From assembly GCA_020062545.1 (NCBI GenBank), contig JAGUWD010000007.1, positions 248,001 to 312,000 on the forward strand: 64,000 bases of DNA. The letters are read 5' to 3'. How positions within the stretch are numbered: the first letter of the stretch is position 1; the number at the start of each line of letters is the position of its first letter. This DNA comes from Thermodesulfovibrionales bacterium (GTDB lineage: Bacteria > Nitrospirota > Thermodesulfovibrionia > Thermodesulfovibrionales > Dissulfurispiraceae). Under the pieces are notes generated by a model. That model was not told where the DNA came from. It did not search any database and saw only the letters and a list, made by a program, of their open reading frames with translations. Positions 1 through 64,000 of the stretch are shown in pieces. Made by a program: the position numbers and the translations under genes.

Positions 1-78
1 CAGCAGCGCATGGGTGTATTGCTGCGCTTTCGGCGGAGAAGTATATCTTCCACAGGAAGAGGAGAAGGTACGACTGGC

Positions 79-468
79 ATGGATAATGAATTAAAGGCAA
101 TGGTTCTGGATTACATGGAGAAAGGATTTCTCGAGAATATCATTGATATGTTTAAGCATGATGAAGGCCTTTTCCCAATGATAATCGATATGATAAAGGA
201 CGAAAGAGTGCGTGTGAGGCTTGGGGCTACTGCGCTTGTTGAGGAACTGATAAAGTATAAGCCAGAGCCGCTCATAAGGATGATTCCAGATATTGCGGAA
301 CTCCTGAAGGACGAAAATCCCACTATTAGAGGGGATGGAGCAAATCTTCTTGACATTATAAAACATCAGGATGCACTTCCTTTCCTTTTGAGTGCTGAAA
401 ACGATGCTGATGCAAATGTGAGAGAAATCGTCAAAGACGCAATTCAGAATATCCAGCCGCTGCCTTAA
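79..468 (+). CDS. small HEAT-repeat-like protein
   Basis: A 129-residue soluble protein whose helices form two or three HEAT/armadillo-like units: the stretches around MIKDERVRVRLGATALVEEL and LLKDENPTIRGDGANLLDII show the D-x-x-x-V/I-R-x-x-A/G-A spacing of the family. Such proteins are scaffolds for protein-protein contacts; no catalytic residues are visible. I start it at the ATG at 79, which has GGAGAAGG 10 bases upstream; an earlier ATG at 10 lacks a ribosome site and adds a low-complexity Arg/Ser stretch. It is followed by a strong terminator at 551. Partner unknown; the gene may be the last of an operon lying upstream of the window. Confidence 0.75.
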   Translation: MDNELKAMVLDYMEKGFLENIIDMFKHDEGLFPMIIDMIKDERVRVRLGATALVEELIKYKPEPLIRMIPDIAELLKDENPTIRGDGANLLDIIKHQDALPFLLSAENDADANVREIVKDAIQNIQPLP

Positions 469-550
469 TCTTTGTATTTAATGGCAGGTTGATTTTTTGT
501 AGGCGAATGTGCCATTATAAATACGGAGTTTCAGAAGTTTTTGAACTGGT

Positions 551-586
551 AAGGCCACAAAGACTTTTAGCTTTGTGGCCTTTTTT
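551..586 (+). terminator. rho-independent terminator
   Basis: A perfect 12-bp stem (551-562 with 571-582, AAGGCCACAAAG) closes an 8-nt loop and runs into a T tract. It ends transcription of the HEAT-like gene and insulates the cold shock gene. Confidence 0.9.
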
Positions 587-638
587 ATTAAGGTAACAGT
601 TTCTGGGGCTTTAGTTTGTAAGTAAGGAGGTAAAAGGA

Positions 639-839
639 ATGGTTAATGGAACAGTGAAGTGGTTCAATGAATCCAAGGGTTTTGGCTTTATAACAAGCGA
701 AGACGGCAGTGATGTCTTTGTCCACTATTCTTCCATCCAGAGCAATGGATTCAAGTCCCTTGCCGAGGGTGACTCAGTCAGCTTTGATACCGAAAAGGGA
801 CCGAAAGGCCCCAAGGCAATCAATGTAGTGAAGATGTAA
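639..839 (+). CDS. cspA: cold shock protein, CspA family
   Basis: A 66-residue single cold-shock domain that binds single-stranded RNA and DNA and melts mRNA secondary structure. RNP1 (KGFGFIT, residues 13-19) and RNP2 (VFVHYSS, 26-32) are both intact, as are the aromatic residues of the nucleic-acid face. Length is exactly typical for the family. A strong AAGGAGG lies just before the ATG. About 50 bases separate the preceding terminator from the start codon, so the leader is short compared with the long thermosensing leader of E. coli cspA. A GC-rich hairpin follows 10 bases after the stop. Confidence 0.97.
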
Positions 840-849
840 TTGACAATAT

Positions 850-876
850 CCCCCCTGCTACTGCACTGCAGGGGGG
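850..876 (+). terminator. GC-rich hairpin after cspA, probable (weak) terminator
   Basis: Nine-base perfect stem CCCCCCTGC (850-858) with GCAGGGGGG (868-876), 9-nt loop. The downstream tract is only ATTCTATCTT, so it may act as a leaky terminator or as a 3' stabiliser of the cspA message with readthrough into the next gene. Confidence 0.6.
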
Positions 877-896
877 ATTCTATCTTAGAGGAGATA

Positions 897-1277
897 ATGA
901 CTAATAGAAATAATTATGCTGCAAAGATGGCATTAAAAAAGCAGAGCAGGTCTGCTGCCGGTCTTGTTTCAGAACGGTTTCCTCATGTTTCAGGCATTGT
1001 AATCCATATGACCTATTATCAGAAAGGACCAAATCCTGTTCTTATGCTGCGTACCGTAAATATCTTCCCTGCCTCTTATGCCTATTTTAAGATGGATTGT
1101 GTGATAAAAGGATGTGATGGGGGCGGTTTTGACCTGACATCTGTAGTTGACGACATGGTTAAAACCCATAAGAGGGTGAGAAAGGGGGCTCTTGTTTGTT
1201 GTGGAAAGACCGATACTCATGCTCCTGACCATGCAAGTATCGAGTATGACATAGCGATAAAGTATAACAAAGCTTAG
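897..1277 (+). CDS. conserved hypothetical protein
   Basis: A 126-residue soluble protein I do not recognise by name. The ATG at 897 is chosen because AGAGGAG precedes it by a good distance; the longer reading from 840 starts inside the cspA terminator hairpin. It has a basic N-terminus, an FPHVSGIVIHMTYYQ segment and a C-terminal part with a Cys pair (ALVCCGKTD) followed by acidic and hydrophobic beta-like segments. The Cys-Cys and nearby His residues could bind a metal, but that is a guess. It sits between cspA and a tiny Lys/Glu-rich gene, all on the same strand. Confidence 0.7.
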   Translation: MTNRNNYAAKMALKKQSRSAAGLVSERFPHVSGIVIHMTYYQKGPNPVLMLRTVNIFPASYAYFKMDCVIKGCDGGGFDLTSVVDDMVKTHKRVRKGALVCCGKTDTHAPDHASIEYDIAIKYNKA

Positions 1278-1314
1278 ACAGGCATAAAGACGAATTTCAT
1301 TGAGAGGAGGACCC

Positions 1315-1464
1315 TTGGCAAGAGCCGGAGCATATAAGAGCGAGAAGAGAAAAAAAGAATTATTGAGGCAGAAGAAACAGGAGGAAAAGAGACAGCGGCG
1401 ATTAAAAAAGGACTCGACAATAGACGAAAAAAATGAACAGAAGACCATCGAAGAAAAAGAGTAA
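1315..1464 (+). CDS. tiny Lys/Arg/Glu-rich protein, TTG start
   Basis: A 49-residue open frame beginning at TTG with GAGAGGAGG five bases upstream. The product is almost entirely charged: an N-terminal ARAGAYKSEKRKKELLRQ segment, then alternating basic and acidic residues predicted to form one long helix. Small proteins with this AYKSEKRKKEL-type opening are, as I recall, found in deltaproteobacteria and relatives near cold-shock genes, but I know of no function; RNA or ribosome binding is a reasonable guess from composition. Coding is supported by the ribosome site and by the lack of any competing gene, though a homology search would decide. Confidence 0.65.
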   Translation: MARAGAYKSEKRKKELLRQKKQEEKRQRRLKKDSTIDEKNEQKTIEEKE

Positions 1465-1494
1465 CAGCCATGCCCCTGAGTAACACTCCTTAAT

Positions 1495-2391
1495 TTAAAT
1501 CCTTGCCTTTGCCGATTTCACGGTATTCTCAAGAAGCATTGCGATAGTTACAGGTCCTACACCGCCTGGCACAGGCGTAATCAGGGACGCCTTTTTTGAT
1601 ACGCTATCGAAATCTATATCACCAACCACACGGCTGTTTTCGAGGACATTTATTCCTATATCAACAACAACGACACCGTCTTTCACCATGTCACCAGTGA
1701 TGAGATTCGGCATTCCTGCAGCAACGCATAAAATATCTGCCTGCCGCGTCATCTCTGCAAGATTCTTTGTCTCCCTGTGGCAGACGGTGACAGTTGCCTC
1801 TTTTGTCAAAAGCATGAGGGACAGTGGTTTTCCCACCGCGAGGCTTTTTCCTATTACTACAGCATGTTTTCCTTTTATTTCCACATTATAATATTCAAGC
1901 AGTCTTATTACCCCAAACGGAGTGCACGGCAAGAAACCCAGATGTTGTGCTACTGCCGGATCGTACTGTTTTGAGTAAAGCTGGAGCGTTGATTCCTCAG
2001 CAGCAAACTTTCCTATTGGAATTGAGCCGAGGCCGTCAACATCCTTTTCAGGAAGTATTGAGTTTACGATTTTCCTGCTGTTTATCCTTCTCGGAAGGGG
2101 AAAGAACACGAGCAGCCCGTGAATGCGTTCATCGTTATTTATAGCATGTACAGTGTTTAATAGTTCGTTCATGCTGACCGATTCTGGAAACCTGTATTCG
2201 TAAGGTGTTATGTCTGTGCTTTTGCATGCCTTTAGGGTGGCAGAAAGATATTGCTTTGATGATAGGTTATCCCCTACGAGCATTAATGCGAGTCCTACGT
2301 CAATACCCATGCCGCCGAGCATCTCGACTTTCTGCTTTACATTGTTTTTTATCTCCTCTGCAAGCCTCTTTCCTTCCATTATCTTTGCCAT
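1495..2391 (-). CDS. folD: FolD-type methylenetetrahydrofolate dehydrogenase, catalytic residues altered
   Basis: A 298-residue FolD-family protein. FolD converts 5,10-methylene-THF to methenyl-THF with NADP and then to 10-formyl-THF. The fold signatures are clear: VGLALMLVGDN near residue 32, FLPCTPFGVIRLL, the nucleotide-binding VIGKSLAVGKPL and PGGVGPVTIAMLLENT at the end. However, the cyclohydrolase lysine (Lys56 in human, four residues after Tyr48 here) is Thr52 and the partner glutamine (Gln100 in human, LVQLP motif) is Phe96; Asp119 in KDVDG is kept. There is also an extra stretch around SKQYDPAVAQHLG before FLPCTP. The enzyme may therefore be a dehydrogenase only. It lies divergent from pyrE, 20 bp behind a HAD remnant. 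Confidence 0.92.
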   Translation of the reverse strand: MAKIMEGKRLAEEIKNNVKQKVEMLGGMGIDVGLALMLVGDNLSSKQYLSATLKACKSTDITPYEYRFPESVSMNELLNTVHAINNDERIHGLLVFFPLPRRINSRKIVNSILPEKDVDGLGSIPIGKFAAEESTLQLYSKQYDPAVAQHLGFLPCTPFGVIRLLEYYNVEIKGKHAVVIGKSLAVGKPLSLMLLTKEATVTVCHRETKNLAEMTRQADILCVAAGMPNLITGDMVKDGVVVVDIGINVLENSRVVGDIDFDSVSKKASLITPVPGGVGPVTIAMLLENTVKSAKARI

Positions 2392-2413
2392 GCTATACCC
2401 CTTTTATTGCCTT

Positions 2414-2527
2414 TTAAAAGGCATCTGTCAATGGAAAAACGCTCCTTGAAGCAATGTCCAAAGAGCGTGTTCCTGCACCGCCTGAATCAATGAACCTGCC
2501 GTCAATATCGAACAATATAAGCTTCAT
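2414..2527 (-). pseudogene. remnant of a HAD-family phosphatase N-terminus
   Basis: A 37-codon open frame starting MKLILFDIDGRFIDSGGAGT and ending at a TAA. The start matches the N-terminus of HAD hydrolases of the phosphoglycolate phosphatase type (MKLILFDIDGTLIDSGGAG...), but the Thr of the DxDGT motif is Arg and the frame ends after the first helix, so all of the cap and the rest of the core are missing. It precedes folD on the same strand with 20 bp between them. I read it as the leftover of a deleted gene; alternatively it is translated as a short leader upstream of folD. Confidence 0.6.
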
Positions 2528-2557
2528 GTGTTTACAATAATCGGTTTTCTTTCTGTA

Positions 2558-2586
2558 AGTCAACGGATATGCGAAGATGTTATAAT
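2558..2586 (+). promoter_or_regulatory. promoter of pyrE (consensus -10)
   Basis: TATAAT at 2581-2586 is a perfect -10 box 26 bases before the pyrE start. The -35 region 17 bases upstream (AGTCAA) is poor, so an activator or an alternative spacing may be used. Confidence 0.5.
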
Positions 2587-2612
2587 AGTGCCTGAATTCG
2601 ACAGGAGGTTTT

Positions 2613-3191
2613 ATGAGGGAAAGATTGATTCGGTTAATTTACGAAAGGGCTTTTAAATACAGCGAAGAACCAATATTTAAGCTGGTTTCAGGGAGAATGA
2701 GCAATTATTATTTCAACTGCAAGATGGTAACGCTTAATCCCGAGGGCATGTATCTCATAGGCAATATTATTTTTGATATGATAAAAGACATGAAAGTTAA
2801 AGGCATAGGAGGCCTCACCCTCGGTGCAGACCCCATAGCGGATGCAGTGGCGTATACATCTTATCTTAAGAAAAAACCAATCGAAGCCTTTGTAGTAAGA
2901 AAGAGTGCAAAGTCTCACGGGACAATGCAATGGATCGAAGGCGATGTAAAGGCAGGGGATAGAGTTGTTATTGTTGACGATGTTATTACAACAGGCAAAT
3001 CAACTATTGAGGCTATAACGAGGGCAAGGGAGGCAGGACTTCAGATAGTGAAGGTTATAGCCCTTGTTGACAGGCAGGAAGGCGGATATGAAAACATAAT
3101 GGAGCAATTGAAGGGTATCAAGGTTGACTATAGGCTTGTGGAAGCGGTTGTAACAAGGGATGATGTGATGGCATTGTATGAATCAAAATAA
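2613..3191 (+). CDS. pyrE: orotate phosphoribosyltransferase
   Basis: A 192-residue cytosolic enzyme that joins orotate and PRPP to give orotidine 5'-phosphate in pyrimidine synthesis. The PRPP-binding motif VVIVDDVITTGKS sits near residues 116-128, with the orotate-binding FKLVSGRMSNYYFNCK segment at 22-37 and the catalytic-loop lysines (RKSAKSHG). Length is normal. ACAGGAGG lies seven bases before ATG. It is transcribed alone, divergent from folD and convergent with mqnB. Confidence 0.96.
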   Translation: MRERLIRLIYERAFKYSEEPIFKLVSGRMSNYYFNCKMVTLNPEGMYLIGNIIFDMIKDMKVKGIGGLTLGADPIADAVAYTSYLKKKPIEAFVVRKSAKSHGTMQWIEGDVKAGDRVVIVDDVITTGKSTIEAITRAREAGLQIVKVIALVDRQEGGYENIMEQLKGIKVDYRLVEAVVTRDDVMALYESK

Positions 3192-3224
3192 GGTTTATTA
3201 AAGGCTGTCCAGGCTGCTCTAATA

Positions 3225-3905
3225 TCATGCACAGGCTTGTCCTATATGTTCTAACAAAAACCTTTGTGCATTCTCAGCGGCTTTTATAATGTCGGCTTTA
3301 TTGAGAGGTGCTGCTGTCCTGTCTTCGATAATATTGCTTATTCCCCTTATCTCTGCTGCTGGAATTCCTGAAAATGCACATATATGGGCGATTGCAGCGC
3401 CCTCCATATTTTCGCAAATTGCATTGAATCTTTTTTCTATCTCTTTCCCCTTTTCCAGGGTGCCTGTGCATGTTGAGACTGTAACAAATGTGCCTTTGTT
3501 TTTTTGTTCGATTAATTGTTCCGGTATGTACATAATGAATTCATTCTGAACATCTAATATTTCATTCAGCGTACGAAAGCCATCTTTTGATGACAGACCT
3601 TCATCTCCGTAAATCTCTTTTTCCGCAATTACTATATCTCCGATATGCAATCCCGATGAAGGATACGCTCCTCCAACACCAATGACATATACTAAGTTGG
3701 GCTTGAATCTCTCTATTAGGAGTGCTGCCCCGTGAGCGGCATTAGCCTTGCCTATACCGCATATACAAATAACTGCATGAATATTTTTACCTAACGAACC
3801 TTTATAGAAGTACTTTCCCTGTATAGAGATCTCTTCTTTTTCAGAAAGCTGTCTTATGACCAAATCAGCTTCTGATTTTGTTGGTGCAATAATTCCTGAG
3901 AGCAT
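3225..3905 (-). CDS. mqnB: futalosine hydrolase (nucleosidase family)
   Basis: A 226-residue purine-nucleoside-phosphorylase-fold hydrolase related to MTA/SAH nucleosidase. The VIGVGGAYPSSGLHIGDIVIA segment with EIYGDEG, and ENMEGAAIAHIC with RGISNIIEDR, match futalosine hydrolase, which removes the base from futalosine in the futalosine route to menaquinone. The active-site Glu (NMEGAA) and Asp are present. The ATG at 3905 overlaps the osmC stop (TGATG), implying translational coupling; a TTG one codon earlier is also possible. No other mqn gene is in the window. An MTA/SAH nucleosidase is the main alternative. Confidence 0.88.
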   Translation of the reverse strand: MLSGIIAPTKSEADLVIRQLSEKEEISIQGKYFYKGSLGKNIHAVICICGIGKANAAHGAALLIERFKPNLVYVIGVGGAYPSSGLHIGDIVIAEKEIYGDEGLSSKDGFRTLNEILDVQNEFIMYIPEQLIEQKNKGTFVTVSTCTGTLEKGKEIEKRFNAICENMEGAAIAHICAFSGIPAAEIRGISNIIEDRTAAPLNKADIIKAAENAQRFLLEHIGQACA

Positions 3906-4390
3906 CAATCGCTTATCTCTTTTGACGGCTCTCTTTCTTCGAGGATGTACTTTACCTTTACATCCATATCCTTCCTCAGGGAGTTATAGACAGAGCAGTA
4001 CTTTTCGTGGGAGAGCGATATTGCACGCTCAACCTTTCTGGAATCCAGGTTTTTCCCAGCTATATTTAATACCATCTCCACTGCCTTGAAATATTGTGGA
4101 GGGGTTGGATTTCTCTCTCCAATAATGTCCATCCTGAAATTTGCGATTTCCACCTTCATCTTTTGAAGGAACATCACTACATCGATTCCCATGCATCCTG
4201 CAAGGCTAAGGAGTAATGCATCTGTTGGTTTGCATCCCCACTGCACATGGGCATCGAACTCTATCTCATATCCCTCATTTGTTCTGCCCACAAATATAAG
4301 ATCTCTATCCCATGACAATGTGGCTTTTACAACCGGGCTGATCTTTTCTTTATATCCTTTCAGGGATTCTTCGAGTTTTTCCTCAGACAT
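3905..4390 (-). CDS. OsmC/Ohr-family peroxiredoxin-like protein
   Basis: A 161-residue OsmC-family protein that probably reduces organic hydroperoxides through two cysteines. Both expected cysteines are present, in SLAGCMGIDVV (about residue 66) and HEKYCSVYNSL (about 132), and the PTDALLLSLAGC helix is typical. Membership of the OsmC rather than the Ohr branch is suggested by VQWGCKPTDALL. It is the first gene of a two-gene unit with mqnB; TCCTCC (a GGAGGA site on its own strand) precedes its ATG. Confidence 0.9.
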   Translation of the reverse strand: MSEEKLEESLKGYKEKISPVVKATLSWDRDLIFVGRTNEGYEIEFDAHVQWGCKPTDALLLSLAGCMGIDVVMFLQKMKVEIANFRMDIIGERNPTPPQYFKAVEMVLNIAGKNLDSRKVERAISLSHEKYCSVYNSLRKDMDVKVKYILEEREPSKEISD

Positions 4391-4549
4391 TTAAAAATCC
4401 TCCTCCGATATGATTTTATGATGGATTTTATTTAAAACGGCAATATGTAGTCAAGGATGCACTTTAATTCCTTAATGTTCTATGATAAATTATCACATCT
4501 GCTTTTACGGAAAATAATAACATTACACATATATTGCGGAGGGGGAGAG

Positions 4550-4873
4550 ATGAAGATTTTGGCAGGCCGGATTTTGACTGTAGTGCTGATAATGTTTTTT
4601 CTTGTTGGTGCTGCTACGGCGGTTCCGATTGGAAGGGTTCTGGAATGGAAGACAGGTATAAGCACTGTCGTTTTCGACGGCGGGGTCCATGCTCAGAAAG
4701 GTTTTAAGTGCAGTGACTGCCATCCCGACCCGTTCATGATGAAAAAGGGATATGCAAAAATGAAGATGGTTGAGATTATTAAGGGAAAATACTGCGGCAA
4801 ATGCCATGACGGCGAAAAGGCATTTGCTTCAAATAAGGCAGAATTCTGTGCACGGTGCCATAAGAAGATGTAA
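4550..4873 (+). CDS. c7-type triheme cytochrome, exported
   Basis: A 107-residue periplasmic multiheme cytochrome. The ATG at 4550 follows GGAGGGGGAGAG; the open frame continues upstream but without a ribosome site. Residues 1-24 are a signal peptide (KILAGRILTVVLIMFFLVGAATA). Three CxxCH heme-attachment motifs follow (CSDCH, CGKCH, CARCH), with extra His residues as distal ligands, the layout of the cytochrome c7/nanowire three-heme domain. Such proteins shuttle electrons through the periplasm in metal- or sulfur-respiring bacteria. Next to nadB, whose reaction needs an electron acceptor in anaerobes, but a link is only a guess. Confidence 0.9.
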   Translation: MKILAGRILTVVLIMFFLVGAATAVPIGRVLEWKTGISTVVFDGGVHAQKGFKCSDCHPDPFMMKKGYAKMKMVEIIKGKYCGKCHDGEKAFASNKAEFCARCHKKM

Positions 4874-4898
4874 TTAAAAGGAACAGGCAGGCGATAAA

Positions 4899-6476
4899 AT
4901 GCAAACCATTGATACAGATTTCCTTGTCATCGGCAGCGGCGTTGCAGGGCTTAGGGCAGCTATAGAGCTTGCCCGGCACGGCAGGGTTACTGTTGTTACT
5001 AAAGACATCCCCACAGAAAGCAGCACAGAGTATGCACAGGGAGGGGTAGCAGTTGTACTGAGCGATGAAGACGAAGTAGGCATCCACTTCGAAGATACCA
5101 TAAAGGCAGGCGATGGCCTCTGCAAGGAAGAAGCAGTAAGGGTGCTCGTGGAAGAAGGTCCTGCAAGAATCCTTGAGCTTATAGAGTGGGGTGCGGAGTT
5201 TGACAAGGAAGGGACAAAGCTTTCCTTTACCATGGAGGCAGCACATTCGAGGCGCAGGATACTTCATGCCCACGGAGACTCTACAGGCAGGGAACTGGAA
5301 AGAGTGCTTATAAATAAGGTCAGAACATTCAAAAATATACAGAGACTTCAATTTTGCACGGCAATCGACCTTATTGTTGAAGATGAAAGATGTCTCGGGG
5401 CATATGCATTAAAAGACGGCGATATTATTGCTGTTCATGCGAAGGCAACATTGCTGGCAACAGGAGGCGCAGGGCAGGTGTTTTCGAGGACAACAAATCC
5501 TGCTGTTGCTACAGGAGACGGCATGGCTATTGCGTTCAGAGCAAGAGCTATTCTTGAAGATATGGAGTTTGTGCAGTTTCATCCCACCGTGCTTTTTGCG
5601 CCGGCTGCCCCGCAGTTTCTATTGAGCGAGGCAATGAGAGGGGAAGGAGCAATTCTGAGAAATATATTTAAAGAGCCGTTTATGAAGAACTACCATTCAG
5701 ATGCAGAGCTTGCGCCGAGGGATGTGGTCTCGAGGGCGATTATATCGGAGATGGTCAGGACAAACAGCAGCCATGTATATCTCGATCTCACGCACAAGGA
5801 TGCAGAATTCGTTAAGAAAAGATTTCCGAGGATTTATTCCACGTGCCTTCAGTACGACCTGAACATAACAAAGGATTTGATACCTGTTTCCCCGGCAGCC
5901 CATTACATGATGGGTGGTGTGAAAACAGACCTCGATGGTGCAACAAATATTGCGGGATTGTATGCAGCAGGAGAGGTCGCATGCACAGGCGTTCACGGCG
6001 CAAACAGGCTTGCAAGCAACAGCCTCCTTGAAGGGCTTGTGTATGGATACAGGGCAGGAGTTGCCGCTGCAGAGTTCAGAGTTCAGAGTTCGGAGTTAAG
6101 AGTAAAAAAAGATTTAAAAGTCCTAAACTCTAAACCCATGACTCTAAACTCTCATGGATTTGATCTGGAAGAGGTGAGAACATCGCTCAGGAGGCTAATG
6201 TGGGAAAAGGTCGGGATAATAAGGTGCGGCGTTTCTCTTAATGAGGCAATGGAGCGATTATCGGAGTGGAAGCATATACTCGAAATGGATTTCAATACGA
6301 GGCGCAGGCTTGAGTTAAAGAACATGCTAACAGTTGCATGTATGATTACAGAGGCGGCGCTGGAGAGAAAGGGGAGCGTCGGAGCGCACTACAGGTCTGA
6401 CTTTAAAGAAAGAGGAGAGAACTGGCAGAGGCATATAAGGGTTAGAAAAACAGAGAAAGGATTGAAGGTGTCGTAA
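4899..6476 (+). CDS. nadB: L-aspartate oxidase
   Basis: A 525-residue flavoenzyme oxidising aspartate to iminoaspartate, the first step of de novo NAD synthesis; in anaerobes fumarate replaces oxygen. FAD-binding GSGVAGLRAAIEL is at residues 12-24; the substrate-site motifs STEYAQGG, HAHGDSTGRELERVL, and the C-terminal flavin motif AAGEVACTGVHGANRLASNS are all intact. Between the flavin domain and the helical C-terminal domain (about residues 391-419) lies an in-frame insertion made of GAGTT-type word repeats (see repeat at 6071). Soluble, ends one base before pyk begins. Confidence 0.96.
   Translation: MQTIDTDFLVIGSGVAGLRAAIELARHGRVTVVTKDIPTESSTEYAQGGVAVVLSDEDEVGIHFEDTIKAGDGLCKEEAVRVLVEEGPARILELIEWGAEFDKEGTKLSFTMEAAHSRRRILHAHGDSTGRELERVLINKVRTFKNIQRLQFCTAIDLIVEDERCLGAYALKDGDIIAVHAKATLLATGGAGQVFSRTTNPAVATGDGMAIAFRARAILEDMEFVQFHPTVLFAPAAPQFLLSEAMRGEGAILRNIFKEPFMKNYHSDAELAPRDVVSRAIISEMVRTNSSHVYLDLTHKDAEFVKKRFPRIYSTCLQYDLNITKDLIPVSPAAHYMMGGVKTDLDGATNIAGLYAAGEVACTGVHGANRLASNSLLEGLVYGYRAGVAAAEFRVQSSELRVKKDLKVLNSKPMTLNSHGFDLEEVRTSLRRLMWEKVGIIRCGVSLNEAMERLSEWKHILEMDFNTRRRLELKNMLTVACMITEAALERKGSVGAHYRSDFKERGENWQRHIRVRKTEKGLKVS
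6071..6155 (+). repeat. word-repeat palindromic element inside nadB
   Basis: Four degenerate copies of a GAGTTCA-type word (6071-6106) are followed after about 15 bases by AAACTCTAAAC-type copies of its complement (6122-6155), forming a long imperfect stem. It adds roughly 28 codons without breaking the frame. The same words occur at 25392 inside oppF and, as a single arm, at 11421 at the start of tyrA. Confidence 0.8.
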
Positions 6477-6477
6477 T

Positions 6478-7887
6478 ATGCGTAAAGCCAAGATAGTCTG
6501 CACGATCGGTCCTGCATCCAGTAGCAGAAAGGTAATCAGCGAATTAATTAAAAGCGGCATGGATGTTGCCCGATTGAACTTTTCCCACGGAGATTATGAA
6601 ACCCATCAAAAGGTTGCATCTCTTGTTCGTGAGGAATCATCAAAACAGAACAGAATAGTATCTATCCTTCAGGACCTGCAGGGCATAAAGATAAGGTTGG
6701 GCGATATCGAGGGCGGCAGTATAGTTTTGAAAACAGGAGATAAGATTTTTCTACGTTCTGGAAAGGAAATAAGCGATAAAAAGAATTTGTTCATTACTTA
6801 TCCAGCCTTATTAAAGGATGTAAAAGCCGGCGACAGGATACTCATAGATGACGGACTAATAAAGCTCGGCGTTACAGGTAGGGTAAAGGATGCCTTAACT
6901 GCAAAGGTTCTGGAGGGAGGGATTGTAAAATCTAAAAAGGGTGTCAACCTGCCGACTTCAAAGACAACACTGCCTGCCTTTACAGAAAAGGACAGGAGAG
7001 ACCTCGAATTCGGACTCAAAATGGGTGTTGATTATGTCGCCATATCATTTGTAAGAACGACAGAGGATATAAAACTTGTAATGGATTGGGCAAAAAGGAA
7101 GAGGGTAAAGCTGCCACCCATAATAGCCAAGATAGAAAAACCGGAGGCTCTGGATAATATCAACGAGATTATGGGCATGGTTGACGGGATCATGGTAGCG
7201 AGGGGTGACCTTGGCGTAGAAATGCCTACAGAAAAGGTTCCCGTGCTCCAGAAGATGCTCATAGACCTCGCAAACAAAAAGGGCAAGCTTGTCATAACAG
7301 CCACGCAGATGCTTGAATCTATGACGCAGCATACAAGGCCTACAAGGGCCGAGGCAACGGATGTTGCAAATGCTGTTCTGGATGGTACGGATGCGTTGAT
7401 GCTTTCTGCAGAAACAACGGTCGGTAAATATCCGGTTGAGTCTGTGAAGATGATGGACATGATAATACGGTATACAGAACAGAATGTGGGCTACCATTCA
7501 ATGTCTAAATACCAGATTGGAAATACCTTTGCAGAGGCTGTCGCAGATGGAGCATGTAAGGCAGCTCATGACATAGGTGCAAAGGCTATCGTGGTATTTA
7601 GCAATTCAGGATTTACTGCAATGCTTATATCTAAGCTAAGGCCGGATGTGCCTGTAATAGCCTTTACTCCGGACGAAACAGTTTTAAGAAGAATTCCGCT
7701 TTATTGGGGAATAGTAGCGAAATTGATAAGGCACAGCGATATGGAAATCCTCGATGCGAAGTTTATGTCAGAGATAGAAAAATCCCTGATAAAGGAGCAA
7801 TTGGTTAAAAAAGGCGACAACATTGTATTCGTCGCAAGCTCTCCATTCTTGGGCAAACCGAATATCATAAGGCTCCACAGGCTTTAA
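6478..7887 (+). CDS. pyk: pyruvate kinase
   Basis: A 469-residue glycolytic enzyme making pyruvate and ATP from phosphoenolpyruvate and ADP. The N-terminal TIGPASSS and RLNFSHGDYETH motifs, the catalytic MVARGDLGVEMP (about residues 236-247, with IAKIEKPEALDNI before it) and the K+/nucleotide-site ATQMLESMTQHTRPTRAEATDVANA are intact. The C-terminal allosteric domain is present but without a long extension. It starts two bases after the nadB stop (TAATATG), so the two are cotranscribed. Confidence 0.97.
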   Translation: MRKAKIVCTIGPASSSRKVISELIKSGMDVARLNFSHGDYETHQKVASLVREESSKQNRIVSILQDLQGIKIRLGDIEGGSIVLKTGDKIFLRSGKEISDKKNLFITYPALLKDVKAGDRILIDDGLIKLGVTGRVKDALTAKVLEGGIVKSKKGVNLPTSKTTLPAFTEKDRRDLEFGLKMGVDYVAISFVRTTEDIKLVMDWAKRKRVKLPPIIAKIEKPEALDNINEIMGMVDGIMVARGDLGVEMPTEKVPVLQKMLIDLANKKGKLVITATQMLESMTQHTRPTRAEATDVANAVLDGTDALMLSAETTVGKYPVESVKMMDMIIRYTEQNVGYHSMSKYQIGNTFAEAVADGACKAAHDIGAKAIVVFSNSGFTAMLISKLRPDVPVIAFTPDETVLRRIPLYWGIVAKLIRHSDMEILDAKFMSEIEKSLIKEQLVKKGDNIVFVASSPFLGKPNIIRLHRL

Positions 7888-7903
7888 CCTGAATTACGCA
7901 ATG

Positions 7904-8075
7904 TATGGCAGCAGGTATGCATCAAAGCCTTTACAAAGTCGTTGTTCTTTGTGCATACCAGAAGACTCTTAACGTTTTTTGCCTAAATAGATAGAAATGT
8001 AGTAGGTGACGGATTCAAGATGATGTTTTACAATATTCCGAAGTGTAAAGTCTTTTCAGCACACCTGCTGCCATA
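7904..8075. mobile_element. possible MITE: 172-bp element with terminal inverted repeats and TA ends
   Basis: The ends TATGGCAGCAGGTATGC (7904-7920) and its complement at 8059-8075 match at 16 of 17 positions, and the similarity continues inward for about 15 more bases (AAAG-x-CTTTACA on both sides). The 172-bp stretch has no open frame of note. Both outer ends are TA, which would fit a TA target duplication as made by IS630/Tc1-mariner-type transposases. It fills most of the gap between pyk and pheA. It could instead be an RNA-level structure; only a second copy elsewhere in the genome would prove mobility. Confidence 0.45.
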
Positions 8076-8147
8076 TGCTAAGCAATACTTGCGAATTTGG
8101 CTTTAAACATTGAAAAATCAGTATATATTGCTGTATCATTAAAAACT

Positions 8148-9251
8148 ATGTCTGAAAACAAAGAGATAAACGCCAGCCTCGAAAAACTCAGAGAAGAAAT
8201 AGACAGAATCGATGCGGGGATAATCGAGCTTTTAAATAAAAGGGCTAATATAGCCATAGATATAGCCAATATAAAGAGAAAGGCAAACCTCAAATTTTAC
8301 TCCCCTGAACGCGAGAGGGCAATCCTTGAGCGCATCACTGAATTAAATAAGGGACCGTTCCCCAACGATGCATTGAAGGTCATTTTCAGGGAAATAATGT
8401 CAGCATCCCTTTCCCTCGAAGAACCCCTCAAAGTGGCATATCTCGGGCCTGAAGGTACATTTACCAATCTTGCTGCAATGAGACATTTTGGTTCTTCCGT
8501 CAGGTATATCCCTGTTGACAGTATAAAGGCTGTGTTTGATGAAACAGAAAGCGGAAGGGTTGATTATGGGGTTGTGCCCATAGAAAATTCCAATGAAGGT
8601 GTTGTCAGCTATACCCTTGACATGTTCATGGATTACGACCTGAAAATATCAGCAGAAGTTCTTCTGGAGGTTTCGCACAACCTCCTGTCAAAAAGCGGGG
8701 AAAGGGAAAAGGTGAAAAAGATATATTCACACCCACAGGCAACTGCCCAGTGCAGGGTCTGGCTTGAGGCAAATATGCCGGATATCCCGATACTCGAATC
8801 CACGAGCACTGCGAGGGCAGCAGAGATTGCTTCGCAGGACGAAGAGGCTGCTGCTATTGCGAGCGAGCTTGCTGCGAGGGTCTACGATTTGCAGTTTGTG
8901 GAGAGGCATATAGAGGACAATAAAAACAACTATACAAGGTTTCTGGTGATATCAAAGGATTACCCGTCAAAATCGGGTAAGGATAAGACATCCATACTGT
9001 TTTCTGTGAAGGACAGGCCGGGAGCCCTTTATGATGTGCTGCTTCCATTCAGAAAATCGAAGATAAACCTCACAAAAATAGAATCGAGGCCTTCAAAGAG
9101 GAGGGCATGGGAGTACATCTTCTTTGTCGATATGGAAGGTCATATAGAAGACAAAAAGGTCAGAAAAGCGATAGAAGGAATAAAAGAGACATGCCTTTAT
9201 TTAAAACATCTTGGCTCATATCCTATCGACGAGAGAACCGAGAGGGAATAG
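8148..9251 (+). CDS. pheA: bifunctional chorismate mutase / prephenate dehydratase
   Basis: A 367-residue P-protein that converts chorismate to prephenate and then phenylpyruvate. Domains: chorismate mutase (about 5-85, LREEIDRIDAGIIELLNKR), prephenate dehydratase (about 95-275, VAYLGPEGTFTNLAA, GVVPIENSNEG, and NNYTRFLVI) and a C-terminal ACT domain for phenylalanine feedback (RPGALYDVLLPF and KIESRPSKRRAWEYIFFVD). I start at the ATG at 8148; no good ribosome site is seen there nor at the upstream TTG at 8097. First gene of the aromatic operon pheA-hisC-aroF-tyrA-aroA. Confidence 0.95.
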   Translation: MSENKEINASLEKLREEIDRIDAGIIELLNKRANIAIDIANIKRKANLKFYSPERERAILERITELNKGPFPNDALKVIFREIMSASLSLEEPLKVAYLGPEGTFTNLAAMRHFGSSVRYIPVDSIKAVFDETESGRVDYGVVPIENSNEGVVSYTLDMFMDYDLKISAEVLLEVSHNLLSKSGEREKVKKIYSHPQATAQCRVWLEANMPDIPILESTSTARAAEIASQDEEAAAIASELAARVYDLQFVERHIEDNKNNYTRFLVISKDYPSKSGKDKTSILFSVKDRPGALYDVLLPFRKSKINLTKIESRPSKRRAWEYIFFVDMEGHIEDKKVRKAIEGIKETCLYLKHLGSYPIDERTERE

Positions 9252-9255
9252 CATC

Positions 9256-10374
9256 GTGTCAAAAAATAGGTCTGAAAATAAGATAATGCCCCTGGAGTAT
9301 GTTTCCAGGATAAAGCCGTATGTGCCCGGAAAGCCTGTTAAGGAGCTTGAGCGTGAACTTGGTATAAAGGACAGCATAAAACTCGCATCCAACGAGAATC
9401 CTCTCGGTCCGTCTCAAAAGGCACTAAAGGCATTGCGTGACTTCCTTCACAACGGCAGCGAGTTGAGCCGTTATCCTGAAGGAGAAGGTTATTACCTGAA
9501 AAGTGCCATTTCCGAAAAACTAAGTACAGGGGCGGACGAGATAATTCTTGGCAATGGCTCCAATGAACTGATAGATATAGCTGTCAGGACATTCATGGGG
9601 CCTGGTGATGAGGCTATTATGGCAGCGCCGTCATTTGTTGTTTATTCTATGACGACAAGTTCTGTTGGGGCTAAATCGTTGGAGATACCTCTTACAGATT
9701 ACAGACACGATCTGGCGGCAATGGCTGATGCGATTACAGAGAAGACAAAGATTGTCTTTATCGCAAACCCAAACAATCCAACAGGAACAATAAATAAAAG
9801 GAATGAATTTGAAAAATTCATGGAGAAGGTTCCAGACGGTATCCTCATTGTTGTTGATGAGGCATACTATGAATATGTGAGGGACCCGGAATATCCTGAT
9901 ACTTTAAAATTTTTCAGGGACGGAAGGGATGTATTGATCCTCAGAACATTCTCAAAGGCTTATGGACTTGCAGGGCTGAGAATAGGCTACGGCATAGCCA
10001 GGAAAGATATAATAGCAGAGATGAACAAGATAAGAGAGCCATTTAATACAAATACACTGGCACAGCTGGCTGCAATGAATGCATTAACGGATGACGAGCA
10101 TCTGGAAAAAACCATTGAAGTCAATGAGCAAGGAAAGGAATTCCTCTATAAAGAACTTGATTTTATGGGAACTGCATATGTTCCTACAGAGACTAATTTT
10201 ATATACATGCCCTTGCATGTGGAATCAAAGATCATTTATGACGCCCTTTTGAGAATGGGCGTGATTGTAAGACCTGTGGGGCCGAGAGAAGTAAGGGTTA
10301 CTATAGGACTGCCAGAGGAAAACAAGCGCTTCATTGAAGCATTAAAAATAGTCATAAAATCGTTGAGCAATTAA
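9256..10374 (+). CDS. hisC: histidinol-phosphate / aromatic aminotransferase
   Basis: A 372-residue PLP-dependent class I/II aminotransferase of the HisC family. The PLP lysine is in RTFSKAYGLAGLRIGYG (about residue 235) and the cofactor-anchoring NPNNPTG and VVDEAYYEY motifs are intact. Start chosen at GTG 9256, which has GAGAGGGA nine bases upstream and lies just after the pheA stop. Its place inside an aromatic amino acid operon suggests that it transaminates phenylpyruvate and hydroxyphenylpyruvate, possibly in addition to imidazole acetol phosphate; some HisC proteins are known to do both. No other his gene is in the window. Confidence 0.92.
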   Translation: MSKNRSENKIMPLEYVSRIKPYVPGKPVKELERELGIKDSIKLASNENPLGPSQKALKALRDFLHNGSELSRYPEGEGYYLKSAISEKLSTGADEIILGNGSNELIDIAVRTFMGPGDEAIMAAPSFVVYSMTTSSVGAKSLEIPLTDYRHDLAAMADAITEKTKIVFIANPNNPTGTINKRNEFEKFMEKVPDGILIVVDEAYYEYVRDPEYPDTLKFFRDGRDVLILRTFSKAYGLAGLRIGYGIARKDIIAEMNKIREPFNTNTLAQLAAMNALTDDEHLEKTIEVNEQGKEFLYKELDFMGTAYVPTETNFIYMPLHVESKIIYDALLRMGVIVRPVGPREVRVTIGLPEENKRFIEALKIVIKSLSN

Positions 10375-10392
10375 ATAATACAGGAGGAAGTT

Positions 10393-11418
10393 ATGGATAT
10401 TATAGTGCTAAGTCCTGATACGCCAGAGGAGGATGTAAGGCATGTCCTGAAAAAGCTTGAAAGCAAGGGACTAAAAGGTCTGGTTTCACAGGGGACAGAA
10501 AGAACCATCATTAATGTCATTGGAGATACATCAAAGGTTACGGAAGAAGAAGAAGATGCCATCCGTGCAATGACCGGCGTTGAGAATGTGGTGAGGATTC
10601 TTAAACCTTATAGGCTCGCAAGCCGTGAATTCAAGAAGGAAAATTCAGAGATAAAAGTCAGAGAAAGTATTATCGGAGGCAAAAAGATTCCTGTGATGGC
10701 AGGTCCATGTGCCGTAGAAAATAAGACTATACTCATGAATATAGCAGAGAAAGTAAAAGAAGGTGGAGCAACATTTCTCAGAGGCGGTGCTTATAAGCCG
10801 AGGACATCTCCATACTCATTCCAGGGACTCGGTGAGGAAGGCCTCAGATACCTTGCAGAGGCAAGGGAAAAGACAGGTCTCCCCATCATTACAGAAATAA
10901 TGGATCCCAGGGATATGGATGTAATCGTTGAGTATGCGGACATCATACAGATAGGAGCAAGGAACATGCAGAACTTCAGATTGCTTCTTGAGGTGGGTTC
11001 TGTTGACAAGCCCGTACTCCTGAAGCGAGGGCTTTCCGCAACCATAAAGGAATGGCTTATGTCTGCAGAATACATAATGTCCAGGGGAAACCAGAATGTC
11101 ATGCTGTGCGAAAGGGGTATCAGGACATTCGAGACAGCAACAAGGAATACCCTTGACCTCAGCGCAGTGCCTGTACTTAAGAAGCTGACCCACCTCCCTG
11201 TAGTTGTTGATCCGAGCCATGGTGTTGGCAAATGGGATCTGGTTGCACCAATGGCAAAGGCAGCAGTTGCAGCAGGCGCTGATGCACTTATCATAGAAGT
11301 TCACTCAAATCCTGAAGAGGCGCTTTCGGATGGAGAGCAGTCATTAAAGCCAGATATGTTTGCACAGCTCATGGAGGAACTCAAGCCTATAGCACAGGCA
11401 GTCGGAAGGGATATATAA
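10393..11418 (+). CDS. aroF: 3-deoxy-7-phosphoheptulonate synthase, type I-beta
   Basis: A 341-residue DAHP synthase, first enzyme of the shikimate pathway (erythrose 4-phosphate plus PEP). An N-terminal ferredoxin-like regulatory domain (about 1-70) precedes the TIM barrel, as in the Thermotoga enzyme, where it mediates tyrosine/phenylalanine inhibition. Barrel motifs: [34 protein letters not shown] and [15 protein letters not shown] lies before ATG. Fourth-of-five position in the operon makes feedback coordination with PheA and TyrA likely. Confidence 0.96.
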
Positions 11419-11420
11419 AA

Positions 11421-11448
11421 AGAGTCAAGAGTTATGAGTTATGAGTTA
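11421..11448 (+). repeat. single-arm GAGTTAT word repeat spanning the tyrA start
   Basis: Three to four near-copies of the word AGAGTTATG (11421-11448). The array supplies two possible tyrA start codons (11434 and 11441) and leaves no recognisable Shine-Dalgarno site, so the native start region seems to have been overwritten by the element. Confidence 0.6.
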
Positions 11449-12306
11449 AAGAACAAGCTTTTTTTCAATAAAGTATCCATCATCGGTGTTGGACTCCTCG
11501 GCGCATCTTTTGCCCTTGCATTAAGAGAAAAAGGTTTATGCAAAACTATAATTGGCTATGGCAGGAGCGAGGAGAATCTAAAAAGGGCAAAGGAAAGGGG
11601 GATAATAGACGACTACAGCCTTGATGTAAGAAAGACTTGCGAAGATTCCGACCTTATACTCCTTTCGACACCTGTCGGTGCATTCAGAGATATTGCCGAA
11701 AGGATAAAAGATGCTTTAAAGCAAGGCGTCCTCATAACAGACGTGGGAAGTGTAAAAGGCAGACTCGTCCATGAATTAGAGTCATTAATGCCGGACGGGG
11801 TGTATTATATCGGCTCGCATCCCATAGCAGGCAGCGACAAATCGGGCATTGATGATGCAAGGGCTGATCTATTCAACAATGCAAGATGTATTATTACGCC
11901 TACAGAAAAATCCAACGAACCGGCTAAAGGGAAAATCATATCGACATGGGAGGCAGTCGGCGCAAAAGTAGAGGTGATTGACCCATTTACTCATGATGAG
12001 ATATATGCGGCAGTAAGCCACTTCCCGCATATTATTGCCTACTCCATCGTGAATACAGTCGGAGATATCGATTCAAAATATATAGGATACGCTGGAAAGG
12101 GTTTTAAAGACACAACGAGGATTGCCCTCAGTTCTCCGGAGATGTGGAGGGACATATCCATATTCAATAAAGAGAATCTCATCAGGATGATAGATGTTTT
12201 CAGGGAAAACCTCGATAAGATAACAAAATGCCTCATGGAAAATAATGCCTCATGTATCGAAGGGGAGTTTTTAAGGGCACAGACATTAAGGAAAAAGCTG
12301 AAATAG
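11434..12306 (+). CDS. tyrA: prephenate dehydrogenase
   Basis: A 290-residue NAD(P)-dependent enzyme oxidising prephenate to 4-hydroxyphenylpyruvate for tyrosine. Rossmann motif VSIIGVGLLGASFALAL at residues 14-30; catalytic/substrate residues in GSHPIAGSDKSGI and AVSHFPHIIAYSIV. No ACT domain follows, so feedback is not built in. The first few codons (MSYELKNK) are derived from or overlap a short word repeat, and the true start could be ATG 11434 or ATG 11441 in another frame; 11434 is the in-frame one. Followed by aroA after three bases. Confidence 0.93.
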   Translation: MSYELKNKLFFNKVSIIGVGLLGASFALALREKGLCKTIIGYGRSEENLKRAKERGIIDDYSLDVRKTCEDSDLILLSTPVGAFRDIAERIKDALKQGVLITDVGSVKGRLVHELESLMPDGVYYIGSHPIAGSDKSGIDDARADLFNNARCIITPTEKSNEPAKGKIISTWEAVGAKVEVIDPFTHDEIYAAVSHFPHIIAYSIVNTVGDIDSKYIGYAGKGFKDTTRIALSSPEMWRDISIFNKENLIRMIDVFRENLDKITKCLMENNASCIEGEFLRAQTLRKKLK

Positions 12307-12309
12307 TGA

Positions 12310-13635
12310 ATGGAAATCGCAGAACTAACAAAGGCAAATTACTTAAAAGGCGAGATAACCCCTCCTCCTGATAAATCCATTTCCCACAGGGCAATTATGT
12401 TTGCCTCCATCGCAGAAGGTAAAAGCATTGTCAAAAATTTTCTCAAAGCAGAAGACCCCATAAGCACCACGAATGCATTCAGGATGATGGGAATCGAGAT
12501 AGAAGAGAAAGCTGGCAATGAACTTGTTATTCATGGCAAAGGACTATATGGCCTTAAAGAGCCGTTTGATGTCATAGACTGCGGAAATTCAGGAACGACT
12601 GTGAGACTCATATCAGGGATACTCTCAGGAAATCCATTTTTCTCTGTTCTTACCGGGGATGATTCTTTAAAACAGAGGCCTATGGCAAGGGTCATTAATC
12701 CTTTAAAAGAGATGGGAGCGGATATCTCTGCAAGGGATGCTGATAAATATCTTCCCATGGCGATTAAAGGCAAAGTGCTTAAGGCAATAAATTACAATAT
12801 GCCGATTGCATCGGCACAGGTGAAGTCATGTCTGATACTGGCAGGACTATATGCAGATGGCACAACCATTATCACAGAGCCTCAGAAATCCAGGGATCAT
12901 ACAGAGAGGATGCTCATGGCAATGGGTGCGGAGATAAGAACAGACAACAGAAGACAGACAACAGAAGACAGACAAAATTTAATAGAAGTAAAAAGTATGC
13001 GTGATAAAAAATTAAATCCAATTGATATAACAGTTCCATCTGATTTTTCGTCTGCTGCGTTTTTTATTGCAGGCGCATTGATCGTTCCCGATTCAGAAAT
13101 CTCAGTCAGAAACGTCTGTATAAATCCAACAAGAACAGGTTTGCTCGATGTAATTAAAAATATGGGCGGAGATGTAAGGGTTGAAAATATGAGGGATGTC
13201 TCCGGAGAACCGGTCGCGGATATATATTGCGAAAGTGCAGGCAGTTTAAAGGCAGTTAAAATAAGCGGAGATATTATGCCTTCTCTTATAGATGAATTCC
13301 CGATACTCTGTGTTCTCGCAACACAGGCAGATGGAGTTACAGAGATACGAGGCGCTGAGGAGTTAAGGGTAAAAGAATCTGACAGGATAAAGGCTATGGC
13401 AACGGAACTTAAAAAGTTGGGCGTTGAGCTCGAGGAATATCCTGACGGCATTTCAATTAAAGGCAAGGCATCTTTAAAAGGCGCTACAGTAGAGAGTTAT
13501 CACGATCATAGAATAGCCATGTCCCTCGCAATTGCTGCACTTGTTGCAGAAGGCACAACGACAATAAATAATGCAGAATGCGTTGACATATCATTCCCGG
13601 GATTTTTTGAGGAATTGAAGAGAATAACAGGCTGA
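12310..13635 (+). CDS. aroA: 5-enolpyruvylshikimate-3-phosphate synthase
   Basis: A 441-residue EPSP synthase, two inside-out alpha/beta domains. Motifs: PPDKSISHRAIMFAS (19-33), DCGNSGTTVRLISG (about 90), RDHTERMLMAMGA (about 196), VPSDFSSAAFF and KESDRIKAMATELKKLG. The LISG and NSGTT-type sequence groups it with ordinary class I/II enzymes; I do not assign glyphosate class. About ten extra residues (TDNRRQTTEDRQ) come from a 14-bp tandem repeat at 12938. Last gene of the aromatic operon; the region after it is accessory. Confidence 0.96.
   Translation: MEIAELTKANYLKGEITPPPDKSISHRAIMFASIAEGKSIVKNFLKAEDPISTTNAFRMMGIEIEEKAGNELVIHGKGLYGLKEPFDVIDCGNSGTTVRLISGILSGNPFFSVLTGDDSLKQRPMARVINPLKEMGADISARDADKYLPMAIKGKVLKAINYNMPIASAQVKSCLILAGLYADGTTIITEPQKSRDHTERMLMAMGAEIRTDNRRQTTEDRQNLIEVKSMRDKKLNPIDITVPSDFSSAAFFIAGALIVPDSEISVRNVCINPTRTGLLDVIKNMGGDVRVENMRDVSGEPVADIYCESAGSLKAVKISGDIMPSLIDEFPILCVLATQADGVTEIRGAEELRVKESDRIKAMATELKKLGVELEEYPDGISIKGKASLKGATVESYHDHRIAMSLAIAALVAEGTTTINNAECVDISFPGFFEELKRITG
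12938..12978 (+). repeat. 14-bp tandem repeat inside aroA
   Basis: About 2.7 copies of ACAGACAACAGAAG in tandem, within the coding sequence and in frame. It encodes the hydrophilic TDNRRQTTEDRQ loop, in a surface position between two beta-alpha units of EPSP synthase. Confidence 0.85.
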
Positions 13636-13700
13636 ATTAGGTGAAATAGAAGGCGCTCTGGAGGAAAAGGGGTAATACCTCTAAAAGAGGGTAATATATA

Positions 13701-13763
13701 ATATGTCCAAATTTTGAGGTTTTTTGGACATGAATGTTTTATATGGGCGGGATGGGGATATGA
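13701..13763 (+). repeat. direct repeat 1, left copy, flanking PIN toxin-antitoxin
   Basis: Matches 14615-14677 at 60 of 63 positions. Contains an 8-bp inverted pair TGTCCAAA / TTTGGACA. The two copies bracket the toxin-antitoxin genes. The 228 bp between aroA and the antitoxin hold only this repeat and the palindrome at 13821. Confidence 0.92.
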
Positions 13764-13820
13764 AAGAATGTTTGCAGTAGAGATATCCAAAAAAGGCGAG
13801 TGTGGATAAACTGTAACAGG

Positions 13821-13834
13821 ACATTTTAAAATGT
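13821..13834. promoter_or_regulatory. palindrome upstream of antitoxin, candidate operator
   Basis: ACATTTTAAAATGT is a perfect 14-bp palindrome 30 bases before the antitoxin start, and is flanked by two direct TGTAACA words. Such sites are commonly bound by the toxin-antitoxin complex for autorepression. Confidence 0.4.
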
Positions 13835-13863
13835 AACAAACAGACGTATAAGGAGGCATCAAA

Positions 13864-14112
13864 ATGGCTACAAAAACTTTAAAATTGGAGATCCCTTTTC
13901 AGAAACTCATTTCTATAATAGACCAGCTTGATCCGGATGAAAAACTGATCCTAAAAAAGAAGCTTGAGAAACAGAAGGTCACAACATGGCAGGAGAGGTT
14001 TGGGAAGGCTCTGCAACAGCTCGGGAAAAAGAACATCCGTTTCTCTGAAAAAGAGGTTGCCGAAGACATAAAGAAGGCTATTGCAGAGGTGCGTGCCGGT
14101 GCGAAAAATTAG
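13864..14112 (+). CDS. putative antitoxin of PIN-type module
   Basis: An 82-residue helical, strongly charged protein directly before a PIN-domain gene and overlapping it by 14 bases. It has no recognisable DNA-binding motif to my eye; the EIPFQKLISIIDQLDPDEKLILKKKLEKQ segment resembles the N-terminus of small antitoxins that begin with a short strand and a long helix. AAGGAGG precedes the ATG. Function is inferred from position and size only. Confidence 0.7.
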   Translation: MATKTLKLEIPFQKLISIIDQLDPDEKLILKKKLEKQKVTTWQERFGKALQQLGKKNIRFSEKEVAEDIKKAIAEVRAGAKN

Positions 14113-14530
14113 GGTGGTTATTGATACCAACGTGCTCGTAAGCGGCATCATTTCCTCTAAAGGCGCCCCGCGAAAGATACTTAATCTGGCAAAAAAAGAT
14201 ATTTTCAAGGTTGTCTCCTCTATTTCAATAAATCATGAAGTCCTAAGTGTCTTGCATAGGGATCATATTTACACCAAATACAACCTTACCGAAGGAATAA
14301 TTGAAGATATATCGGCATTCCTGTACGAGGGAACAATTTTGACCGAAGATCGGTATGTTGTATCAAAGGTCAGGAAAGACCCGGAAGACAATAAATTTAT
14401 CGCATGTGCCCTTGAGGGAGAGGCTGACTATATTGTATCAGGTGATGATCATCTGCTCAGATTGAAGCATTATAGGGGCGTTCAGATAGTGGATGTGCAA
14501 GGCTTTTTGAAGGTAATGGGAAAGAAATGA
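14099..14530 (+). CDS. PIN-domain ribonuclease toxin
   Basis: A 143-residue PIN domain, a Mg2+-dependent RNase typical of VapC-like toxins. The four acidic residues of the active site are visible: Asp in VVIDTNVLVSGI, Glu in NHEVLSVL, Asp in DPEDNKFIACA and Asp in ADYIVSGDDHLL. The VLVSGIISSKGAPRKIL opening places it in the branch that annotates as putative toxin-antitoxin PIN protein. I chose GTG 14099 with AGAGG ten bases upstream; GTG 14093 is also possible. Cotranscribed with the antitoxin and bracketed by 63-bp direct repeats. Confidence 0.88.
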   Translation: MRKIRVVIDTNVLVSGIISSKGAPRKILNLAKKDIFKVVSSISINHEVLSVLHRDHIYTKYNLTEGIIEDISAFLYEGTILTEDRYVVSKVRKDPEDNKFIACALEGEADYIVSGDDHLLRLKHYRGVQIVDVQGFLKVMGKK

Positions 14531-14614
14531 CAAGCGCAAAAATCCTGCCGACGGTTGAGGAGATTGAGGCAGAGGTGGGCAAAAGGAGCAGAGAAATAAT
14601 TTTGTACAGTAATA

Positions 14615-14677
14615 ATATGTCCAAAATTTGTGGTTTTTTGGACATGAATGTTTTATATGGGCGGGATGGGGAGATGA
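14615..14677 (+). repeat. direct repeat 1, right copy
   Basis: Second copy of the 13701 repeat (60/63 identical), 85 bases after the toxin stop. The 266 bp between the toxin and mrr contain this repeat and a short open frame overlapping the toxin stop that I do not consider a gene. Confidence 0.92.
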
Positions 14678-14796
14678 TATATAATAGTGGGGAAGGCTGG
14701 GGAGAAGAAACATTGAATGAGTGATGTCAAAATGCAAGCCTGACCCTAATTTTCTGAATATTTGCTGTACAGTCTTAAGAAGCAAAAGGGATAAGA

Positions 14797-15675
14797 ATGA
14801 AGCAATCTGAGAATATAGTTCCAACATATGACAAACTATTTAACCCTGTAGTAAAAGCCCTTCAATTTCTTGGCGGGTCAGGAACCATAGAAGAAATTAA
14901 TCAAAAAGTCATTGAATTAGAAAATATTCCAGACGAAATTATGGAAATTCCTCATGGAGATACGGACGGTGGGAGAAGTGAGGTTGAATACAGATTGGCT
15001 TGGGCAAGAACATATCTTAAAAAATATGGAGTTCTTGAAAATTCGGCGAGAGGGGTTTGGGCGTTAACTTCGAATGCTGCCAATATTAAAGAAGTTGACC
15101 CTTCTGAGGTTATTAGGAAAGTCAGAGAACAAATTGCTGAACAAAAAGACACAAGAATAGTTAGTGACAATAATAATGAAGTAATGCAAGGATTAGAACA
15201 ACCAGATGAAATTCAGAATTGGAAAGAAAGATTGATTGATGTCCTGCTTTCCATTGAGCCTTCGGCCTTTGAGCGATTGGTACAACGTATTCTGCGTGAG
15301 AATGGATTTACGCAAGTTGAAGTTACAGGCAGAACAGGCGATGGTGGAATAGATGGAAAAGGGATAGCAAGAATAAATGGTTTTTTGAGTTTTCACGTAA
15401 TGTTTCAGTGCAAGCGATATCAAGGTTCGGTATCTGCCAGTCAAATCAGAGACTTTAGAGGAGCTATGCAAGGGAGAGCGGATAAAGGTCTTTTTATTAC
15501 AACAGGCACCTTCACCCGTGATGCAATAAGAGAAGCAACAAGAGACGGGGCTCCGCCAATCGATCTTATAGATGGTGATCAGTTAACTGATAAATTAAAA
15601 GAATTAAAACTGGGGTTAAGAATCGAAATTGTCGAAAAAATTGATATAGATGAAGAGTGGTATAAAAAAATATAG
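14797..15675 (+). CDS. mrr: Mrr-type restriction endonuclease
   Basis: A 292-residue type IV restriction protein that would cut modified foreign DNA. N-terminal Mrr_N winged-helix domain (about residues 9-88, YDKLFNPVVKALQFLGG and EVEYRLAWARTYLKKYG) and C-terminal PD-(D/E)xK nuclease (about 155-270): FERLVQRILRENGF, GRTGDGGIDG (catalytic Asp) and FQCKRYQGSVSASQIRDFRG (catalytic Q-x-K). Length and layout are as expected. No methyltransferase is nearby. It sits between the two toxin-antitoxin stretches, consistent with a small defence pocket. Confidence 0.93.
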   Translation: MKQSENIVPTYDKLFNPVVKALQFLGGSGTIEEINQKVIELENIPDEIMEIPHGDTDGGRSEVEYRLAWARTYLKKYGVLENSARGVWALTSNAANIKEVDPSEVIRKVREQIAEQKDTRIVSDNNNEVMQGLEQPDEIQNWKERLIDVLLSIEPSAFERLVQRILRENGFTQVEVTGRTGDGGIDGKGIARINGFLSFHVMFQCKRYQGSVSASQIRDFRGAMQGRADKGLFITTGTFTRDAIREATRDGAPPIDLIDGDQLTDKLKELKLGLRIEIVEKIDIDEEWYKKI

Positions 15676-15717
15676 TGGGGGATAAGGTTAGTTTGCGGTC
15701 ATGTCTTGCTTCTTGCC

Positions 15718-15768
15718 ATTTCAGTATTTATTAGAAACTTGGCTTGGCAGAGTCTTGCTGAAGCACTC
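15718..15768 (+). repeat. direct repeat 2, left copy
   Basis: Matches 16848-16898 at 43 of 51 positions (ATTTCAnTATTTATTAGAAA core). The two copies bracket the DUF2283 gene and the BrnT/BrnA pair. Confidence 0.85.
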
Positions 15769-15810
15769 AAACAGTTCCATAGAGCAGAAGCGCGGAAGGG
15801 GAATTTAAAA

Positions 15811-16026
15811 TTACTGAGCATGTAACGCGAGGTCTTCGAGTGTAACTTTCTTGAACACGTCCTTTGTCCCAAAACGCTTCACTGCATCTAATATCTCAAT
15901 GCCTGCTATTTTACCTTCGGCATCGTAATCCACTGCGATCCCTTCAGCAACATGCTTGGTTGTTACTGTTGTCTCTATGAAACGGATGTACAGAGCATCA
16001 ACCTCAGAGTCATATGTTATTCTCAC
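15811..16026 (-). CDS. DUF2283 family protein
   Basis: A 71-residue protein of the DUF2283 family: the opening MRITYDSEVDALYIRF and the VDYDAEGKIAGIEILDA segment are diagnostic. Function unknown; these small beta-rich proteins often sit beside BrnT-like or DUF4258 genes in toxin-antitoxin neighbourhoods, as here. AAGGAGGGA precedes the start on its strand. The 174 bp upstream contain no further gene that I can see. Confidence 0.88.
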   Translation of the reverse strand: MRITYDSEVDALYIRFIETTVTTKHVAEGIAVDYDAEGKIAGIEILDAVKRFGTKDVFKKVTLEDLALHAQ

Positions 16027-16200
16027 CCTTATCCCTCCTTCTCAAATGAAAATAAGTTGTTCTTTTGCATGTCCTGATAACCTTATTGGTTTCATTGTAA
16101 GCACATTTTATACCAAACGCGTCAATTTTTCAGCATTAATAATAAAAAAGGACAGGTACATTTATCATGGCAAGCTTCATAGAGCAAAAGTCTGCAAATT

Positions 16201-16467
16201 TTAACGGCCTGAGGGAAGCATTTCTTTTTCAACACTCTTTGCGATGAGATAACGGATGTAAGCGTTATATGAGATCCCTCTTTTGCGTGCAAGCGTCCGT
16301 ATTTTTTTCAAGACGAGCGGGTCAAACTTCAGGGTAACCGGCGTAAGCTTCGGCCTTTTGAAAATATCTTTGCCTTCTTCAAGCTCATCCCAGTAGTCAG
16401 CAATTGAATGTGTTTCCCAAAACTTTATTTCTTCCCCTTCTGTTTTGAATTTAGGAACTTTTTTCAT
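16201..16467 (-). CDS. brnA: CopG/BrnA-like antitoxin
   Basis: An 88-residue antitoxin. The N-terminal PKFKTEGEEIKFWETHSIADYW part is the toxin-binding segment seen in BrnA/CopG-antitoxin families, and the C-terminal VTLKFDPLVLKKIRTLARKRGISYNAYIRYLI is a ribbon-helix-helix DNA-binding domain. Overlaps the toxin gene by four bases (ATGA), toxin first, as in brnTA operons. Probably represses the promoter at 16745. Confidence 0.9.
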   Translation of the reverse strand: MKKVPKFKTEGEEIKFWETHSIADYWDELEEGKDIFKRPKLTPVTLKFDPLVLKKIRTLARKRGISYNAYIRYLIAKSVEKEMLPSGR

Positions 16468-16739
16468 GATTTGCCCCTTTTCTTATATAATTTTCTGGTC
16501 TTTTCATCCATGTCCATCGCGGTAATCACTCTTGCAATACCTCTGCCCTTTAATCTGTAAACTGTAAAAAGATATCGTCCGGCTACTGTATATCCAAGCA
16601 TATATCGAGTCCCCTCGCGCTCTTTCCTTATCCATGGCTCATCATCAAATGCTACGTCTTCAACTTCATCCGGCATCACATTGTGCCTTGCAATATGTTC
16701 AATGTTGTTGTCATCCCATTCGAACCATGTTATTTCCAT
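16464..16739 (-). CDS. brnT: BrnT-type ribonuclease toxin
   Basis: A 91-residue toxin of the BrnT family (RelE-like fold, cleaves RNA). The signature FEWDDNNIEHIARHNVMPDEVEDVAF at the start and the central RYMLGYTVAGRYLFTVYRLKG core are present; C-terminal basic residues KTRKLYKKRGK may contact RNA. First gene of its operon, followed by brnA with a four-base overlap. The promoter lies so close to the ATG that the message may be nearly leaderless. Confidence 0.9.
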   Translation of the reverse strand: MEITWFEWDDNNIEHIARHNVMPDEVEDVAFDDEPWIRKEREGTRYMLGYTVAGRYLFTVYRLKGRGIARVITAMDMDEKTRKLYKKRGKS

Positions 16740-16744
16740 ATATT

Positions 16745-16776
16745 ATTATTTAAAAAGATATTGCTTTTGTCAATAT
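16745..16776 (-). promoter_or_regulatory. brnTA promoter with overlapping inverted repeat
   Basis: On the minus strand TTGACA (16774-16769) and AATAAT (16750-16745) are spaced by 18 bases, about six bases before the brnT ATG. The -35 is embedded in ATATTG-N7-CAATAT (16758-16776), a likely operator for the BrnTA complex. Confidence 0.6.
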
Positions 16777-16847
16777 TATTTTTCCTATCTCCTTCCTATT
16801 CCAGAGACACCATACTTTCCATGGTAGCGATAGATATGATTTTTGAA

Positions 16848-16898
16848 ATTTCATTATTTATTAGAAAGTCGGCTTGGAAAAGGCTCGCTGAAGCATTC
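16848..16898 (+). repeat. direct repeat 2, right copy
   Basis: Right-hand copy of the 15718 repeat, ending 48 bases before cmk. It marks the edge of the accessory pocket. Confidence 0.85.
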
Positions 16899-16946
16899 CC
16901 TGCCTTACATAAATCGTTCAATTTAGGTTAGAATATCCTTTATCTT

Positions 16947-17597
16947 ATGGGTAAGGTAATAGCTATAGACGGGCCGTCAGGCGCAGGAAAGAGCACAATA
17001 TCGAGGCTTATTGCCGGGAAACTCGGCTTTCAATTCCTCGACACAGGCGCATTGTATCGTGCTACAGCCCTGCATTTAAGAAGAAAGGCAATAGAGCCTG
17101 AAAGCCATGATATTGAAATCCTTGCTGCACTTAATGGCGTTACCATAAACTTTAAAAATGGCCGTGTCTTCTTAAACGGCGAGGATGTCTCAGAAGAGAT
17201 AAGGACAACCGAGGCAGGCCATTACGCATCTGTGTTTTCTGCAAAAAAGGCTGTGAGGGACTTCCTCCTTCAGATTCAGCGTGATGCTGCTATCGAAAAC
17301 GATATTGTTGCAGAAGGCCGGGATATGACAACTGTTGTATTTCCCTCTGCATGGAAGAAGTTTTTCCTCGATGCCTCCGAGGAAGGAAGGGCAAGAAGGC
17401 GTTATCTTCAGTTAAAGGAAAAAGGCATGGAGATAACAATGGATGAGGCATTGAGGGACGTGCAGGAGAGGGATAAAAGGGACAGCAGCAGGGATCTTGC
17501 TCCGCTTAAAAGAGCTGATGACGCCATTTATATAGATACCACAGATTTGAATCTCGAAGAGGTTCTAAAAAAGGTATTGGAGGCGATAGGCAATTAA
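16947..17597 (+). CDS. cmk: cytidylate kinase
   Basis: A 216-residue NMP kinase phosphorylating CMP and dCMP. P-loop GPSGAGKST at residues 9-17, the CMP-site FLDTGALYRATAL, VAEGRDMTTVVFP and the lid QERDKRDSSRDLAPLK are all present. It heads the unit cmk-plsC-ispH-rpsA-sppA-himD, an order often conserved in related bacteria. Its last codons overlap the likely start of plsC. Confidence 0.97.
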   Translation: MGKVIAIDGPSGAGKSTISRLIAGKLGFQFLDTGALYRATALHLRRKAIEPESHDIEILAALNGVTINFKNGRVFLNGEDVSEEIRTTEAGHYASVFSAKKAVRDFLLQIQRDAAIENDIVAEGRDMTTVVFPSAWKKFFLDASEEGRARRRYLQLKEKGMEITMDEALRDVQERDKRDSSRDLAPLKRADDAIYIDTTDLNLEEVLKKVLEAIGN

Positions 17598-18195
17598 AAT
17601 CCTTCATTTTCTTATCCGGCCTGTAGCCTATCTCTTGTTCAAGGTATTTTTCAGGCTCAAGGTGTATGGCCCGGGATTTATTCCTGAAAAGGGCGGTGTG
17701 ATAATCGCTGCCAATCATGTAAGCTTCCTCGATCCTCCTCTCCTTGGGGTGGCTTTAAAGAGAAGGGCGACCTTTATCGCAAAAAGGTATCTCTTTTCTG
17801 TGCCGTTCATAGGGTATATAGTGAAACTTTATTCTATTCCTGTTGATGCTGGCAGGACTCGGCCTTCAACTATAAAGGAGGCGGTGAAGAGGCTTAAGAT
17901 GGGAGAATTGATCGTTATATTTCCTGAAGGGGGGATAAACCTGAATGGAAGTTTCATAGATGCAAAGAGGGGGGTAGGACTGATTGCTGCTATGAGCGGT
18001 GTCCCCATAGTCCCCGCCTTTATTGACGGTACGCAGAGGGCATTGCCTGTTGGTTCGAAGTTTTTGAGGCCAGCGGAAATAGAGTTGCATTTCGGACATC
18101 CTTTAAAATTAAAAGAAAACGAGGATGCAAAGGAGTTTGAGGAAAGGATATGCAGGGATATAATGGGCAAAATTACAATATTAGGCAATAGGTGA
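17593..18195 (+). CDS. plsC: 1-acylglycerol-3-phosphate acyltransferase, apparent ATT start
   Basis: A 200-residue membrane-associated acyltransferase making phosphatidic acid. Catalytic NHVSFLDP (HX4D) is near residue 38, with FPEGGINLNG and VPAFIDGTQRA following. The N-terminal amphipathic segment KILHFLIRPVAYLLFKVFFRLKV is clearly coding, yet between an in-frame TAG at 17587 and residue 15 there is no ATG, GTG or TTG. GGAGG at 17579-17583 is nine bases before ATT 17593, which overlaps the cmk stop, so I take ATT as the start. A TTG at 17635 would discard the conserved N-terminus. The last codons run into a word repeat. Confidence 0.88.
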   Translation: MKILHFLIRPVAYLLFKVFFRLKVYGPGFIPEKGGVIIAANHVSFLDPPLLGVALKRRATFIAKRYLFSVPFIGYIVKLYSIPVDAGRTRPSTIKEAVKRLKMGELIVIFPEGGINLNGSFIDAKRGVGLIAAMSGVPIVPAFIDGTQRALPVGSKFLRPAEIELHFGHPLKLKENEDAKEFEERICRDIMGKITILGNR

Positions 18196-18270
18196 TAGGT
18201 TATAGGCCATAGGGAAAAATCTGCCTGTTACCCATTGCCTATTGCCTATAGCCTGTTCAATCCTGTATCC
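18183..18270 (+). repeat. word-repeat palindromic element, plsC-ispH gap
   Basis: Several copies of GGCAATAGG/GATAGG/TATAGG (18184-18215) face CCTATTGCCTATAGCC-type copies (18229-18253), making a long imperfect hairpin. The left arm provides the end of plsC and its stop. Same word family as 21915 and the partial arm at 24583. Confidence 0.85.
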
Positions 18271-18287
18271 TATATCTGAAGTGTATT

Positions 18288-19151
18288 ATGGGTACCAGTC
18301 TTAAAATAATTACCGCGAAACGGGCAGGCTTCTGCTTTGGCGTAAAAAGGGCTGTTGACATGGCTTTTGATGCTGCCCATAAAAACGGCAAAAAGTGCTG
18401 TGATGTATATACCCTCGGTCCCATCATCCACAACCCTCAGGTGATAGAGAAACTGAAGTCAGAAGGCGTACAGCCCACAGATGATATAGACAACCCAAAG
18501 ATAAAAACCATTATAATAAGAACTCACGGCGTTCAGCAGGAAGTATCGTACAAACTGTCCCAAAAGGGATATAAAGTGGTGGATGCCACATGTCCCTTTG
18601 TTAAAAAGGCGCAGCAATATGCTAAACTCCTGAAGGAAGATGGCTACCAGGTTATTATCATTGGTGATAAGGATCACCCGGAGGTTAAGGGCTTGATGAG
18701 CTATGCCGGCGAAGATGTGGTTGTTGTTAATAAAGACGACGGCTTGCCTCATCTTAAAAGCAGGGTCGGGTTTGTTGTTCAGACAACGCAGCCTCTGAGC
18801 GTCCTGAAGAAATTTATATCCGAAGCAGTAGAGCATGTAAAGGAATTGAAGGTGTTCAATACCATTTGCAATTCTACTGCCCTGAGGCTTAAAGAGACCA
18901 AGGAAATGGCAGGGAAGGTGGATGTGATGGTCGTTGTGGGTGGCAAAAACAGCGCCAACACAACCCAGCTTGCGCAGTTATGCAATTCCATGTCTATTCC
19001 AGCGTACCATATAGAGACTGCTTTGGAGATAAAGGACGAATGGTTTTCAAATGCAGATAAAGTCGGAATAACTGCAGGGGCATCAACTCCTGATTGGATC
19101 ATAAAAGGTGTGGAAAAAAGAATTAGGGATATAGGAGGAGAGGGATCGTAA
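18288..19151 (+). CDS. ispH: 4-hydroxy-3-methylbut-2-enyl diphosphate reductase
   Basis: A 287-residue iron-sulfur enzyme of the last step of the MEP isoprenoid pathway, giving IPP and DMAPP. The three cluster cysteines are in AGFCFGVKRAV (about residue 17), VDATCPFVKKAQ (about 101) and NTICNSTALR (about 199); the catalytic THGV and TAGASTPDWII motifs are intact. Its stop overlaps the rpsA ATG (TAATG), a coupling also seen in related genomes. Confidence 0.97.
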   Translation: MGTSLKIITAKRAGFCFGVKRAVDMAFDAAHKNGKKCCDVYTLGPIIHNPQVIEKLKSEGVQPTDDIDNPKIKTIIIRTHGVQQEVSYKLSQKGYKVVDATCPFVKKAQQYAKLLKEDGYQVIIIGDKDHPEVKGLMSYAGEDVVVVNKDDGLPHLKSRVGFVVQTTQPLSVLKKFISEAVEHVKELKVFNTICNSTALRLKETKEMAGKVDVMVVVGGKNSANTTQLAQLCNSMSIPAYHIETALEIKDEWFSNADKVGITAGASTPDWIIKGVEKRIRDIGGEGS

Positions 19152-20764
19152 TGGAAACGCAGACAAAGGAAGAAACAAAAGACCTCGAGAAGCTCTATGC
19201 CGAAACGCTGCATAAAGTAGAGAGAGGAGGCATCACAAAGGGCAAAATTATTGCGGTGAAGAGCGATGTCGTGGTGGTGGATGTAGGGTACAAGTCAGAG
19301 GGGATAATCCCTGTTGCCGAGTTTACCGAAGATGAGCTTTCGAACCTAAAAGAGGGCGATAACGTAGAGGTATTTGTAGAAAGGATAAATGACCAGGAAG
19401 GTGTTGTAATTCTTTCCAGGGACAGGGCATCAAAGATAAGGACATGGGAGATGTTGACCGAGGCGCACAGCAGCAATGTCAGAGTGGAAGGAAGAGTGGT
19501 TGGTAAGACAAAAGGTGGGTTGTTTGTTGACATAAAGGGGATAAAGGCATTTCTTCCGTCTTCTCAGATAGATATCAAGGCGGTTAAGGACATGGATTCT
19601 TATATAGGACAAACCATGGCCGTGAGAATACTCAAGATAACGCCGTATAGGGGGTATTCCAACGCTCTCGGTAATCAGGCATCGGTGATTGTATCCAGGA
19701 GGGCTGTGATGGAGGAAGAGAGGCATGTAAGAAAGGAAGAGACGCTCAAACTGTTGAAAGAGGGTGCTCTACTGAAAGGCATTGTGAAAAATATTACCGA
19801 TTATGGCGTATTTGTCGACCTCGGCGGTATAGACGGCCTTCTTCATATATCGGATATATCATGGAGAAGGGTTAATCACCCTTCGGAATTCTTTTCTGTA
19901 GGCGACGAGAAGGAATTCATCGTGCTTAAATACGATGAGGATACGGAGAAGGTTACACTCGGGTACAAGCAGAAAAAGCCTGATCCGTGGATTTCTGTGG
20001 AAGATAAGTATAAAGCCGGGATGAAGCTCAAAGGGAAGGTTGTAAGCATAACGGATTATGGTGTTTTTGTTGAGATAGAGGAAGGACTCGAAGGCCTTAT
20101 CCATGTATCGGAACTGGATTGGACACCCAGGCCAAAGCATCCTTCAAAATATGTCTCTGTCGGAGATGAGGTAGAGGCAGCAGTTATCAATGTCAATAAG
20201 GACGAGAGAAAATTATCCCTTACCATCAAGCAGTTGAAGCCCAGGCCGTGGGACCTCGTAGGCCAGAATTACAAGGTCGGACAGAAAATAACAGGAAAGG
20301 TAAAGACTGTCACCGATTTCGGTGCTTTTGTGAGGCTCCCGGAGGGTGTTGATGGGCTTGTACATATTTCGGATCTTTCATGGATAAAGCACATAAAACA
20401 CCCGTCAGAGGTATTGAAAAAGGGCCAGAAGATCGATGCTGTCATCCTTAGCCTTGAACCTGATAAGGAAAGGATGGCACTTGGAGTAAAACAGCTGACT
20501 CCTGACCCATGGCAAAGCGAAATCCCGGCAAAATTCAGGCTTGGGGATGAGTTCAAGGGAAGGGTATTAAGAATTACTGACTTCGGGATTTTTGTAGAGC
20601 TTGAAGGAGGAGTGGAAGGACTCGTTTATTCGTCAGAAGTTGATGCCTCCATGGAAATTAAAGAGGGCGATGAAATATGGGTGAGGATTATAAAGGTGAA
20701 TGTGGAGGAAAGAAAAATAGGTCTCAGCATGAAGAACCTGAAAAATGCGGCAGTGGAGCGATGA
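19151..20764 (+). CDS. rpsA: 30S ribosomal protein S1
   Basis: A 537-residue protein with six S1 RNA-binding domains. The first two (about residues 20-90 and 105-170) are divergent, as is usual for the ribosome-binding half; domains three to six carry the clear KG-x-V-x-x-ITDYGVFVDL...GLLHISD pattern (starting near residues 216, 301, 388 and 474). It binds mRNA and helps initiation on structured or weak-SD leaders. Overlaps sppA by four bases. Confidence 0.96.
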   Translation: METQTKEETKDLEKLYAETLHKVERGGITKGKIIAVKSDVVVVDVGYKSEGIIPVAEFTEDELSNLKEGDNVEVFVERINDQEGVVILSRDRASKIRTWEMLTEAHSSNVRVEGRVVGKTKGGLFVDIKGIKAFLPSSQIDIKAVKDMDSYIGQTMAVRILKITPYRGYSNALGNQASVIVSRRAVMEEERHVRKEETLKLLKEGALLKGIVKNITDYGVFVDLGGIDGLLHISDISWRRVNHPSEFFSVGDEKEFIVLKYDEDTEKVTLGYKQKKPDPWISVEDKYKAGMKLKGKVVSITDYGVFVEIEEGLEGLIHVSELDWTPRPKHPSKYVSVGDEVEAAVINVNKDERKLSLTIKQLKPRPWDLVGQNYKVGQKITGKVKTVTDFGAFVRLPEGVDGLVHISDLSWIKHIKHPSEVLKKGQKIDAVILSLEPDKERMALGVKQLTPDPWQSEIPAKFRLGDEFKGRVLRITDFGIFVELEGGVEGLVYSSEVDASMEIKEGDEIWVRIIKVNVEERKIGLSMKNLKNAAVER

Positions 20765-21624
20765 GTAATATGAAGGTTAAGAAGACCTGCATTTTCATAA
20801 TACTATTTCTGGTGATTCTTATAGCCATCAGCGCCCTCTTTACATTTTTCCAGAAAGAGATCCCGCTGAAAGAAAAAGTGGCGCTGGTTAATGTTGAGGG
20901 GCCTATACTCCAGGCAAAGCACACTGTGGATGAAATCAAGGACTATGTAAAGGACAAATCCATAAAGGCCATAGTACTGAGGGTTGACAGCCCTGGGGGA
21001 GGCGTTGTCCCTTCTCAGGAGATATACGAAGAGGTTAGGAAGGCTGCTGCCCAGAAAAAGGTCATCGTATCCATGGGCTCTGTTGCAGCCTCGGGAGGCT
21101 ACTACATATCGGCCCCTGCGAGCAGGATTATCGCAAATCCGGGCACTATAACAGGCTCTATAGGTGTAATCATGGAGGTTCCGAACATTAAGGGTCTTAT
21201 GGATAAGATAGGCGTAAAAACAGAGGTTATAAAGAGCGGCAAGCATAAGGATATAGCATCCATGTTCAGGGGAATAGGAAGCGAAGAAAGGGAGATCATT
21301 CAGGGAGTGATGGATGATGTGCATGAGCAGTTTATTAAAGCCGTATCAGACGGAAGGAGAATCCCTGTCGAGGATGTAAGGAAGATAGCAGATGGGAGGA
21401 TATTCTCAGGGAATCAGGCAGCAAAGATCGGCCTTGTGGATGAGATTGGAGACCTTGAATATGCAATCAAGGCAGCAGCAAAAATGGCCGGCATAAAGGG
21501 AGAACCTGATGTGGTAACAAAGAAGGAAAAGTCTCCTCTTTTAGAATTGCTTAATGGAAAAATTTCTGAAAGTGTTTCGAAGATTGTTCCTAAGATAGAA
21601 TTGAAATATATGTATATGCCATAG
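20761..21624 (+). CDS. sppA: signal peptide peptidase SppA, 36K type
   Basis: A 287-residue membrane-anchored serine protease degrading cleaved signal peptides. One N-terminal transmembrane helix (CIFIILFLVILIAISALFTF, about 9-28) is followed by the peptidase S49 domain: RVDSPGGGVVPSQEI, catalytic serine in GSVAASGGYYISA, and TGSIGVIMEVPNIKGL; the catalytic lysine is expected in the latter half of the domain. Single-domain length is normal for the short form. The ATG at 20761 overlaps the rpsA stop (ATGA). Confidence 0.94.
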   Translation: MSNMKVKKTCIFIILFLVILIAISALFTFFQKEIPLKEKVALVNVEGPILQAKHTVDEIKDYVKDKSIKAIVLRVDSPGGGVVPSQEIYEEVRKAAAQKKVIVSMGSVAASGGYYISAPASRIIANPGTITGSIGVIMEVPNIKGLMDKIGVKTEVIKSGKHKDIASMFRGIGSEEREIIQGVMDDVHEQFIKAVSDGRRIPVEDVRKIADGRIFSGNQAAKIGLVDEIGDLEYAIKAAAKMAGIKGEPDVVTKKEKSPLLELLNGKISESVSKIVPKIELKYMYMP

Positions 21625-21634
21625 GAGGTATTTT

Positions 21635-21916
21635 ATGACGAGATCGGTTTTAATAGAGAAGGTGACGGAAAAGCTGGAAGGGCTGACCAAGAAACAGGTG
21701 GAGACAATTATTAATACAATCTTTGACGGGATGAAGGATGCACTTGCACGGGGAGAAAAGATAGAGATAAGAGGTTTTGGGAACTTCAGGCTTAAACAGA
21801 GGAATGCAAAGATAGCACGTAATCCGAGGACCGGAGAAAAGGTTCAGGTGCCTGCCAAGCGGGTGATGCACTTCAAGGTCGGCAAGCCGTTCCATAATGC
21901 ACTCAATAAAGCATAA
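21635..21916 (+). CDS. himD: integration host factor / HU-type DNA-binding protein
   Basis: A 93-residue member of the HU/IHF family that bends DNA. The IRGFGNFRLKQRNAKIARNPRTGEKVQVPAKR arm carries the DNA-intercalating Pro in RNPRTGE. The VLIEKVTEKLEGLTKKQVETIIN start resembles IHF-beta, and its position after rpsA and sppA is the usual himD location. AGGAGG precedes ATG. HU cannot be fully ruled out. Confidence 0.93.
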   Translation: MTRSVLIEKVTEKLEGLTKKQVETIINTIFDGMKDALARGEKIEIRGFGNFRLKQRNAKIARNPRTGEKVQVPAKRVMHFKVGKPFHNALNKA

Positions 21917-21960
21917 GGCAATAGGCTGTAGGCAAGAGGCTATAGCCTATTGCCTGCCTT
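21915..21960 (+). repeat. word-repeat palindromic element, himD-Rieske gap
   Basis: GGCAATAGGCTGTAGGCAAGAGGC faces TATAGCCTATTGCCTGCC, giving a compact hairpin that occupies nearly the whole gap and ends four bases before the Rieske ATG. It seems to have displaced any Shine-Dalgarno site for that gene. Confidence 0.85.
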
Positions 21961-21964
21961 TAAC

Positions 21965-22408
21965 ATGAAAAGAAGGGATTTTCTAAAGAGGGCAATAAAG
22001 GTTTTCTTCTCGATCCTTGCTGTTTCCATTTTATCTGTTCTTGCCTATATATATCCATCAAATATTAAAAAGAGAAAACTCCATTATATGTACCTCATGG
22101 ATGAGGATGATCTGCCGAGGAAGGGTGTAAGGAAAATAGAATTTGAATATAAGCTTGAAGACAGGACAATCACCAATCGGGTTTTTGTTGTTGCCGGCAA
22201 TGACGTATTGACTGCGTTTTCACCGGTATGCACTCATTTAGGATGCCTGGTGAACTGGGATAACAATAAAAAGGAATTTCTCTGTCCGTGTCACGGCGGC
22301 AAGTATAATATGAACGGCGAAGTGATTGCAGGGCCTCCTCCAAAGCCTTTGACGAGACTGCCGTTGGAGATCAAAGACGGAAAAGTTTATGTAGGCATTA
22401 AGATATAA
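21965..22408 (+). CDS. petC: Rieske 2Fe-2S protein of a cytochrome bc complex
   Basis: A 147-residue membrane-anchored iron-sulfur subunit that passes quinol electrons to a c-type cytochrome. N-terminal KRRDFLKR is a twin-arginine signal, followed by a transmembrane anchor (VFFSILAVSILSVLAYIY). The cluster ligands are in CTHLGC and CPCHGG. Length is short, as in minimal bacterial Rieske proteins. ATG 21965 has no visible ribosome site because a word repeat abuts it. Operon with the split cytochrome b genes; the acceptor cytochrome is not adjacent. Confidence 0.93.
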   Translation: MKRRDFLKRAIKVFFSILAVSILSVLAYIYPSNIKKRKLHYMYLMDEDDLPRKGVRKIEFEYKLEDRTITNRVFVVAGNDVLTAFSPVCTHLGCLVNWDNNKKEFLCPCHGGKYNMNGEVIAGPPPKPLTRLPLEIKDGKVYVGIKI

Positions 22409-22419
22409 GGCCGAGCTTT

Positions 22420-22481
22420 TATATATGTCGGGCATGGCTCAAAGATGCCTCTTTTCTCCGCATCTGACATATATTTTTTTT
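22420..22481 (+). terminator. attenuator-like hairpin between Rieske and cytochrome b
   Basis: ATATATGTC (22421-22429) pairs with GACATATAT (22466-22474) around an inner GGCAT/ATGCC stem and is followed by seven T residues. It looks like a terminator inside the operon, six bases before the cyt b ATG, so it may set the ratio of Rieske to cyt b message. Confidence 0.65.
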
Positions 22482-22486
22482 GCACT

Positions 22487-23134
22487 ATGGGTAAAATTTT
22501 CGATTGGATAGACAGCCGTTTCGGCGTGAAGGAGCCTCACAAGAGGTTTATGCAGAGGCCTGTGCCTTCAAATGTCAATTACTCCTACTGCCTCGGAGGC
22601 ATGGCATTCACGTATTTTTTGATGCTTGCATTTACAGGCCTATTGCTGTCCATATATTATGTACCTTCTGAAAAAGAGGCATTCAAGAGCGTGGTGGCTA
22701 TTACAAATGAAGTTACTCTCGGATGGCTTGTGAGAAGTCTCCATAAGTGGTCTGCAAATCTCTTTATCATTTTCACAATCCTTCATACCATCAGGGTCTT
22801 TGTGTATAAGGCATACAGACCTCCGAGGGAATTAAACTGGATGGCGGGTGTTTTGGGTTTTGTAATAGCAATGGCATCGGGCTTTACAGGCTATCTATTG
22901 CCGTGGGACCAGAAGGCATACTGGGCAACAGAGGTCGGTACATCAATGTTCGGGACAGTGCCTTTGATAGGCGACTATCTGATGTATGCTGTAAGGGGCG
23001 GGCTGGACATCAACGGCACAACACTCATAAGGTTTTACAGTTTTCATGTGCTCTATTTGCCTGTCTCAATGGCGGTGATTCTCTGGGCGCACTTTCATAT
23101 GGTTAAAAAACAGGGTATAGCTGGAGGACTCTGA
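22487..23134 (+). CDS. petB: cytochrome b6-like subunit (N-terminal cyt b)
   Basis: A 215-residue membrane protein with four helices holding two b hemes. The ligands are H-x13-H in SLHKWSANLFIIFTILHTIR and H-x14-H in FYSFHVLYLPVSMAVILWAH; the 14-residue spacing is that of the b6 type, which fits the separate petD-like gene. PWDQKAYWATEVG is the conserved Qo-site cd1 segment. Start at ATG 22487; upstream in-frame codons lie in the hairpin. Confidence 0.93.
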   Translation: MGKIFDWIDSRFGVKEPHKRFMQRPVPSNVNYSYCLGGMAFTYFLMLAFTGLLLSIYYVPSEKEAFKSVVAITNEVTLGWLVRSLHKWSANLFIIFTILHTIRVFVYKAYRPPRELNWMAGVLGFVIAMASGFTGYLLPWDQKAYWATEVGTSMFGTVPLIGDYLMYAVRGGLDINGTTLIRFYSFHVLYLPVSMAVILWAHFHMVKKQGIAGGL

Positions 23135-23141
23135 GAAATTC

Positions 23142-23173
23142 AGTGGAGTGATGGAGTATCGGGAGTAATGGGG
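23142..23173 (+). repeat. single-arm GGAGTnATGG word repeat
   Basis: Three to four near copies of the word TGGAGTGATGG between petB and petD; the last copy contributes the petD start codon and its upstream region. A similar array (GAGTAATGGAGCATTGGA) precedes purE near 61780. Confidence 0.65.
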
Positions 23174-23599
23174 GAACAGAAAAAAGATAAGAAATTCCAA
23201 TCTGATTATCTTTTAGAGATGATCAGGAAAAAAGATAAGAAATTCTATCCTGATTATCTTTCGGAAATAATTTTTGCCATACTTATCTCCGTAGAGATCC
23301 TGATAATTTTAGCACTGCTTTATTATCCCTCCATCGGAAGACAGATAGACTTTACAAGGCCTTTTCAGCCAAAACCCGAATGGTATTTCCTCTGGCTCTA
23401 CCAGCTTGTGAAGTATTTTCCGGGCAAGAGCGCATTTATAGGCACGGTGGCGATTCCGGTAGTTTCAGTGCTTTTGCTGCTATTGATTCCATATATTGAT
23501 AGGGGTAGAAATGGAAGATTAAAGGCAATCGCAGCGGGGAGCATTCTCTTGCTTATGTTTTTTATACTTACACTGCTCAGTGTGCTGCAGTCATATTGA
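23168..23599 (+). CDS. petD: cytochrome b subunit IV-like (C-terminal cyt b), with duplicated N-terminus
   Basis: A 143-residue membrane protein with three helices corresponding to the C-terminal half of cytochrome b. The Qo-site PEWYFLW motif is intact. Its cytosolic N-terminus contains a tandem 16-residue duplication (KKDKKFQSDYLLEMIR then KKDKKFYPDYLSEII) encoded by a 48-bp direct repeat. Start ATG 23168 lies in a word repeat. Functions with the Rieske and PetB-like proteins as a menaquinol-oxidising complex. Confidence 0.92.
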   Translation: MGEQKKDKKFQSDYLLEMIRKKDKKFYPDYLSEIIFAILISVEILIILALLYYPSIGRQIDFTRPFQPKPEWYFLWLYQLVKYFPGKSAFIGTVAIPVVSVLLLLLIPYIDRGRNGRLKAIAAGSILLLMFFILTLLSVLQSY

Positions 23600-23632
23600 C
23601 AACCAGCCGAATAAACCCTTATCATCCTCTGT

Positions 23633-24592
23633 ATGTCCGTTTCGCTTCTTAATATAAACAACCTCTCTGTATCATTCAAAACAGACAAAGGCCTCATCAA
23701 GGTTGTGTCTAACCTTTTTTTTGACATTAAAAAGGCAGAGGTCTTCGGCCTTGTTGGAGAAAGCGGATGCGGTAAGAGCCTTACTGCCTTGTCTATTTTG
23801 CGCATCCTTCCGAACAATGCATCAGCAGAGGGAGAGATTATTTTTGATAATAAAAACCTTTTGACGCTCGATGAAAATGAAATGCGCCGGATAAGGGGTA
23901 AAGATATATCAATGATCTTTCAGGAGCCCATGACATCCCTGAATCCTGTTCTTACGATAGGCTATCAGATAGCAGAGGCATTGGTTACGCATTTTGGAAT
24001 ATCAAAAAAAGAAGCAATGGACAGGACTGTGGAATTGCTGAAGGCTGTTAAAATACCATCTCCTGAATTAAGGATAAAGGACTATCCACATCAGATGTCA
24101 GGCGGAATGAGACAGAGGGTGATGATAGCAATGGCAATTGCATGCAATCCGTCTCTTTTAATTGCTGACGAGCCGACAACCGCCCTCGATGTCACAATAC
24201 AGGCGCAGATACTTGAGCTTCTTCAGGGATTGAGAAAAGAAAGAGATATGGCTATACTGCTCATAACCCATGACCTGAGCATTATCTCGGAGCAGGCAGA
24301 CAGGGTTGCCATAATGTATGCAGGAAGGATTATGGAGCTTGCAGATGTTGATGAGCTTTTCAAAAGCCCGCTTCATCCATACACACATGGCCTGTTGGAA
24401 TCCCTGCCAGTGGCCAAAGGAGTTGCATTAAAGCCGATTAGCGGTTTTGTTCCAACCCCTGAAAAATTTCCGGCAGGATGCAAGTTTTCTGATAGATGTT
24501 ATCTTTCATCTGATGAATGCAGAAGGTCTGAACCGGAGTTGGTGGAAATCTCTGAAAATCATTTTGTCAGGTGTATAAAAATCAGGCAATAG
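23633..24592 (+). CDS. dppD: oligo/dipeptide ABC transporter ATPase (OppD/DppD)
   Basis: A 319-residue ATPase with Walker A GESGCGKS (about 43), signature MSGGMRQRV (about 153), Walker [13 protein letters not shown] and the H-loop LLITHDLS. The C-terminal oligopeptide domain with cysteines [14 protein letters not shown] is typical for this family and may bind a cluster. The start is GTATGTCC with no clear ribosome site. Its stop codon is provided by a partial word repeat. Permease and binding-protein genes are not in the window. Confidence 0.93.
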
Positions 24593-24604
24593 GCGATAGA
24601 TATT

Positions 24605-25606
24605 ATGGGAAACAATATTATTTTGAAAGTTGATTCCATCAAGAAATATTTTCCATTAAAAGGTGGTGGTTTTCGTAAGCCCCATAAATGGCTTAAGGCT
24701 GTCGATAACGTCAGTTTTGAGGTAAAAAAAGACAGCGTCTTTGCTATTGTTGGCGAGAGCGGATGCGGCAAATCAACAATTGCACGGCTTGTGCTGAAGC
24801 TGCTTCCGCTCACAGAAGGAAAGATATATTTTAAGGGAGAAGATGTTTCTTATCTTGCAGGCGATGCCCTCAAGAGGTTCAGACGCTCTGTGCAGATAGT
24901 ATTCCAGGACCCATTTGCGTCGTTGAATCCGAGGATGAGGATTATCGATACATTATCAGAACCATTTAAGATACATAAGATAGTGCCTAAAAATGAGATG
25001 AAAGACAGGGTTGTGAATCTTCTTGAGAAGGTAGGCCTGAATGCTGATGCAGTGAACAGGTATCCCCATGAATTCAGCGGAGGACAGAGACAGAGGATAT
25101 GCATAGCAAGGGCGCTAACTGTTTCGCCTGAACTCATAGTTGCCGATGAGCCGCTGTCGGCCCTTGATGTATCGATTCAGGCACAGATACTCAACCTGCT
25201 ACAGGACATTAAAAGAGAATCAGCCATATCATTGATTTTTATAAGCCACGACCTTAAGGTGGTTCACTATCTAAGCGATGAGGTTGCGGTTATGTATTTG
25301 GGAAAGATTGTGGAAAAGGCAAGGACAGAGGACTTATTCGAGTCTCCTAAACATCCGTATACAGAGCTATTACTTTCATCTGCACCTAAAATTAGAGTTC
25401 AGAGTGATGAGTCTGGAGTTATGGATAAAGGATCTAAACTCAAAACTCTTAGCTCTAAACTCATAACCGACATCCCCAGTCCTATCGATATTCCAACCGG
25501 CTGTCCGTTTCATCCGAGGTGTCCAAGGAGATTTGATATCTGCGATAAAGTAGTGCCTGAATTGAAGGATATAGACGGCAGGCGTGTATCATGCCATCTG
25601 TATTAA
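24605..25606 (+). CDS. dppF: oligo/dipeptide ABC transporter ATPase (OppF/DppF)
   Basis: A 333-residue partner ATPase: Walker [10 protein letters not shown], signature FSGGQRQRI, Walker B LIVADEPLSALD, H-loop FISHDLKVV, and the C-terminal CPFHPRCPRRFDIC oligopeptide-domain cysteines. Between the ATPase core and that domain (about residues 262-289) is an in-frame insertion of word-repeat origin. Cotranscribed with dppD; with permeases missing, these may serve transporters encoded elsewhere. Confidence 0.93.
   Translation: MGNNIILKVDSIKKYFPLKGGGFRKPHKWLKAVDNVSFEVKKDSVFAIVGESGCGKSTIARLVLKLLPLTEGKIYFKGEDVSYLAGDALKRFRRSVQIVFQDPFASLNPRMRIIDTLSEPFKIHKIVPKNEMKDRVVNLLEKVGLNADAVNRYPHEFSGGQRQRICIARALTVSPELIVADEPLSALDVSIQAQILNLLQDIKRESAISLIFISHDLKVVHYLSDEVAVMYLGKIVEKARTEDLFESPKHPYTELLLSSAPKIRVQSDESGVMDKGSKLKTLSSKLITDIPSPIDIPTGCPFHPRCPRRFDICDKVVPELKDIDGRRVSCHLY
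25392..25473 (+). repeat. word-repeat palindromic element inside dppF
   Basis: Copies of AGAGTTCAGAGTGATGAGT (25393-25430) face copies of CTAAACTCAAAACTCTTAGC (25432-25462). Same word family as the nadB element; adds about 27 codons in frame. Confidence 0.8.
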
Positions 25607-25608
25607 TA

Positions 25609-26085
25609 TCAGAGGTTGTCGATATTCTTGAGCGAACTGAACATTATCTCGGCAGTGTCCTGTTTTAGCCTTACCGCAGCATCCACCAGGGAAAGAAGCG
25701 TGTCTGCATCCATCAATGTCCGTGCTGTTAAAACTATTTTTCTGTCTTGACGGTTTTCGGATAACATCCTGATTATTATATCAAGTGCATCTTTGCTCAT
25801 ATTATTAATGTCGTCGATAATCAATAGAGGTTGTTCGGATTTTACGGAATCGAAATCTCTGACATTATGGAGGACAGTTGCCGAATCATTATACTTGCTG
25901 ATATTTGGTTGAGCATCAATCCCTGATTCGGTGTAATAGTACACATCCCACAATCCCCTGGTTGACTTAAGAGTGGCGACAGTTTTTCCTGTGCCTTCCC
26001 ATCCCGATACAAGGATCCTCGCGTGCATTTTTATTATGTTTCTCAGGATTTCTTCTTTTGCAGCGAATGCTATTTGTGGGTCCAT
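25609..26085 (-). CDS. small P-loop ATPase of unknown role
   Basis: A 158-residue single-domain P-loop NTPase. Walker A GWEGTGKT (about 28-35), Walker B PLLIIDDIN (about 86-93) and a sensor-1-like KIVLTARTL are visible, as in AAA/STAND or DnaA-like cores, but it lacks any lid or partner domain. IIDD rather than DE at Walker B suggests a switch-type ATPase. It follows the HDOD gene on the same strand across a word repeat, so a joint signalling role is possible. Not recognised beyond the fold. Confidence 0.75.
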   Translation of the reverse strand: MDPQIAFAAKEEILRNIIKMHARILVSGWEGTGKTVATLKSTRGLWDVYYYTESGIDAQPNISKYNDSATVLHNVRDFDSVKSEQPLLIIDDINNMSKDALDIIIRMLSENRQDRKIVLTARTLMDADTLLSLVDAAVRLKQDTAEIMFSSLKNIDNL

Positions 26086-26088
26086 AAG

Positions 26089-26159
26089 TTAGCTCATGGC
26101 TCATAGCCCATAGCAAAAGACTTTAATTTATAAGCCATCAGCCATGAGCTATCAGCTAA
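26089..26159. repeat. word-repeat palindromic element, HDOD/P-loop gap
   Basis: TTAGCTCATGGCTCATAGCCCATAG (from 26089) faces ATAAGCCATCAGCCATGAGC and AGCTAA (to 26159). A different word (GGCTCAT) but the same two-armed plan as the elements at 18183 and 21915. Confidence 0.8.
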
Positions 26160-27710
26160 TCAGTATCCCTGTATCTGTTTTATCGCCATAACTGTCTGGT
26201 CACGGAGTATCTTGAGGTAATTCAATTGTCCGCTCGATACCGTTTGAAATCCGCCTTTATCCCCTTCGATATAAAACATGCCTATCGGTTTTGTGTTAAT
26301 AATTATGGGCAGGAGGATGATGAATGCCTGATATGGCACTCTGTTCCTGTACCAATCAGGCAACAATCCTTTTATATCACTTGCAGTAATGTCCTTTATG
26401 ACCAGATCCTTCTGCTTTAAGACAGCAACAGCAAATATATTGTCCGTATTTTCAAAGCCTATCTTGAACCATTTTTTTATTTCTTCGATACTGCCACCGA
26501 ACCCAAACCGTATGCTCATGACAGGAAGTTTTGTATCTTTTATGAAGAATAACACATTGGAAAGCCCTGACAACTGCATTCCCCTGTACATGGTTTCAAG
26601 GACGATCCTGATGATGTCATTCAGAGAGAAATTGCTCATGATTGCGCTGTTGACATCCTGAATGCCCTTTGTAAATATGCTTTCCGGTGTATCTGCCTTT
26701 TCGTTTTCAATGATGCTGTCGATCGTCTTAAGGGAATCTGTTGTAAAGTCAAACTTTGCAAGGTCTTTATCACTCCATGGCTCCCTGTCTTTCGGCAGGC
26801 CCAACAACTGCCTGCTGAATGGAACATTGTTCAAATTGAGATTAAAGACATTTGAGAACTCGACCAAATCCTGTATTGATGCATCTATTATATCAACTAT
26901 TTTATTGCCGATTACCCCGAAATGGTCTTTAAATGATTTTATGAGTTTGTCTATTCTTTCGCTCCGCTCTTTTTTGTCCGGATACATTGTCATGATACGC
27001 GAGATCTTATTCGAAAATGTGGAAAGGCTTCGCAATTTATCCATTTCAGAGGGTTTGGGGGTAATCTCCGATATGCTGAAATCGGGCATGCACTGTATGA
27101 TTTTAGATGGGAAATTCCATTCCTTTGCAAGGGACATGCCGATCCCCTCATACGATGTCCCTAAAACAGAATGGGCTGCAAGATCTTCGGAAATCCCCTT
27201 TTCCTGACTGAAATGTTTTATCTCATCGATTTTCTCCGGAATGGAGAATGCAACCATGAGTCTGCCGAATGTATGGAAAAGGGAGCATATAAATGCCTCT
27301 TCTTTATCCCCGAAATTAATGTCCTGTGATATTTTCTGTGCTATGAGCGCGCTGTAGAACGAGCTCACTATGGTGTTCATGAGTTCGCTGTTGGAACTGT
27401 GTTTTTGCAGGTGATCGAAAAGTACGAGGGTAACGGCAATGTTTTTTATATTCTCGAGGCCCAGAAGTATAATCGCCCTCGAAATTGTGGTCACCTCTCC
27501 GAACTGTGCATAATTGACACTGTTCACCAGTTTTAGAATCCTTGTGGTTAATGCGTAGTCTTTTAAAATGATATTTGCAAACTCGGAGATTGAGGCATCC
27601 TCCGAGGACTTGAATTTGTTCAGGAGATTGACTGTCTTTGACATTGCAGGGAAATCGCTGTTCCGCTGCAGACGGGAAAGGATGGTATCTTTTATGTTCT
27701 GATTATCCAC
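26160..27710 (-). CDS. HDOD-domain signalling protein with GAF-like C-terminus
   Basis: A 516-residue cytosolic protein. The HDOD domain (about residues 15-215) has the NSDFPAMSKTVNLLNKFKS start, the ILKLVNSVNYAQ helix and ISRAIILLGLENIKNI; the HD metal residues are degenerate, as usual for HDOD. The last 170 residues (SIFTKGIQDVNSAIMSNFSLNDIIRIVLETMYRGM ... IGMFYIEGDKGG) resemble a GAF sensor domain. Such proteins act in stress or motility signalling. It follows resA by 12 bases on the same strand. Confidence 0.88.
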   Translation of the reverse strand: MDNQNIKDTILSRLQRNSDFPAMSKTVNLLNKFKSSEDASISEFANIILKDYALTTRILKLVNSVNYAQFGEVTTISRAIILLGLENIKNIAVTLVLFDHLQKHSSNSELMNTIVSSFYSALIAQKISQDINFGDKEEAFICSLFHTFGRLMVAFSIPEKIDEIKHFSQEKGISEDLAAHSVLGTSYEGIGMSLAKEWNFPSKIIQCMPDFSISEITPKPSEMDKLRSLSTFSNKISRIMTMYPDKKERSERIDKLIKSFKDHFGVIGNKIVDIIDASIQDLVEFSNVFNLNLNNVPFSRQLLGLPKDREPWSDKDLAKFDFTTDSLKTIDSIIENEKADTPESIFTKGIQDVNSAIMSNFSLNDIIRIVLETMYRGMQLSGLSNVLFFIKDTKLPVMSIRFGFGGSIEEIKKWFKIGFENTDNIFAVAVLKQKDLVIKDITASDIKGLLPDWYRNRVPYQAFIILLPIIINTKPIGMFYIEGDKGGFQTVSSGQLNYLKILRDQTVMAIKQIQGY

Positions 27711-27722
27711 TTTAAATATATC

Positions 27723-28307
27723 TTACAGCAGGGCTTCTATCTCTTTTATTATATCGGGGTCTGTCCAGTCCTGCTCTCCGAAGTATTTTTCAACAATGAC
27801 CCCTTTTCTGTCGATGAGAAAGGTCGTGGGCATCATAAAGACTTTATATAGAGAACGCGAGACAGAGAGGTTGTAGTCCACAACTACGGTGAAAGCAACA
27901 GGATTCTTCTTGAGGAAATCCTTTACATCCACCACTGCCCTGTCTGTGGAGACTGCAAGTATTACCAGCCCTCTGTTTTTCAGCATCTGCTGGAGTTTGT
28001 TCATTGACGGGATCTCTGCCCTGCACGGGGGACACCACGTTGCCCAGAAGTTCAGGAGCACTACCTTGCCTTTGAATGAGGAAAGGGATACAGGATTCCC
28101 GTTAATATCCTTCAGGGTAAAATCCGGGGCCTTCTGCCCCGAAAGCTTTTCGACAGCATAAGGAGAAGGAGGCTGGGCATGACTTTTAGTGACCAGTGAC
28201 CAGTAACCAGCGACCAGTAAAAGAACAAATAATAGAATTTTGATTATTTTTTTAGACTGGCCACTGTCCACTGTCCACTGCCTATTGTCTTTAGATGATT
28301 TTTGCAC
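27723..28307 (-). CDS. resA: TlpA/ResA-type thiol-disulfide oxidoreductase
   Basis: A 194-residue periplasmic thioredoxin-fold protein, likely membrane-tethered, reducing apocytochrome c heme sites. NFWATWCPPCRAEIPSM holds the redox pair; KAPDFTLKDINGNPVSLSSFKGK is the family's entry strand. The N-terminal 40 residues, including the hydrophobic signal segment (IIKILLFVLLLVAGYWSLV), are largely encoded by a word-repeat palindromic element. Overlaps the end of dapA by 17 bases. A role in maturation of the multiheme cytochrome and other c-type cytochromes is plausible. Confidence 0.92.
   Translation of the reverse strand: MQKSSKDNRQWTVDSGQSKKIIKILLFVLLLVAGYWSLVTKSHAQPPSPYAVEKLSGQKAPDFTLKDINGNPVSLSSFKGKVVLLNFWATWCPPCRAEIPSMNKLQQMLKNRGLVILAVSTDRAVVDVKDFLKKNPVAFTVVVDYNLSVSRSLYKVFMMPTTFLIDRKGVIVEKYFGEQDWTDPDIIKEIEALL
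28188..28288. repeat. word-repeat palindromic element forming resA signal region
   Basis: Left arm: five near copies of AGTGACC / AGTAACC (28188-28220). Right arm: ACTGGCCACTGTCCACTGTCCACTG-type copies (28255-28282). Both arms are translated, in the minus direction, as the n-region and h-region of the ResA signal sequence. Confidence 0.8.
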
Positions 28308-29163
28308 TCTTTAATACGCCCTTTAGTTTTTCTTTGTTTGACTTTGACATTTCGCAGAGCGGCAGTCTGAATTCCTCCCTGATCTTTCCCATCATTACAA
28401 GGGCTGTTTTTACCGGTATCGGATTCGTCTCTATGAACATGGCTGAGTTAATAGGTTCGAGTTTATAATGCAGTTCTCTGGCCTTTGCTATATCGCCATT
28501 TGCCCACGCATTATACATCTCGGCAGAATCTTTTGGAGCGACATTTGCCGTAACCGATATGGCCCCATGCCCGCCGAGGGCAAGCAGCGGTAAAGTGGTA
28601 AAATCATCTCCTGAAAGCACTGTAAGTCTGTCCCCGCAGAGCCTTATGAGTTCGCTTGCCTGTTTCATGTCGCCGGTGGCCTCTTTTATGCCAACGATAT
28701 TCTTACATTCCGTGAGGCGTGCCACTGTTGACGGCAGCATATTCACAGCAGTCCTTCCAGGCACGTTATAAAGGACAATGGGTATCTTCACCGCATCTGC
28801 AACTGCCTTGTAGTGTCTGTAAAGCCCTTCCTGTGTCGGCTTGTTGTAATAAGGTGTGACGAGCAGAGCACCATCAGCACCTAATTTCTTTGCCTTTTTG
28901 GTTATCTCGATTGCCTCGTCGGTGGAATTCGCACCTGTGCCTGCAATAACCGGAATCCTTTTGTTTGCAGCTTTAACAGCGACCTCGATGACCCTGTAAT
29001 GCTCTTCGAATTCGAGGGTTGATGCCTCGCCTGTTGTTCCGCAGGGCACGATGCCGTGAGTGCCTTGCTTTATATGCCACTCGATCAGATCACCGTAGGT
29101 CTTTTCATCGAACTTCCCGTTTTTAAAAGGTGTTACAATTGCAACTATAGAACCTTTAAACAT
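28291..29163 (-). CDS. dapA: 4-hydroxy-tetrahydrodipicolinate synthase
   Basis: A 290-residue aldolase condensing pyruvate and aspartate semialdehyde in lysine/DAP synthesis. The Schiff-base lysine is in IVGIKEATGDM (about 161), the catalytic tyrosine in VLYNVPGRT (about 133) and the entry motif GTTGEASTL at 43. Length is typical. Part of the minus-strand unit lysA-dapF-PilZ-dapA-resA. AGGAGGAAC precedes the ATG on its strand. Confidence 0.97.
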   Translation of the reverse strand: MFKGSIVAIVTPFKNGKFDEKTYGDLIEWHIKQGTHGIVPCGTTGEASTLEFEEHYRVIEVAVKAANKRIPVIAGTGANSTDEAIEITKKAKKLGADGALLVTPYYNKPTQEGLYRHYKAVADAVKIPIVLYNVPGRTAVNMLPSTVARLTECKNIVGIKEATGDMKQASELIRLCGDRLTVLSGDDFTTLPLLALGGHGAISVTANVAPKDSAEMYNAWANGDIAKARELHYKLEPINSAMFIETNPIPVKTALVMMGKIREEFRLPLCEMSKSNKEKLKGVLKSAKII

Positions 29164-29178
29164 TTTGTTCCTCCTATT

Positions 29179-29463
29179 TTAAATAAACATCAATCCTGCT
29201 TTGTATTTTTCGCCAACCTTCATGCTCCATTGAACAATTGCGATTTTTAATATAGACGGATTTTCCCTGCTTTTGAATATAATAACCTGCCCTGGTTCCA
29301 AAGGGCAATCAGAGGTAAGGCCGATGCCTCCTTCGCTTATATCGATGGATACAGCCGGAAGCATATTCTCGGACTTTCCAGCCCTGAAGTATTCCAGTTC
29401 GGCATCGTAAGGTTTCCTTTCGTACTTCCTTTTTTCCTTTTTATCTTCCTCTGTCAAAGGCAT
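29179..29463 (-). CDS. PilZ-domain protein
   Basis: A 94-residue single PilZ domain, the usual c-di-GMP receptor. The arginine-rich RKYERKPYDAEL motif (about 12-23) and the DISEGGIGL motif (about 41-49) that together bind c-di-GMP are both present. No other domain, so it should act by binding a partner. Odd but conserved-looking placement between dapF and dapA. Confidence 0.9.
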   Translation of the reverse strand: MPLTEEDKKEKRKYERKPYDAELEYFRAGKSENMLPAVSIDISEGGIGLTSDCPLEPGQVIIFKSRENPSILKIAIVQWSMKVGEKYKAGLMFI

Positions 29464-29489
29464 ATCTCTCTTCCTTTTATTATATTTTA

Positions 29490-30344
29490 CTACGATCTTT
29501 CGGTTAAATGAACATCAATTTTGCCTTGAAAGACTTCTGCTGCCGGGCCGGTCATATAGACATGGTTATTGGCATGCCATTGTATTAAAAGATCTCCGCC
29601 GAGGAGCTGTACGGACACATTCCTTTCTGTTAATCCCTTTAACATTGCAGCCACACCGGTTGCCGATGCGCCTGTCCCGCACGCCATTGTCTCACCAGAG
29701 CCCCTTTCCCATACCCGCATTAATAGTTTGGTTCTGCTTTGCACATTAACAAACTCCACGTTCGTCCTCTTTGGGAATATAGGATGTTTTTCGATCAGAG
29801 GACCATACATTGATACAGGGAAGTCCGATATGTTCTCGCCGAGAAAGATCACTGCATGGGGATTGCCCATAGAGACACATGTTATTTTAAAGTTTCTGTC
29901 TTTAATTTGCATAGGATAGTCTATTATGGGCGGTGAGGACTTAATATTCACTGGAATCTTCTCCGGTTCCAGAATTGGTTCTCCCATATCTACCTTCACC
30001 ATATCTCCGGCACGCTCGGGTTTTATTATTCCCGCGAGGGTCTCTATTTCGAGGACATCTTTTCTTGAGAGTCCCCTGTCCCATATATATCTGGCAAAGC
30101 ACCGTATACCGTTGCCGCACATCTCTACCTCACCGCCGTCTGCATTGTATATCTTCATCTTGAAATCAGCGATTTCCGAGGGGCAGAGGAGCAGTATCTG
30201 GTCGGCGCCTATGCCGAATCTCCTGTGGCAGAGGGTCTTGCTCAAGTCTTCAAGCTTCAGACTGGTGACCCCTGGCTGCTCTATGCAGTTGATAAGTATG
30301 AAGTCATTTCCAAGTCCATGCATTTTTGTGAACGATATTTCCAT
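29490..30344 (-). CDS. dapF: diaminopimelate epimerase
   Basis: A 284-residue epimerase interconverting LL- and meso-diaminopimelate. The two catalytic cysteines are in EMCGNGIRCFARY (about 76) and MACGTGASATGVAA (about 219). FTKMHGLGNDFI at the start is diagnostic. Its ATG overlaps the lysA stop (TGATG), so the two are translationally coupled. Confidence 0.97.
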   Translation of the reverse strand: MEISFTKMHGLGNDFILINCIEQPGVTSLKLEDLSKTLCHRRFGIGADQILLLCPSEIADFKMKIYNADGGEVEMCGNGIRCFARYIWDRGLSRKDVLEIETLAGIIKPERAGDMVKVDMGEPILEPEKIPVNIKSSPPIIDYPMQIKDRNFKITCVSMGNPHAVIFLGENISDFPVSMYGPLIEKHPIFPKRTNVEFVNVQSRTKLLMRVWERGSGETMACGTGASATGVAAMLKGLTERNVSVQLLGGDLLIQWHANNHVYMTGPAAEVFQGKIDVHLTERS

Positions 30345-31597
30345 CAGACAAACTCCGGTATGGCCTCTCCTCTAATAATATCACTAAAAGTTTCTCTTTT
30401 CCTTATCAATTCATATTTCTTGCCTTTTACCATGACCTCTGCTGCCCTCGGCCTGCTGTTATAATTGGATGACATTGTAAAGCCGTAAGCACCAGCGCTC
30501 ATTATAGCAAGGTATTCACCATCTTTGACCTTCTGTATCTCCCTGTCCTTTGCCAGGAAATCCCCTGATTCGCAGATTGGCCCTACGATATCGGCAATTA
30601 TCTTGTCCCTTTTATTTTTAATAATCGGCTGTATATGGTGATATGCGCCATAGAGGGTCGGCCTCATTAAATCGTTCATGCCTGCATCAACAATCACAAA
30701 CTCCTTTTCGTTCCCCTTCTTTAAATAAAGTGTCTTTGTGACGAGTATCCCTGCATTCCCAACAAGAGACCTTCCGGGCTCAAGAACAACGGTTAATTTC
30801 CTGTCTTTGAGTAATGGCAATATGTTCTTTGCAAGTTGAGCAGGATTCGGAGGCACCTCATCCCTGTATGTGATTCCGAGCCCTCCTCCTATATCCAGAT
30901 AGTTGATACCGATTCCCTGCTTTGTAAGTTCATCCACGAGTATCAGTATTCTTTTTAATGCATCCACAAATGGCGAGATCTTTGTGATCTGAGAGCCTAT
31001 GTGCTTATGTATGCCGACAATCCTAATGTTTTTAAGGCTATTAGCGAGCCTGTAATATTCCAGTGCATCCTCGATAGGTATGCCGAATTTGTGCTTCTTT
31101 AACCCTGTCGAGATGTAGGGATGCGTTTCAGGGTCTATGTCAGGGTTTATTCTCAGGGCAATTGGCGCTTTTGTCTTTATCTTTTCTGCAATCCTGTCGA
31201 TCTCCCAGAGTTCATCCTCTGACTCCACATTGAACATTAATATCTTGCTCTTTAATGCGTATATTATCTCTTCCTCTGTCTTTCCGACCCCTGCATATAC
31301 TATCTTTTTAGCTGGCATGCCTGCCTTCAATGCCCTGAAGAGTTCTCCTCCCGAGACAACATCGGCGCCGCCGCCGTTTTTTGCAAAGAGCCTTATTATG
31401 GCTGCATTGGAATTTGCCTTTAATGCAAAACAAATAATGTGTGGAAAACCGTCAAATGCTGTTTCGTAGGCCTTGAAGTGGTTCAGAAGCGTGTTGTAGC
31501 TGTAAATATAAAGAGGTGTTCCGAATTCTTTGGCGAGTTTCCTGACAGGTACGTCCTCTGCGTATAATTCGCCGCTTTTATACTGGAAGAGGTGCAT
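30344..31597 (-). CDS. lysA: diaminopimelate decarboxylase
   Basis: A 417-residue PLP enzyme turning meso-DAP into lysine. The PLP lysine is in CFALKANSNAAII (about 54), with HIGSQI, EPGRSLVGNAG and CESGDFLAKDR motifs following. The reading frame runs open for 98 codons further upstream but that part is arbitrary sequence with two hairpins; ATG 31597, giving MHLFQYKSGELYAEDVPV, matches the family start. First gene of the minus-strand operon. Confidence 0.95.
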   Translation of the reverse strand: MHLFQYKSGELYAEDVPVRKLAKEFGTPLYIYSYNTLLNHFKAYETAFDGFPHIICFALKANSNAAIIRLFAKNGGGADVVSGGELFRALKAGMPAKKIVYAGVGKTEEEIIYALKSKILMFNVESEDELWEIDRIAEKIKTKAPIALRINPDIDPETHPYISTGLKKHKFGIPIEDALEYYRLANSLKNIRIVGIHKHIGSQITKISPFVDALKRILILVDELTKQGIGINYLDIGGGLGITYRDEVPPNPAQLAKNILPLLKDRKLTVVLEPGRSLVGNAGILVTKTLYLKKGNEKEFVIVDAGMNDLMRPTLYGAYHHIQPIIKNKRDKIIADIVGPICESGDFLAKDREIQKVKDGEYLAIMSAGAYGFTMSSNYNSRPRAAEVMVKGKKYELIRKRETFSDIIRGEAIPEFV

Positions 31598-31605
31598 GTA
31601 ATCTC

Positions 31606-31628
31606 TTTGAGGGACAATGTCCCTCAAA
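31606..31628. promoter_or_regulatory. hairpin next to lysA start
   Basis: TTTGAGGGAC (31606-31615) and GTCCCTCAAA (31619-31628) form a perfect 10-bp stem with a 3-nt loop, eight bases upstream of the lysA ATG. It could limit ribosome access in the lysA message or be a protein-binding palindrome. Confidence 0.5.
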
Positions 31629-31664
31629 CTCCTTTCTTTTAAAATAAATTTATCTTCGGATTTC

Positions 31665-31683
31665 AAAAGGACGAAGTCCTTTT
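31665..31683. other. second perfect hairpin in the lysA-acnA gap
   Basis: AAAAGGAC-GAA-GTCCTTTT, 8-bp stem with 3-nt loop, in the divergent gap between lysA and aconitase. On the plus strand it is followed by T-rich sequence. Confidence 0.5.
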
Positions 31684-31746
31684 GTGTTTGATTTTTTTTA
31701 TGTTTTTTAACATAATATGCGGAAAAAGTCAAAAAATGAGGGCAAA

Positions 31747-33681
31747 ATGGGGAAAAATATTGTACAGAAGATATTTGAAGCTCACAAAATTTCAGGAGAG
31801 ATAAAGGAAGGGAGTCTGATAGGATTAAAGGTCGATCAGGTCTATACACAGGATGCCACGGGAACGATGGCCTGGCTTGAGTTCGAGGCAATAGGCATTG
31901 ACAGGGTAAGGGTTTCCCTTGCTGTCAGTTATGTTGATCACAATATGCTCCAGTCAAACTTTATGAATGCCGATGACCATCTGTTTTTACAGACCGCTGC
32001 TGCAAAATTCGGTGCATACTTTTCAAAGCCAGGAAACGGAATATGCCATCAGGTACATCTTGAGAGGTTTGCAGCGCCGGGAAAGATTGCACTCGGCACT
32101 GACAGCCATACCCCGACAGGCGGTGGAATGGGCATGATAGCCATAGGTGTTGGAGGGCTTGAGGCTGCAACAGTTATGGCAGGTGCACCCTTTGAGACTA
32201 ATATGCCGAAGGTTGTGAGGATAAATCTCAAAGGCAGGCTCCAGAGGCCGTGGGTTACTGCAATGGATGTTATTCTCACGATATTGAAGATGCTAACAGT
32301 AAAAGGCGGTGTGGGGAAAATACTTGAGTACGGCGGAGAGGGCGTAAAAGACCTGAATGTTACGGAGAGGGCGACTATCACAAACATGGGAGCTGAGCTT
32401 GGCGCAACAACATCGATATTCCCAAGCGATGAAAAGACCTTTTCTTTTCTAAAGGCGCAGGGCAGGGAAAAGGATTGGATTGAATTAAAAGCTGATGACG
32501 ACGCCGAATATGCAGAAATTATAGAGCTTGATTTAAGCACTGTTGAGCCCATGATCGCACAGCCCCACAGCCCTGACAATGTCGTGGCGATTAAAGAGAT
32601 AGCAGGTAAAAAGGTGAATCAGGTCTGCATAGGAAGCTGCACAAATTCATCCTATCAGGCAATGAAGGCTGTTGCATCCATATTGAGAGGAAATACAATC
32701 CCTGAATGGGTGAATCTTTTGATAAATCCGGGCTCAAAACAGGTTTATGAAATGCTTTCCAGGGAAGGACTTATAGCGGATATGATTGCGGCAGGTGCAA
32801 GGATTCTTGAGGCATCATGCGGCCCCTGCATTGGAATGGGCGGTGCCCCGGGATCAGGTCATGTTTCTATAAGATCCTACAACAGGAATTTCCATGGAAG
32901 GTCAGGAACAAAGGATGCCTTTGTTTATCTAACAAATCCTATTGCCTGTGCTGTGATGGCTGTAAAGGGGGAGATTATAGATCCACGTGATGCAGGGATT
33001 AAAATCGACGAAATAAAAGAGCCGGAGAAGTTTTTGATAAATGACAATCTCATTATCCCTCCGAAGGCTGATACAAAGGATGTAAAGATAATAAAAGGCC
33101 CGAACATAAAAGAGGTTCCTGTAAAAGAGCCGTTTAAGAAGAACATAGAGGCAGAGGTATTGTTAAAACTCGGAAATAACATTACAACAGACGACATAAT
33201 GCCTGCCGGCTCTAAGGTCCTTCCTTTCAGGTCAAATATACCCGCCATTTCCGAATTTGTCTTCGAGAATATAGACAGGACATTCAGCAAACGCGCAGTA
33301 GAGGCAAAGGAAAGCGGCGGCGGGATAATCATCGGCGGAGAGAACTACGGACAGGGTTCATCGAGGGAACATGCAGCCATTGCGCCCATGTATCTGGGAC
33401 TTCAGGCTGTCATTGCAAAGTCCTTTGCAAGGATACACAGGGCTAATCTCATAAACTTCGGGGTTCTGCCGCTTTTATTCAAGTCAGAGGGCGATTATGA
33501 GAAAATAGAACAGGGAGACAGGCTCTTAATAAGGGATGTCATTGGCTCTATCAAAGGAGACCAGAACTTTAAGGTCGAAAACCTGACAAAAGGGTATGAC
33601 TTTGAGGTTATATCGAATCTCAATGACAGAGAAAAGGATTTGATCTTAAAGGGCGGGCTTCTGCCGTATGTAAGACGCTGA
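31747..33681 (+). CDS. acnA: aconitate hydratase
   Basis: A 644-residue aconitase of the shorter bacterial/archaeal type, isomerising citrate and isocitrate. Cluster cysteines are in VCIGSCTNSSY (about 295) and EASCGPCIGMGGAPGSG (about 360). GTDSHTPTGGGMGMIAIGVGG and the swivel-domain GGENYGQGSSREHAAIAP are present. I use ATG 31747, with GAGGGC upstream, rather than ATG 31717, which has none. Serves the TCA cycle, in oxidative or reductive direction. Ends the region before the tRNA genes. Confidence 0.94.
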   Translation: MGKNIVQKIFEAHKISGEIKEGSLIGLKVDQVYTQDATGTMAWLEFEAIGIDRVRVSLAVSYVDHNMLQSNFMNADDHLFLQTAAAKFGAYFSKPGNGICHQVHLERFAAPGKIALGTDSHTPTGGGMGMIAIGVGGLEAATVMAGAPFETNMPKVVRINLKGRLQRPWVTAMDVILTILKMLTVKGGVGKILEYGGEGVKDLNVTERATITNMGAELGATTSIFPSDEKTFSFLKAQGREKDWIELKADDDAEYAEIIELDLSTVEPMIAQPHSPDNVVAIKEIAGKKVNQVCIGSCTNSSYQAMKAVASILRGNTIPEWVNLLINPGSKQVYEMLSREGLIADMIAAGARILEASCGPCIGMGGAPGSGHVSIRSYNRNFHGRSGTKDAFVYLTNPIACAVMAVKGEIIDPRDAGIKIDEIKEPEKFLINDNLIIPPKADTKDVKIIKGPNIKEVPVKEPFKKNIEAEVLLKLGNNITTDDIMPAGSKVLPFRSNIPAISEFVFENIDRTFSKRAVEAKESGGGIIIGGENYGQGSSREHAAIAPMYLGLQAVIAKSFARIHRANLINFGVLPLLFKSEGDYEKIEQGDRLLIRDVIGSIKGDQNFKVENLTKGYDFEVISNLNDREKDLILKGGLLPYVRR

Positions 33682-33702
33682 ACAAGCTCCCAATTAGAAC
33701 AA

Positions 33703-33732
33703 TTGACAAAAAATAGGAGTAATTTGTATATT
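33703..33732 (+). promoter_or_regulatory. promoter of tRNA-Lys/tRNA-Glu operon
   Basis: TTGACA (33703-33708) and TATATT (33727-33732) with 18-bp spacing, about 46 bases before the first tRNA. Confidence 0.7.
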
Positions 33733-33748
33733 ATTTATTCTTATTTCC

Positions 33749-33773
33749 GCCAAAAAATCTTCGATTTTTTGGC
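33749..33773. other. perfect hairpin before tRNA-Lys
   Basis: GCCAAAAAATC-TTC-GATTTTTTGGC, 11-bp stem and 3-nt loop, five bases upstream of the mature tRNA. Would lie in the 5' leader of the precursor; no T tract follows, so not an obvious terminator. Confidence 0.7.
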
Positions 33774-33778
33774 ATTGC

Positions 33779-33851
33779 GGGCCGCTAGCTCAGTTGGTAG
33801 AGCAACGCCCTTTTAAGGCGTGGGTCGTTGGTTCGAATCCAACGCGGCTCA
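33779..33851 (+). tRNA. tRNA-Lys (anticodon TTT)
   Basis: Full cloverleaf: acceptor GGGCCGC with GCGGCTC plus discriminator A, D-arm GCTCAGTTGGTAGAGC, anticodon stem ACGCC/GGCGT with loop CTTTTAA (anticodon TTT), T-arm GTTGG-TTCGAAT-CCAAC. The CCA end is not encoded. Confidence 0.97.
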
Positions 33852-33852
33852 T

Positions 33853-33927
33853 GTCCCCATCGTCTAGCCCGGCCTAGGACATCGCCCTTTCAAGGCGGTA
33901 ACATGGGTTCGAATCCCATTGGGGACG
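33853..33927 (+). tRNA. tRNA-Glu (anticodon TTC)
   Basis: Acceptor GTCCCCA with TGGGGAC plus G, anticodon loop CTTTCAA (anticodon TTC) on a CGCC/GGCG stem, T-arm TGGG-TTCGAAT-CCCA. One base after tRNA-Lys, so both come from one transcript. CCA not encoded. Confidence 0.97.
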
Positions 33928-33942
33928 CTTGAAAAATAAAAA

Positions 33943-33970
33943 GGGCTTGCTCAAGCAAGCCCTACTTTGT
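33943..33970 (+). terminator. terminator after tRNA-Glu
   Basis: GGGCTTGC-TCAA-GCAAGCCC, perfect 8-bp stem followed by TACTTTGTTT. The remaining 145 bp to the next gene show no further feature that I can name. Confidence 0.7.
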
Positions 33971-34115
33971 TTCCCCTCAAGAGACTGCCCTTTTAAAATA
34001 TCCTACCTCTCCCCAAAAATTTATGTCTAAAATTATCATCGGATTTTTTTTGAATATCCTTTACACCTGAAGCATTTTCCTTATCCCTATCACTTGTTTT
34101 TGCTATAATCAGCAT

Positions 34116-35084
34116 ATGGATTTTTTAAATGTAATTTTTCCGATTTCGGGTGTAAAAACTAATATCTTTTTACCCCCGCTGGTAGCAATGTTTATTTCTT
34201 TTTTCACTTCAATGGGCGGTATCTCTGGTGCATTCCTTCTGCTTCCGTTTCAGATGAGTGTATTGAATTACACTGCTCCTTCGGTAAGCGGCACAAATCA
34301 TGTTTTTAATATTGTGGCAATACCGAGCGGAGTTTACCGCTACATCAGAGAAGGCCGTATGGCATGGCCTTTGACATGGGTGGTTGTTGCAGGTACACTG
34401 CCAGGTGTCTTCCTTGGATATTATGTGCGGGTGCTGTATCTTCCCGATCCAAAGGCCTTTAAATTCTTTGTCGGCTGCGTGCTGTTTTACATAGGCATCA
34501 GGCTTTTAAAGGAAATCATAGTAAAGTCGAAGAAGTCCTCTGCTGCAAAGACTCTGGAAGAAAAGTTCAAGGCAAGGACGAATGAGATAAGGCAGCAACA
34601 GGCTTCAACAATAGCAGCTGGTTTGCCTAAAGATGCAGTGGTAAAAACATTATCCGTATCATTGAAGAAAATAGAATATGAATTCTGGGGCGAGAGGTTC
34701 TCTTTCAATACCATCGGCATGTTCATCCTTGCCCTTGTGGTTGGGATCATTGGCGGTGCATATGGAATCGGCGGCGGTTCGATAATTGCGCCATTCTGCA
34801 TTGCGGTTTTTCATCTGCCTGTCTATACCATTGCAGGCGCTGCATTGATGGGGACTTTTATAACATCGGTTGCAGGCGCACTGTTTTTCAGCATTATTCC
34901 TGCAACCGGCAGTGTTTCAGCTATGCCTGACTGGCCTCTTGGAATACTGTTCGGAATAGGTGGATTCGTCGGGATGTATCTTGGTGCGAGGTTTCAGAAG
35001 TTTGTGCCGCAGAAATTTATAAAGTTGATGCTTGGCATTGTTATAGTCTTTCTTGCAATAAGATATATTGTTCAGTATTTCTAA
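34116..35084 (+). CDS. TSUP-family transporter (TauE/SafE)
   Basis: A 322-residue integral membrane protein with about eight helices in two repeats, each starting with the family's small-residue motif (FTSMGGISGAFLLLPFQM near 28 and VVGIIGGAYGIGGGSIIAPF near 210). TSUP proteins export sulfite, sulfoacetate or related anions. A cytosolic charged stretch separates the halves. It overlaps chrA by one base (TAATG), so the two form an operon of oxyanion exporters. Confidence 0.92.
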   Translation: MDFLNVIFPISGVKTNIFLPPLVAMFISFFTSMGGISGAFLLLPFQMSVLNYTAPSVSGTNHVFNIVAIPSGVYRYIREGRMAWPLTWVVVAGTLPGVFLGYYVRVLYLPDPKAFKFFVGCVLFYIGIRLLKEIIVKSKKSSAAKTLEEKFKARTNEIRQQQASTIAAGLPKDAVVKTLSVSLKKIEYEFWGERFSFNTIGMFILALVVGIIGGAYGIGGGSIIAPFCIAVFHLPVYTIAGAALMGTFITSVAGALFFSIIPATGSVSAMPDWPLGILFGIGGFVGMYLGARFQKFVPQKFIKLMLGIVIVFLAIRYIVQYF

Positions 35085-36241
35085 TGGATAAACGGCCTAC
35101 AATCATTCAGTTGTTCCTTTCTTTTCTGAGGCTCGGCATTACAGCCTTTGGTGGCCCTGCAATGGTTCAATACATAAAGGAACTTTCTGTAAAACGCAAT
35201 AAATGGATGGATGAAGAGACATTTAAGGAAGGTATCGCCCTCTGTCAATCCATACCCGGTGCAACTGCTATACAGATGGCGGCTTATGTTGGATTGAGAA
35301 CGAAAGGGATAACAGGTGCATTATTATCGTATATTGGATTTGGGCTGCCTGCATTTATTCTGATGCTGATACTGTCAGCGTTATACGAGAGATCCCATAA
35401 CATCTCACAGATTATTTCGTTGTTCAATGGTCTTCAGGTTATTGTTGTTGCCCTCATCGCAAACGCATTGCATTCTTTTGGCAAGGGGATATTGAGGAGT
35501 TACAAAGAGATTTTTATATTTGCCGTGGCAGCTTTCCTTTTCTGGTCGGGCATAAGCCCCTTTATGGTTATTATAGGTGCTGCCCTGACAGGTATCGTCT
35601 TTTTCAGAGGTGTCAGCTTTACAATCTCTTCATCTCATGGCAAGCAAAGGAACCGATGGATGTTTAAGCAAATTGCGCTGCTATTTTTAATCCTGCTGGC
35701 AGGACTCTTGTTACTTTATGTTGCAGATATAAAGCTCTTTAGATTGGCAGTCATGATGCTCAGGATAGACCTTTTTGCATTCGGAGGCGGTTTTGCATCT
35801 GTGCCATTGATGCTTCATGAGTTTGTAAATGTGAAGGGGTGGATGGACTATAAAACATTCATGGATGGGATTGCATTAGGTCAGATCACCCCCGGTCCTA
35901 TTGTCATCACTGCTACCTTTGTTGGGTATTTGTTATATGGCCTGTTGGGTTCTATAGTGGCAACCATAGCAATATTTACACCTTCCTTCTTAATACTGAT
36001 TGTTGTCACACCTTTCTTTGACAGACTAAAGACATCCGCGTATTTTTTAATGGCAACAAAGGGAATACTTGCATCCTTTGCAGGACTCCTATTTTATGTG
36101 ACTTTAAAATTTGCATTGGCTGTGCCCTGGGATATTGTCAGGCTATTGTTAGGACTTGGTGCATTAATTGCACTGGCTAAAAGGGTTGATGTTCTTTATG
36201 TGGTACTCATAGGAGCTGCCATTTCGATAGTCGTGCTTTAA
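35084..36241 (+). CDS. chrA: chromate transporter, long-chain CHR family
   Basis: A 385-residue two-domain ChrA that expels chromate. Each half has the CHR signature: LGITAFGGPAMVQYIK...QSIPGATAIQMAAYVG in the first and IDLFAFGGGFASVPLML...GQITPGPIVITATFVGY in the second. About ten to twelve helices. Cotranscribed with the TSUP gene. The matching regulator-like ChrB is 22 kb away at 58373 rather than adjacent, which is unusual. Confidence 0.94.
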   Translation: MDKRPTIIQLFLSFLRLGITAFGGPAMVQYIKELSVKRNKWMDEETFKEGIALCQSIPGATAIQMAAYVGLRTKGITGALLSYIGFGLPAFILMLILSALYERSHNISQIISLFNGLQVIVVALIANALHSFGKGILRSYKEIFIFAVAAFLFWSGISPFMVIIGAALTGIVFFRGVSFTISSSHGKQRNRWMFKQIALLFLILLAGLLLLYVADIKLFRLAVMMLRIDLFAFGGGFASVPLMLHEFVNVKGWMDYKTFMDGIALGQITPGPIVITATFVGYLLYGLLGSIVATIAIFTPSFLILIVVTPFFDRLKTSAYFLMATKGILASFAGLLFYVTLKFALAVPWDIVRLLLGLGALIALAKRVDVLYVVLIGAAISIVVL

Positions 36242-36303
36242 GTAGTGGATATTATTATGAACGGAGTATTAGAATAAAAAAGTTTTAAATGAGGAGGAAA
36301 GGT

Positions 36304-36993
36304 ATGGTTTTCAATACTTGTAAAAAGTTTATTCAGATAACTGTCTTATTGTTTTTTGTTGCAGCAATTATTGCATCTGCAAAAGAGCTATATGCAGATG
36401 AACTTAATATTGATAAGTTAATAATGGATATCCAGGACAATGACTGGTATAGCCGTTTGCCGTTATACGGGGGTGCAGAGGGCATAAAGAATGACAGGCT
36501 GACAGACGCCCTTATCGGTATGGTAGAAAACAAGATGCTGAACTGGAGATACAGGATAAGGGCAATCCAGCTTCTTGGCGAGAGCAAAAAGGACAAGGCA
36601 CTCAATTTCCTCGGGCGGATACTAAGCGACCCGTTCCTTAACCATGACTGCCCTGCCATAAAGTGGAATGCGGTCACTGCCCTCGGCAATTTTACTAAAG
36701 ACCAGAAGGCAGCCGATATACTCCTCGATGCATCGAAGTTTGAGGACAACCCGGTGGTCAGAGAGGCCATTGTCAAAACCATGGGAAGGGTTGGCAGTTC
36801 AAAGGCTGTACCGTTCTTGATTTCTATCCTAAACGATAAGAGTTTTGCGATAAAGTTCAGTGCTATAAATGCCCTTGCAGAAATCGGAGACCCGCAGGCA
36901 TTCCCCTATCTAAAAAATATTGTGGAGAATGAAAACGATCCTCTCATAAAGAATGAAGCCATTACAGCTCTCGAGAGGTTCTCCAGGGGATAA
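36304..36993 (+). CDS. exported HEAT-repeat protein
   Basis: A 229-residue secreted protein: signal peptide about 1-28 (FIQITVLLFFVAAIIASAKELYA) and then five HEAT-like repeats with the A-V/I-x-A-L-G-x-I-x-D pattern. AGGAGG is eight bases before ATG 36304; the ATG at 36289 overlaps that site and is not used. A central SDPFLNHDCPAIKWNAVTALGNF is nearly repeated in the next gene, so the two are tandem paralogues. Likely a periplasmic scaffold. Confidence 0.85.
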   Translation: MVFNTCKKFIQITVLLFFVAAIIASAKELYADELNIDKLIMDIQDNDWYSRLPLYGGAEGIKNDRLTDALIGMVENKMLNWRYRIRAIQLLGESKKDKALNFLGRILSDPFLNHDCPAIKWNAVTALGNFTKDQKAADILLDASKFEDNPVVREAIVKTMGRVGSSKAVPFLISILNDKSFAIKFSAINALAEIGDPQAFPYLKNIVENENDPLIKNEAITALERFSRG

Positions 36994-36999
36994 ATCACT

Positions 37000-37707
37000 G
37001 TGCTTTACTACCAGAAGTCAAAAGATAGAAGACAGAAGCCAGACAGTTTATCCTTTGTGTTCTGTATTCTGTGTTCCGCGTTCTGTTTTCTGGTCGTCTC
37101 TCAAGGTCATGCGGCGCCTCATGATATCGATAAATTACTGGTAAAGCTCCGGCATGATGACCCTAAAATCCGTTTGTCAGCAATGGAACAATTGGGCAGG
37201 ATTGGAGATGATGATTCTGTGAGGGCACTCATGAGCGTCATCGAAAATCAAGGTGAGGATTGGAAGATTCAGATTAGAGCAGTAAAGCTGCTGGCTGAAA
37301 TTAAAAATCCCAGGGCAGTAGACTTATTAATAAAAGTATTGGATGACCCGTTCTTTACCTATGACTGTCCTGCATTGAAATGGAATGCTGCCCTTGCCCT
37401 TGGTAATTTCAAAAACTATTCAAAGGTGGTGGATGTGCTGATAGATGCATTAACAGATAAGACATTATATGTGCGGGAGGCAGCAATACAGTCCCTCGGC
37501 GAGATTGGCAATAGAAAGGCCGTGCCATATTTGATTTCTGCATTAAACGCTAAGAGCTTTGCAATCAGGATAAGTGCGATAATGGCGCTTGGGAAAATCG
37601 GGGATGGGGCAGCGATCCCCTTTGTAAAGCGGGTTTTGGATAATGATACAGATCCACACATAAGGGATGAGGCTGTGAAGGCATTGAGAAGATTAAATGC
37701 GAATTAG
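37000..37707 (+). CDS. exported HEAT-repeat protein with repeat-derived signal peptide
   Basis: A 235-residue paralogue of the preceding gene (shared DDPFFTYDCPALKWNAALALGNF core) with five to six HEAT repeats. GTG start at 37000. The first 35 residues form a signal peptide: a basic n-region (KSKDRRQK), a hydrophobic stretch FVFCILCSAFCFLVV and a GHAA cleavage site. This whole segment is encoded by a two-armed word repeat (37011-37093), quite unlike the signal peptide of its sister gene. Confidence 0.82.
   Translation: MLYYQKSKDRRQKPDSLSFVFCILCSAFCFLVVSQGHAAPHDIDKLLVKLRHDDPKIRLSAMEQLGRIGDDDSVRALMSVIENQGEDWKIQIRAVKLLAEIKNPRAVDLLIKVLDDPFFTYDCPALKWNAALALGNFKNYSKVVDVLIDALTDKTLYVREAAIQSLGEIGNRKAVPYLISALNAKSFAIRISAIMALGKIGDGAAIPFVKRVLDNDTDPHIRDEAVKALRRLNAN
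37011..37093 (+). repeat. word-repeat palindromic element encoding a signal peptide
   Basis: Left arm CCAGAAGTCAAAAGATAGAA and AGACAGAAG-type copies (37011-37046); right arm TTCTGTATTCTGTGTTCCGC and TTCTGTTTTCTGG copies (37059-37093). The purine-rich arm reads as Lys/Arg codons and the pyrimidine-rich arm as Phe/Cys/Leu codons. Confidence 0.85.
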
Positions 37708-37731
37708 GATTTAGCAGCAAGGAGGTTTTAA

Positions 37732-38958
37732 ATGGCACATCCAAAGGTTCTTGTATTCGTGCTTGCAGGAGGCAAAGGTGAAAGGCTTTTCCCGCTGACG
37801 GCATTCCGTTCTAAACCTTCGGTTCCATTTGGTGGAAGGTACAGGATAGTTGATTTTGTCCTGAGCAATTTTATTAATTCACATATTTATTCTATTTATC
37901 TGCTTGTTCAGTACAAATCCCAGTCTCTCATTGAGCATGTAAGGCAGAACTGGGTTTTATCTCCTGTTATTAAGGATCATTTTGTCACGGTTGTGCCTCC
38001 GCAGATGCGCATGGGTCCGGAGTGGTTTCAGGGTACTGCCGATGCTGTCTTTCAGAACATAAATCTCATACAGCAGCACAACCCGGAACTCGTCATAGTC
38101 TTTGGTGCAGACCACATTTACAGAATGGATATCCGACAAATGATAGATTTCCATCTTGAAAATGATGCCTTTGTAACTGTTGCGGCAAGGCCTGTATCTG
38201 TTGAGCAGGCATCTGCATTCGGAGTTATTCAGACTAATAGTGAGAGGCGAATTGTCGGATTCCAGGAAAAACCAAAAAAGCCTACACCGATGCCGGATGA
38301 TCCGAGCCGTGCTTATGTCTCCATGGGGAATTACATATTTAACAGGGACGTGCTTTTAGATGCACTGGCAAGGGCTCAGAGGAAAAAGCAACATGATTTC
38401 GGGGCACATGTTATACCCGGCCTTGTGGATACAGAAAAGGTATTTGCGTATGACTTTGCCACAAATATTATTCCCGGGACAATGAAGTGTGAAGAAAGGG
38501 GATATTGGCGTGATGTGGGAACTATATCCACATATTTTGATGCCCATATGGACATGCTGGGCGACTGCCCATTGTTTGAACTTGGCAATAGATTGTGGCC
38601 TATACATCCGTCGGGCTATGAAGGTCCTTCAGCAAAGATATTGAGGGGAGACATAAGAAACAGCATAATCGGCGAAGGTACTGTTATCCGCAAGGCCAAA
38701 ATACGAAATTCGGTTATCAGGAGCGGGGTTGTAATCGAAGACAATGTCAGCGTAGAAGATTGCATAATCATGGACCAGACGGTTCTTAAAAAGGGATGCA
38801 GTCTCAGGAGGGTGATTGTGGATAAGTTAAATGTAATAAATGAAGGGGAGCAAATTGGCTTTGACCCTGACAAAGACCGTTTTCGCTGCCATATAGACCC
38901 ATCAGGAATAGCGATAATTCCAAGGGGCGGCAGGCTGATGAGAAAATCTAAGGAATAA
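37732..38958 (+). CDS. glgC: glucose-1-phosphate adenylyltransferase
   Basis: A 408-residue enzyme making ADP-glucose from glucose 1-phosphate and ATP. The nucleotidyltransferase core has VLAGGKGERLFPLT (about 11-24), FGADHIYRMD and FQEKPKKP; the C-terminal left-handed beta helix (about 290-390) carries hexapeptide repeats. In this neighbourhood ADP-glucose would feed TreT and GpgS as well as glycogen; no glgA or glgB is in the window. AAGGAGG precedes ATG. Confidence 0.96.
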   Translation: MAHPKVLVFVLAGGKGERLFPLTAFRSKPSVPFGGRYRIVDFVLSNFINSHIYSIYLLVQYKSQSLIEHVRQNWVLSPVIKDHFVTVVPPQMRMGPEWFQGTADAVFQNINLIQQHNPELVIVFGADHIYRMDIRQMIDFHLENDAFVTVAARPVSVEQASAFGVIQTNSERRIVGFQEKPKKPTPMPDDPSRAYVSMGNYIFNRDVLLDALARAQRKKQHDFGAHVIPGLVDTEKVFAYDFATNIIPGTMKCEERGYWRDVGTISTYFDAHMDMLGDCPLFELGNRLWPIHPSGYEGPSAKILRGDIRNSIIGEGTVIRKAKIRNSVIRSGVVIEDNVSVEDCIIMDQTVLKKGCSLRRVIVDKLNVINEGEQIGFDPDKDRFRCHIDPSGIAIIPRGGRLMRKSKE

Positions 38959-38970
38959 ATAATTTCAGAA

Positions 38971-39792
38971 TCAAAGGGCTTTTATATTTGATACAAATTT
39001 TAAAATAGCTTTATTCCAGCCATCCGGTCCGATGCCATCAGCTTTTATCAAATTGGGCATGTCTATTTTGTGGTTATAACTTCCATCCGGCTTCTGAACG
39101 ATTATCGGATAATCGACTTTTTCAAGCATCGGTATATCATTGGGACTGTCGCCAATGGCAATGGTCAAGATTTCGCCTAATTTTTTTTTGTATATATCGA
39201 TTAAAATGGACACCGCCTTTCCCTTGTCGCTGTCTCCGAGGATATGGAAAAATCTTCCCTGAGTATAATTGAATCCTTTTGAGATGATGGCTTCTAAAAG
39301 TTTTTGCTCATCTCTTTCACTGCCATTAAAAATAAATGGCTCATCAAAATCTCTTTCTTTTGCCATACTTGCCTCATCAAGGCTCATATTTGCTATTTCT
39401 GCAAGCTCTTCTACCGTCATATCCCCGAAACCTTTCACATTAAAACCCTCATTTTGTAACTCTTTTATCGCATCTCTTAGATCAGAATATCTTGCACCAA
39501 GCCTGATAACATGATAATCGCCATTTTCCTCAGATTTGAAATTTGAAATTTGAAATTTGAAATACTCCATGGGTATATATATCCCTCCACCGTTCTCCGA
39601 TATGAAGGGGTGATGGTTGCCGAGTTTCCTCCTGTAATACTCTATCTCCTTTCTTGTCTTGCTTGAACAGATTACGAGGGGGATATTTTTTTCTTTCAGC
39701 AATGTAAGTGCAGGCAATGCCTTTTCAAAAGAGTAGGTGTAATGGTCAAGGAGTGTACCGTCAAGGTCTGTGAAGATAATGAGTCTTTTCAT
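38971..39792 (-). CDS. mpgP: mannosyl/glucosyl-3-phosphoglycerate phosphatase
   Basis: A 273-residue HAD phosphatase of the MpgP type (Cof-like, subclass IIB): FTDLDGTLLDHYTYSFEKA with the nucleophile Asp, SSKTRKEIEYYRRKLG, and GDSPNDIPMLEKVDYPIIV. Known MpgP enzymes dephosphorylate mannosyl- and glucosyl-3-phosphoglycerate. With GpgS nearby it should complete glucosylglycerate synthesis. A short FKFQISNFKSE insertion around residues 77-87 is encoded by a 7-bp tandem repeat. Overlaps gckA by four bases. Confidence 0.92.
   Translation of the reverse strand: MKRLIIFTDLDGTLLDHYTYSFEKALPALTLLKEKNIPLVICSSKTRKEIEYYRRKLGNHHPFISENGGGIYIPMEYFKFQISNFKSEENGDYHVIRLGARYSDLRDAIKELQNEGFNVKGFGDMTVEELAEIANMSLDEASMAKERDFDEPFIFNGSERDEQKLLEAIISKGFNYTQGRFFHILGDSDKGKAVSILIDIYKKKLGEILTIAIGDSPNDIPMLEKVDYPIIVQKPDGSYNHKIDMPNLIKADGIGPDGWNKAILKFVSNIKAL
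39534..39561. repeat. four perfect tandem copies of ATTTGAA inside mpgP
   Basis: A 7-bp unit repeated four times, followed by ATAC. Located between conserved MpgP segments. Because 28 is not a multiple of three, changes in copy number would shift the frame, so it is a candidate phase-variable site. Confidence 0.9.
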
Positions 39793-41132
39793 TCTATCAC
39801 CATTATCTGAATATCCATGACGTTCGTTCCAGTCGGCCCTGTAATAAAGAGCCCGCCGATCTTCTTGAAGAAATTATAAGAATCATTGTTGTTCAGATAT
39901 TCCTCTGGATTTAATCCGATTGCCCTTGCCCTTTTGATCGTTTCTCCGTCCACAATTGCCCCTGCTGCATCTGTTGGCCCATCTGTTCCGTCAGTCCCTG
40001 CAGAAAGAAGGGTCATGCCTTCTATCCCCTCAATCTCCATTGCAAATGATAAGGCGAGTTCCATATTTCTCCCTCCTTTACCATTTCTTTTGACGGTTAC
40101 CGTTGTCTCACCTCCTGAAATTAAACAGTTTAAACGGTTTGAATCTGAGCGTTTTGATCGGGCAATATCTGCAAGCCATTTTCCAACCTCTCTTGCCTCA
40201 CCTGTAACTTCAGACGATATTATCTCTGTTTTTAAACCGAGAGATTCTGCCTTTATTTTTGCAGCTTTCAATGCTTTTTTGTTGCTGCCGATGATAATGT
40301 TCTCCACATTATCAAAAATCGTGTTTTCCTCTTTTGGCGTCTCAGGTATTAGACCTTTTGCTCCTTTCTCAAGAACCTCAATTATGCTTTTTGGCGCTTT
40401 ATCAATCAATCTATATTTTTCTAAAACCTTTAAGGCATCATTAAAGGTTGTTCTATCAGGTGCTGTAGGTCCTGATGCAATGACATCTAGCCTATCTCCT
40501 ATTACATCAGAAAGTATAAGTGAGATTATTCTTGCAGGATATGCAATCTCTGCAAGCCTTCCTCCTTTTACTTTTGATATATGCTTCCTTACTGTATTGA
40601 GTTCATTTATATCTGCACCTGTTTTAAGAAGCAACTCTGTAATCTCCTGTTTTTCAGCAAGTGATATGCCTTCGTATGGAGATACAAGGAGTGCGGAACC
40701 TCCGCCCGAAACAAGGCACACTACAAGGGTATTTTCATCTGCATTTTTCAGGATTTTTATTATCTCTTCTGTGCTTCTTAATCCGCTTTCATCCGGCACC
40801 GGGTGACCGGCCTCGAATATAGTGCAATAGTGCAGAAGAGCGGTAGAGCGATCACTGTTTACTGCTGCACTGTCGTACTGTCGCACTGTTATGTATCCAT
40901 ATTTTGTAATCAAAATCCCAGTGTCAATCAAATCTCCAAGTTCTTCTTCTACTGCTCTTGCCATGCTGCATGCTGCTTTACCGAAGCCTACGACGATGAG
41001 CCTTTTGAAGTTACCGTTTTGATAAACAGAACGGATTTTGTTTGTATAAAGCCTTACCGCATTATAAGGGTCAACAGCCTTCAATGCAGCATAAAATATT
41101 TCAGCAACTAATTTTTTTAGATTTTGTTCCAT
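39789..41132 (-). CDS. gckA: glycerate 2-kinase (MOFRL family)
   Basis: A 447-residue kinase of the class making 2-phosphoglycerate from D-glycerate. Motifs: VGFGKAACSMARAVEE (about 49), EAGHPVPDESG (about 110), LVSGGGSALL, the hinge SGPTAPDRTTF and the MOFRL C-domain LISGGETTVTV and SAGTDGTDGPTDAAGA. About 25 extra residues (81-104) come from a word repeat. Next to mpgP it may recycle or supply glycerate linked to glucosylglycerate metabolism. Confidence 0.93.
   Translation of the reverse strand: MEQNLKKLVAEIFYAALKAVDPYNAVRLYTNKIRSVYQNGNFKRLIVVGFGKAACSMARAVEEELGDLIDTGILITKYGYITVRQYDSAAVNSDRSTALLHYCTIFEAGHPVPDESGLRSTEEIIKILKNADENTLVVCLVSGGGSALLVSPYEGISLAEKQEITELLLKTGADINELNTVRKHISKVKGGRLAEIAYPARIISLILSDVIGDRLDVIASGPTAPDRTTFNDALKVLEKYRLIDKAPKSIIEVLEKGAKGLIPETPKEENTIFDNVENIIIGSNKKALKAAKIKAESLGLKTEIISSEVTGEAREVGKWLADIARSKRSDSNRLNCLISGGETTVTVKRNGKGGRNMELALSFAMEIEGIEGMTLLSAGTDGTDGPTDAAGAIVDGETIKRARAIGLNPEEYLNNNDSYNFFKKIGGLFITGPTGTNVMDIQIMVIE
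40821..40890. repeat. word-repeat palindromic element inside gckA
   Basis: AGTGCAATAGTGCAGAAGAG-type copies (40821-40850) face CACTGTTTACTGCTGCACTG and GTACTGTCGCACTG copies (40853-40890). In frame, between KYGY and the conserved EAGHPVPDE motif. Confidence 0.8.
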
Positions 41133-41220
41133 ATTTTATTATACTTCTGGAAGGCGGAATTAAGCCATCTTTAACCCTTTTAGGGTTGCATTATATGTTC
41201 TTTTATGGTAAAAATAGACT

Positions 41221-41640
41221 ATGAATTGTGGGAAGAGATATATCTTTACATTCTTATTCCTCTTCTATTTCCTCCTTTATGTTGTCTCTCCACTCTGTTA
41301 TGCCGAAGACAGAATAAGCAAAGACAGCACAATCACGCATGCCGCAAAGCACAATACAAAAAACATCCGTGTTATATGGGAATTAATCCTCTCAAAGCTC
41401 TCCCAGAAGGAAGATACGGAAGACAGCAGTTCCGGTGTGCATTTTTTCATAAAGAAGGCCAGGGCTGTATTAAGCTCAAATAACACCGCAAAGGCAGCTC
41501 AATCGGAATCCGAGGTGCCTCCTCTCAATGACTATTTCCAGCGAATAGAATCTGTAACCTTTTCTGCTGAGTTTACAGATGCCGACCCTCAACAAGGTTT
41601 TTATTCATCATTCTCTGGCCTTTCACCGCCTCGTGTTTAA
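41221..41640 (+). CDS. hypothetical exported protein
   Basis: A 139-residue open frame with a convincing signal peptide (MNCGKRYIFTFLFLFYFLLYVVSPLCYA) and a hydrophilic, low-complexity mature part rich in Ser, Lys and Gln, ending SGLSPPRV. No motif recognised and no strong ribosome site. It precedes gpgS by about 100 bases. Could be a small periplasmic protein or a decaying gene. Confidence 0.55.
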   Translation: MNCGKRYIFTFLFLFYFLLYVVSPLCYAEDRISKDSTITHAAKHNTKNIRVIWELILSKLSQKEDTEDSSSGVHFFIKKARAVLSSNNTAKAAQSESEVPPLNDYFQRIESVTFSAEFTDADPQQGFYSSFSGLSPPRV

Positions 41641-41741
41641 TTTGTGATAGGTTTTACGAAAAGACTTCCTTGTTTTAGAAAGGAACGTCGTGTATCTTTA
41701 GTCGTAATAACTGTCCCGATTATCTATCATGGAGGTGTAAA

Positions 41742-42980
41742 ATGTCAGACTTTTATCAGACAGGCGTTGTTGCAACTTTTCACAGGCTTGGAAGAATTAA
41801 TCTCGAAAAAATAGAGGCAGAACTGTCGTGGTATGCCAATGAAAGGCCGATTGCCCTTGTATTACCTTCCCTTTACAGCGAACTCGAAGGAGAGGCACTG
41901 AAGGGAATCGTAAGGGAGTTGAAGGAAGTTAAATATATCAGCGAAATAGTCGTCACTCTTGGACCTGCAACAGAAGAAGAATTCAGGAATGCAAAGGAAT
42001 TTTTCTCGACACTTCCACAGAAGGTAAGTATTATCTGGAATACGGGACCACGGATAAGCGAGATATATAAAACTATCGAGAGAGCAGACCTGCCAACCGG
42101 AGAGCATGGAAAGGGAAGATCCGCATGGATGGCTTATGGTTATGTTCTTTCGCAGCAGAGATTTCAGACCATTGCGCTTCATGACTGCGACATCCTTACA
42201 TACAGCAGGGATATGCTCGCAAGGCTGTGTTATCCTGTTACGAGTCCGAGCCTCGATTATGATTTTTGCAAGGGTTTCTACAGCAGGGTAACAGACAGAC
42301 TACACGGGAGAATGACGAGACTCCTCGTAACTCCGCTTATGAGGTCTCTTCAGAAGATTTTGGGACATCTGCCAATACTCTTATTTTTTGACAGCTTCAG
42401 GTATCCCCTCGCAGGAGAGTTTTCCATGGACGTTGACCTTGCAAGGGTAAACAGAATACCCGGTGACTGGGGGCTTGAGGTCGGCGTGCTTGCAGAGGTT
42501 TACAGAAATACATCATTGAGAAGGGTCTGCCAGACCGATATTGCAGAAAACTATGAGCATAAACATCAGGAACTGTCTCCAGAAGATGCTACTAAAGGAC
42601 TCCATAAGATGTGTGTGGATATATGCAAGTCTTTGTTCAGGACACTGGCATCAGAGGGCATAGTTTTTTCTGATGGTTTTTTTAAGACGCTGGTAGCAAC
42701 CTATACAAAAACAGCACAGGATATGCTCAAGAGATACGAGGATGATGCTGCAATAAACGGCCTTATATTTGACAGACATGCTGAGAGCCTTGCAGTGGAG
42801 ACATTCACAAATGGGATCAAAAAGGCGGCGGAGATAATAACAGAAGACCCACTCGGTGTGCCTTTAATCTCAAGCTGGGACAGAGTAACATCGGCAATTC
42901 CTGATATTCTTGTGAAGATAAGGGAGGCGGTTGAAGAGGACAATAAAATAAAAACCACAAGAAAGAGGAGGCAGCAATGA
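41742..42980 (+). CDS. gpgS: glucosyl-3-phosphoglycerate synthase-like glycosyltransferase (GT81)
   Basis: A 412-residue glycosyltransferase. LHDCDILTYSRDM holds the DxD-like metal motif, and KGFYSRVTDRLHGRMTRLLVTPL followed by SFRYPLAGEFSMDVDLA is the GpgS/GT81 core. The family transfers glucose from NDP-glucose to 3-phosphoglycerate, giving glucosyl-3-phosphoglycerate, the precursor of glucosylglycerate. MGAGGTG-type ribosome site (GGAGGTG) precedes ATG. Its stop overlaps the next start (ATGA). Mannosyl rather than glucosyl specificity cannot be excluded. Confidence 0.9.
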   Translation: MSDFYQTGVVATFHRLGRINLEKIEAELSWYANERPIALVLPSLYSELEGEALKGIVRELKEVKYISEIVVTLGPATEEEFRNAKEFFSTLPQKVSIIWNTGPRISEIYKTIERADLPTGEHGKGRSAWMAYGYVLSQQRFQTIALHDCDILTYSRDMLARLCYPVTSPSLDYDFCKGFYSRVTDRLHGRMTRLLVTPLMRSLQKILGHLPILLFFDSFRYPLAGEFSMDVDLARVNRIPGDWGLEVGVLAEVYRNTSLRRVCQTDIAENYEHKHQELSPEDATKGLHKMCVDICKSLFRTLASEGIVFSDGFFKTLVATYTKTAQDMLKRYEDDAAINGLIFDRHAESLAVETFTNGIKKAAEIITEDPLGVPLISSWDRVTSAIPDILVKIREAVEEDNKIKTTRKRRQQ

Positions 42981-43429
42981 AGAAAAACAATTTTGTCCTG
43001 TTGGTTGTAATGTTCTCTCTATTGACCACCAGCCATGCAAATGCTTTATGTGTGAATGCGCAGAAGGCGAATCTGAGAAGCGGTCCTGGCACAAATTACA
43101 ACATGGTGTGGGAAATCTACAAATATATGCCGGTTGCAAAGGTTGGCGTCTCCTTATCCGGCGAATGGTATGCAGTGAGCGATCTGGACGGTGACGTGAA
43201 CTGGATATATAGAAAATTGCTAACTGACAGGTATAAATGTGCGGTTGTGGATATGGATGAAGTGAATGTAAGGACAGGCCCGGGAATGAACTATTCCAAA
43301 AGCCCTATAAGCCCTGCAAAAAAGTATTATTCCTTTAAGGTTTTAAAGAGAAAAGGGCAATGGGTAAAGGTGAAGGACGAGTGGGGCAATACAGGATGGA
43401 TTCACCGCAACTTTTTGTGGATCAGATGA
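42977..43429 (+). CDS. exported protein with two SH3 domains
   Basis: A 150-residue periplasmic protein: signal peptide (VLLVVMFSLLTTSHANA) and two bacterial SH3 domains, each opening with the ANLRSGPGTNYNMVWEI / VNVRTGPGMNYSKSPI signature. These bind cell wall peptides. Coupled to gpgS by a four-base overlap and followed 19 bases later by an M23 peptidase, suggesting a joint wall-remodelling role during osmotic change. Confidence 0.9.
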   Translation: MKKNNFVLLVVMFSLLTTSHANALCVNAQKANLRSGPGTNYNMVWEIYKYMPVAKVGVSLSGEWYAVSDLDGDVNWIYRKLLTDRYKCAVVDMDEVNVRTGPGMNYSKSPISPAKKYYSFKVLKRKGQWVKVKDEWGNTGWIHRNFLWIR

Positions 43430-43448
43430 AAGGAGGTCAAAGGGAATA

Positions 43449-44657
43449 ATGAAAAGGATACTTATAACAGCGGTCTTTCTGATAACGGCATTTCTCATGA
43501 TGCGAGGAGACTTCGACATCTTCAATAAACAGGAAAATGCCGGGAAATACGGGAAATACAGAGAAATAAGCGGTACGGTCAAAAAAGGAGAAACTCTCTT
43601 CAATATCTTTAAAAAATATAATTTAAATATAACAGAGCTTTTTAAAATTAAAGAGGCATCTGCAAATATTCACAGGTTGAGGGAAGTATACCCCGGACAG
43701 CCGTACAAAATAATAATAGATGATAACAACCGGATAAATTCTTTTATTTACTGGATAGATGATGATTCTGTTTTGAACATCGGCCGCACCGAATACGGTT
43801 TCTGTGCTGAAAAGAAGGCAGTGGAATATGAGAAAAGAACCCTGCATTTAGGAGGTGTAATAAAGGACAATCTAATGTCTTCTATAGGGAGCGGAATAGA
43901 AAACATGACCCTTGCACTCCAGCTTTCTGACATATTTGCGTGGGATATAGATTTTGCAACAGACCTGCGAAATGGCGATACATTCAAGATTCTTGTAGAG
44001 GGCATGTATCTTAACGGAGAGTTCAAAAAATTCGGCAATATTTTCTCGGCAGAGTTTGTAAATAACGGCGAGGCATACCGTGCCTATAGATTTGAACATG
44101 ACGGAAAGGTCGATTATTACGATAATGAAGGGAAGTCCCTGAGAAGGGCATTTTTAAAAGCGCCTTTGAGTTTCAGAAGGGTGAGTTCTGGTTTTTCCAT
44201 TAACCGTTTTCATCCGGTATTGAAGATTTACAGACCGCATCACGGGCTTGATTATGCCGCGCCTGTGGGAACTCCTGTTTCTGCCATTGGCGATGGAAAG
44301 GTCTTTTTTGCTGGGTATAAAGGTGGATATGGCAAACTTATAATAATAAAACACCCCAACGGGTACAAGACATATTACGGCCATTTATCGAGATTCGGCA
44401 GGGATATTAAAAGCGGAACAAGGGTTAAGCAGGGACAGGTTATAGGATATGTAGGTTCAACAGGACTTGCAACAGGGCCTCACCTGCATTACGAGGTGAG
44501 GGTTAATAACAGGCCTGTTAATCCTACAACCGTGAAATCGCTGAAGGGAAATTCGATTCCAAAAAAATTAATGGCTGAATTCAGGGGCTTTAAAAACCAG
44601 ATGGATGAAAGGTTTGCTTCCATAATACCGGCGGCTATGGTCATTGCTAAAAAATAG
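43449..44657 (+). CDS. M23-family peptidoglycan endopeptidase
   Basis: A 402-residue exported metallopeptidase. N-terminal signal anchor (ILITAVFLITAFLMM), a LysM/OapA-like segment (VKKGETLFNIFKKYNLNITEL, about 40-60) and a C-terminal lysostaphin-type domain (about 255-360) with zinc ligands in HHGLDYAAPVGTPV and GPHLHYEVRVN. Cuts peptide cross-links in murein, allowing cell-wall expansion or acting with a partner. The long C-terminal tail after the domain is family-typical. Confidence 0.93.
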   Translation: MKRILITAVFLITAFLMMRGDFDIFNKQENAGKYGKYREISGTVKKGETLFNIFKKYNLNITELFKIKEASANIHRLREVYPGQPYKIIIDDNNRINSFIYWIDDDSVLNIGRTEYGFCAEKKAVEYEKRTLHLGGVIKDNLMSSIGSGIENMTLALQLSDIFAWDIDFATDLRNGDTFKILVEGMYLNGEFKKFGNIFSAEFVNNGEAYRAYRFEHDGKVDYYDNEGKSLRRAFLKAPLSFRRVSSGFSINRFHPVLKIYRPHHGLDYAAPVGTPVSAIGDGKVFFAGYKGGYGKLIIIKHPNGYKTYYGHLSRFGRDIKSGTRVKQGQVIGYVGSTGLATGPHLHYEVRVNNRPVNPTTVKSLKGNSIPKKLMAEFRGFKNQMDERFASIIPAAMVIAKK

Positions 44658-44690
44658 TAGTAACTGCATAAAAAACAATATGGAGGATTG

Positions 44691-45734
44691 ATGGGTATTG
44701 GTTTAAAAGACATGATAATACCCGCTGCCACAGCAACGGTATCCGCATCGGCACTTTTTATCATCAGGAGTATTGCTTTCAGGCTGCTTCACAGGTGGGC
44801 CGAAAAAACAGAGACAAGGATCGACGATATAATCATCAGATCATTAAAAATTCCATCTGTTTATTGGTGCATTGCCATCGGGCTTTATATAGGTGTCGCT
44901 GTCTCCGATTTCCCCGAGAAATATGTATTTTATTTCAGCAGGGCAATCCATGTGATTGTGATATTGTCTATTACCATTGCAGCAGCAAATCTCTCAGGCA
45001 AAATATTTAAAAATTATATTCAGAAATCAGACCTGCCAATTCCAACTACAGGACTTGCATACGGTATATTAAAAGGGACGATCCTCGTTATAGGCTTTCT
45101 GATTATACTCAGCGTTCTGGGAATATCCATAACTCCTCTCATTACGGCCCTTGGTGTTGGAGGTCTTGCGGTTGCCCTTGCCTTGCAGGATACGCTGGCA
45201 AACCTTTTTTCAGGGATACATATACTTGTTGAGAAGTCAATTAGGGTAGGGGATTTTATAAAGCTTGAAACGGGACAGGAAGGTTATGTAGAGGACATCA
45301 CATGGAGGACAACGAGAATAAGGATGTTACCCAATAATATAGTTGTAATCCCTAACAGCAAGCTTGCACAGAGCATAGTAACAAACTACTACCTGCCTGA
45401 AAAGAGAATGTCCCTTCTTATTCCTATAGGAGTGAGTTATTCATCAGATCCCGAAAAGGTTGAACGGATACTTATGGAAGAGGCTAAAAAGGCAGTGGGC
45501 GAAATCCCCGGGCTGTTAGGAGAGCCAGAACCTTTTGTGAGATTCATACCGGGTTTTGGAGATAGTTCCCTCGATTTTACGCTTATATGTCAGGTGCAGG
45601 AGTTTGTTGACCAGTATCTTGTCCAGCATGAATTGAGAAAGAGGATATTCAGGAGATTTAAAGAAGATGGCATAGAGATACCGTTCCCGCACAGGACGGT
45701 TTATTTAAAGGAGGAGAAGGAATGGCAGAAATGA
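44691..45734 (+). CDS. mscS: MscS-family mechanosensitive channel
   Basis: A 347-residue channel that opens on hypo-osmotic stress. Three to five helices; the pore helix is GGLAVALALQDTLANLFSGIHILVEKSIRVGDFIKLE (about 150-187) with the Gly/Ala packing of TM3, followed by the beta domain (GYVEDITWRTTRIRMLPNNIVVIPNSKLA). GGAGG is five bases before ATG 44691. Overlaps the DUF5752 gene by 13 bases, hence tied to the osmolyte genes that follow. Confidence 0.95.
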   Translation: MGIGLKDMIIPAATATVSASALFIIRSIAFRLLHRWAEKTETRIDDIIIRSLKIPSVYWCIAIGLYIGVAVSDFPEKYVFYFSRAIHVIVILSITIAAANLSGKIFKNYIQKSDLPIPTTGLAYGILKGTILVIGFLIILSVLGISITPLITALGVGGLAVALALQDTLANLFSGIHILVEKSIRVGDFIKLETGQEGYVEDITWRTTRIRMLPNNIVVIPNSKLAQSIVTNYYLPEKRMSLLIPIGVSYSSDPEKVERILMEEAKKAVGEIPGLLGEPEPFVRFIPGFGDSSLDFTLICQVQEFVDQYLVQHELRKRIFRRFKEDGIEIPFPHRTVYLKEEKEWQK

Positions 45735-46387
45735 TTGATCCCTTTGAATTTAAGCAGTGCATAAGCCTCCTTAAATCTACTGGCAAGAAAGCTAAAAACC
45801 TGCGTGAGCTGAGGGATGCAATAGCTGTTGTAAGCGATGAGTCAATATTTCATCACACATACCAGTATTTTTTAAAAGGGCATGTGCTCGAATACACCAA
45901 TGACTTTGCCCACTGGGCAGGGGAGAGCCTTGAAGAAAGGGCGCTTTCAGAGCATCTTTCTAACATAGACCCATATGCCTTTAGGAATATAGATGAACTG
46001 AGGCATGAACTGCTCAATGTGATAGACAGCTATCTTGAAAATTTCCCCGAACCGAGGGAAGCAATGATAGGAGATGAGTTTTATTTCAATGAGACCATAA
46101 CCCTTACATTTCCTGTAGGTATAAAGGTTAAGAACCTGGCAGAATTTTTAATAGCAGTTAAGTATATAGATGCCGCTGCTATTTATTACCATTTTTATGA
46201 GGCGCGGGTCAGGCTCGGAGTGGATGACTTCTCAAAGTGGCTTGAAGACTCGTTAAATAAAAAGGAGCTATCTGAAAAAATAAGATCGATTGACCTCTTC
46301 ATGCACAGCATAGAAGGAATAAGGGAACACATAATAGAGGCGGTCGAAAGGGAGGTCAGAACAGAAATGGAGGTCATAGAGCGATGA
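45722..46387 (+). CDS. DUF5752-like protein, internally duplicated
   Basis: A 221-residue soluble acidic protein made of two similar halves: each has an LRELRDAI/LAEFLIAV helix, a H-T-Y/Y-H-F segment, DFAHWAGESL versus DFSKWLEDSL and a final I-D-x-x-x-x-x-x-I-x-E-L/H helix. I recall DUF5752 proteins next to TreT-type trehalose genes, as here, but the function is unknown. Overlaps both mscS (before) and treT (after), so expression is tightly coupled. A regulatory subunit is a reasonable guess. Confidence 0.75.
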   Translation: MAEMIDPFEFKQCISLLKSTGKKAKNLRELRDAIAVVSDESIFHHTYQYFLKGHVLEYTNDFAHWAGESLEERALSEHLSNIDPYAFRNIDELRHELLNVIDSYLENFPEPREAMIGDEFYFNETITLTFPVGIKVKNLAEFLIAVKYIDAAAIYYHFYEARVRLGVDDFSKWLEDSLNKKELSEKIRSIDLFMHSIEGIREHIIEAVEREVRTEMEVIER

Positions 46388-47595
46388 TTTCCCAATACTC
46401 AGGCATATCTCCTAAAGGCGATTTGATACTTCTTCATAAACTGGGTGAAAAACTTAATAACAGGTCGTTTCTCCATATTAATTCGACTCGTGCAGGAGGC
46501 GGCGTGGCAGAGATACTGCACAGGATGATCCCCATACTCAAAGACCTCGGCATTGATGCGAGATGGGAGGTCATAGAAGGGGACGAAAGGTTCTTTGACA
46601 TAACTAAAAAAATCCACAATTCACTTCAGGGAAACTTTGAACGTATTACAGAAGATATGTGGCAGCATCACTACGAAGTCAACAGGAGAAACGCCGAAAG
46701 GCTTGATTTAGATGCTGATGCAGTTTTGATACACGACCCTCAGCCTGCGCCGCTGATTGAGTTCAGGAAATCGGGCAGATGGATGTGGAGATGCCATATA
46801 GATATGTCCAATCCTGTAAAGGAGGTCAGCGATTACCTGATTCGTTATTGCAGCAGATATGATGCTGCCATTTTTTCTGTAGCAAAATTTACGAGGGCAA
46901 TGGGTATAGATGAGTTCATCATACCTCCGTCCATAGACCCTATCAGCGAGAAAAACAGGGAGCTCACGGATGAAGAGATAAAGGAAACGCTTAATAAATT
47001 CCAGATACCGACAGACAGACCAATAATACTTCAGGTCTCAAGGTTTGACAGATTTAAAGACCCCATCGGTGTGATAAAGGCATACAGATTGGTTAAAAAA
47101 TACAACGACTGTATCCTTATCCTTGCAGGTAGCCCTGCAACAGACGATCCTGAAGGAGAGATAGTGCTTAAGGAGGTTCAGGATTATGCATCCGACGATC
47201 CGGACATACACATTCTTCTTCTGCCGCCCTTCAGCGACAAGGACATCAATGCCCTTCAGAGGGCTGCAACGGTAGTATTGCAGAAATCCTTAAAAGAAGG
47301 ATTCGGCTTAACAGTATCAGAGGGCATGTGGAAGGGAAAGCCTGTAATAGGCGGAGCAACAGGCGGAATTCCTCTGCAGATAATACATGGTGTTACAGGT
47401 TTTCTTGTTCACTCTGTGGAAGGCGCTGCCTTCAGGATAAGACAGTTCCTTAACAATCCTGAAATGGCATCAAGAATGGGCGAGAAGGGCAGGGAATATG
47501 TGAGGAATAATTTTCTCATAACAAGGCAGATAAGGGATTATCTTTCAGTATGGTACGTTATAGAGAATAAAGGTAGAAGTGTCCTGGAGTTATAA
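46384..47595 (+). CDS. treT: trehalose synthase TreT (GT4 glycosyltransferase)
   Basis: A 403-residue GT-B enzyme joining NDP-glucose and glucose to trehalose. N-terminal LHINSTRAGGGVAEILHRMIPIL (about 30-52), HDPQPAPLIEF, RCHIDMSNP and the C-terminal donor site LQVSRFDRFKDPIGVI and KSLKEGFGLTVSEGMWKGKPVIG match the archaeal/bacterial TreT family. ADP-glucose from GlgC is a possible donor. Four-base overlap with the DUF5752 gene. Confidence 0.93.
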   Translation: MISQYSGISPKGDLILLHKLGEKLNNRSFLHINSTRAGGGVAEILHRMIPILKDLGIDARWEVIEGDERFFDITKKIHNSLQGNFERITEDMWQHHYEVNRRNAERLDLDADAVLIHDPQPAPLIEFRKSGRWMWRCHIDMSNPVKEVSDYLIRYCSRYDAAIFSVAKFTRAMGIDEFIIPPSIDPISEKNRELTDEEIKETLNKFQIPTDRPIILQVSRFDRFKDPIGVIKAYRLVKKYNDCILILAGSPATDDPEGEIVLKEVQDYASDDPDIHILLLPPFSDKDINALQRAATVVLQKSLKEGFGLTVSEGMWKGKPVIGGATGGIPLQIIHGVTGFLVHSVEGAAFRIRQFLNNPEMASRMGEKGREYVRNNFLITRQIRDYLSVWYVIENKGRSVLEL

Positions 47596-47601
47596 AAAGA
47601 T

Positions 47602-49827
47602 ATGTTGAAGGCGTTTATAGAAGAAAATTTATCGGATAAAAATCTGATAGTGGTCTCTAACAGAGAGCCTTATATCCATAAAAAGACCGGTTTAAGCATC
47701 AGGGTCGAAAAACCGGCAGGCGGTCTCACATCTGCGATGGACGACGTCCTGAAGGTCACTGGTGGGACATGGGTGGCATGGGGCAGCGGAGGCGGCGACA
47801 GAGATGTCGTTGACAGCAAAAACCTTGTGCTGGTTCCGCCGGAAAATCCTTCTTATATGCTTAAGAGGGTCTGGCTTTCGCAGTCCGAAGCTGAAAATTA
47901 TTATCACGGTTATTCGAATCAGGTGCTCTGGCCCCTTTGCCACATCACGCTCGACAGGGTTTATTTCAGGAAGAAGTTCTGGGAGGATTATAAAAAAGCA
48001 AACAGGGCATTCAGTGATGCTGTACTTGAAGAAGCAGATAACAATTCAGTTGTATGGGTTCACGATTACCATTTGTGTCTTGTGCCCGGAATGCTGAGAA
48101 ATGAAAGGCCTGAATTAACCATAGCGCATTTCTGGCACATCCCGTGGCCTGACTGGAGTGTATTCAGGATATGCCCTCAGGCAAAGGAGATTATCGTGGG
48201 ATTGCTTGGCAACGACCTTGTAGGTTTTCAGATACCCCTTTTTGTAAAGAATTTTATGGATTGCGTAAGTGAATGTCTTGATGCGGATATTGATTACAGC
48301 AGGGCAACTATTAATTTCAGAGGCCATATAACAAGACTGAAGGCATTTCCCATTAGCATAGATTTTGATAAGTTCAATTCAATGGCCTCATCTCAGAGGA
48401 CAATAAGGATGATGGAAAACATAAAAGAAAAACATGGAGTCACTCAGGGTTATATCGGAATCGGGGTTGACAGGCTTGAATATACAAAGGCGCTTATAAA
48501 GAGGCTCCAGGCCATAGATTTATTCTTTGATAGATATGAGAGATTCAGGAGAAGATTCACCTTTATCCAGATCGCTATCCCAACAAGGATGAGGGAGCCG
48601 TACATCAGTTATAAAAAGGCAGTTGAAGAACTGGTCTCGAAGATTAACGAGAAATATTCGGTTGGTAATTGGAAGCCCATTATTTACATAGATACAAAAG
48701 TTGAACATAAAGACCTCGTTTCATATTACAGAGCGGCTGATGTTGCTATAATAAGCTCTGTTTACGATGGCATGAATCTTGTTGCAAAGGAATATGTTGC
48801 TTCAAAGACCGACGAGAAAGGCGTGCTTATATTGAGCGAATTTGCAGGCGCCTCTGAGGAACTCGAGGGCTCTATTTTAGTGAACCCTTATGACATCGAA
48901 CAATTTTCTGAGTGCATAAAGACGGCTCTAAAAATGCCAGAAAAGGAGAAGGTTAGCAGAATGGTAGCACTGAGAAGGCATGTCAGCGAAAACAATATTC
49001 ATAAGTGGATACTCGATATACTTAACGAAATAACCGCCATAGCAGCCGTTAAGAGCGAGAAATGCTGTTATCTTTTCGACAATTTTGGAGAGATAAAGAA
49101 AAGAGTATTTAATAAGGATATTTTTCTGTCCCTCGATTATGACGGCACATTAACGCCTATTGTCGAGGCACCTGATAAAGCAGTTATTTCGGATGAGATG
49201 CGTTCTCTGATAATTAAATTAAAGGAGCACATTCCGGTTGCCGTCATAAGCGGACGGGCTCTTCAAAACGTAAAGGACAGAGTAGGAATCGAAGATATAA
49301 TCTACGCTGGCAATCACGGGGCAGAGATATGGGACGGCAAAAAGGCGATTATAAGTCAGGGGTCAGAGGAAAACAGGCGTTTATTAGAGGAGGTTTTAGA
49401 AAAACTTAAAAAAGAGACATCTTATATAAATGGAGTATTAATAGAAGATAAAGGGATTACCGCAAGCTTACACTTCAGGAACGTTAATGTTCGTCAGGTC
49501 GGTGACATATTCAGAATATTCGATAAGATTGCAAAGGAGTACGAGGATGATTTCAGATTTATTATAGGTAAAAAGGTTTTTGAGATAAGACCTGTCAATA
49601 TATGGAACAAAGGGGATGCGGTTTCGTGGATAATAGAGAATATGGGAGAGGGCAGGTTCCCTGTTTATATAGGCGATGACACTACAGATGAAGACGCATA
49701 CAGAATTTTAAAGGATAGAGGCCTGTCCATTTCCATAGGCGGCAGTGCCAGTGCGGATTATTATATTCAAAATCAGGGCGAGGTCAGGGACTTCCTTATG
49801 ATGTTATACGAAGGGCTGAATAAATGA
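47602..49827 (+). CDS. otsAB: bifunctional trehalose-6-phosphate synthase/phosphatase
   Basis: A 741-residue fusion. The GT20 domain (about 1-470) has VWVHDYHLCLVPGMLR, HFWHIPWPDWSVFRICP, GVDRLEYTKALIKRLQAI and SSVYDGMNLVAKEYVASK; the HAD phosphatase domain (about 505-741) has SLDYDGTLTPIVEAP, ISGRALQNVK, NHGAEIW and GDDTTDEDAYRIL. Makes trehalose from NDP-glucose and glucose 6-phosphate without releasing T6P. The HIPWP variant departs from the usual HIPFPSSE of OtsA and may reflect another donor or acceptor, such as the GgpS reaction. Confidence 0.93.
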   Translation: MLKAFIEENLSDKNLIVVSNREPYIHKKTGLSIRVEKPAGGLTSAMDDVLKVTGGTWVAWGSGGGDRDVVDSKNLVLVPPENPSYMLKRVWLSQSEAENYYHGYSNQVLWPLCHITLDRVYFRKKFWEDYKKANRAFSDAVLEEADNNSVVWVHDYHLCLVPGMLRNERPELTIAHFWHIPWPDWSVFRICPQAKEIIVGLLGNDLVGFQIPLFVKNFMDCVSECLDADIDYSRATINFRGHITRLKAFPISIDFDKFNSMASSQRTIRMMENIKEKHGVTQGYIGIGVDRLEYTKALIKRLQAIDLFFDRYERFRRRFTFIQIAIPTRMREPYISYKKAVEELVSKINEKYSVGNWKPIIYIDTKVEHKDLVSYYRAADVAIISSVYDGMNLVAKEYVASKTDEKGVLILSEFAGASEELEGSILVNPYDIEQFSECIKTALKMPEKEKVSRMVALRRHVSENNIHKWILDILNEITAIAAVKSEKCCYLFDNFGEIKKRVFNKDIFLSLDYDGTLTPIVEAPDKAVISDEMRSLIIKLKEHIPVAVISGRALQNVKDRVGIEDIIYAGNHGAEIWDGKKAIISQGSEENRRLLEEVLEKLKKETSYINGVLIEDKGITASLHFRNVNVRQVGDIFRIFDKIAKEYEDDFRFIIGKKVFEIRPVNIWNKGDAVSWIIENMGEGRFPVYIGDDTTDEDAYRILKDRGLSISIGGSASADYYIQNQGEVRDFLMMLYEGLNK

Positions 49828-49897
49828 GAAAAAAGGTTCTCGAAAGTATTTCTGCAGGCATATCCAGATTTAAAAGATTTAAGAGAAAATAAAACCT

Positions 49898-51160
49898 ATG
49901 AACAGTATTCTTGAAAGAAAAGAGGTAAGGGAAAAGCTGGAAGATATAAAGGAGGCTGACGTACTTGTCGGCATTCCGAGCTACAATAATGCCCGGACGA
50001 TAGGCCATGTGGTGAGGGCAGTGCAGGCAGGGTTTGCCAAGTATTTCCCCGATAGAAAATGTGTGCTCATAAATTCCGATGGAGGCTCAACAGACGGCAC
50101 GATGGATGCTGTTCAGAATGCTGCTATTGATTTTCAATCTATTCTCCTTCATCACAGGGTAAGGCCGGCTTTTAAAATAACAACTCCATATCACGGCATT
50201 CCCGGCAAGGGAAGCGCATTCAGGACAATATTTGAGATAGCGGATGCCCTTAATGTGAAGGCATGCGCAGTAGTGGATTCCGATCTGAGGAGTATTACAC
50301 CGGAATGGATAGAGCTTCTCATTAAGCCTGTGGTTGAAGGCAATCTTGATTATGTTGCACCCCTTTATCACAGGCATAAATACGATGGCACGATAACTAA
50401 TAGCATAGTTTATCCTTTGACGAGGGCATTATATGGCAAAAGGATAAGACAGCCTATTGGCGGTGACTTTGGTTTCTCGGGGAAACTGGCGAAATTTTAT
50501 TTAACAAAAGATGTCTGGGAGACTGATGTTGCAAGATACGGAATAGATATATGGATGACAACCACTGCAATTGCCAATAATTTCAAGGTATGCCAGTCAT
50601 TTCTTGGAGCAAAGATTCACGATCCAAAAGACCCGGGCGCAGATCTGAGCGCAATGCTCTATCAGGTGGTCGGAGCTACATTTGACCTAATGGAAACATA
50701 TTCAGATGTCTGGAAAAATATAAAAGGCTCGGAGCCGGTTCTCACCTGCGGCTTTCAATATGCTGTTGGGCTTGAGCCTGTAAACGTAAATCTGGACAGG
50801 ATGATTGAAAAATTCAGGCTTGGTGTAAAAGAACTCATGGATATATGGAAGGAATTCCTGCCGGAAGGGATTATAGATTTCTTTAATAAGGCAGAGGGGT
50901 TGCCAAAAGAGGAATTCCATATCCCTGATGAGATATGGGTAGAGATTATTTACAGTTTTGCTCTTGCGGCCCATAATAAGCTGATTAACAAAGAGCATCT
51001 GCTGAAGTCGCTAACCCCGCTTTATATAGGAAGAACCGCGTCTTTTGTGCTTGAGACATGGGAGAGTGATGCAGAAGAAGTGGAGGAAAAGATAGAAAAT
51101 CTATGCATCGCCTTTGAGAAGAAAAAAAGTTTGCTCATTGACAAATGGCAGGAGGTGTGA
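49898..51160 (+). CDS. mannosyl/glucosylglycerate synthase-like glycosyltransferase
   Basis: A 420-residue GT-A enzyme. VGIPSYNNARTIGHVVRA, SDGGSTDGTMDAV, PGKGSAFRTIFEIA and VVDSDLRSITPEWI (metal site) form the catalytic core; QPIGGDFGFSGKLAKFYL and RYGIDIWMTTTAIAN match the layout of the Rhodothermus mannosylglycerate synthase (GT78) and the related glucosylglycerate synthase. These act in one step on D-glycerate. A helical C-terminal domain follows. Beside GpgS this gives the cell a possible second route to the same osmolyte. Confidence 0.8.
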   Translation: MNSILERKEVREKLEDIKEADVLVGIPSYNNARTIGHVVRAVQAGFAKYFPDRKCVLINSDGGSTDGTMDAVQNAAIDFQSILLHHRVRPAFKITTPYHGIPGKGSAFRTIFEIADALNVKACAVVDSDLRSITPEWIELLIKPVVEGNLDYVAPLYHRHKYDGTITNSIVYPLTRALYGKRIRQPIGGDFGFSGKLAKFYLTKDVWETDVARYGIDIWMTTTAIANNFKVCQSFLGAKIHDPKDPGADLSAMLYQVVGATFDLMETYSDVWKNIKGSEPVLTCGFQYAVGLEPVNVNLDRMIEKFRLGVKELMDIWKEFLPEGIIDFFNKAEGLPKEEFHIPDEIWVEIIYSFALAAHNKLINKEHLLKSLTPLYIGRTASFVLETWESDAEEVEEKIENLCIAFEKKKSLLIDKWQEV

Positions 51161-51161
51161 A

Positions 51162-51857
51162 ATGAAGAATATATTTGAAAGGCTTATATCAGAGCCTTTA
51201 GAAGGGTTTTTAGAGAGGTTTATACAGTTTCTTCCTAATTTAATTTCAGCAATATTGCTGCTGATAACCGGGTTATTTGCCGGCTGGCTGACTAAAAAGT
51301 TATTCTGCCGGCTGTTCAGGATTTTGAAGGTCGATGAATTTTCCGAAAGACACGGTATCAATAACATTCTCTTAAAGGGGGGCATGAAGGAAAGTTTATC
51401 CTCTATTGTTGGACGATTTTCCGGATGGCTGGTATTTTTTGTTTTTGTCATAATATCCTTAAGCAGCCTGAATGTGCCGGCAATAGAAAGGCTTCTTGAA
51501 AGATTTTTCCTTTATCTTCCCAATATGTTTGTTACAATCGTCATTCTCCTGATTGGTTATCTGCTGAGCAATTTCTTTGGAAGGACTGCCCTTATAGCTT
51601 CGGTAAATGCGGGATTAAAGGCATCAGGGTTGATAGGACGGTTTGTAAAATTGACCATATTCCTTCTTGCAGCCACAATGGCGCTTGAACAACTGGGAAT
51701 AGGCAGGGAGACTATAATTATTGCCTTTGCAATAGTCTTCGGCGGAATCGTTTTAGCTCTTTCCATAGCCTTTGGTCTTGGCGGAAGGGATATGGCAAAG
51801 GAGTATCTTGAGAAGAAATTGAAAGGTGAAGAAAAAGACGAGATTGAACACATATAA
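51162..51857 (+). CDS. membrane protein with mechanosensitive-channel TM-helix repeats
   Basis: A 231-residue protein with about five helices, including two conserved TM-helix units (FLPNLISAILLLITGLFAGWLTKKLF and YLPNMFVTIVILLIGYLLSNFFGR) found in small MscS-like proteins, and a last pore-like helix AIVFGGIVLALSIAFGLGGRDMAKEYLE. It stops there, without the beta domain of MscS. GGAGGTG precedes ATG 51162; the longer frame from 51114 overlaps the previous gene. Likely a channel subunit or modulator in osmotic control. Confidence 0.83.
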   Translation: MKNIFERLISEPLEGFLERFIQFLPNLISAILLLITGLFAGWLTKKLFCRLFRILKVDEFSERHGINNILLKGGMKESLSSIVGRFSGWLVFFVFVIISLSSLNVPAIERLLERFFLYLPNMFVTIVILLIGYLLSNFFGRTALIASVNAGLKASGLIGRFVKLTIFLLAATMALEQLGIGRETIIIAFAIVFGGIVLALSIAFGLGGRDMAKEYLEKKLKGEEKDEIEHI

Positions 51858-51872
51858 GCAATCGAGGTGACG

Positions 51873-53069
51873 ATGGAAGTATCGGAGTTCTTCTTAAAAC
51901 TTTTAACGATTTTGATTACTGCAAAGCTCTTTGCAGAGGTCTTTGCATTTTTGCGCCTTCCTTCTGTGCTGGGAGAGGTTATTGCAGGCATAATCATCGG
52001 GCCGAGCCTTTTGGGAATAATAGTTCCTGATGCAACATTTTATCTTCTTGCAGAGATAGGAATACTTCTGCTTCTCTTTGAGGTCGGGCTTGAAACTGAC
52101 GTAGGGCAGCTTGTTAAAGTAGGGATACAGTCATCACTCGTTGCTGCTACAGGAGTATTGCTTCCTGCCGTGGTAGGTTTCTGGATAAGCAGCCATATCT
52201 TTAATCTGCCTTTTCTGGTTTCCCTTTTTATCGGGGGAACGCTCGTGGCAACAAGCATCGGGATAACCGTAAGGGTTCTGGTTGACCTGAAAAAACACCA
52301 GACAAAGACTGCAAAGATAGTTCTCGGCGCGGCGGTCCTCGACGATGTGGTTGGAGTCGTTATTTTAGCCCTATTATACGATTTTGCGGTTAAGGGAGAG
52401 ATTAATATAATCAATACTGCAAAGGTGCTGGGATTCATTACCATCTTTTTATTAATCGCTCCGGTAATTACAAAGCTCTTTGTCCCGCTCATATCAAAGC
52501 TTTCCTCAAGCAGCAGGACAAAGGGTATGGTACCGACCGTCATTGTATCCATAATTCTTATGCTGGCTGTAATCTCCCATAAGGTCGGCGCTCCTGAAAT
52601 CCTCGGTTCCTTTGCTGCAGGTATTGCCCTTGCAAGAAGATTTTTCCTTCCTCTCGGTGCAACTATAGACCATTACAGCCACGGTCTGGCAGAAAAGATA
52701 GAGGAGAATATGAAACCCATTATCGATCTCTTTGTCCCGGTATTTTTCGTGATTGTCGGAGCATCTATTAATTTGAAGGTCATTGACTTCACGTCAGTGA
52801 CCTTCTGGCAGATTGCAGGACTCCTCACTACAGGAGCAATCATTGCAAAGATGCTAAGCGGTGTATGGGTTAAAGGAGGGGTGAGGACAAAGCTTTCCAC
52901 TGGAATAGCAATGGTCCCGAGGGGAGAAGTCGGTCTAATTTTTGCGGAGGTCGGTAAAAAGGGCGGAATCTTTGACGACACTATTTATGCGGTGATTGTT
53001 TTTGTGGTTGCACTTACAACTCTGTTCGCTCCTCTTTTGTTGAGGTTTGTAATGAGGAGAGAGGAATGA
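51873..53069 (+). CDS. CPA2-family Na+/H+ (or K+/H+) antiporter
   Basis: A 398-residue membrane protein of about 12 helices. LPSVLGEVIAGIIIGPSLLG (helix 2), LLLFEVGLETDVGQL, the ion-binding GAAVLDDVVGVVILALL with its paired Asp residues, and MVPRGEVGLIFAEVG are classic CPA2 motifs. No TrkA domain follows. ATG 51873 has GAGG five bases upstream; GTG 51867 is the alternative. Part of the osmolyte/ion cluster. Confidence 0.93.
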   Translation: MEVSEFFLKLLTILITAKLFAEVFAFLRLPSVLGEVIAGIIIGPSLLGIIVPDATFYLLAEIGILLLLFEVGLETDVGQLVKVGIQSSLVAATGVLLPAVVGFWISSHIFNLPFLVSLFIGGTLVATSIGITVRVLVDLKKHQTKTAKIVLGAAVLDDVVGVVILALLYDFAVKGEINIINTAKVLGFITIFLLIAPVITKLFVPLISKLSSSSRTKGMVPTVIVSIILMLAVISHKVGAPEILGSFAAGIALARRFFLPLGATIDHYSHGLAEKIEENMKPIIDLFVPVFFVIVGASINLKVIDFTSVTFWQIAGLLTTGAIIAKMLSGVWVKGGVRTKLSTGIAMVPRGEVGLIFAEVGKKGGIFDDTIYAVIVFVVALTTLFAPLLLRFVMRREE

Positions 53070-53072
53070 AAC

Positions 53073-53219
53073 CTATCTCAGCACAAATTCATGCCCGCAC
53101 TTTTTACAGCGGACGGTGTCTCCTTTTTTCTTGCCTTTGAAATGCTGGGTCTTTTTGCATCTCGGGCATTTCCTGTAATGGCTGAAGATCGATAATAAAA
53201 CCGGGCAGTAATAAAGCAT
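53073..53219 (-). CDS. small zinc-ribbon protein
   Basis: A 48-residue frame on the minus strand between two plus-strand antiporter genes. Its C-terminal half is KCPRCKKTQHFKGKKKGDTV followed by RCKKCGHEFVLR, a C-x2-C ... C-x2-C zinc ribbon; the N-terminus MLYYCPVLLSIFSHYR is hydrophobic and may be too short for a membrane span. Coding is supported by the motif; no ribosome site is obvious. Probably nucleic-acid or protein binding, unknown role. Confidence 0.65.
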   Translation of the reverse strand: MLYYCPVLLSIFSHYRKCPRCKKTQHFKGKKKGDTVRCKKCGHEFVLR

Positions 53220-53241
53220 AATCTATGCTACCATAAAAAAT

Positions 53242-55254
53242 ATGGAATTGGAATTTCTAAAATCACTGGTCTTGATCTTTGGTATCTCGGCTATAGTGGT
53301 ATTTGCACTTGGAAGGCTGAGGATTCCATCTGTTGTCGGTTTTCTTGTCGCCGGAGTAATCTTGGGGCCTCACGGATTTCAGTTCATCAAAGATGTCCAC
53401 GATGTCGAACTACTCGCAGAAATCGGAGTTATATTGCTCATGTTCACTATCGGACTTGAGTTTTCCTTGAAAAATCTCATGATGCTCCGCTCTCAGGTTT
53501 TAGTCGGTGGACTGCTCCAGGTGATACTTACCGCAGGATTGATCCTGCTACTGAGCTTTTTTATTCTCAACCAGGGATTGAATGCCGCTGTATTTGATGG
53601 GTTTCTGGTGGCTCTGAGCAGTACCGCAATAGTCATCAAGCTGCTGATGGACAGGGCTGAAATCAATGCGCCGCACGGACGATCTTCGGTCGGGATACTC
53701 ATATTTCAGGACTTATGCGTAGTGCCTTTCATGCTCCTTATCCCTGTGCTCGCTGGCAACAGCGGAGGAATGGAAGAGATTGTATTTACGATGCTCAAGG
53801 CCTTTATGGTGGTAGGCATAGTACTCTTTGCCGCAAGATGGGCTGTTCCCCATATGCTGCATGAAGTTGTAAAGACCAGAAGCCGCGAACTCTTTGTCAT
53901 TACCATAATATTGCTCTGCATAGGCACCGCTTTCCTTACATCCAAACTCGGACTTTCCCTTGCCCTCGGAGCATTTCTTGCCGGGATTGTGATATCCGAG
54001 TCAGAATACGCATCGCAGGCAATATCGGATATATTGCCTTTTAAAGAGAGCTTTACAGGATTGTTTTTTATATCCATTGGGATGTTGATGAACATCGAGT
54101 TTTTAACAGCAAATTTTGGGATGGTGATTACCGTGGTCTTTGCTATTCTGATTCTGAAATCCATTACCGGAATGGTATCCTCGTATATCGCGGGTCAGTC
54201 GTTAAGGGTCTCGATGCAGACAGGATTTTATATTTCACAGATAGGCGAGTTTTCTTTTGTGCTTGCTGTAGCTGGAAAGGCTGCTGGCCTTTTGACGGAA
54301 TATGCCTATCAGTTGTTCCTTTCGTCTTCTGTCCTGGCAATGCTTTTTACGCCTTTCATTGCAGGTGTCTCTCCTTCGGTATCTGCATGGCTTGTTTCAA
54401 AACCGATGTTGAAGCGTCTGGAACAGATGAAAAGGAGCAGGGAAAAGGAGTCGTATCCGGCAAAGAAATCCGGGCATGTGATAATAGTGGGTTTCGGTAT
54501 TAATGGCAGTAATCTTGCGAGGGTCTTGAAGGAATCGGGTATTCCATATACTGTCCTTGAGATGAATGCAAATACGGTTAAAAAAATGAAGAAAAAGGGG
54601 GAGCCGATATATTACGGAGACGGCACGAGTGCAGAAATACTGCATAAGATGGGCATTCACAGGGCAAGCGTACTTGTGGTTGCCATATCCGATCCTGCGG
54701 CCACACGCAGGATTGTGCAGATTGCTAGGCATGAAAACCCTGATATACATATAATCGTGCGCACACGGTATATAGCAGAGGTGGATGACCTCATAAAATT
54801 AGGCGCAAACGAAGTCCTTCCTGAAGAATTCGAGACATCTATCGAGATCTTTTCTCGGGTGCTGCATCACTACCATGTGCCGAAAAATGTGATAACAGAG
54901 CATATAGACAATATTCGGAAAAACAGTTACAGTGCTTTAAGAACAGTGGAACTTCCTAAGAGACACCTTGCTGAAAGACACGAATTCCTGAAAGACATAG
55001 AGACAGAGACATATCTCATTAAAAAAGACTCACATATAAGCGGGCATTCTATAAAAGAACTGCATTTAAGGGCAGAGACAGGCGCAACCATTATCGCTGT
55101 TCAGCGAGAAGAAGAAGTTCATCAGAATCCGTCGCCTGACTTTATATTAAAATCGGGTGATGTGCTTTTGTTGATAGGCAAGAGGAAGGATATTAATAAT
55201 GCCATAGATTATCTTGAGTCAGATAAATTTTTAGTGGCAAAGTATCATAGATAA
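53242..55254 (+). CDS. KefB/C-like cation-proton antiporter with RCK domains
   Basis: A 670-residue CPA2 exchanger. Transmembrane part (about 1-390): IPSVVGFLVAGVILGPHGF, MFTIGLEFSLKNL, SSVGILIFQDLCVVPFMLL (QD at the ion site, as in KefB/C) and GEFSFVLAVAG. Then a TrkA-N/RCK domain (about 410-530; VIIVGFGINGSNLARVLKESG is the NAD site) and a TrkA-C domain (about 585-670). Probably K+ efflux controlled by nucleotide or thiol state. It precedes caxA by ten bases. Confidence 0.93.
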   Translation: MELEFLKSLVLIFGISAIVVFALGRLRIPSVVGFLVAGVILGPHGFQFIKDVHDVELLAEIGVILLMFTIGLEFSLKNLMMLRSQVLVGGLLQVILTAGLILLLSFFILNQGLNAAVFDGFLVALSSTAIVIKLLMDRAEINAPHGRSSVGILIFQDLCVVPFMLLIPVLAGNSGGMEEIVFTMLKAFMVVGIVLFAARWAVPHMLHEVVKTRSRELFVITIILLCIGTAFLTSKLGLSLALGAFLAGIVISESEYASQAISDILPFKESFTGLFFISIGMLMNIEFLTANFGMVITVVFAILILKSITGMVSSYIAGQSLRVSMQTGFYISQIGEFSFVLAVAGKAAGLLTEYAYQLFLSSSVLAMLFTPFIAGVSPSVSAWLVSKPMLKRLEQMKRSREKESYPAKKSGHVIIVGFGINGSNLARVLKESGIPYTVLEMNANTVKKMKKKGEPIYYGDGTSAEILHKMGIHRASVLVVAISDPAATRRIVQIARHENPDIHIIVRTRYIAEVDDLIKLGANEVLPEEFETSIEIFSRVLHHYHVPKNVITEHIDNIRKNSYSALRTVELPKRHLAERHEFLKDIETETYLIKKDSHISGHSIKELHLRAETGATIIAVQREEEVHQNPSPDFILKSGDVLLLIGKRKDINNAIDYLESDKFLVAKYHR

Positions 55255-55264
55255 AGGAGGCCTG

Positions 55265-56263
55265 ATGTTTCTCTGGATTGCATTTATAATCTGCACAACT
55301 GTAATCATCTATGCAGGCACAAGGCTTTCCAAGTACGGCGATATCATTGCTGAAAAGACAGGCCTCGGAAGGACATGGATAGGCGTTGTTCTTATGGCAT
55401 CTGTCACATCTCTGCCAGAGCTTGTTACAGGAATAAGCTCTGTTACCTATGCGGATGTTCCAGATATTGCAGTCGGCGATGTGCTCGGAAGTTGTGTGTT
55501 CAATATGTTTATCATTTCTTTTCTCGATGCAATGCATCGTCCAACGCCAATATCCTCAAGGGCGCATCATGGACATGTGCTTTCTGCCGGTTTCGGAATA
55601 CTGCTTCTAAGCATAGCTGCCACAGGTTTGTTTTTTGGGAACCGCATCCTTCCACTCGGCTGGATAGGGCCTTATACTTTGTTTTTCGTGGTTATATATT
55701 TTATTGCCATGAGATTAGTCTATTTTTACGAAAAAAAGCAGATTTCTGCCTTTATGAAAGAAATGGCTATAGAACTGAAATATGGGAAAGTTCCTACAAA
55801 GACTGCAGTCGTCAATTACAGCATTAATGCCGTTATTGTTATTATGGCTGCTATCTTTTTGCCTAAGATCGGCGAAGGCATTGCAGAGGCAACAGGTTTA
55901 GGACAGACATTTGTGGGGAATATTTTTATAGCTGTCTCCACCTCCTTTCCGGAAGTAGTAGTCTCTATTTCTGCCGTAAAGATAGGCGCAATAGACCTTG
56001 CAATCGGAAATCTATTCGGAAGCAATATATTCAACATATTCATACTCGCCCTCGACGATGTCTTCTTCACAAAAGGCCCTCTCCTTTCCTTTGCCAGCCA
56101 GAATCACATAATCTCTGCCTTATCAGCCATTGCCATGACAACCATTGCTATTATCGGGTTAACCTACCGCACAGAGAAAAAACCGTTACTTCTGGCATGG
56201 GATTCCATAGGGATATTGCTGGTGTATGTGATAAATCTGATGCTGTTGTATATGATGAGATAG
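55265..56263 (+). CDS. Ca2+/Na+ antiporter (CaCA family)
   Basis: A 332-residue exchanger with ten or so helices and the two alpha repeats that form the ion path: MASVTSLPELVTGISSV (about 42) with GDVLGSCVFN, and IAVSTSFPEVVVSISAV (about 220) with GNLFGSNIFN. Both glutamates are present. AAAGGAGG before ATG. Last gene of the ion-transport run; convergent with the next gene. Confidence 0.93.
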   Translation: MFLWIAFIICTTVIIYAGTRLSKYGDIIAEKTGLGRTWIGVVLMASVTSLPELVTGISSVTYADVPDIAVGDVLGSCVFNMFIISFLDAMHRPTPISSRAHHGHVLSAGFGILLLSIAATGLFFGNRILPLGWIGPYTLFFVVIYFIAMRLVYFYEKKQISAFMKEMAIELKYGKVPTKTAVVNYSINAVIVIMAAIFLPKIGEGIAEATGLGQTFVGNIFIAVSTSFPEVVVSISAVKIGAIDLAIGNLFGSNIFNIFILALDDVFFTKGPLLSFASQNHIISALSAIAMTTIAIIGLTYRTEKKPLLLAWDSIGILLVYVINLMLLYMMR

Positions 56264-56266
56264 ACT

Positions 56267-57442
56267 TTAGCCTTCGCTTCGCATGACCCCTGCCAAAAAT
56301 ACAAAGGCCGCTGCAATAAGAACTGACGCTGCTCCCATAAACGCCTTGCCAAAACCAAAATATAGAGCTACAATTCCAGAAATAAGAGGTCCTGTTGTGT
56401 GGCCTATGTCCATTATTGAGCCTAATATCCCCATTGCAGCGCCATGAGTTTCCGTCCTGCTTAAGTCGGCGATGAATGCTGATGTGGCAGATGTTACGAT
56501 TGAGAGGCTTAATCCGAACAATATACTGAGTGTAAGCAGTGGCAGGAATGATTTAAAAAGCGAGAAGCTTCCAATGCATATTGCACCGATTAGAGCACCC
56601 CAGAAAATCTGTGGCTGCCTTCCGTGCCTGTCTGAAAATCTTCCCATTACAGGTTTTGTAAGCGCCAGTGTGATTACCTGTGAAGAAAGAAAAACTCCGA
56701 CCTCGTATGCGCTGAGACCGATTTTAATTGAATATAGCGGTAGAAATGTCTCGAATGTTCCATGTGCAAAGAGTATGGACGCCTCAACTCCTGCAGTGGT
56801 GAGGATAAGCCTGTTTGACAGCACTGATTTAAAAGATGCGGATGTCTCTTCCCAATCCCGTTTTTCGATTTTCTTATCAGGGGCGGATGGCAATTTAAAT
56901 GTGAGTATAAGGGCAAGTATGCCTGCCGCGCCGCATACAAGATACACAATCTTATAGCTAAGGCCGGGATTAAAGACCATTGCTCCTATGATGCCGCCGC
57001 CTGCAATTGGAGCCATAAACCTGCCAACAAGGGTTGATGTGGAAAACCAGCCCATTTTTTCTCCCCTTTCATGATGAAAAAGGTCAGCAACAAGCGCCAT
57101 TGCAACGGGTATGAATACGGCTGTGGCAAAGCCGTGATAGAACCTCACGATGGCAAGCTGCCATATTTTATTCACGAACAGATACAGAAACGGCGCAGTC
57201 GAAAATACGATGAGCGAAAAGATGAGCATTTTTCTTCTGCCGAGCCTATCTGAAAGCAGACCCGCAGGTATGCTGGCAATTATTCCTGTAAATGCAGATA
57301 CAGAAGCAACAAAGCCCACGCCTGACGGGTCTGCGCCGAGGTGAGAGGCAAAAAGCGGAAGCACAGGGCTTTTTGATATTGTAGAGCTGAATATGGCAAA
57401 GAGCCCTGTGCTGCAGAGCAATATGAATGGGCTAAATTTCAC
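56267..57442 (-). CDS. MFS transporter, drug-efflux-like
   Basis: A 391-residue protein of 12 helices in the major facilitator superfamily. The loop-2 motif GLLSDRLGRRKMLIFS (about 60-76) and its repeat GRFSDRHGRQPQIFWG in the second half mark it as a DHA1-type proton-coupled exporter. Substrate not deducible. Overlaps the HD gene upstream by four bases. Confidence 0.9.
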   Translation of the reverse strand: MKFSPFILLCSTGLFAIFSSTISKSPVLPLFASHLGADPSGVGFVASVSAFTGIIASIPAGLLSDRLGRRKMLIFSLIVFSTAPFLYLFVNKIWQLAIVRFYHGFATAVFIPVAMALVADLFHHERGEKMGWFSTSTLVGRFMAPIAGGGIIGAMVFNPGLSYKIVYLVCGAAGILALILTFKLPSAPDKKIEKRDWEETSASFKSVLSNRLILTTAGVEASILFAHGTFETFLPLYSIKIGLSAYEVGVFLSSQVITLALTKPVMGRFSDRHGRQPQIFWGALIGAICIGSFSLFKSFLPLLTLSILFGLSLSIVTSATSAFIADLSRTETHGAAMGILGSIMDIGHTTGPLISGIVALYFGFGKAFMGAASVLIAAAFVFLAGVMRSEG

Positions 57443-57987
57443 TTTTTCATGAGACCCTGAATCTCTCTGTGATAGCCGAGATAGCGGTTCAGTGTCTTCT
57501 CATTCTTACCATATTTTGGATATGTCCGCAATATCTCTTCAAACCGCGTTTCGGCCTCTGATTCATCTTTAATCTCAACAATCCCGTCAGTGATTATGTC
57601 AACGAGCCTGTCTGCATAAATCACTATCCGTTCCTCAAGTTTTTTCAGGGTATAATTTTTTATCGGCAGCCCGAGCTCCCTTGCCTCTTCTTCTGTAAGT
57701 CCGCCTCGAATATGCTTTTCCATTATAGCCGTAATCTCCTCCGGTAGTCCGAGTGCTTTTCCTAATTCAGCACCAATCTTTCCATGCTCTATTGCGTGCG
57801 TCTTTGCCTTTCCGAGGTCGTGAAACAAAGCTCCCCTGCCGACAAGTTCCATATCCACATTAGCCTTAGTCTGTTCCGCAATCTCCAGCGCCTTTTTCGC
57901 TACTTTTACGCAATGTTTTATATCATCCGCAGAAACCCCTGCGTTCCTGAGAATTCCGATGTCCGAATCCTGAATTTTGTAACCCAT
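57439..57987 (-). CDS. HD-domain phosphohydrolase
   Basis: A 182-residue soluble HD-superfamily protein: His in IKHCVKVAKKALEIA, HD in GALFHDLGKAKTHAIEHGK and later DRLVDIITD provide the metal ligands. Many such proteins hydrolyse nucleotides or cyclic dinucleotides. I use ATG 57987, which has GGAGG six bases upstream; ATG 57999 overlaps that site. First gene of a pair with the MFS exporter. Confidence 0.88.
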   Translation of the reverse strand: MGYKIQDSDIGILRNAGVSADDIKHCVKVAKKALEIAEQTKANVDMELVGRGALFHDLGKAKTHAIEHGKIGAELGKALGLPEEITAIMEKHIRGGLTEEEARELGLPIKNYTLKKLEERIVIYADRLVDIITDGIVEIKDESEAETRFEEILRTYPKYGKNEKTLNRYLGYHREIQGLMKK

Positions 57988-58005
57988 GCTATCCTCCATG
58001 CAAAA

Positions 58006-58290
58006 TCACTTTACCCCGAAATACGCAAGCGTATCCGTAACAGCCTTTTCCAAATCGTGCTGAATGTGTTCGAACTTTGCCTTTACATCGTCATGGATGT
58101 GCTGAATGTACTCCTGAAGCCCCTCCTTGCCATACCTTTCTTCGATCATCCTTCCATACTCATAAATCTTCGTGATATCGTGTCTATCGGCCTTTTTCTC
58201 AGGGTCATTGTCGAGCCATTCATGAAGCTCGCGGTATTCGTTTCCTGTCCTCTCGCTGCTTGTCTTTAAATGTTTCGCTACGGATGGCAT
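58006..58290 (-). CDS. conserved hypothetical protein, His/Asp-rich
   Basis: A 94-residue helical protein rich in His, Asp, Glu and Lys (LHEWLDNDPEKKADRHDITKIYEYG, HIHDDVKAKFEHIQHDLEKAV). No named family comes to mind. GGAGGG precedes the ATG. It follows chrB on the same strand, with a TGTAACA palindrome 37 bases upstream of its start, so it may respond to the same signal. Metal binding is possible from the histidines but unproven. Confidence 0.7.
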   Translation of the reverse strand: MPSVAKHLKTSSERTGNEYRELHEWLDNDPEKKADRHDITKIYEYGRMIEERYGKEGLQEYIQHIHDDVKAKFEHIQHDLEKAVTDTLAYFGVK

Positions 58291-58326
58291 TTCTTTTCCC
58301 TCCTTTTTTGTAACATTTGATTATAA

Positions 58327-58344
58327 ATGTAACATGTGTTACAT
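58327..58344. promoter_or_regulatory. palindromic operator upstream of the small His/Asp-rich gene
   Basis: ATGTAACA-TG-TGTTACAT is a perfect 8+2+8 palindrome, with a further TGTAACA at 58310. The size fits a dimeric winged-helix or CRP/FNR-type regulator. Confidence 0.65.
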
Positions 58345-58372
58345 AGAAAGTCAAGAAAAAAATATAGTCCGG

Positions 58373-59365
58373 CTACGCCTTTGATTCGTAGAGCATTTCG
58401 AATATGCCCATTCCCCTTTCAAGGGCATCCGAATCGCTCTTTGAAGTCTTTCTTATCCCGGCAAGTATCTCCTCTATGCCTTTTGCCTCGGGCGTTTTGA
58501 ATTTGTCGTCCTTAATATCGAGTTCGTGGACTATTGCAGCTATTTTTTTAATCCTCCTGTCGACCAGATTAAATGATTTGATGAAAACTTCAAATGTGCA
58601 CATGTCGCCGATATGCGTAAATTCTCCGCCCATGACATCGAAGGCAACCATGTTTTTGGCGAGATGTGCCGTCTCTTTTTCGTCTATGAACTCAAACGAT
58701 GCTGCCGGGTCTATAAACTTTCTGATAAGCCATGCCGATGCCATTCTATCCACAAAGGGCCTCTTCCTTGTGACCCATGTTTTCCCCTGATAATCCTTTA
58801 TGCGTTTGGGAACTATTGCAGGGATCCGGATACCTGCATAAATACGGTCAATGCCTTTAAGTTCGGCCTGCAGCGTTTCCATACGCTTTTTAAGGACAGC
58901 CCCTGCTTTTGACGAAAAGAAGTCTATCCTCCTTATGGCCTCAAACTCTTTCGATAGTTTGTAGAGCTGTTCTGATAGTTTCTTGTTGCTGTGGATGCTG
59001 CTTCCTTTCTTTATGCTCTGTATTTTTCTCTCAAGCCCTTCAAACCCCTTCTCGATATCCTGATAATCACGCTCCCTTTGCCTGTTGAAGAGGTCGATGA
59101 GTTCCATGTCATGCATGGTTTCGATTTTTTCCACGTGCACAAAGGCGGCTTCGCCGCCCATTCCGACGGCTTCCGACACAAGCCATTGGCAAAACTCATA
59201 GTGTTCCTCGCTATGTGGGAGTATGTAGGCGGCGCCTTTGAACGGCAGCGCCCCGGCCTGTGTGAGCCTTCTCCATATTTTCATCCTGTTGCTCACAGGC
59301 TTTGAGGGGACGCTGTAGAAAAACAACAGCCAGCCATGTATTTCCGAATGCTTAGTCTGTAACAT
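58373..59365 (-). CDS. chrB: chromate resistance protein ChrB
   Basis: A 330-residue two-domain ChrB. The N-terminal part (GWLLFFYSVPSKPVSNRMKIWRRLTQAGALPFKGAAYILP) is the ChrB_N domain linked to chromate-responsive repression; the C-terminal part (TWVTRKRPFVDRMASAWLIRKFIDPAASFEFID) is the ChrB_C domain of unknown catalysis. A Lys/Glu-rich helical linker joins them. The ATG lies inside a TGTAACA inverted repeat with no ribosome site, hinting at a leaderless message. chrA is 22 kb away. Confidence 0.92.
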   Translation of the reverse strand: MLQTKHSEIHGWLLFFYSVPSKPVSNRMKIWRRLTQAGALPFKGAAYILPHSEEHYEFCQWLVSEAVGMGGEAAFVHVEKIETMHDMELIDLFNRQRERDYQDIEKGFEGLERKIQSIKKGSSIHSNKKLSEQLYKLSKEFEAIRRIDFFSSKAGAVLKKRMETLQAELKGIDRIYAGIRIPAIVPKRIKDYQGKTWVTRKRPFVDRMASAWLIRKFIDPAASFEFIDEKETAHLAKNMVAFDVMGGEFTHIGDMCTFEVFIKSFNLVDRRIKKIAAIVHELDIKDDKFKTPEAKGIEEILAGIRKTSKSDSDALERGMGIFEMLYESKA

Positions 59366-59386
59366 GTAATACTAATGTAACAGACG
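59356..59386. promoter_or_regulatory. inverted repeat over the chrB start, candidate operator
   Basis: GTCTGTAACAT and ATGTAACAGAC (11-bp arms with one mismatch) are separated by nine bases; the chrB ATG is within the left arm. Shares the ATGTAACA core with the palindrome at 58327. Confidence 0.6.
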
Positions 59387-59477
59387 TTATATGCGGTGTC
59401 AATGAGAATAAAGGCGCAGGATATTTATTTTTTGAACTTTTTCTATTAAACTTTTAAAAATATGTGGGAGGTGACTC

Positions 59478-60707
59478 ATTTTCAGGGCAATTGCTTCCGG
59501 CTTCTTACTTTTCCTTGTGATTCTTGCAGCATATTTCTATTTTAAAGGACCTGCAGAAAACCACGGGATTGTCCAGATTCCTGCTGGTCAGGTCACTGAA
59601 CCTTCCGAGCAGTCAGCATCCCTTAATCATGGCAGCGATTCGACGAAGACAGTAGATGAGTCCATTAAGTCAATCGAGATATCGCCTTTACAGGAAAGCG
59701 ATGTAAAGATTGATGAGAGGAACAGGGAATTGTGGCTTAAAGCAGAAGCAATGGCAAAGGCAGGAGACAATGACAGTGCCATTAAACTGCTCAGGGAAAT
59801 CTCCGAAAGAGACAACCGTGCTTTTACCGGCATCGGTATCTTGTCTATGAAGACCGGAAAATACGATGATGCAATAAAATACCTCGAAAAGGCCATAGAG
59901 TACGACGGTAATAATTTCACTGCAATAAGAGTTCTTGCCCTTGCTTATTACAAAACTGACCGCCTTGATAAGAGCCTCCATAATATTGAAAAAGGCCTTT
60001 CCATTAAAGAGGATCAGACGCTGCAGTTCCTCCGTGATAAGATTGGTAGAGAACACCGGACGCAGCAAAAATTTATCGATGAAAGTACCCGGCACTTCAA
60101 GGTTATTTTCGATGGGCACGAAAACGGCAATATCAGCAGGAAGGTATTGGGAATTCTTGATGACGCATACAGGTTTGTCGGTAAGGAGCTTAATTATTTC
60201 CCTGATCAGCCCATAACTGTGATTATCTATACTGAAAAGGAATTCTTTGATACCACGCTGGCCCCTGGATGGGCCGGCGGTGCATATGATCTTATAGGAG
60301 GGAAGATCCGCATCCCGGTAAAGGGAGTGGAGGGCAAAGAGGCCGAACTGAAAAGGGTGCTATTTCACGAATATGTGCATGCCATGGTTGATTCCATTAC
60401 ACATCGTTGTCCCCTCTGGATTAATGAGGGTCTTGCTGAATATTTTTCGAGGAATTATCCAAAGAGAATCGGTCAGGTTGTTCCTCTGAATTATCTTGAG
60501 AACTCATTTGTATGGCTCGGAGGAAGAGTGGGCATTGCTTACTGGGAGAGCCACTCAGCAGTGTCGTATCTCATAGAGAGGTATGGTGCTTCAAGGATGA
60601 AGGATTTGCTGATATCTCTCTCAAAGGGGGCGGATATGAATCAGGCATTCAAGGAAACGTTTAGCATTTCATATAATGAATTTATTTCGTCATGGGGGAA
60701 GGGCTGA
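59478..60707 (+). CDS. anchored TPR protein with peptidase MA-like domain, apparent ATT start
   Basis: About 409 residues. The N-terminal helix FRAIASGFLLFLVILAAYFYF anchors it in the membrane; TPR-like repeats follow (about 75-165, AMAKAGDNDSAIKLLREI and GKYDDAIKYLEKAIEYDG), then a gluzincin-type domain with HEYVHAMVDSI and downstream NEGLAEYFS supplying HExxH and the third ligand Glu. GGGAGGTGA is seven bases before ATT 59478; no ATG, GTG or TTG exists in frame before GTG 59517, which would cut the helix in half. Likely a periplasm-facing metallopeptidase. Confidence 0.85.
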   Translation: MFRAIASGFLLFLVILAAYFYFKGPAENHGIVQIPAGQVTEPSEQSASLNHGSDSTKTVDESIKSIEISPLQESDVKIDERNRELWLKAEAMAKAGDNDSAIKLLREISERDNRAFTGIGILSMKTGKYDDAIKYLEKAIEYDGNNFTAIRVLALAYYKTDRLDKSLHNIEKGLSIKEDQTLQFLRDKIGREHRTQQKFIDESTRHFKVIFDGHENGNISRKVLGILDDAYRFVGKELNYFPDQPITVIIYTEKEFFDTTLAPGWAGGAYDLIGGKIRIPVKGVEGKEAELKRVLFHEYVHAMVDSITHRCPLWINEGLAEYFSRNYPKRIGQVVPLNYLENSFVWLGGRVGIAYWESHSAVSYLIERYGASRMKDLLISLSKGADMNQAFKETFSISYNEFISSWGKG

Positions 60708-60710
60708 GCC

Positions 60711-60738
60711 TTGACATAAGTTTCTTGTTTCCGATAAT
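60711..60738 (+). promoter_or_regulatory. promoter of the riboswitch-htpX transcript
   Basis: TTGACA (60711-60716) and GATAAT (60733-60738), 16-bp spacing. Transcription would begin a few bases before the riboswitch P1 stem. Confidence 0.75.
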
Positions 60739-60748
60739 CTAAAAATTA

Positions 60749-60846
60749 GTAAAGGGGAGTAGCTGAAACAGTGCATATCGTCAGCACGTCTGCTTTATGC
60801 AGGCCGGTAGCACTGGTTAGGAAAAACTAACAGGCAAGACCTTTAC
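60749..60846 (+). ncRNA. yybP-ykoY manganese riboswitch
   Basis: The diagnostic GTAAAGGGGAGTAGC segment (60749-60763) and the closing AGGCAAGACCTTTAC (60832-60846) are present, with the internal TCGTCAGCACG and GCCGGTAGCA loops expected of the yybP-ykoY aptamer. P1 is formed by GTAAAGG (60749-60755) and CCTTTAC (60840-60846). The aptamer binds Mn2+. Here it lies directly behind a promoter and in front of htpX. Family assignment is from recognised consensus, not from a covariance search. Confidence 0.85.
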
Positions 60847-60908
60847 CGCAATGAGTATTTATTGGTAAACTGTTATTAATAAGTATTTGTTGCGGTAAAG
60901 GTCTTTTT
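60838..60908 (+). terminator. riboswitch-controlled intrinsic terminator
   Basis: GACCTTTACCGCAA (60838-60851) pairs perfectly over 14 bp with TTGCGGTAAAGGTC (60890-60903) and is followed by TTTTT. The left strand includes the 3' side of aptamer P1, so P1 and the terminator exclude each other: Mn2+ binding should favour P1 and allow readthrough into htpX. Confidence 0.92.
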
Positions 60909-60925
60909 AATTGGAGGTGTAAAAG

Positions 60926-61774
60926 ATGAATGGATTAAAGACAATGGTTTTAATGGTTACATTGACCTTAATGCTTGTGGCAATAGGAGGCCTTCTGGGC
61001 GGCAAGTCAGGGATGACATTTGCTTTAATCATGGCCTTTGGAATGAACTTTATTACATACTTGTTCAGCGATAAGATAGTGCTGAAGATGTATGGTGCAA
61101 AGCCGGTAACAGAGGCAGAGGCTCCAGAGCTTTACGGCATTGTAAGAAGGCTTGCCCACAGAGCGGAGCTTCCGATGCCGAAGGTATATATAATGGATGA
61201 AGACCAGCCCAATGCATTTGCAACAGGAAGGAATCCAAATCATGGCGTGGTTGCCGTTACAACAGGCATAATGAGAATCCTTTCGAGGGAAGAGCTTGAA
61301 GGCGTCATAGCCCATGAACTTGCCCATATAAAACACAGGGATATACTTGTAGGCACAGTTGCTGCAACAATCGCAGGAGCTATAAGCTATCTTGCTCAGA
61401 TGGCACAGTGGGCAATGATATTTGGAGGAAGGCATGACGATGAAGAAGGAGGCAGCAATCCCATAGCAGCTATAGTAATGATGATTGTTGGCCCCATAGC
61501 TGCAATGATGGTGCAGATGGCAATATCCCGCTCAAGGGAGTACGGTGCAGATACTGGCGGTGCAAGGATCGCGGGCAATCCGATGCATCTCGCAAATGCC
61601 CTTAAAAAACTTCACATGGCTTCCCAGAGGATACCAATGGATGCAAACCCTGCAACATCCCACATGTTTATAGTGAACCCTCTTTCAGGCGGAGGACTTT
61701 TGAAGCTTTTCAGCACACATCCGCCAATAGAAGAGAGGATAGCAAGGCTTGAGGCCATGAGAATGGGAAGTTAA
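60926..61774 (+). CDS. htpX: membrane zinc metalloprotease HtpX
   Basis: A 282-residue inner-membrane protease that removes misfolded membrane proteins. Two N-terminal helices, then the active site [10 protein letters not shown] (about 130) between them and two further helices, and the third zinc ligand in [17 protein letters not shown] (about 201). TTGGAGGTG precedes ATG. Directly downstream of the Mn riboswitch and terminator, so it should be induced by manganese. Control of htpX by this riboswitch class is not something I know from the literature. Confidence 0.95.
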
Positions 61775-61797
61775 AAATAGAGTAATGGAGCATTGGA

Positions 61798-62295
61798 ATG
61801 ATGAATAAGCCGATGGTTTTGATACTTATGGGAAGCGACAGTGACCTTGAAGTTATGGAAAAGGCAGCGGGGGTCCTAAAGGAGATGGGTGTCCCTTATG
61901 AGATGGACATAAGCTCCGCTCACAGGCTTCCTGAAAAGACAGCCGAATACGCAAAGAATGCCAGGGAACGAGGCATTGAGGTGATAATAGCAGGTGCAGG
62001 AATGGCAGCCCATCTTGCAGGGGTGATTGCATCACATACGACACTGCCTGTTATCGGCGTGCCTCTTAAATCAGGAGCATTGAATGGCATTGATGCATTA
62101 TATTCGACAGTGCAAATGCCTCCGGGAATACCTGTGGCAACGGTCGCAATTGATGGTGCTAAAAACGCCGCATATCTTGCATGCTCCATCCTTTCTATAA
62201 AACATCCTGAAATAGCCGACAGGTTGGAGGCTTTCAGGGAAAAGACAAGAAAGTCGTTGCTGGAGAAATCGAAGGAGCTAAAGAAGTCTCTATAA
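61798..62295 (+). CDS. purE: N5-carboxyaminoimidazole ribonucleotide mutase
   Basis: A 165-residue class I PurE converting N5-CAIR to CAIR in purine synthesis. [15 protein letters not shown] (about 11), [10 protein letters not shown] (catalytic His) and [16 protein letters not shown] are intact. Length is normal. The short gap after htpX carries a GGAGTAATGGAG-type word repeat that may serve as the ribosome site; ATG 61798 or 61801. Possibly cotranscribed with htpX. Confidence 0.96.
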
Positions 62296-62324
62296 TACCA
62301 AGCCTTCACAGAACTGCAAATAAG

Positions 62325-62352
62325 CCCTTGCCACTTAAGGTAAGGGTTTTTT
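62325..62352 (+). terminator. terminator after purE
   Basis: CCCTTGCC (62325-62332) pairs with GGTAAGGG (62339-62346, one G-T pair) and is followed by six T residues. It lies against the end of the convergent lysR gene. Confidence 0.85.
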
Positions 62353-63259
62353 ATTTATAAAGGAGATTGTTATAAGGATAGTTTTCAAGGTAAGAAACAA
62401 ACTCTTCGGAAGCCGGCGAAAGGACTATGTTTGGGGGCATTATAAGTGAGAAACTCCGGAGTATTTTTTCTTCCCTTGGAACAATAAACTTTAGTTTCCC
62501 TGTTTTAATTTCTTCTCTGGCATCCCATTTTGAAATTATGGATATCCCCGCCCCTCCGGCAACAGCCTCTTTTATGGACTCGGTACTGCCAAGTACAAGG
62601 GCTATGTGCAGCTTATTGACACCGATTCCGTGCGATAGGAGATATTCCTCTATCTTCTGTCTCGTGGCTGAACCTGCTTCTCTCATGATAAAAGGCTCTT
62701 TTGTTATCTCTAAAATGGAAACCAATTCCTTCCGGGACCATGGATGAACCGGAGGTACAATAAAACCCAACTCATCTTGAACTACCGGCTCTATCTTAAA
62801 CCCGCTTTTTGACGGTTCTCCTGCCACAATCCCGAAATCGATAAATCCGGCATTCAGGAGGTCTTCGATTCTTTTTGCATTACCTACCAGCATATTTATT
62901 CTTATCCTGGGATGTTTTTTTCTGAAATCGATTATGACATTTGGAAGCACATGATTGCCGAGGGTTGTGCTTGCGCCGAATGTGACGCCTCCCTTTATCA
63001 TCCCTGTCGCTTTGCCTATCTCCTTCTCTATTTTCTCGTGAAGATCAAGTATTTTTTTTGCATATTTATACATGACTTCGCCAGCAGCAGTGAGAGTCAC
63101 CGAGCCTCTGGATCTGTCAAGAAGCTTTGTGCCGCATATTTCTTCAAGCGCCTGAATCTGGAGGCTGACAGCAGGCTGTGTAATGTGAACAATCTTAGAG
63201 GTCTTCGAAAAACTTCCGGTTTCTGCGATGGTGCAGAATATCTTGAATTTATACACCAT
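62351..63259 (-). CDS. LysR-family transcriptional regulator
   Basis: A 302-residue regulator: N-terminal winged helix (FCTIAETGSFSKTSKIVHITQPAVSLQIQALEEICGTKLLDRS, about 8-51) and a periplasmic-binding-protein-like effector domain (from about residue 90, GGVTFGASTTLGNHVLP). Relatives include CysB/CbbR-type regulators. It is divergent from the biotin carboxylase gene, which it probably controls, and from itself through the palindrome at 63267. Confidence 0.94.
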   Translation of the reverse strand: MVYKFKIFCTIAETGSFSKTSKIVHITQPAVSLQIQALEEICGTKLLDRSRGSVTLTAAGEVMYKYAKKILDLHEKIEKEIGKATGMIKGGVTFGASTTLGNHVLPNVIIDFRKKHPRIRINMLVGNAKRIEDLLNAGFIDFGIVAGEPSKSGFKIEPVVQDELGFIVPPVHPWSRKELVSILEITKEPFIMREAGSATRQKIEEYLLSHGIGVNKLHIALVLGSTESIKEAVAGGAGISIISKWDAREEIKTGKLKFIVPREEKILRSFSLIMPPNIVLSPASEEFVSYLENYPYNNLLYK

Positions 63260-63266
63260 TGTTTAA

Positions 63267-63285
63267 CATAACATATTTAGTTATG
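63267..63285. promoter_or_regulatory. LysR-type operator
   Basis: CATAAC-N7-GTTATG, a perfect 6+7+6 palindrome of the T-N11-A type, eight bases upstream of the lysR start in the 161-bp divergent gap. Confidence 0.6.
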
Positions 63286-63420
63286 AATTTTAATTATAGA
63301 AAAATAAGAAAGATGTTTATTAACGGTTACGGCATTTTACACTATATTTTCAAAGAAACTGCAATGAAGTGCCGATGAATTTTTGTTATAATAGTCTTTC
63401 GTGTATAAGGAGTATTTTCT

Positions 63421-64000
63421 ATGAAGAAGAGAACGATAAAAAAGGTATTGATTGCAAACAGGGGTGTTCCTGCTGTAAGGATAATGCATACATGCAGGGA
63501 CAGAAAGATCCCCACTACTGCTGTTTACAGCACTCCTGATCGTCTCGCGCATCATGTATTTATGGCGGATACTGCCGTGCATATCGGCGAGGCGCCACCC
63601 ATAGAGTCTTATCTCAATATGGATAAGATGATTGATGCTGCACTCAAGAGCAAGTCAGATGCGATACATCCGGGATGGGGATTCCTTGCAGAGAAAGAGG
63701 ATTTTGCCCAGAAGGTGATAGATGCCGGGTTGATATGGGTAGGGCCTTCGCCAAAGGTCATAAGGCTCATGGGCGACAAGATAGAGGCGAAGCTTATTGC
63801 GCAAAAGGCGAATGTACCAACGATTCCAGGACTCAATGATGTCACCGATATAAATCAGATAAAGAAATGGATGAAGGCTGAAAAGGTAACCTTCCCAGTA
63901 ATGATAAAGGCCGCAGCAGGCGGTGGCGGCAAGGGGATGGTGAAGGTAGAGAATGAAGACCAGTTACCTCAGGCTTTTGCACAGGCCCGTTCAGAGGCAA
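63421..64000 (+). CDS. biotin carboxylase (pyruvate/acyl-CoA carboxylase subunit A), 3' end outside window
   Basis: The first 193 codons of a biotin carboxylase. KKVLIANRGVPAVRIMHTCRD is the N-terminal Rossmann motif, where the usual GEIA is GVPA; then SDAIHPGWGFLAEKEDFA, the MGDKIEAK segment and the ATP-grasp glycine loop KAAAGGGGKGMVKV. ATP-dependent carboxylation of biotin is the reaction. The partner could be the carboxyltransferase of pyruvate, 2-oxoglutarate or an acyl-CoA; the sequence seen cannot decide. ATG 63421 follows AAGGAG. Divergent from the LysR regulator. Confidence 0.93.
   Translation, partial: MKKRTIKKVLIANRGVPAVRIMHTCRDRKIPTTAVYSTPDRLAHHVFMADTAVHIGEAPPIESYLNMDKMIDAALKSKSDAIHPGWGFLAEKEDFAQKVIDAGLIWVGPSPKVIRLMGDKIEAKLIAQKANVPTIPGLNDVTDINQIKKWMKAEKVTFPVMIKAAAGGGGKGMVKVENEDQLPQAFAQARSEA

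Follow-up and report, generated by a model that had tools for sequence, protein, structure and literature searches.

The 5' end of a HEAT-repeat protein gene lying in the 64,000-nucleotide stretch analysed here (the window; G000:C3:248001-312000, where G000 is the 2.6-Mb source genome) is occupied by two facing arrays of seven-nucleotide words, and it is quite probable, judging from the related sequences, that these inverted heptanucleotide arrays replaced the n- and h-regions of an existing Sec signal peptide, of which the start codon and the c-region remain. The gene (37000..37707, + strand; 235 aa, GTG start) is delimited by its open reading frame and matches Pfam HEAT_2 (E=1.2e-56), its signal-peptide region coincides with the word palindrome, and a Shine-Dalgarno-like AGGGG is found 10 nt 5' of the GTG (36985..36989, +), with AGAGG at the aligned position of the congener G002. 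The left, purine arm (37007..37043, +; words CAGAAGT CAAAAGA TAGAAGA CAGAAGC CAGA) encodes the basic n-region and is separated by a 17-nt spacer (37044..37060, +) from the right, pyrimidine arm (37061..37097, +; words TCTGTAT TCTGTGT TCCGCGT TCTGTTT TCTG), which encodes the hydrophobic h-region; translation within the ORF gives MLYYQKSKDRRQKPDSLSFVFCILCSAFCFLVV. The arms are 37 nt each and 70% complementary, and both word runs have a period of 7 (purine, 37012-37043; pyrimidine, 37061-37092). The c-region that follows, VSQGHAA (37096..37116, +), is held in common with the G002 orthologues and is probably ancestral, with cleavage likely after GHA or HAA. An internal GTG at 37055 was considered as an alternative start and rejected; it has neither an SD-like motif nor a charged n-region, and GTG 37000 with its SD context is kept in G002. 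Directly upstream lies a tandem paralogue (36289..36993, +; alternative start ATG at 36304) with the ordinary signal peptide MVFNTCKKFIQITVLLFFVAAIIASAKELYA.

How much of this arrangement exceeds chance? An earlier note on this DNA had reported a word-repeat palindrome at the 5' end of the gene, and that observation holds: the excess resides in the paired word repeats, the complementarity of the arms being modest. The inverted repeat by itself is weak: it scores 9.5 where shuffles average 6.6, a score reached in three of 300 shuffles and also by 10 of 160 other segments, and it is unremarkable within the window. The pattern of two words facing two words occurs once in the window (mean of 0.00 in 100 shuffles), and genome-wide, in counts based on pattern searches and fetched stretches, it gave 16 overlapping hits at eight places in G000 and none with the reversed-pattern control. 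Lag-7 identity is 0.43 in the signal peptide of the HEAT gene versus 0.26 in that of the paralogue, which has no 7-nt periodicity and is, as the note had described it, ordinary and unrelated. Having both period-7 arrays and facing arms, the element belongs with heptameric simple sequence repeats of the paired inverted type; an Rfam search at the palindrome site returned no match. Since the inverted arms, which follow the start codon closely, could form a fold of -27 kcal/mol, they might instead act as an RNA or DNA hairpin (a terminator, a translational control element or a nucleoid site) with an incidental coding effect, but this is very unlikely: the folding is ordinary (the z of the sense RNA is -1.67, or -0.63 when the start region is included), the frame remains open, and the sister cases described below fall on the signal peptides of exported proteins.

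The note had further read the left arm as a basic n-region and the right arm as a hydrophobic h-region, and the translation of the arms supports this. Of the sequence features by which a Sec signal peptide was judged (a basic n-region, a hydrophobic h-region of 10-20 residues and small residues at -3/-1), the predicted peptide has all, with an n-region of net charge +3, a 19-residue uncharged stretch and VSQGHA/A at its end. Its maximal KD12 value (2.88) lies between those of G002 (2.55) and the paralogue (3.17), and the HEAT protein is presumably exported by way of this palindrome-built peptide.

What did the palindrome find at this site when it arose? The note had concluded that it created a signal peptide, which has to be corrected, because the signal peptide encoded at the syntenic G002 site is an ordinary one that shares its start and c-region with that of the HEAT gene. 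The syntenic tandem copy of G002 reads GAGGATAAATCACTGTGCTCTGCACAAAAGCCTTTAAAAATATGATGGTGTTATATGCCTTATTTTTGATTGTCTCTCAAGGTCATGCAGCG, and its site consists of an ordinary core between GGATAAATCACTGTGCT, identical upstream, and GTCTCTCAAGGTCATGC.GCG, identical downstream. When the window is aligned with G002, the two correspond at the paralogue's stop codon, at the SD-like motif, at the GTG start and from GTCTCTCAAGGTCATGC onward, and differ solely in the stretch between, where the protein core MLCTKAFKNMMVLYALFLIVSQGHAA of G002 stands against MLYYQKSKDRRQKPDSLSFVFCILCSAFCFLVVSQGHAA in G000 (net +39 nt, frame kept). Because insertion of a palindrome of ~86 nt would have added more than 39 nt, the core was replaced rather than merely interrupted; the palindrome appears to have substituted for about 40-50 nt of the pre-existing n/h core and to have spared the start codon and the c-region, G002 presumably representing the ancestral state and G000 the derived one. 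The syntenic HEAT gene of G002 is truncated downstream and continues into a response-regulator-like ORF (L061, L062), and its signal peptide may no longer be under selection; a full-length second copy, ~19 kb away, has the same h/c core.

The tandem pair also occurs in the congeners G001 and G003 and in G041 (same order, other family), in each case with a third, unrelated signal peptide, and in G003 the mature part is 89-97% identical to the window at the DNA level despite this unrelated signal peptide. Given that relatives carry the pair with another signal peptide and without the element, the duplication is older than the element, in agreement with the view that the peptide was acquired after it. 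Independently of this, the HEAT gene pair of G041 closely matches that of G001 in spite of the different family (L033, L034, L064, L065), for which transfer or a binning error is possible. The same comparisons make it scarcely credible that a formerly cytoplasmic protein gained its signal peptide de novo from the palindrome. The unrelated signal peptide of the tandem paralogue would fit such an origin, but signal-peptide-like N-termini are present in all close orthologues (both G002 copies, G001, G003, G041, G015, G024 and others), and VSQGHAA is common to G000 and G002.

Replacement of the core also bears on whether the palindrome is a mobile, REP- or MITE-like element inserted by transposition with the help of a RAYT transposase. 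Such elements would be dispersed in many copies, as the palindromes are, and Y1 transposase genes (PF01797) exist in G000 and its relatives. This explanation is nevertheless unlikely, as the copies share no fixed sequence (words, word number and spacer all vary) and the numbers of RAYT genes and palindromes are unlinked (13 and 0 hits in G018, 0 and 4 in G005), which sets them apart from a REP/RAYT system; nor do they resemble MITEs, the copies being without fixed ends and the HEAT site, the one clean comparison, being a replacement without target-site duplication.

Why should word repeats be able to stand in for a signal-peptide core? Seven and three share no common factor, and a word of 7 nt repeated in tandem therefore runs through one and the same heptapeptide cycle in all frames. 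Stop-free words of the purine strand yield polar, mildly basic peptides such as QKSEVRS and QKTEDRR, each heptad having a net charge of 0 to +3, and the opposite strand yields hydrophobic ones with KD values of 1.2 to 2.7 (FCLLSSV, FCVLCSV), except where the word ends in T, as 26% do: the second arm then contains a TGA stop whichever frame is read. In a simulation that scored a segment as signal-peptide-like when the frame was open, the h-region had a KD of at least 2.0 and the charge was at least +1, word palindromes gave such a segment in 9.0% of frames, and in 17.1% when T-ending words were kept out of the second arm. Purine inverted repeats without words reached 3.9%, whereas genomic DNA stood at 1.3% and shuffled palindromes at 0.3%. 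The note's proposition that any purine/pyrimidine-biased inverted repeat, translated in this frame, automatically yields the plan of a signal peptide therefore survives as a tendency (9.0% versus 1.3% in genomic DNA); 'automatically' is contradicted by the T-word stops and by the low yield of wordless repeats, and the tie to a particular frame falls away altogether, the heptapeptide cycle being the same in each.

A word palindrome would accordingly tend toward a polar or basic and then hydrophobic reading in whatever frame or orientation it came to lie. Most arrivals within genes would be harmful; an existing signal peptide, needing mainly charge and hydrophobicity, would by contrast find the palindrome interchangeable with its prior core, and the palindrome would survive there. 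Selection would retain palindromes at sites that call for a basic segment followed by a hydrophobic one and purge the others, and it is presumably selection, rather than targeted insertion, that lies behind their concentration in signal peptides.

This concentration emerged when a strict single pattern for two-armed palindromes was applied to six related genomes. Among the 43 palindromes found, 16 passed a coded signal-peptide rule, nine fell within a long frame and 18 lay in short or uncertain frames; gene and signal-peptide calls were rule-based, and one false positive was recognised, L117, whose host is an RNA ligase and whose rejection as a signal peptide leaves 15 of 43. The hosts of these 15 are mostly envelope proteins, namely FlgI, a Phosphonate-bd (PhnD-like) protein, two OEP/TolC, two TolB and two TlpA-like proteins, a DPBB+SPOR lipoprotein, SpoIID and TPR lipoproteins, some of them mutual orthologues (TolB, TolC and TlpA in two genomes each). 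As signal peptides make up ~1% of coding sequence, a general figure used here in place of an exact null, 15 of 43 amounts to a strong concentration. Word-palindrome signal peptides thus recur in unrelated exported proteins, and it seems that export signals repeatedly draw on simple repeats as raw material. On contigs of other phyla bearing CAGAAGT tracts, nine strict palindromes were found and none passed the signal-peptide rule. Exact CAGAAGT tracts as such are spread over many phyla, with cyanobacteria (Okeania and Moorena, for example) frequently among the carriers (L161-L278), and G058 harbours a separate, uniform 43-nt palindrome family, CAGAGGTCAGAAAACTAAGGAAAATTCCGACTTCTGACCTCTG (L151, L154, L157, L160).

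The window itself holds a second case, a TlpA-like thioredoxin gene (27723..28307, - strand) with a left arm at 28256..28280 (-), a right arm at 28188..28218 (-) and the words CAGTGGA / CTGGTCA. In its orthologues in G003 and G012 (a relative in the GTDB family of G000) the same position is taken by CAGAAGT / TTCTGTC words, and the start region and the start of the mature protein are conserved. Across species, FlgI and TolB likewise show differing words at the same place (TTCTGTC, TTCACTG, TTATCAC, TTCACTA, GTCTACT, ACGCATT), and their mean lag-7 identity is 0.50 in signal-peptide DNA versus 0.24 in the mature part, in genes picked because one member had an element and hence not random. When 20 OEP genes were sampled with less bias, lag-7 identity reached at least 0.40 in three, the mean being 0.301 versus 0.303 at other lags. 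A universal word signature in signal peptides was therefore rejected, and the phenomenon concerns a minority of signal peptides. The chances are about even that word palindromes serve as a generic, frame- and orientation-independent source of signal-peptide cores, such that in this lineage new words would time and again overwrite the n/h-regions of exported proteins, sparing the start codon and the c-region, and signal peptides would turn over by repeat replacement and not by point mutation.

Word tracts elsewhere in G000 are mostly intragenic and in frame. Within the window, one-armed tracts lie in frame in an AroA-like gene (12939..12975, +; TDNRRQTTEDR) and a NadB-like gene (6070..6103, +; VQSSELR), both named by eye, and a heptamer array lies in frame in a HAD-type gene (39534-39563). 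One-armed purine tracts put KSEVRSQ-like heptads into housekeeping enzymes, namely RuvC, homoserine dehydrogenase, DXS, ribonucleotide reductase, KdtA, RibD, ThiD and alanine racemase. At three of these loci the tract is found at a domain border, between two Pfam domains in DXS (525-535; L083) and alanine racemase (228-236; L097) and directly after one in homoserine dehydrogenase (L005).

Could replication slippage at 7-nt units account for the words, with signal peptides merely tolerating them and no element family involved? Period 7 prevails in seven of the 12 tandem arrays of the window, and heptamer arrays are over-represented in bacterial genomes according to a study that also puts forward slippage over the polymerase footprint (PMC4692102). 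Slippage, however, gives direct repeats rather than paired inverted arms of one word class, and the second arm needs a template-switch step. As a full account it is possible but somewhat doubtful; it addresses the origin of the words and is compatible with replacement of the signal-peptide core, for which slippage on 7-nt units, combined with template switching for the facing arm, would be a reasonable candidate route, alongside possible conversion or mobility.

The situation bears similarities with several known systems. In Yersinia pestis, the predicted signal peptide of YPO1552 is built in part from an RU-2 (ERIC-like) element (Delihas 2007, PMC2759123); the relatives found in other genera differ, their signal peptides being unrelated (PMC2759123). 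RU-2 is, however, a fixed-sequence, MITE-like element, and YPO1552 is a single case, whereas the word palindromes consist of variable 7-nt words, occur in many exported proteins and can be set against an element-free congener site. Rickettsia palindromic elements are palindromic repeats found in frame within unrelated protein-coding genes (PMC10969869) and are similar in that respect, but they form families of ~150 bp with a consensus; the word palindromes, at ~90 nt, with variable heptamers, in another phylum and with one class giving rise to signal peptides, are by description probably distinct. Similar in structure are the heptameric arrays: TAACTGA tandem repeats in Beggiatoaceae and cyanobacteria, which encode one heptapeptide cycle (PMC4679880), and GGGAATC arrays in Xanthomonas, many of them inverted pairs (PMC4692102). 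Those of Xanthomonas, Nostoc and Beggiatoaceae are described as mainly intergenic, with some facing pairs, and are discussed as regulatory or G-quadruplex sequences (PMC4679880, PMC4692102); the portions of these reports consulted make no mention of signal peptides. A literature text search for the heptapeptides gave no match.

The pair of syntenic sites with and without the palindrome offers a concrete and testable route from non-functional repeat DNA to a functional targeting sequence, and with it the origin and turnover of signal peptides become open to direct test. Such replacement may explain odd heptapeptide runs (KSEVRSQ, FCLLSSV) in predicted proteins, and it may also explain why, in some lineages, the signal peptides of close orthologues look unrelated.

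What the first reader, a model, noticed from the sequence alone, without database searches (positions are those of the whole stretch)
60711..60925. Mn2+ riboswitch with a mutually exclusive terminator upstream of the protease gene htpX
Promoter, yybP-ykoY aptamer, 14-bp terminator and T tract are all readable, and the 3' strand of P1 is the same CCTTTAC used by the terminator stem. This predicts manganese turns htpX on. The class is known for Mn2+ exporters and related membrane proteins; putting membrane-protein quality control under it would link Mn2+ excess to envelope stress.
Basis: partly seen in the sequence, partly recalled or inferred. Interest (0 to 1): 0.75.

Follow-up and report, generated by a model that had tools for sequence, protein, structure and literature searches.

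The report
Manganese riboswitch controlling protease gene htpX
A manganese-sensing RNA switch of a known class sits in front of the membrane-protease gene htpX, and this pairing, for which we found no earlier report, recurs in dozens of genomes from at least two bacterial phyla, suggesting that these bacteria turn on membrane-protein clean-up when manganese is in excess.

Summary
Window 60748-60846 (+) folds as a yybP-ykoY (Mn2+) aptamer. The 3' strand of its P1 helix (60840-60846) also lies in the 5' arm of an intrinsic terminator (60836-60905, T-run 60904-60908), which directly precedes the ribosome site and htpX (60926-61774).

Rfam RF00080 does not detect it, even at E=1. A covariance model built here from 40 relatives scores it 102 bits and also finds the E. 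coli alx aptamer (45 bits, E 7e-13).

In 396 genomes of the phylum the model finds 91 sites; htpX is the first gene behind 32. Most others lead P-type ATPase, TerC or UPF0016 genes, families tied to Mn2+ export or homeostasis. P1, terminator and promoter are conserved, and the terminator covaries with P1.

A search keyed on htpX plus only five bases of the RNA recovered the aptamer in 70 of 80 loci, including cultured Geobacterales, some with riboswitch-htpX-terC order. No held paper reports the pairing.

Most likely mechanism: Mn2+ stabilises P1, blocks termination and turns htpX on. Mn2+ binding and the benefit of HtpX under excess Mn2+ are untested. The RNA is an ordinary class member; the conserved link to a membrane protease is the new part.

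The parts
60711..60738 (+). Sigma-70-type promoter: -35 TTGACA 60711-60716, -10 GATAAT 60733-60738
   Evidence: 11/12 matches; conserved in homologous leaders
60748..60846 (+). yybP-ykoY-type (Mn2+) aptamer without a separate P2 hairpin
   Evidence: 102.4 bits, E 2.6e-31; training member of the model; covariation; homologous to E. coli alx aptamer
60749..60755 (+). P1 switch helix, 5' strand GTAAAGG
60756..60763 (+). L1 5' side GGAGUA and P1.2 GC (invariant in 40 of 40)
60769..60815 (+). P3 arm with L3 (UCAGCAC, 60781-60787); A60783 is the counterpart of the Mn2+-contacting adenosine (A41 in L. lactis, A48 in X. oryzae)
   Evidence: equivalence by motif position from PMC6754395, not by structure
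60816..60831 (+). P4 hairpin GUUAG...CUAAC
60834..60839 (+). P1.2 3' side and L1 3' side (GCAAGA)
60840..60846 (+). P1 3' strand CCTTTAC, shared with the 5' arm of the terminator
60836..60908 (+). Intrinsic terminator: 33-bp stem (60836-60868 / 60873-60905), 4-nt loop, T-run 60904-60908; unique in this genome
   Evidence: uniqueness
60913..60917 (+). Shine-Dalgarno GGAGG
   Evidence: sequence
60926..61774 (+). htpX, zinc metalloprotease (M48), 282 aa, HELAH motif
   Evidence: NF002826 415 bits, cut-off 369
61798..62295 (+). purE (AIR carboxylase), 23 nt after htpX, probably co-transcribed; only in part of the riboswitch-htpX loci

Best explanation
The leader of htpX is a Mn2+-responsive transcriptional ON riboswitch of the yybP-ykoY class. 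RNA polymerase starts at the promoter at 60711-60738 and transcribes the aptamer. When cytosolic Mn2+ is high it binds between loops L1 and L3, docks the two arms and holds P1 (60749-60755 / 60840-60846). The terminator's lower stem then cannot form, only its upper part, which is not followed by a T-run, and transcription continues into htpX. When Mn2+ is low the terminator's 3' arm displaces P1 and transcription stops before htpX. Shown here: the aptamer and its covariation, homology to the E. coli alx aptamer, the shared and covarying P1/terminator strand, and recurrence before htpX and before Mn2+-exporter genes. Inferred: Mn2+ as ligand, the ON direction, and the purpose, which is probably disposal of membrane proteins damaged, mis-metalated or no longer wanted (such as importers) under Mn2+ excess, working with TerC and the exporters.
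For: Covariance model R1: window 102.4 bits; alx aptamer 45.3 bits, E 6.7e-13, and mntP 21.5 bits. Covariation far above shuffles and slid controls. All core motifs invariant in 40 of 40. P1 3' strand shared with a terminator in 29 of 32 htpX loci and 50 of the other loci. Terminator partner covaries with P1 (62 A-T, 7 G-C, 2 G-T, 0 A-C; Fisher p 3e-8). P1 forms first and is displaced only once about 52 nt past the aptamer are transcribed (MFE folding). htpX is first gene at 32 of 91 sites in 31 genomes; other sites lead P-type ATPase, TerC or UPF0016 genes. 39 HtpX genes without the leader gave no model hit. A pattern holding only AGACC of the RNA recovered the aptamer core in 70 of 80 htpX loci. 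In nine genomes taken from that search htpX is first at 13 of 20 sites, three of them followed by terC; gap 3 nt in Geobacter sp. OR-1.
Against: No binding, termination or expression data exist for any riboswitch-htpX pair in what we read. RF00080 does not detect the window. Breaker and colleagues suspect that some yybP variants sense other divalent ions (PMC7266159). Many HtpX genes in the phylum lack the leader (325 of 396 genomes have HtpX, about 31 have the pair), so the control is not universal. One relative kept terminator and promoter but lost the aptamer. The three-strand counts come from related genomes and are not fully independent.
Confidence: 0.87

Rival explanations
1. The aptamer is a yybP-ykoY variant retuned to another divalent ion (Ca2+, Mg2+, Fe2+, Co2+/Ni2+) and htpX answers to that ion.
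For: Divergent subfamilies with other ligands are suspected (PMC7266159); a review reports that the Streptococcus mgtA aptamer of this family also binds Ca2+ (PMC9495176); the P-type ATPases found downstream are nearest to calcium-type models.
Against: L1 and L3 core letters, including the adenosine that contacts Mn2+, are invariant in 40 of 40 and align with E. coli alx. The same subfamily precedes UPF0016, TerC and P-type ATPase genes, families tied to Mn2+ export or homeostasis (PMC13274385).
Confidence: 0.09
2. htpX is incidental; the riboswitch really serves a downstream gene such as purE, or an operon into which htpX was inserted.
For: In the window purE follows 23 nt after htpX and the pair recurs in the same family.
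Against: Genes behind htpX vary between families (purE, zinc-ribbon protein, UPF0016, carbonic anhydrase, P-ATPase, PurC, TerC), while riboswitch-htpX stays. The pairing recurs in separate HtpX clades; well-supported branches force at least 5 changes of the label.
Confidence: 0.03
3. The leader is a decayed or constitutive attenuator that no longer switches in this organism.
For: A close relative lost the aptamer and kept promoter and terminator; the 33-bp stem here is unusually long and its lower stem wins by 13 kcal/mol in MFE terms.
Against: In the window every core letter and every helix is intact; P1 forms before the terminator can; same-genus copies keep P1 and terminator.
Confidence: 0.04

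Closest known systems
yybP-ykoY (Mn2+) riboswitch, Rfam RF00080; structures from L. lactis (4Y1I) and X. oryzae (6N2V)
   Same: L1/L3 core motifs, invariant adenosine, P1 switch helix, expression platform overlapping P1
   Different: Scores below RF00080's threshold; no separate P2 hairpin in the window copy; target is a membrane protease, not a transporter
E. coli alx leader
   Same: Found by the model built here (45 bits); L3 reads CGUCAUUACG against CGUCAGCACG; aligns without a P2 hairpin
   Different: Leads a TerC-family Mn2+ exporter gene
Streptococcus mgtA Mn2+ riboswitch (three-way-junction form, P-type ATPase; known here only through the review PMC9495176)
   Same: Three-way junction; P-type ATPase target like many sister sites in this phylum
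   Different: No htpX; original paper not held, not read
B. subtilis YqgP-FtsH degradation of MgtE under Mn2+ excess (PMC7231995)
   Same: Membrane proteolysis that protects against excess Mn2+
   Different: Control is by metal binding to the protease, not by a riboswitch; different proteases; no MgtE in this genome
B. subtilis TerC proteins MeeF/MeeY (PMC10550928)
   Same: The paper lists HtpX among membrane proteins that co-purify with these TerC proteins; here terC and htpX share riboswitch operons
   Different: Physical link in B. subtilis, regulatory link here

Membership tests
yybP-ykoY (Mn2+) riboswitch | Score above Rfam RF00080 gathering threshold (an operational criterion of the database) | tested here: not met
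   RF00080 also fails on 18 of 18 related leaders and passes its cut-off in only 2 of 5 control genomes it matches; it scores relatives at 22-31 bits with the right core aligned. Taken as a weakness of the model, not as a missing structural feature
yybP-ykoY (Mn2+) riboswitch | L1 core GGGGAGUAG...GCRAGACC and L3 core CGUCA...ACG / CCGG with the invariant adenosine | tested here: met
yybP-ykoY (Mn2+) riboswitch | Homology in sequence and structure to an experimentally tested member | tested here: met
   E. coli alx aptamer 45.3 bits, E 6.7e-13; mntP 21.5 bits, E 6e-5
yybP-ykoY (Mn2+) riboswitch | P1 switch helix coupled to an expression platform | tested here: met
yybP-ykoY (Mn2+) riboswitch | Sister copies precede Mn2+-homeostasis genes | tested here: met
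   (P-type ATPase, UPF0016, TerC)
yybP-ykoY (Mn2+) riboswitch | Separate P2 hairpin, four-way junction (variable, not treated as defining) | tested here: not met
   Absent in the window copy and most Nitrospirota copies, present in Geobacterales copies. The E. coli alx aptamer aligns without it and a three-way form is reported (PMC9495176)
yybP-ykoY (Mn2+) riboswitch | Selective Mn2+ binding with gene activation | not testable with these tools
   needs in-line probing and transcription assays
HtpX zinc metalloprotease | NCBIfam HtpX equivalog above cut-off, HEXXH motif | tested here: met
   (NF002826 415 bits, cut-off 369); HELAH in the translation; PF01435

The most novel reading that the evidence does not exclude
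HtpX is a dedicated part of the bacterial Mn2+-excess response, in partnership with TerC: in Thermodesulfovibrionia and Geobacterales the Mn2+ riboswitch induces it to remove metal importers or mis-metalated membrane and exported proteins, so that membrane proteolysis belongs to the core Mn2+ regulon.
Probability: 0.45. Interest if true: 0.75.

Novelty: new member of a known kind. Interest (0 to 1): 0.58.

Why it matters
Mn2+ riboswitches are known from exporter and TerC genes. A conserved pairing with a membrane protease, across Nitrospirota and Desulfobacterota and sometimes in one operon with terC, says that excess Mn2+ is met not only by export but by membrane-protein turnover. It gives HtpX, whose physiological triggers are poorly defined, a specific and testable inducer, and gives the TerC-HtpX contact seen in B. 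subtilis a regulatory counterpart. It also shows that RF00080 in its present form misses a whole branch of the class, so annotation pipelines based on it would not see this regulon.

Tried and rejected
RF00080 at gathering score, at E up to 1, and on the own genome: no hit; explained by the model. microRNA families matching the terminator hairpin: generic long-hairpin matches below their thresholds, rejected. Long hairpin as a mobile inverted repeat: it is unique in the genome, rejected. MgtE as HtpX substrate by analogy with YqgP: no MgtE in this genome; one Nramp importer is present and remains a candidate. Riboswitch missed upstream of HtpX genes counted as unlinked: 40 HtpX loci scanned; the only hit was one whose aptamer lies 2.2 kb upstream of htpX. 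Dambach 2015 and Martin 2019 are not held; supplements and RegPrecise tables could not be read, so an earlier listing of htpX in a predicted yybP-ykoY regulon cannot be excluded. Paper searches pairing htpX with riboswitch terms gave nothing relevant.

Full report
WHAT IS THERE. Between the stop codon of an upstream gluzincin/TPR gene (59517-60707) and htpX (60926-61774) the window holds a complete regulatory leader: promoter TTGACA-N16-GATAAT (60711-60738), a compact RNA of 99 nt (60748-60846), a long hairpin with a T-run (60836-60908) and a Shine-Dalgarno GGAGG (60913-60917). The RNA carries the core of the yybP-ykoY class: GGGGAGUAGC in L1, CGUCA..ACG and CCGG around L3, and GCAAGACC. A60783 stands where the Mn2+-contacting adenosine stands in the solved structures (A41/A48, PMC6754395); this equivalence is by motif position.

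RFAM. RF00080 does not report the window at gathering score or at E up to 1, nor the own genome. In 296 genomes of the phylum it found 3 weak matches, whose alignments show the same core. It also misses 18 of 18 leaders from other lineages. Its 177-position model includes long U-rich downstream sequence, which probably explains the failure (inference).

OWN MODEL. A pattern of the core (GGGGAGTAGC..CGTCA..CCGG) matched 37 of 296 phylum genomes, with few matches to the reversed control pattern. Forty aptamers were aligned and a hand-drawn structure of 28 pairs tested: 93.5% of cells pair (27-43% in slid controls), 15 pairs and 107 cells change on both sides (shuffles 11.5 and 38), covariation score 0.319 against 0.178. 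The resulting model R1 scores the window 102.4 bits (the window is in the training set). It finds, without training on them, the E. coli alx aptamer at 45.3 bits (E 6.7e-13) and mntP at 21.5 bits. Alx and mntP are members of the class recognised as Mn2+-responsive in the literature.

SWITCH. P1 (GTAAAGG / CCTTTAC) and the terminator use the same CCTTTAC. Folding growing transcripts, P1 exists from 60846 on and is displaced only once the transcript passes about 60898. With P1 enforced the upper 22 bp of the hairpin can still form but are not followed by a T-run; energies are -56.7 with P1 and -70.1 kcal/mol with the full terminator. The stem is 33 bp, not the 14 bp reported. Across 91 sites, 79 have a terminator sharing the P1 3' strand (29 of 32 htpX sites). 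The terminator's 3' arm covaries with P1: A pairs with T in 62 of 62, G with C or T in 9 of 9. A promoter of 9 of 12 or better occurs in the 60 nt before 65 of 91 sites against 8% of shuffles.

RECURRENCE. R1 finds 91 sites in 73 of 396 phylum genomes. The first gene is htpX at 32 sites in 31 genomes, from at least six family codes. Other sites lead P-type ATPases, TerC, UPF0016, a zinc-ribbon protein, a beta-carbonic anhydrase, an SPFH protein and others. With about one htpX in roughly 2500 genes, chance would give well under one such case (arithmetic, inference). HtpX is present in 325 of 396 genomes, so most HtpX genes of the phylum are not under this control. Forty HtpX loci outside the set, scanned for the aptamer, gave one hit, the case whose aptamer lies 2.2 kb upstream. 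One of the 32 (L048) has an htpX truncated to 74 codons.

OTHER PHYLA. A scan of 84,980 species with a pattern that holds the htpX start and only AGACC of the RNA matched 106 stretches; of the 80 returned, 70 carry the aptamer core directly upstream, confirmed by R1. They include Geomonas, Geotalea, Citrifermentans, Geomesophilobacter and Desulfomicrobium. Loci cut by contig or stretch ends (L165, L210, L220, the last from Malonomonas rubra) cannot be judged from that scan, but Malonomonas has an R1 site before htpX. In nine genomes from that set htpX is the first gene at 13 of 20 R1 sites and terC at four more. Geobacter sp. OR-1 has riboswitch-htpX-terC with 3 nt between the genes, and Geomonas azotofigens and Citrifermentans bremense show the same order. 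On an HtpX tree the label is strongly clustered but needs 13 changes; well-supported branches alone force 5. The pairing is therefore probably old and was gained or lost several times.

WHAT IT DOES. The class activates genes when Mn2+ is high, and the sister sites lead families tied to Mn2+ export or homeostasis (PMC13274385), so htpX should be induced by Mn2+. Why a protease? In B. subtilis, the paper on TerC proteins MeeF/MeeY lists HtpX and FtsH among co-purifying membrane proteins (PMC10550928), and membrane proteolysis of MgtE protects against excess Mn2+ (PMC7231995). This genome has no MgtE but has one Nramp importer. The best guess is removal of importers or of mis-metalated membrane or exported proteins; this step is inference.

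NOVELTY. The RNA is an ordinary, P2-less member of a known class; the alx aptamer and a reported three-way form (PMC9495176) are similar. The conserved htpX link was not found in the held literature, but Dambach 2015, Martin 2019 and RegPrecise could not be read.

Noticed in passing
L034:7523-7616 (own genome C3:315022-315115, 3 kb beyond the window end): A second Mn2+ riboswitch of the same kind, leading a beta-carbonic anhydrase, a UPF0114 protein, a zinc-ribbon protein, a P-type ATPase and PurC. A carbonic anhydrase behind a Mn2+ riboswitch recurs in relatives.
   Followed up: partly
L253 / L218 (G116 htpX leader), also L209: Promoter and terminator kept but the aptamer gone, which would leave htpX behind an unregulated terminator; natural deletion or assembly artefact.
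   Followed up: partly
L048 (G260:C33): Intact riboswitch followed by an htpX truncated to 74 codons running into a carbonic anhydrase gene; the genome has another HtpX without riboswitch.
   Followed up: partly
L110 (G244) and L066, L047: An SPFH/Band_7 protein, weakly HflK/HflC-like (a partner type of the FtsH membrane protease), lies behind the same riboswitch, directly in L110; a second hint at membrane proteolysis in the Mn2+ regulon.
   Followed up: partly
L050, L117, L136, L102, L128: A large (about 894 aa) membrane protein resembling NCBIfam 'hypothetical protein' PRK00068 (UPF0182-like) is often first or early behind the riboswitch; possible unrecognised Mn2+-related membrane protein.
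   Followed up: no
L302 and L305 (two Geobacterales genomes): The riboswitch leads a small DNA-binding-like protein (ribbon-helix-helix-like tail, by eye) rather than a transporter or protease.
   Followed up: no
RF00080 in Rfam 15: The family model (177 positions including U-rich downstream sequence) misses a whole branch of the class at its own threshold.
   Followed up: partly
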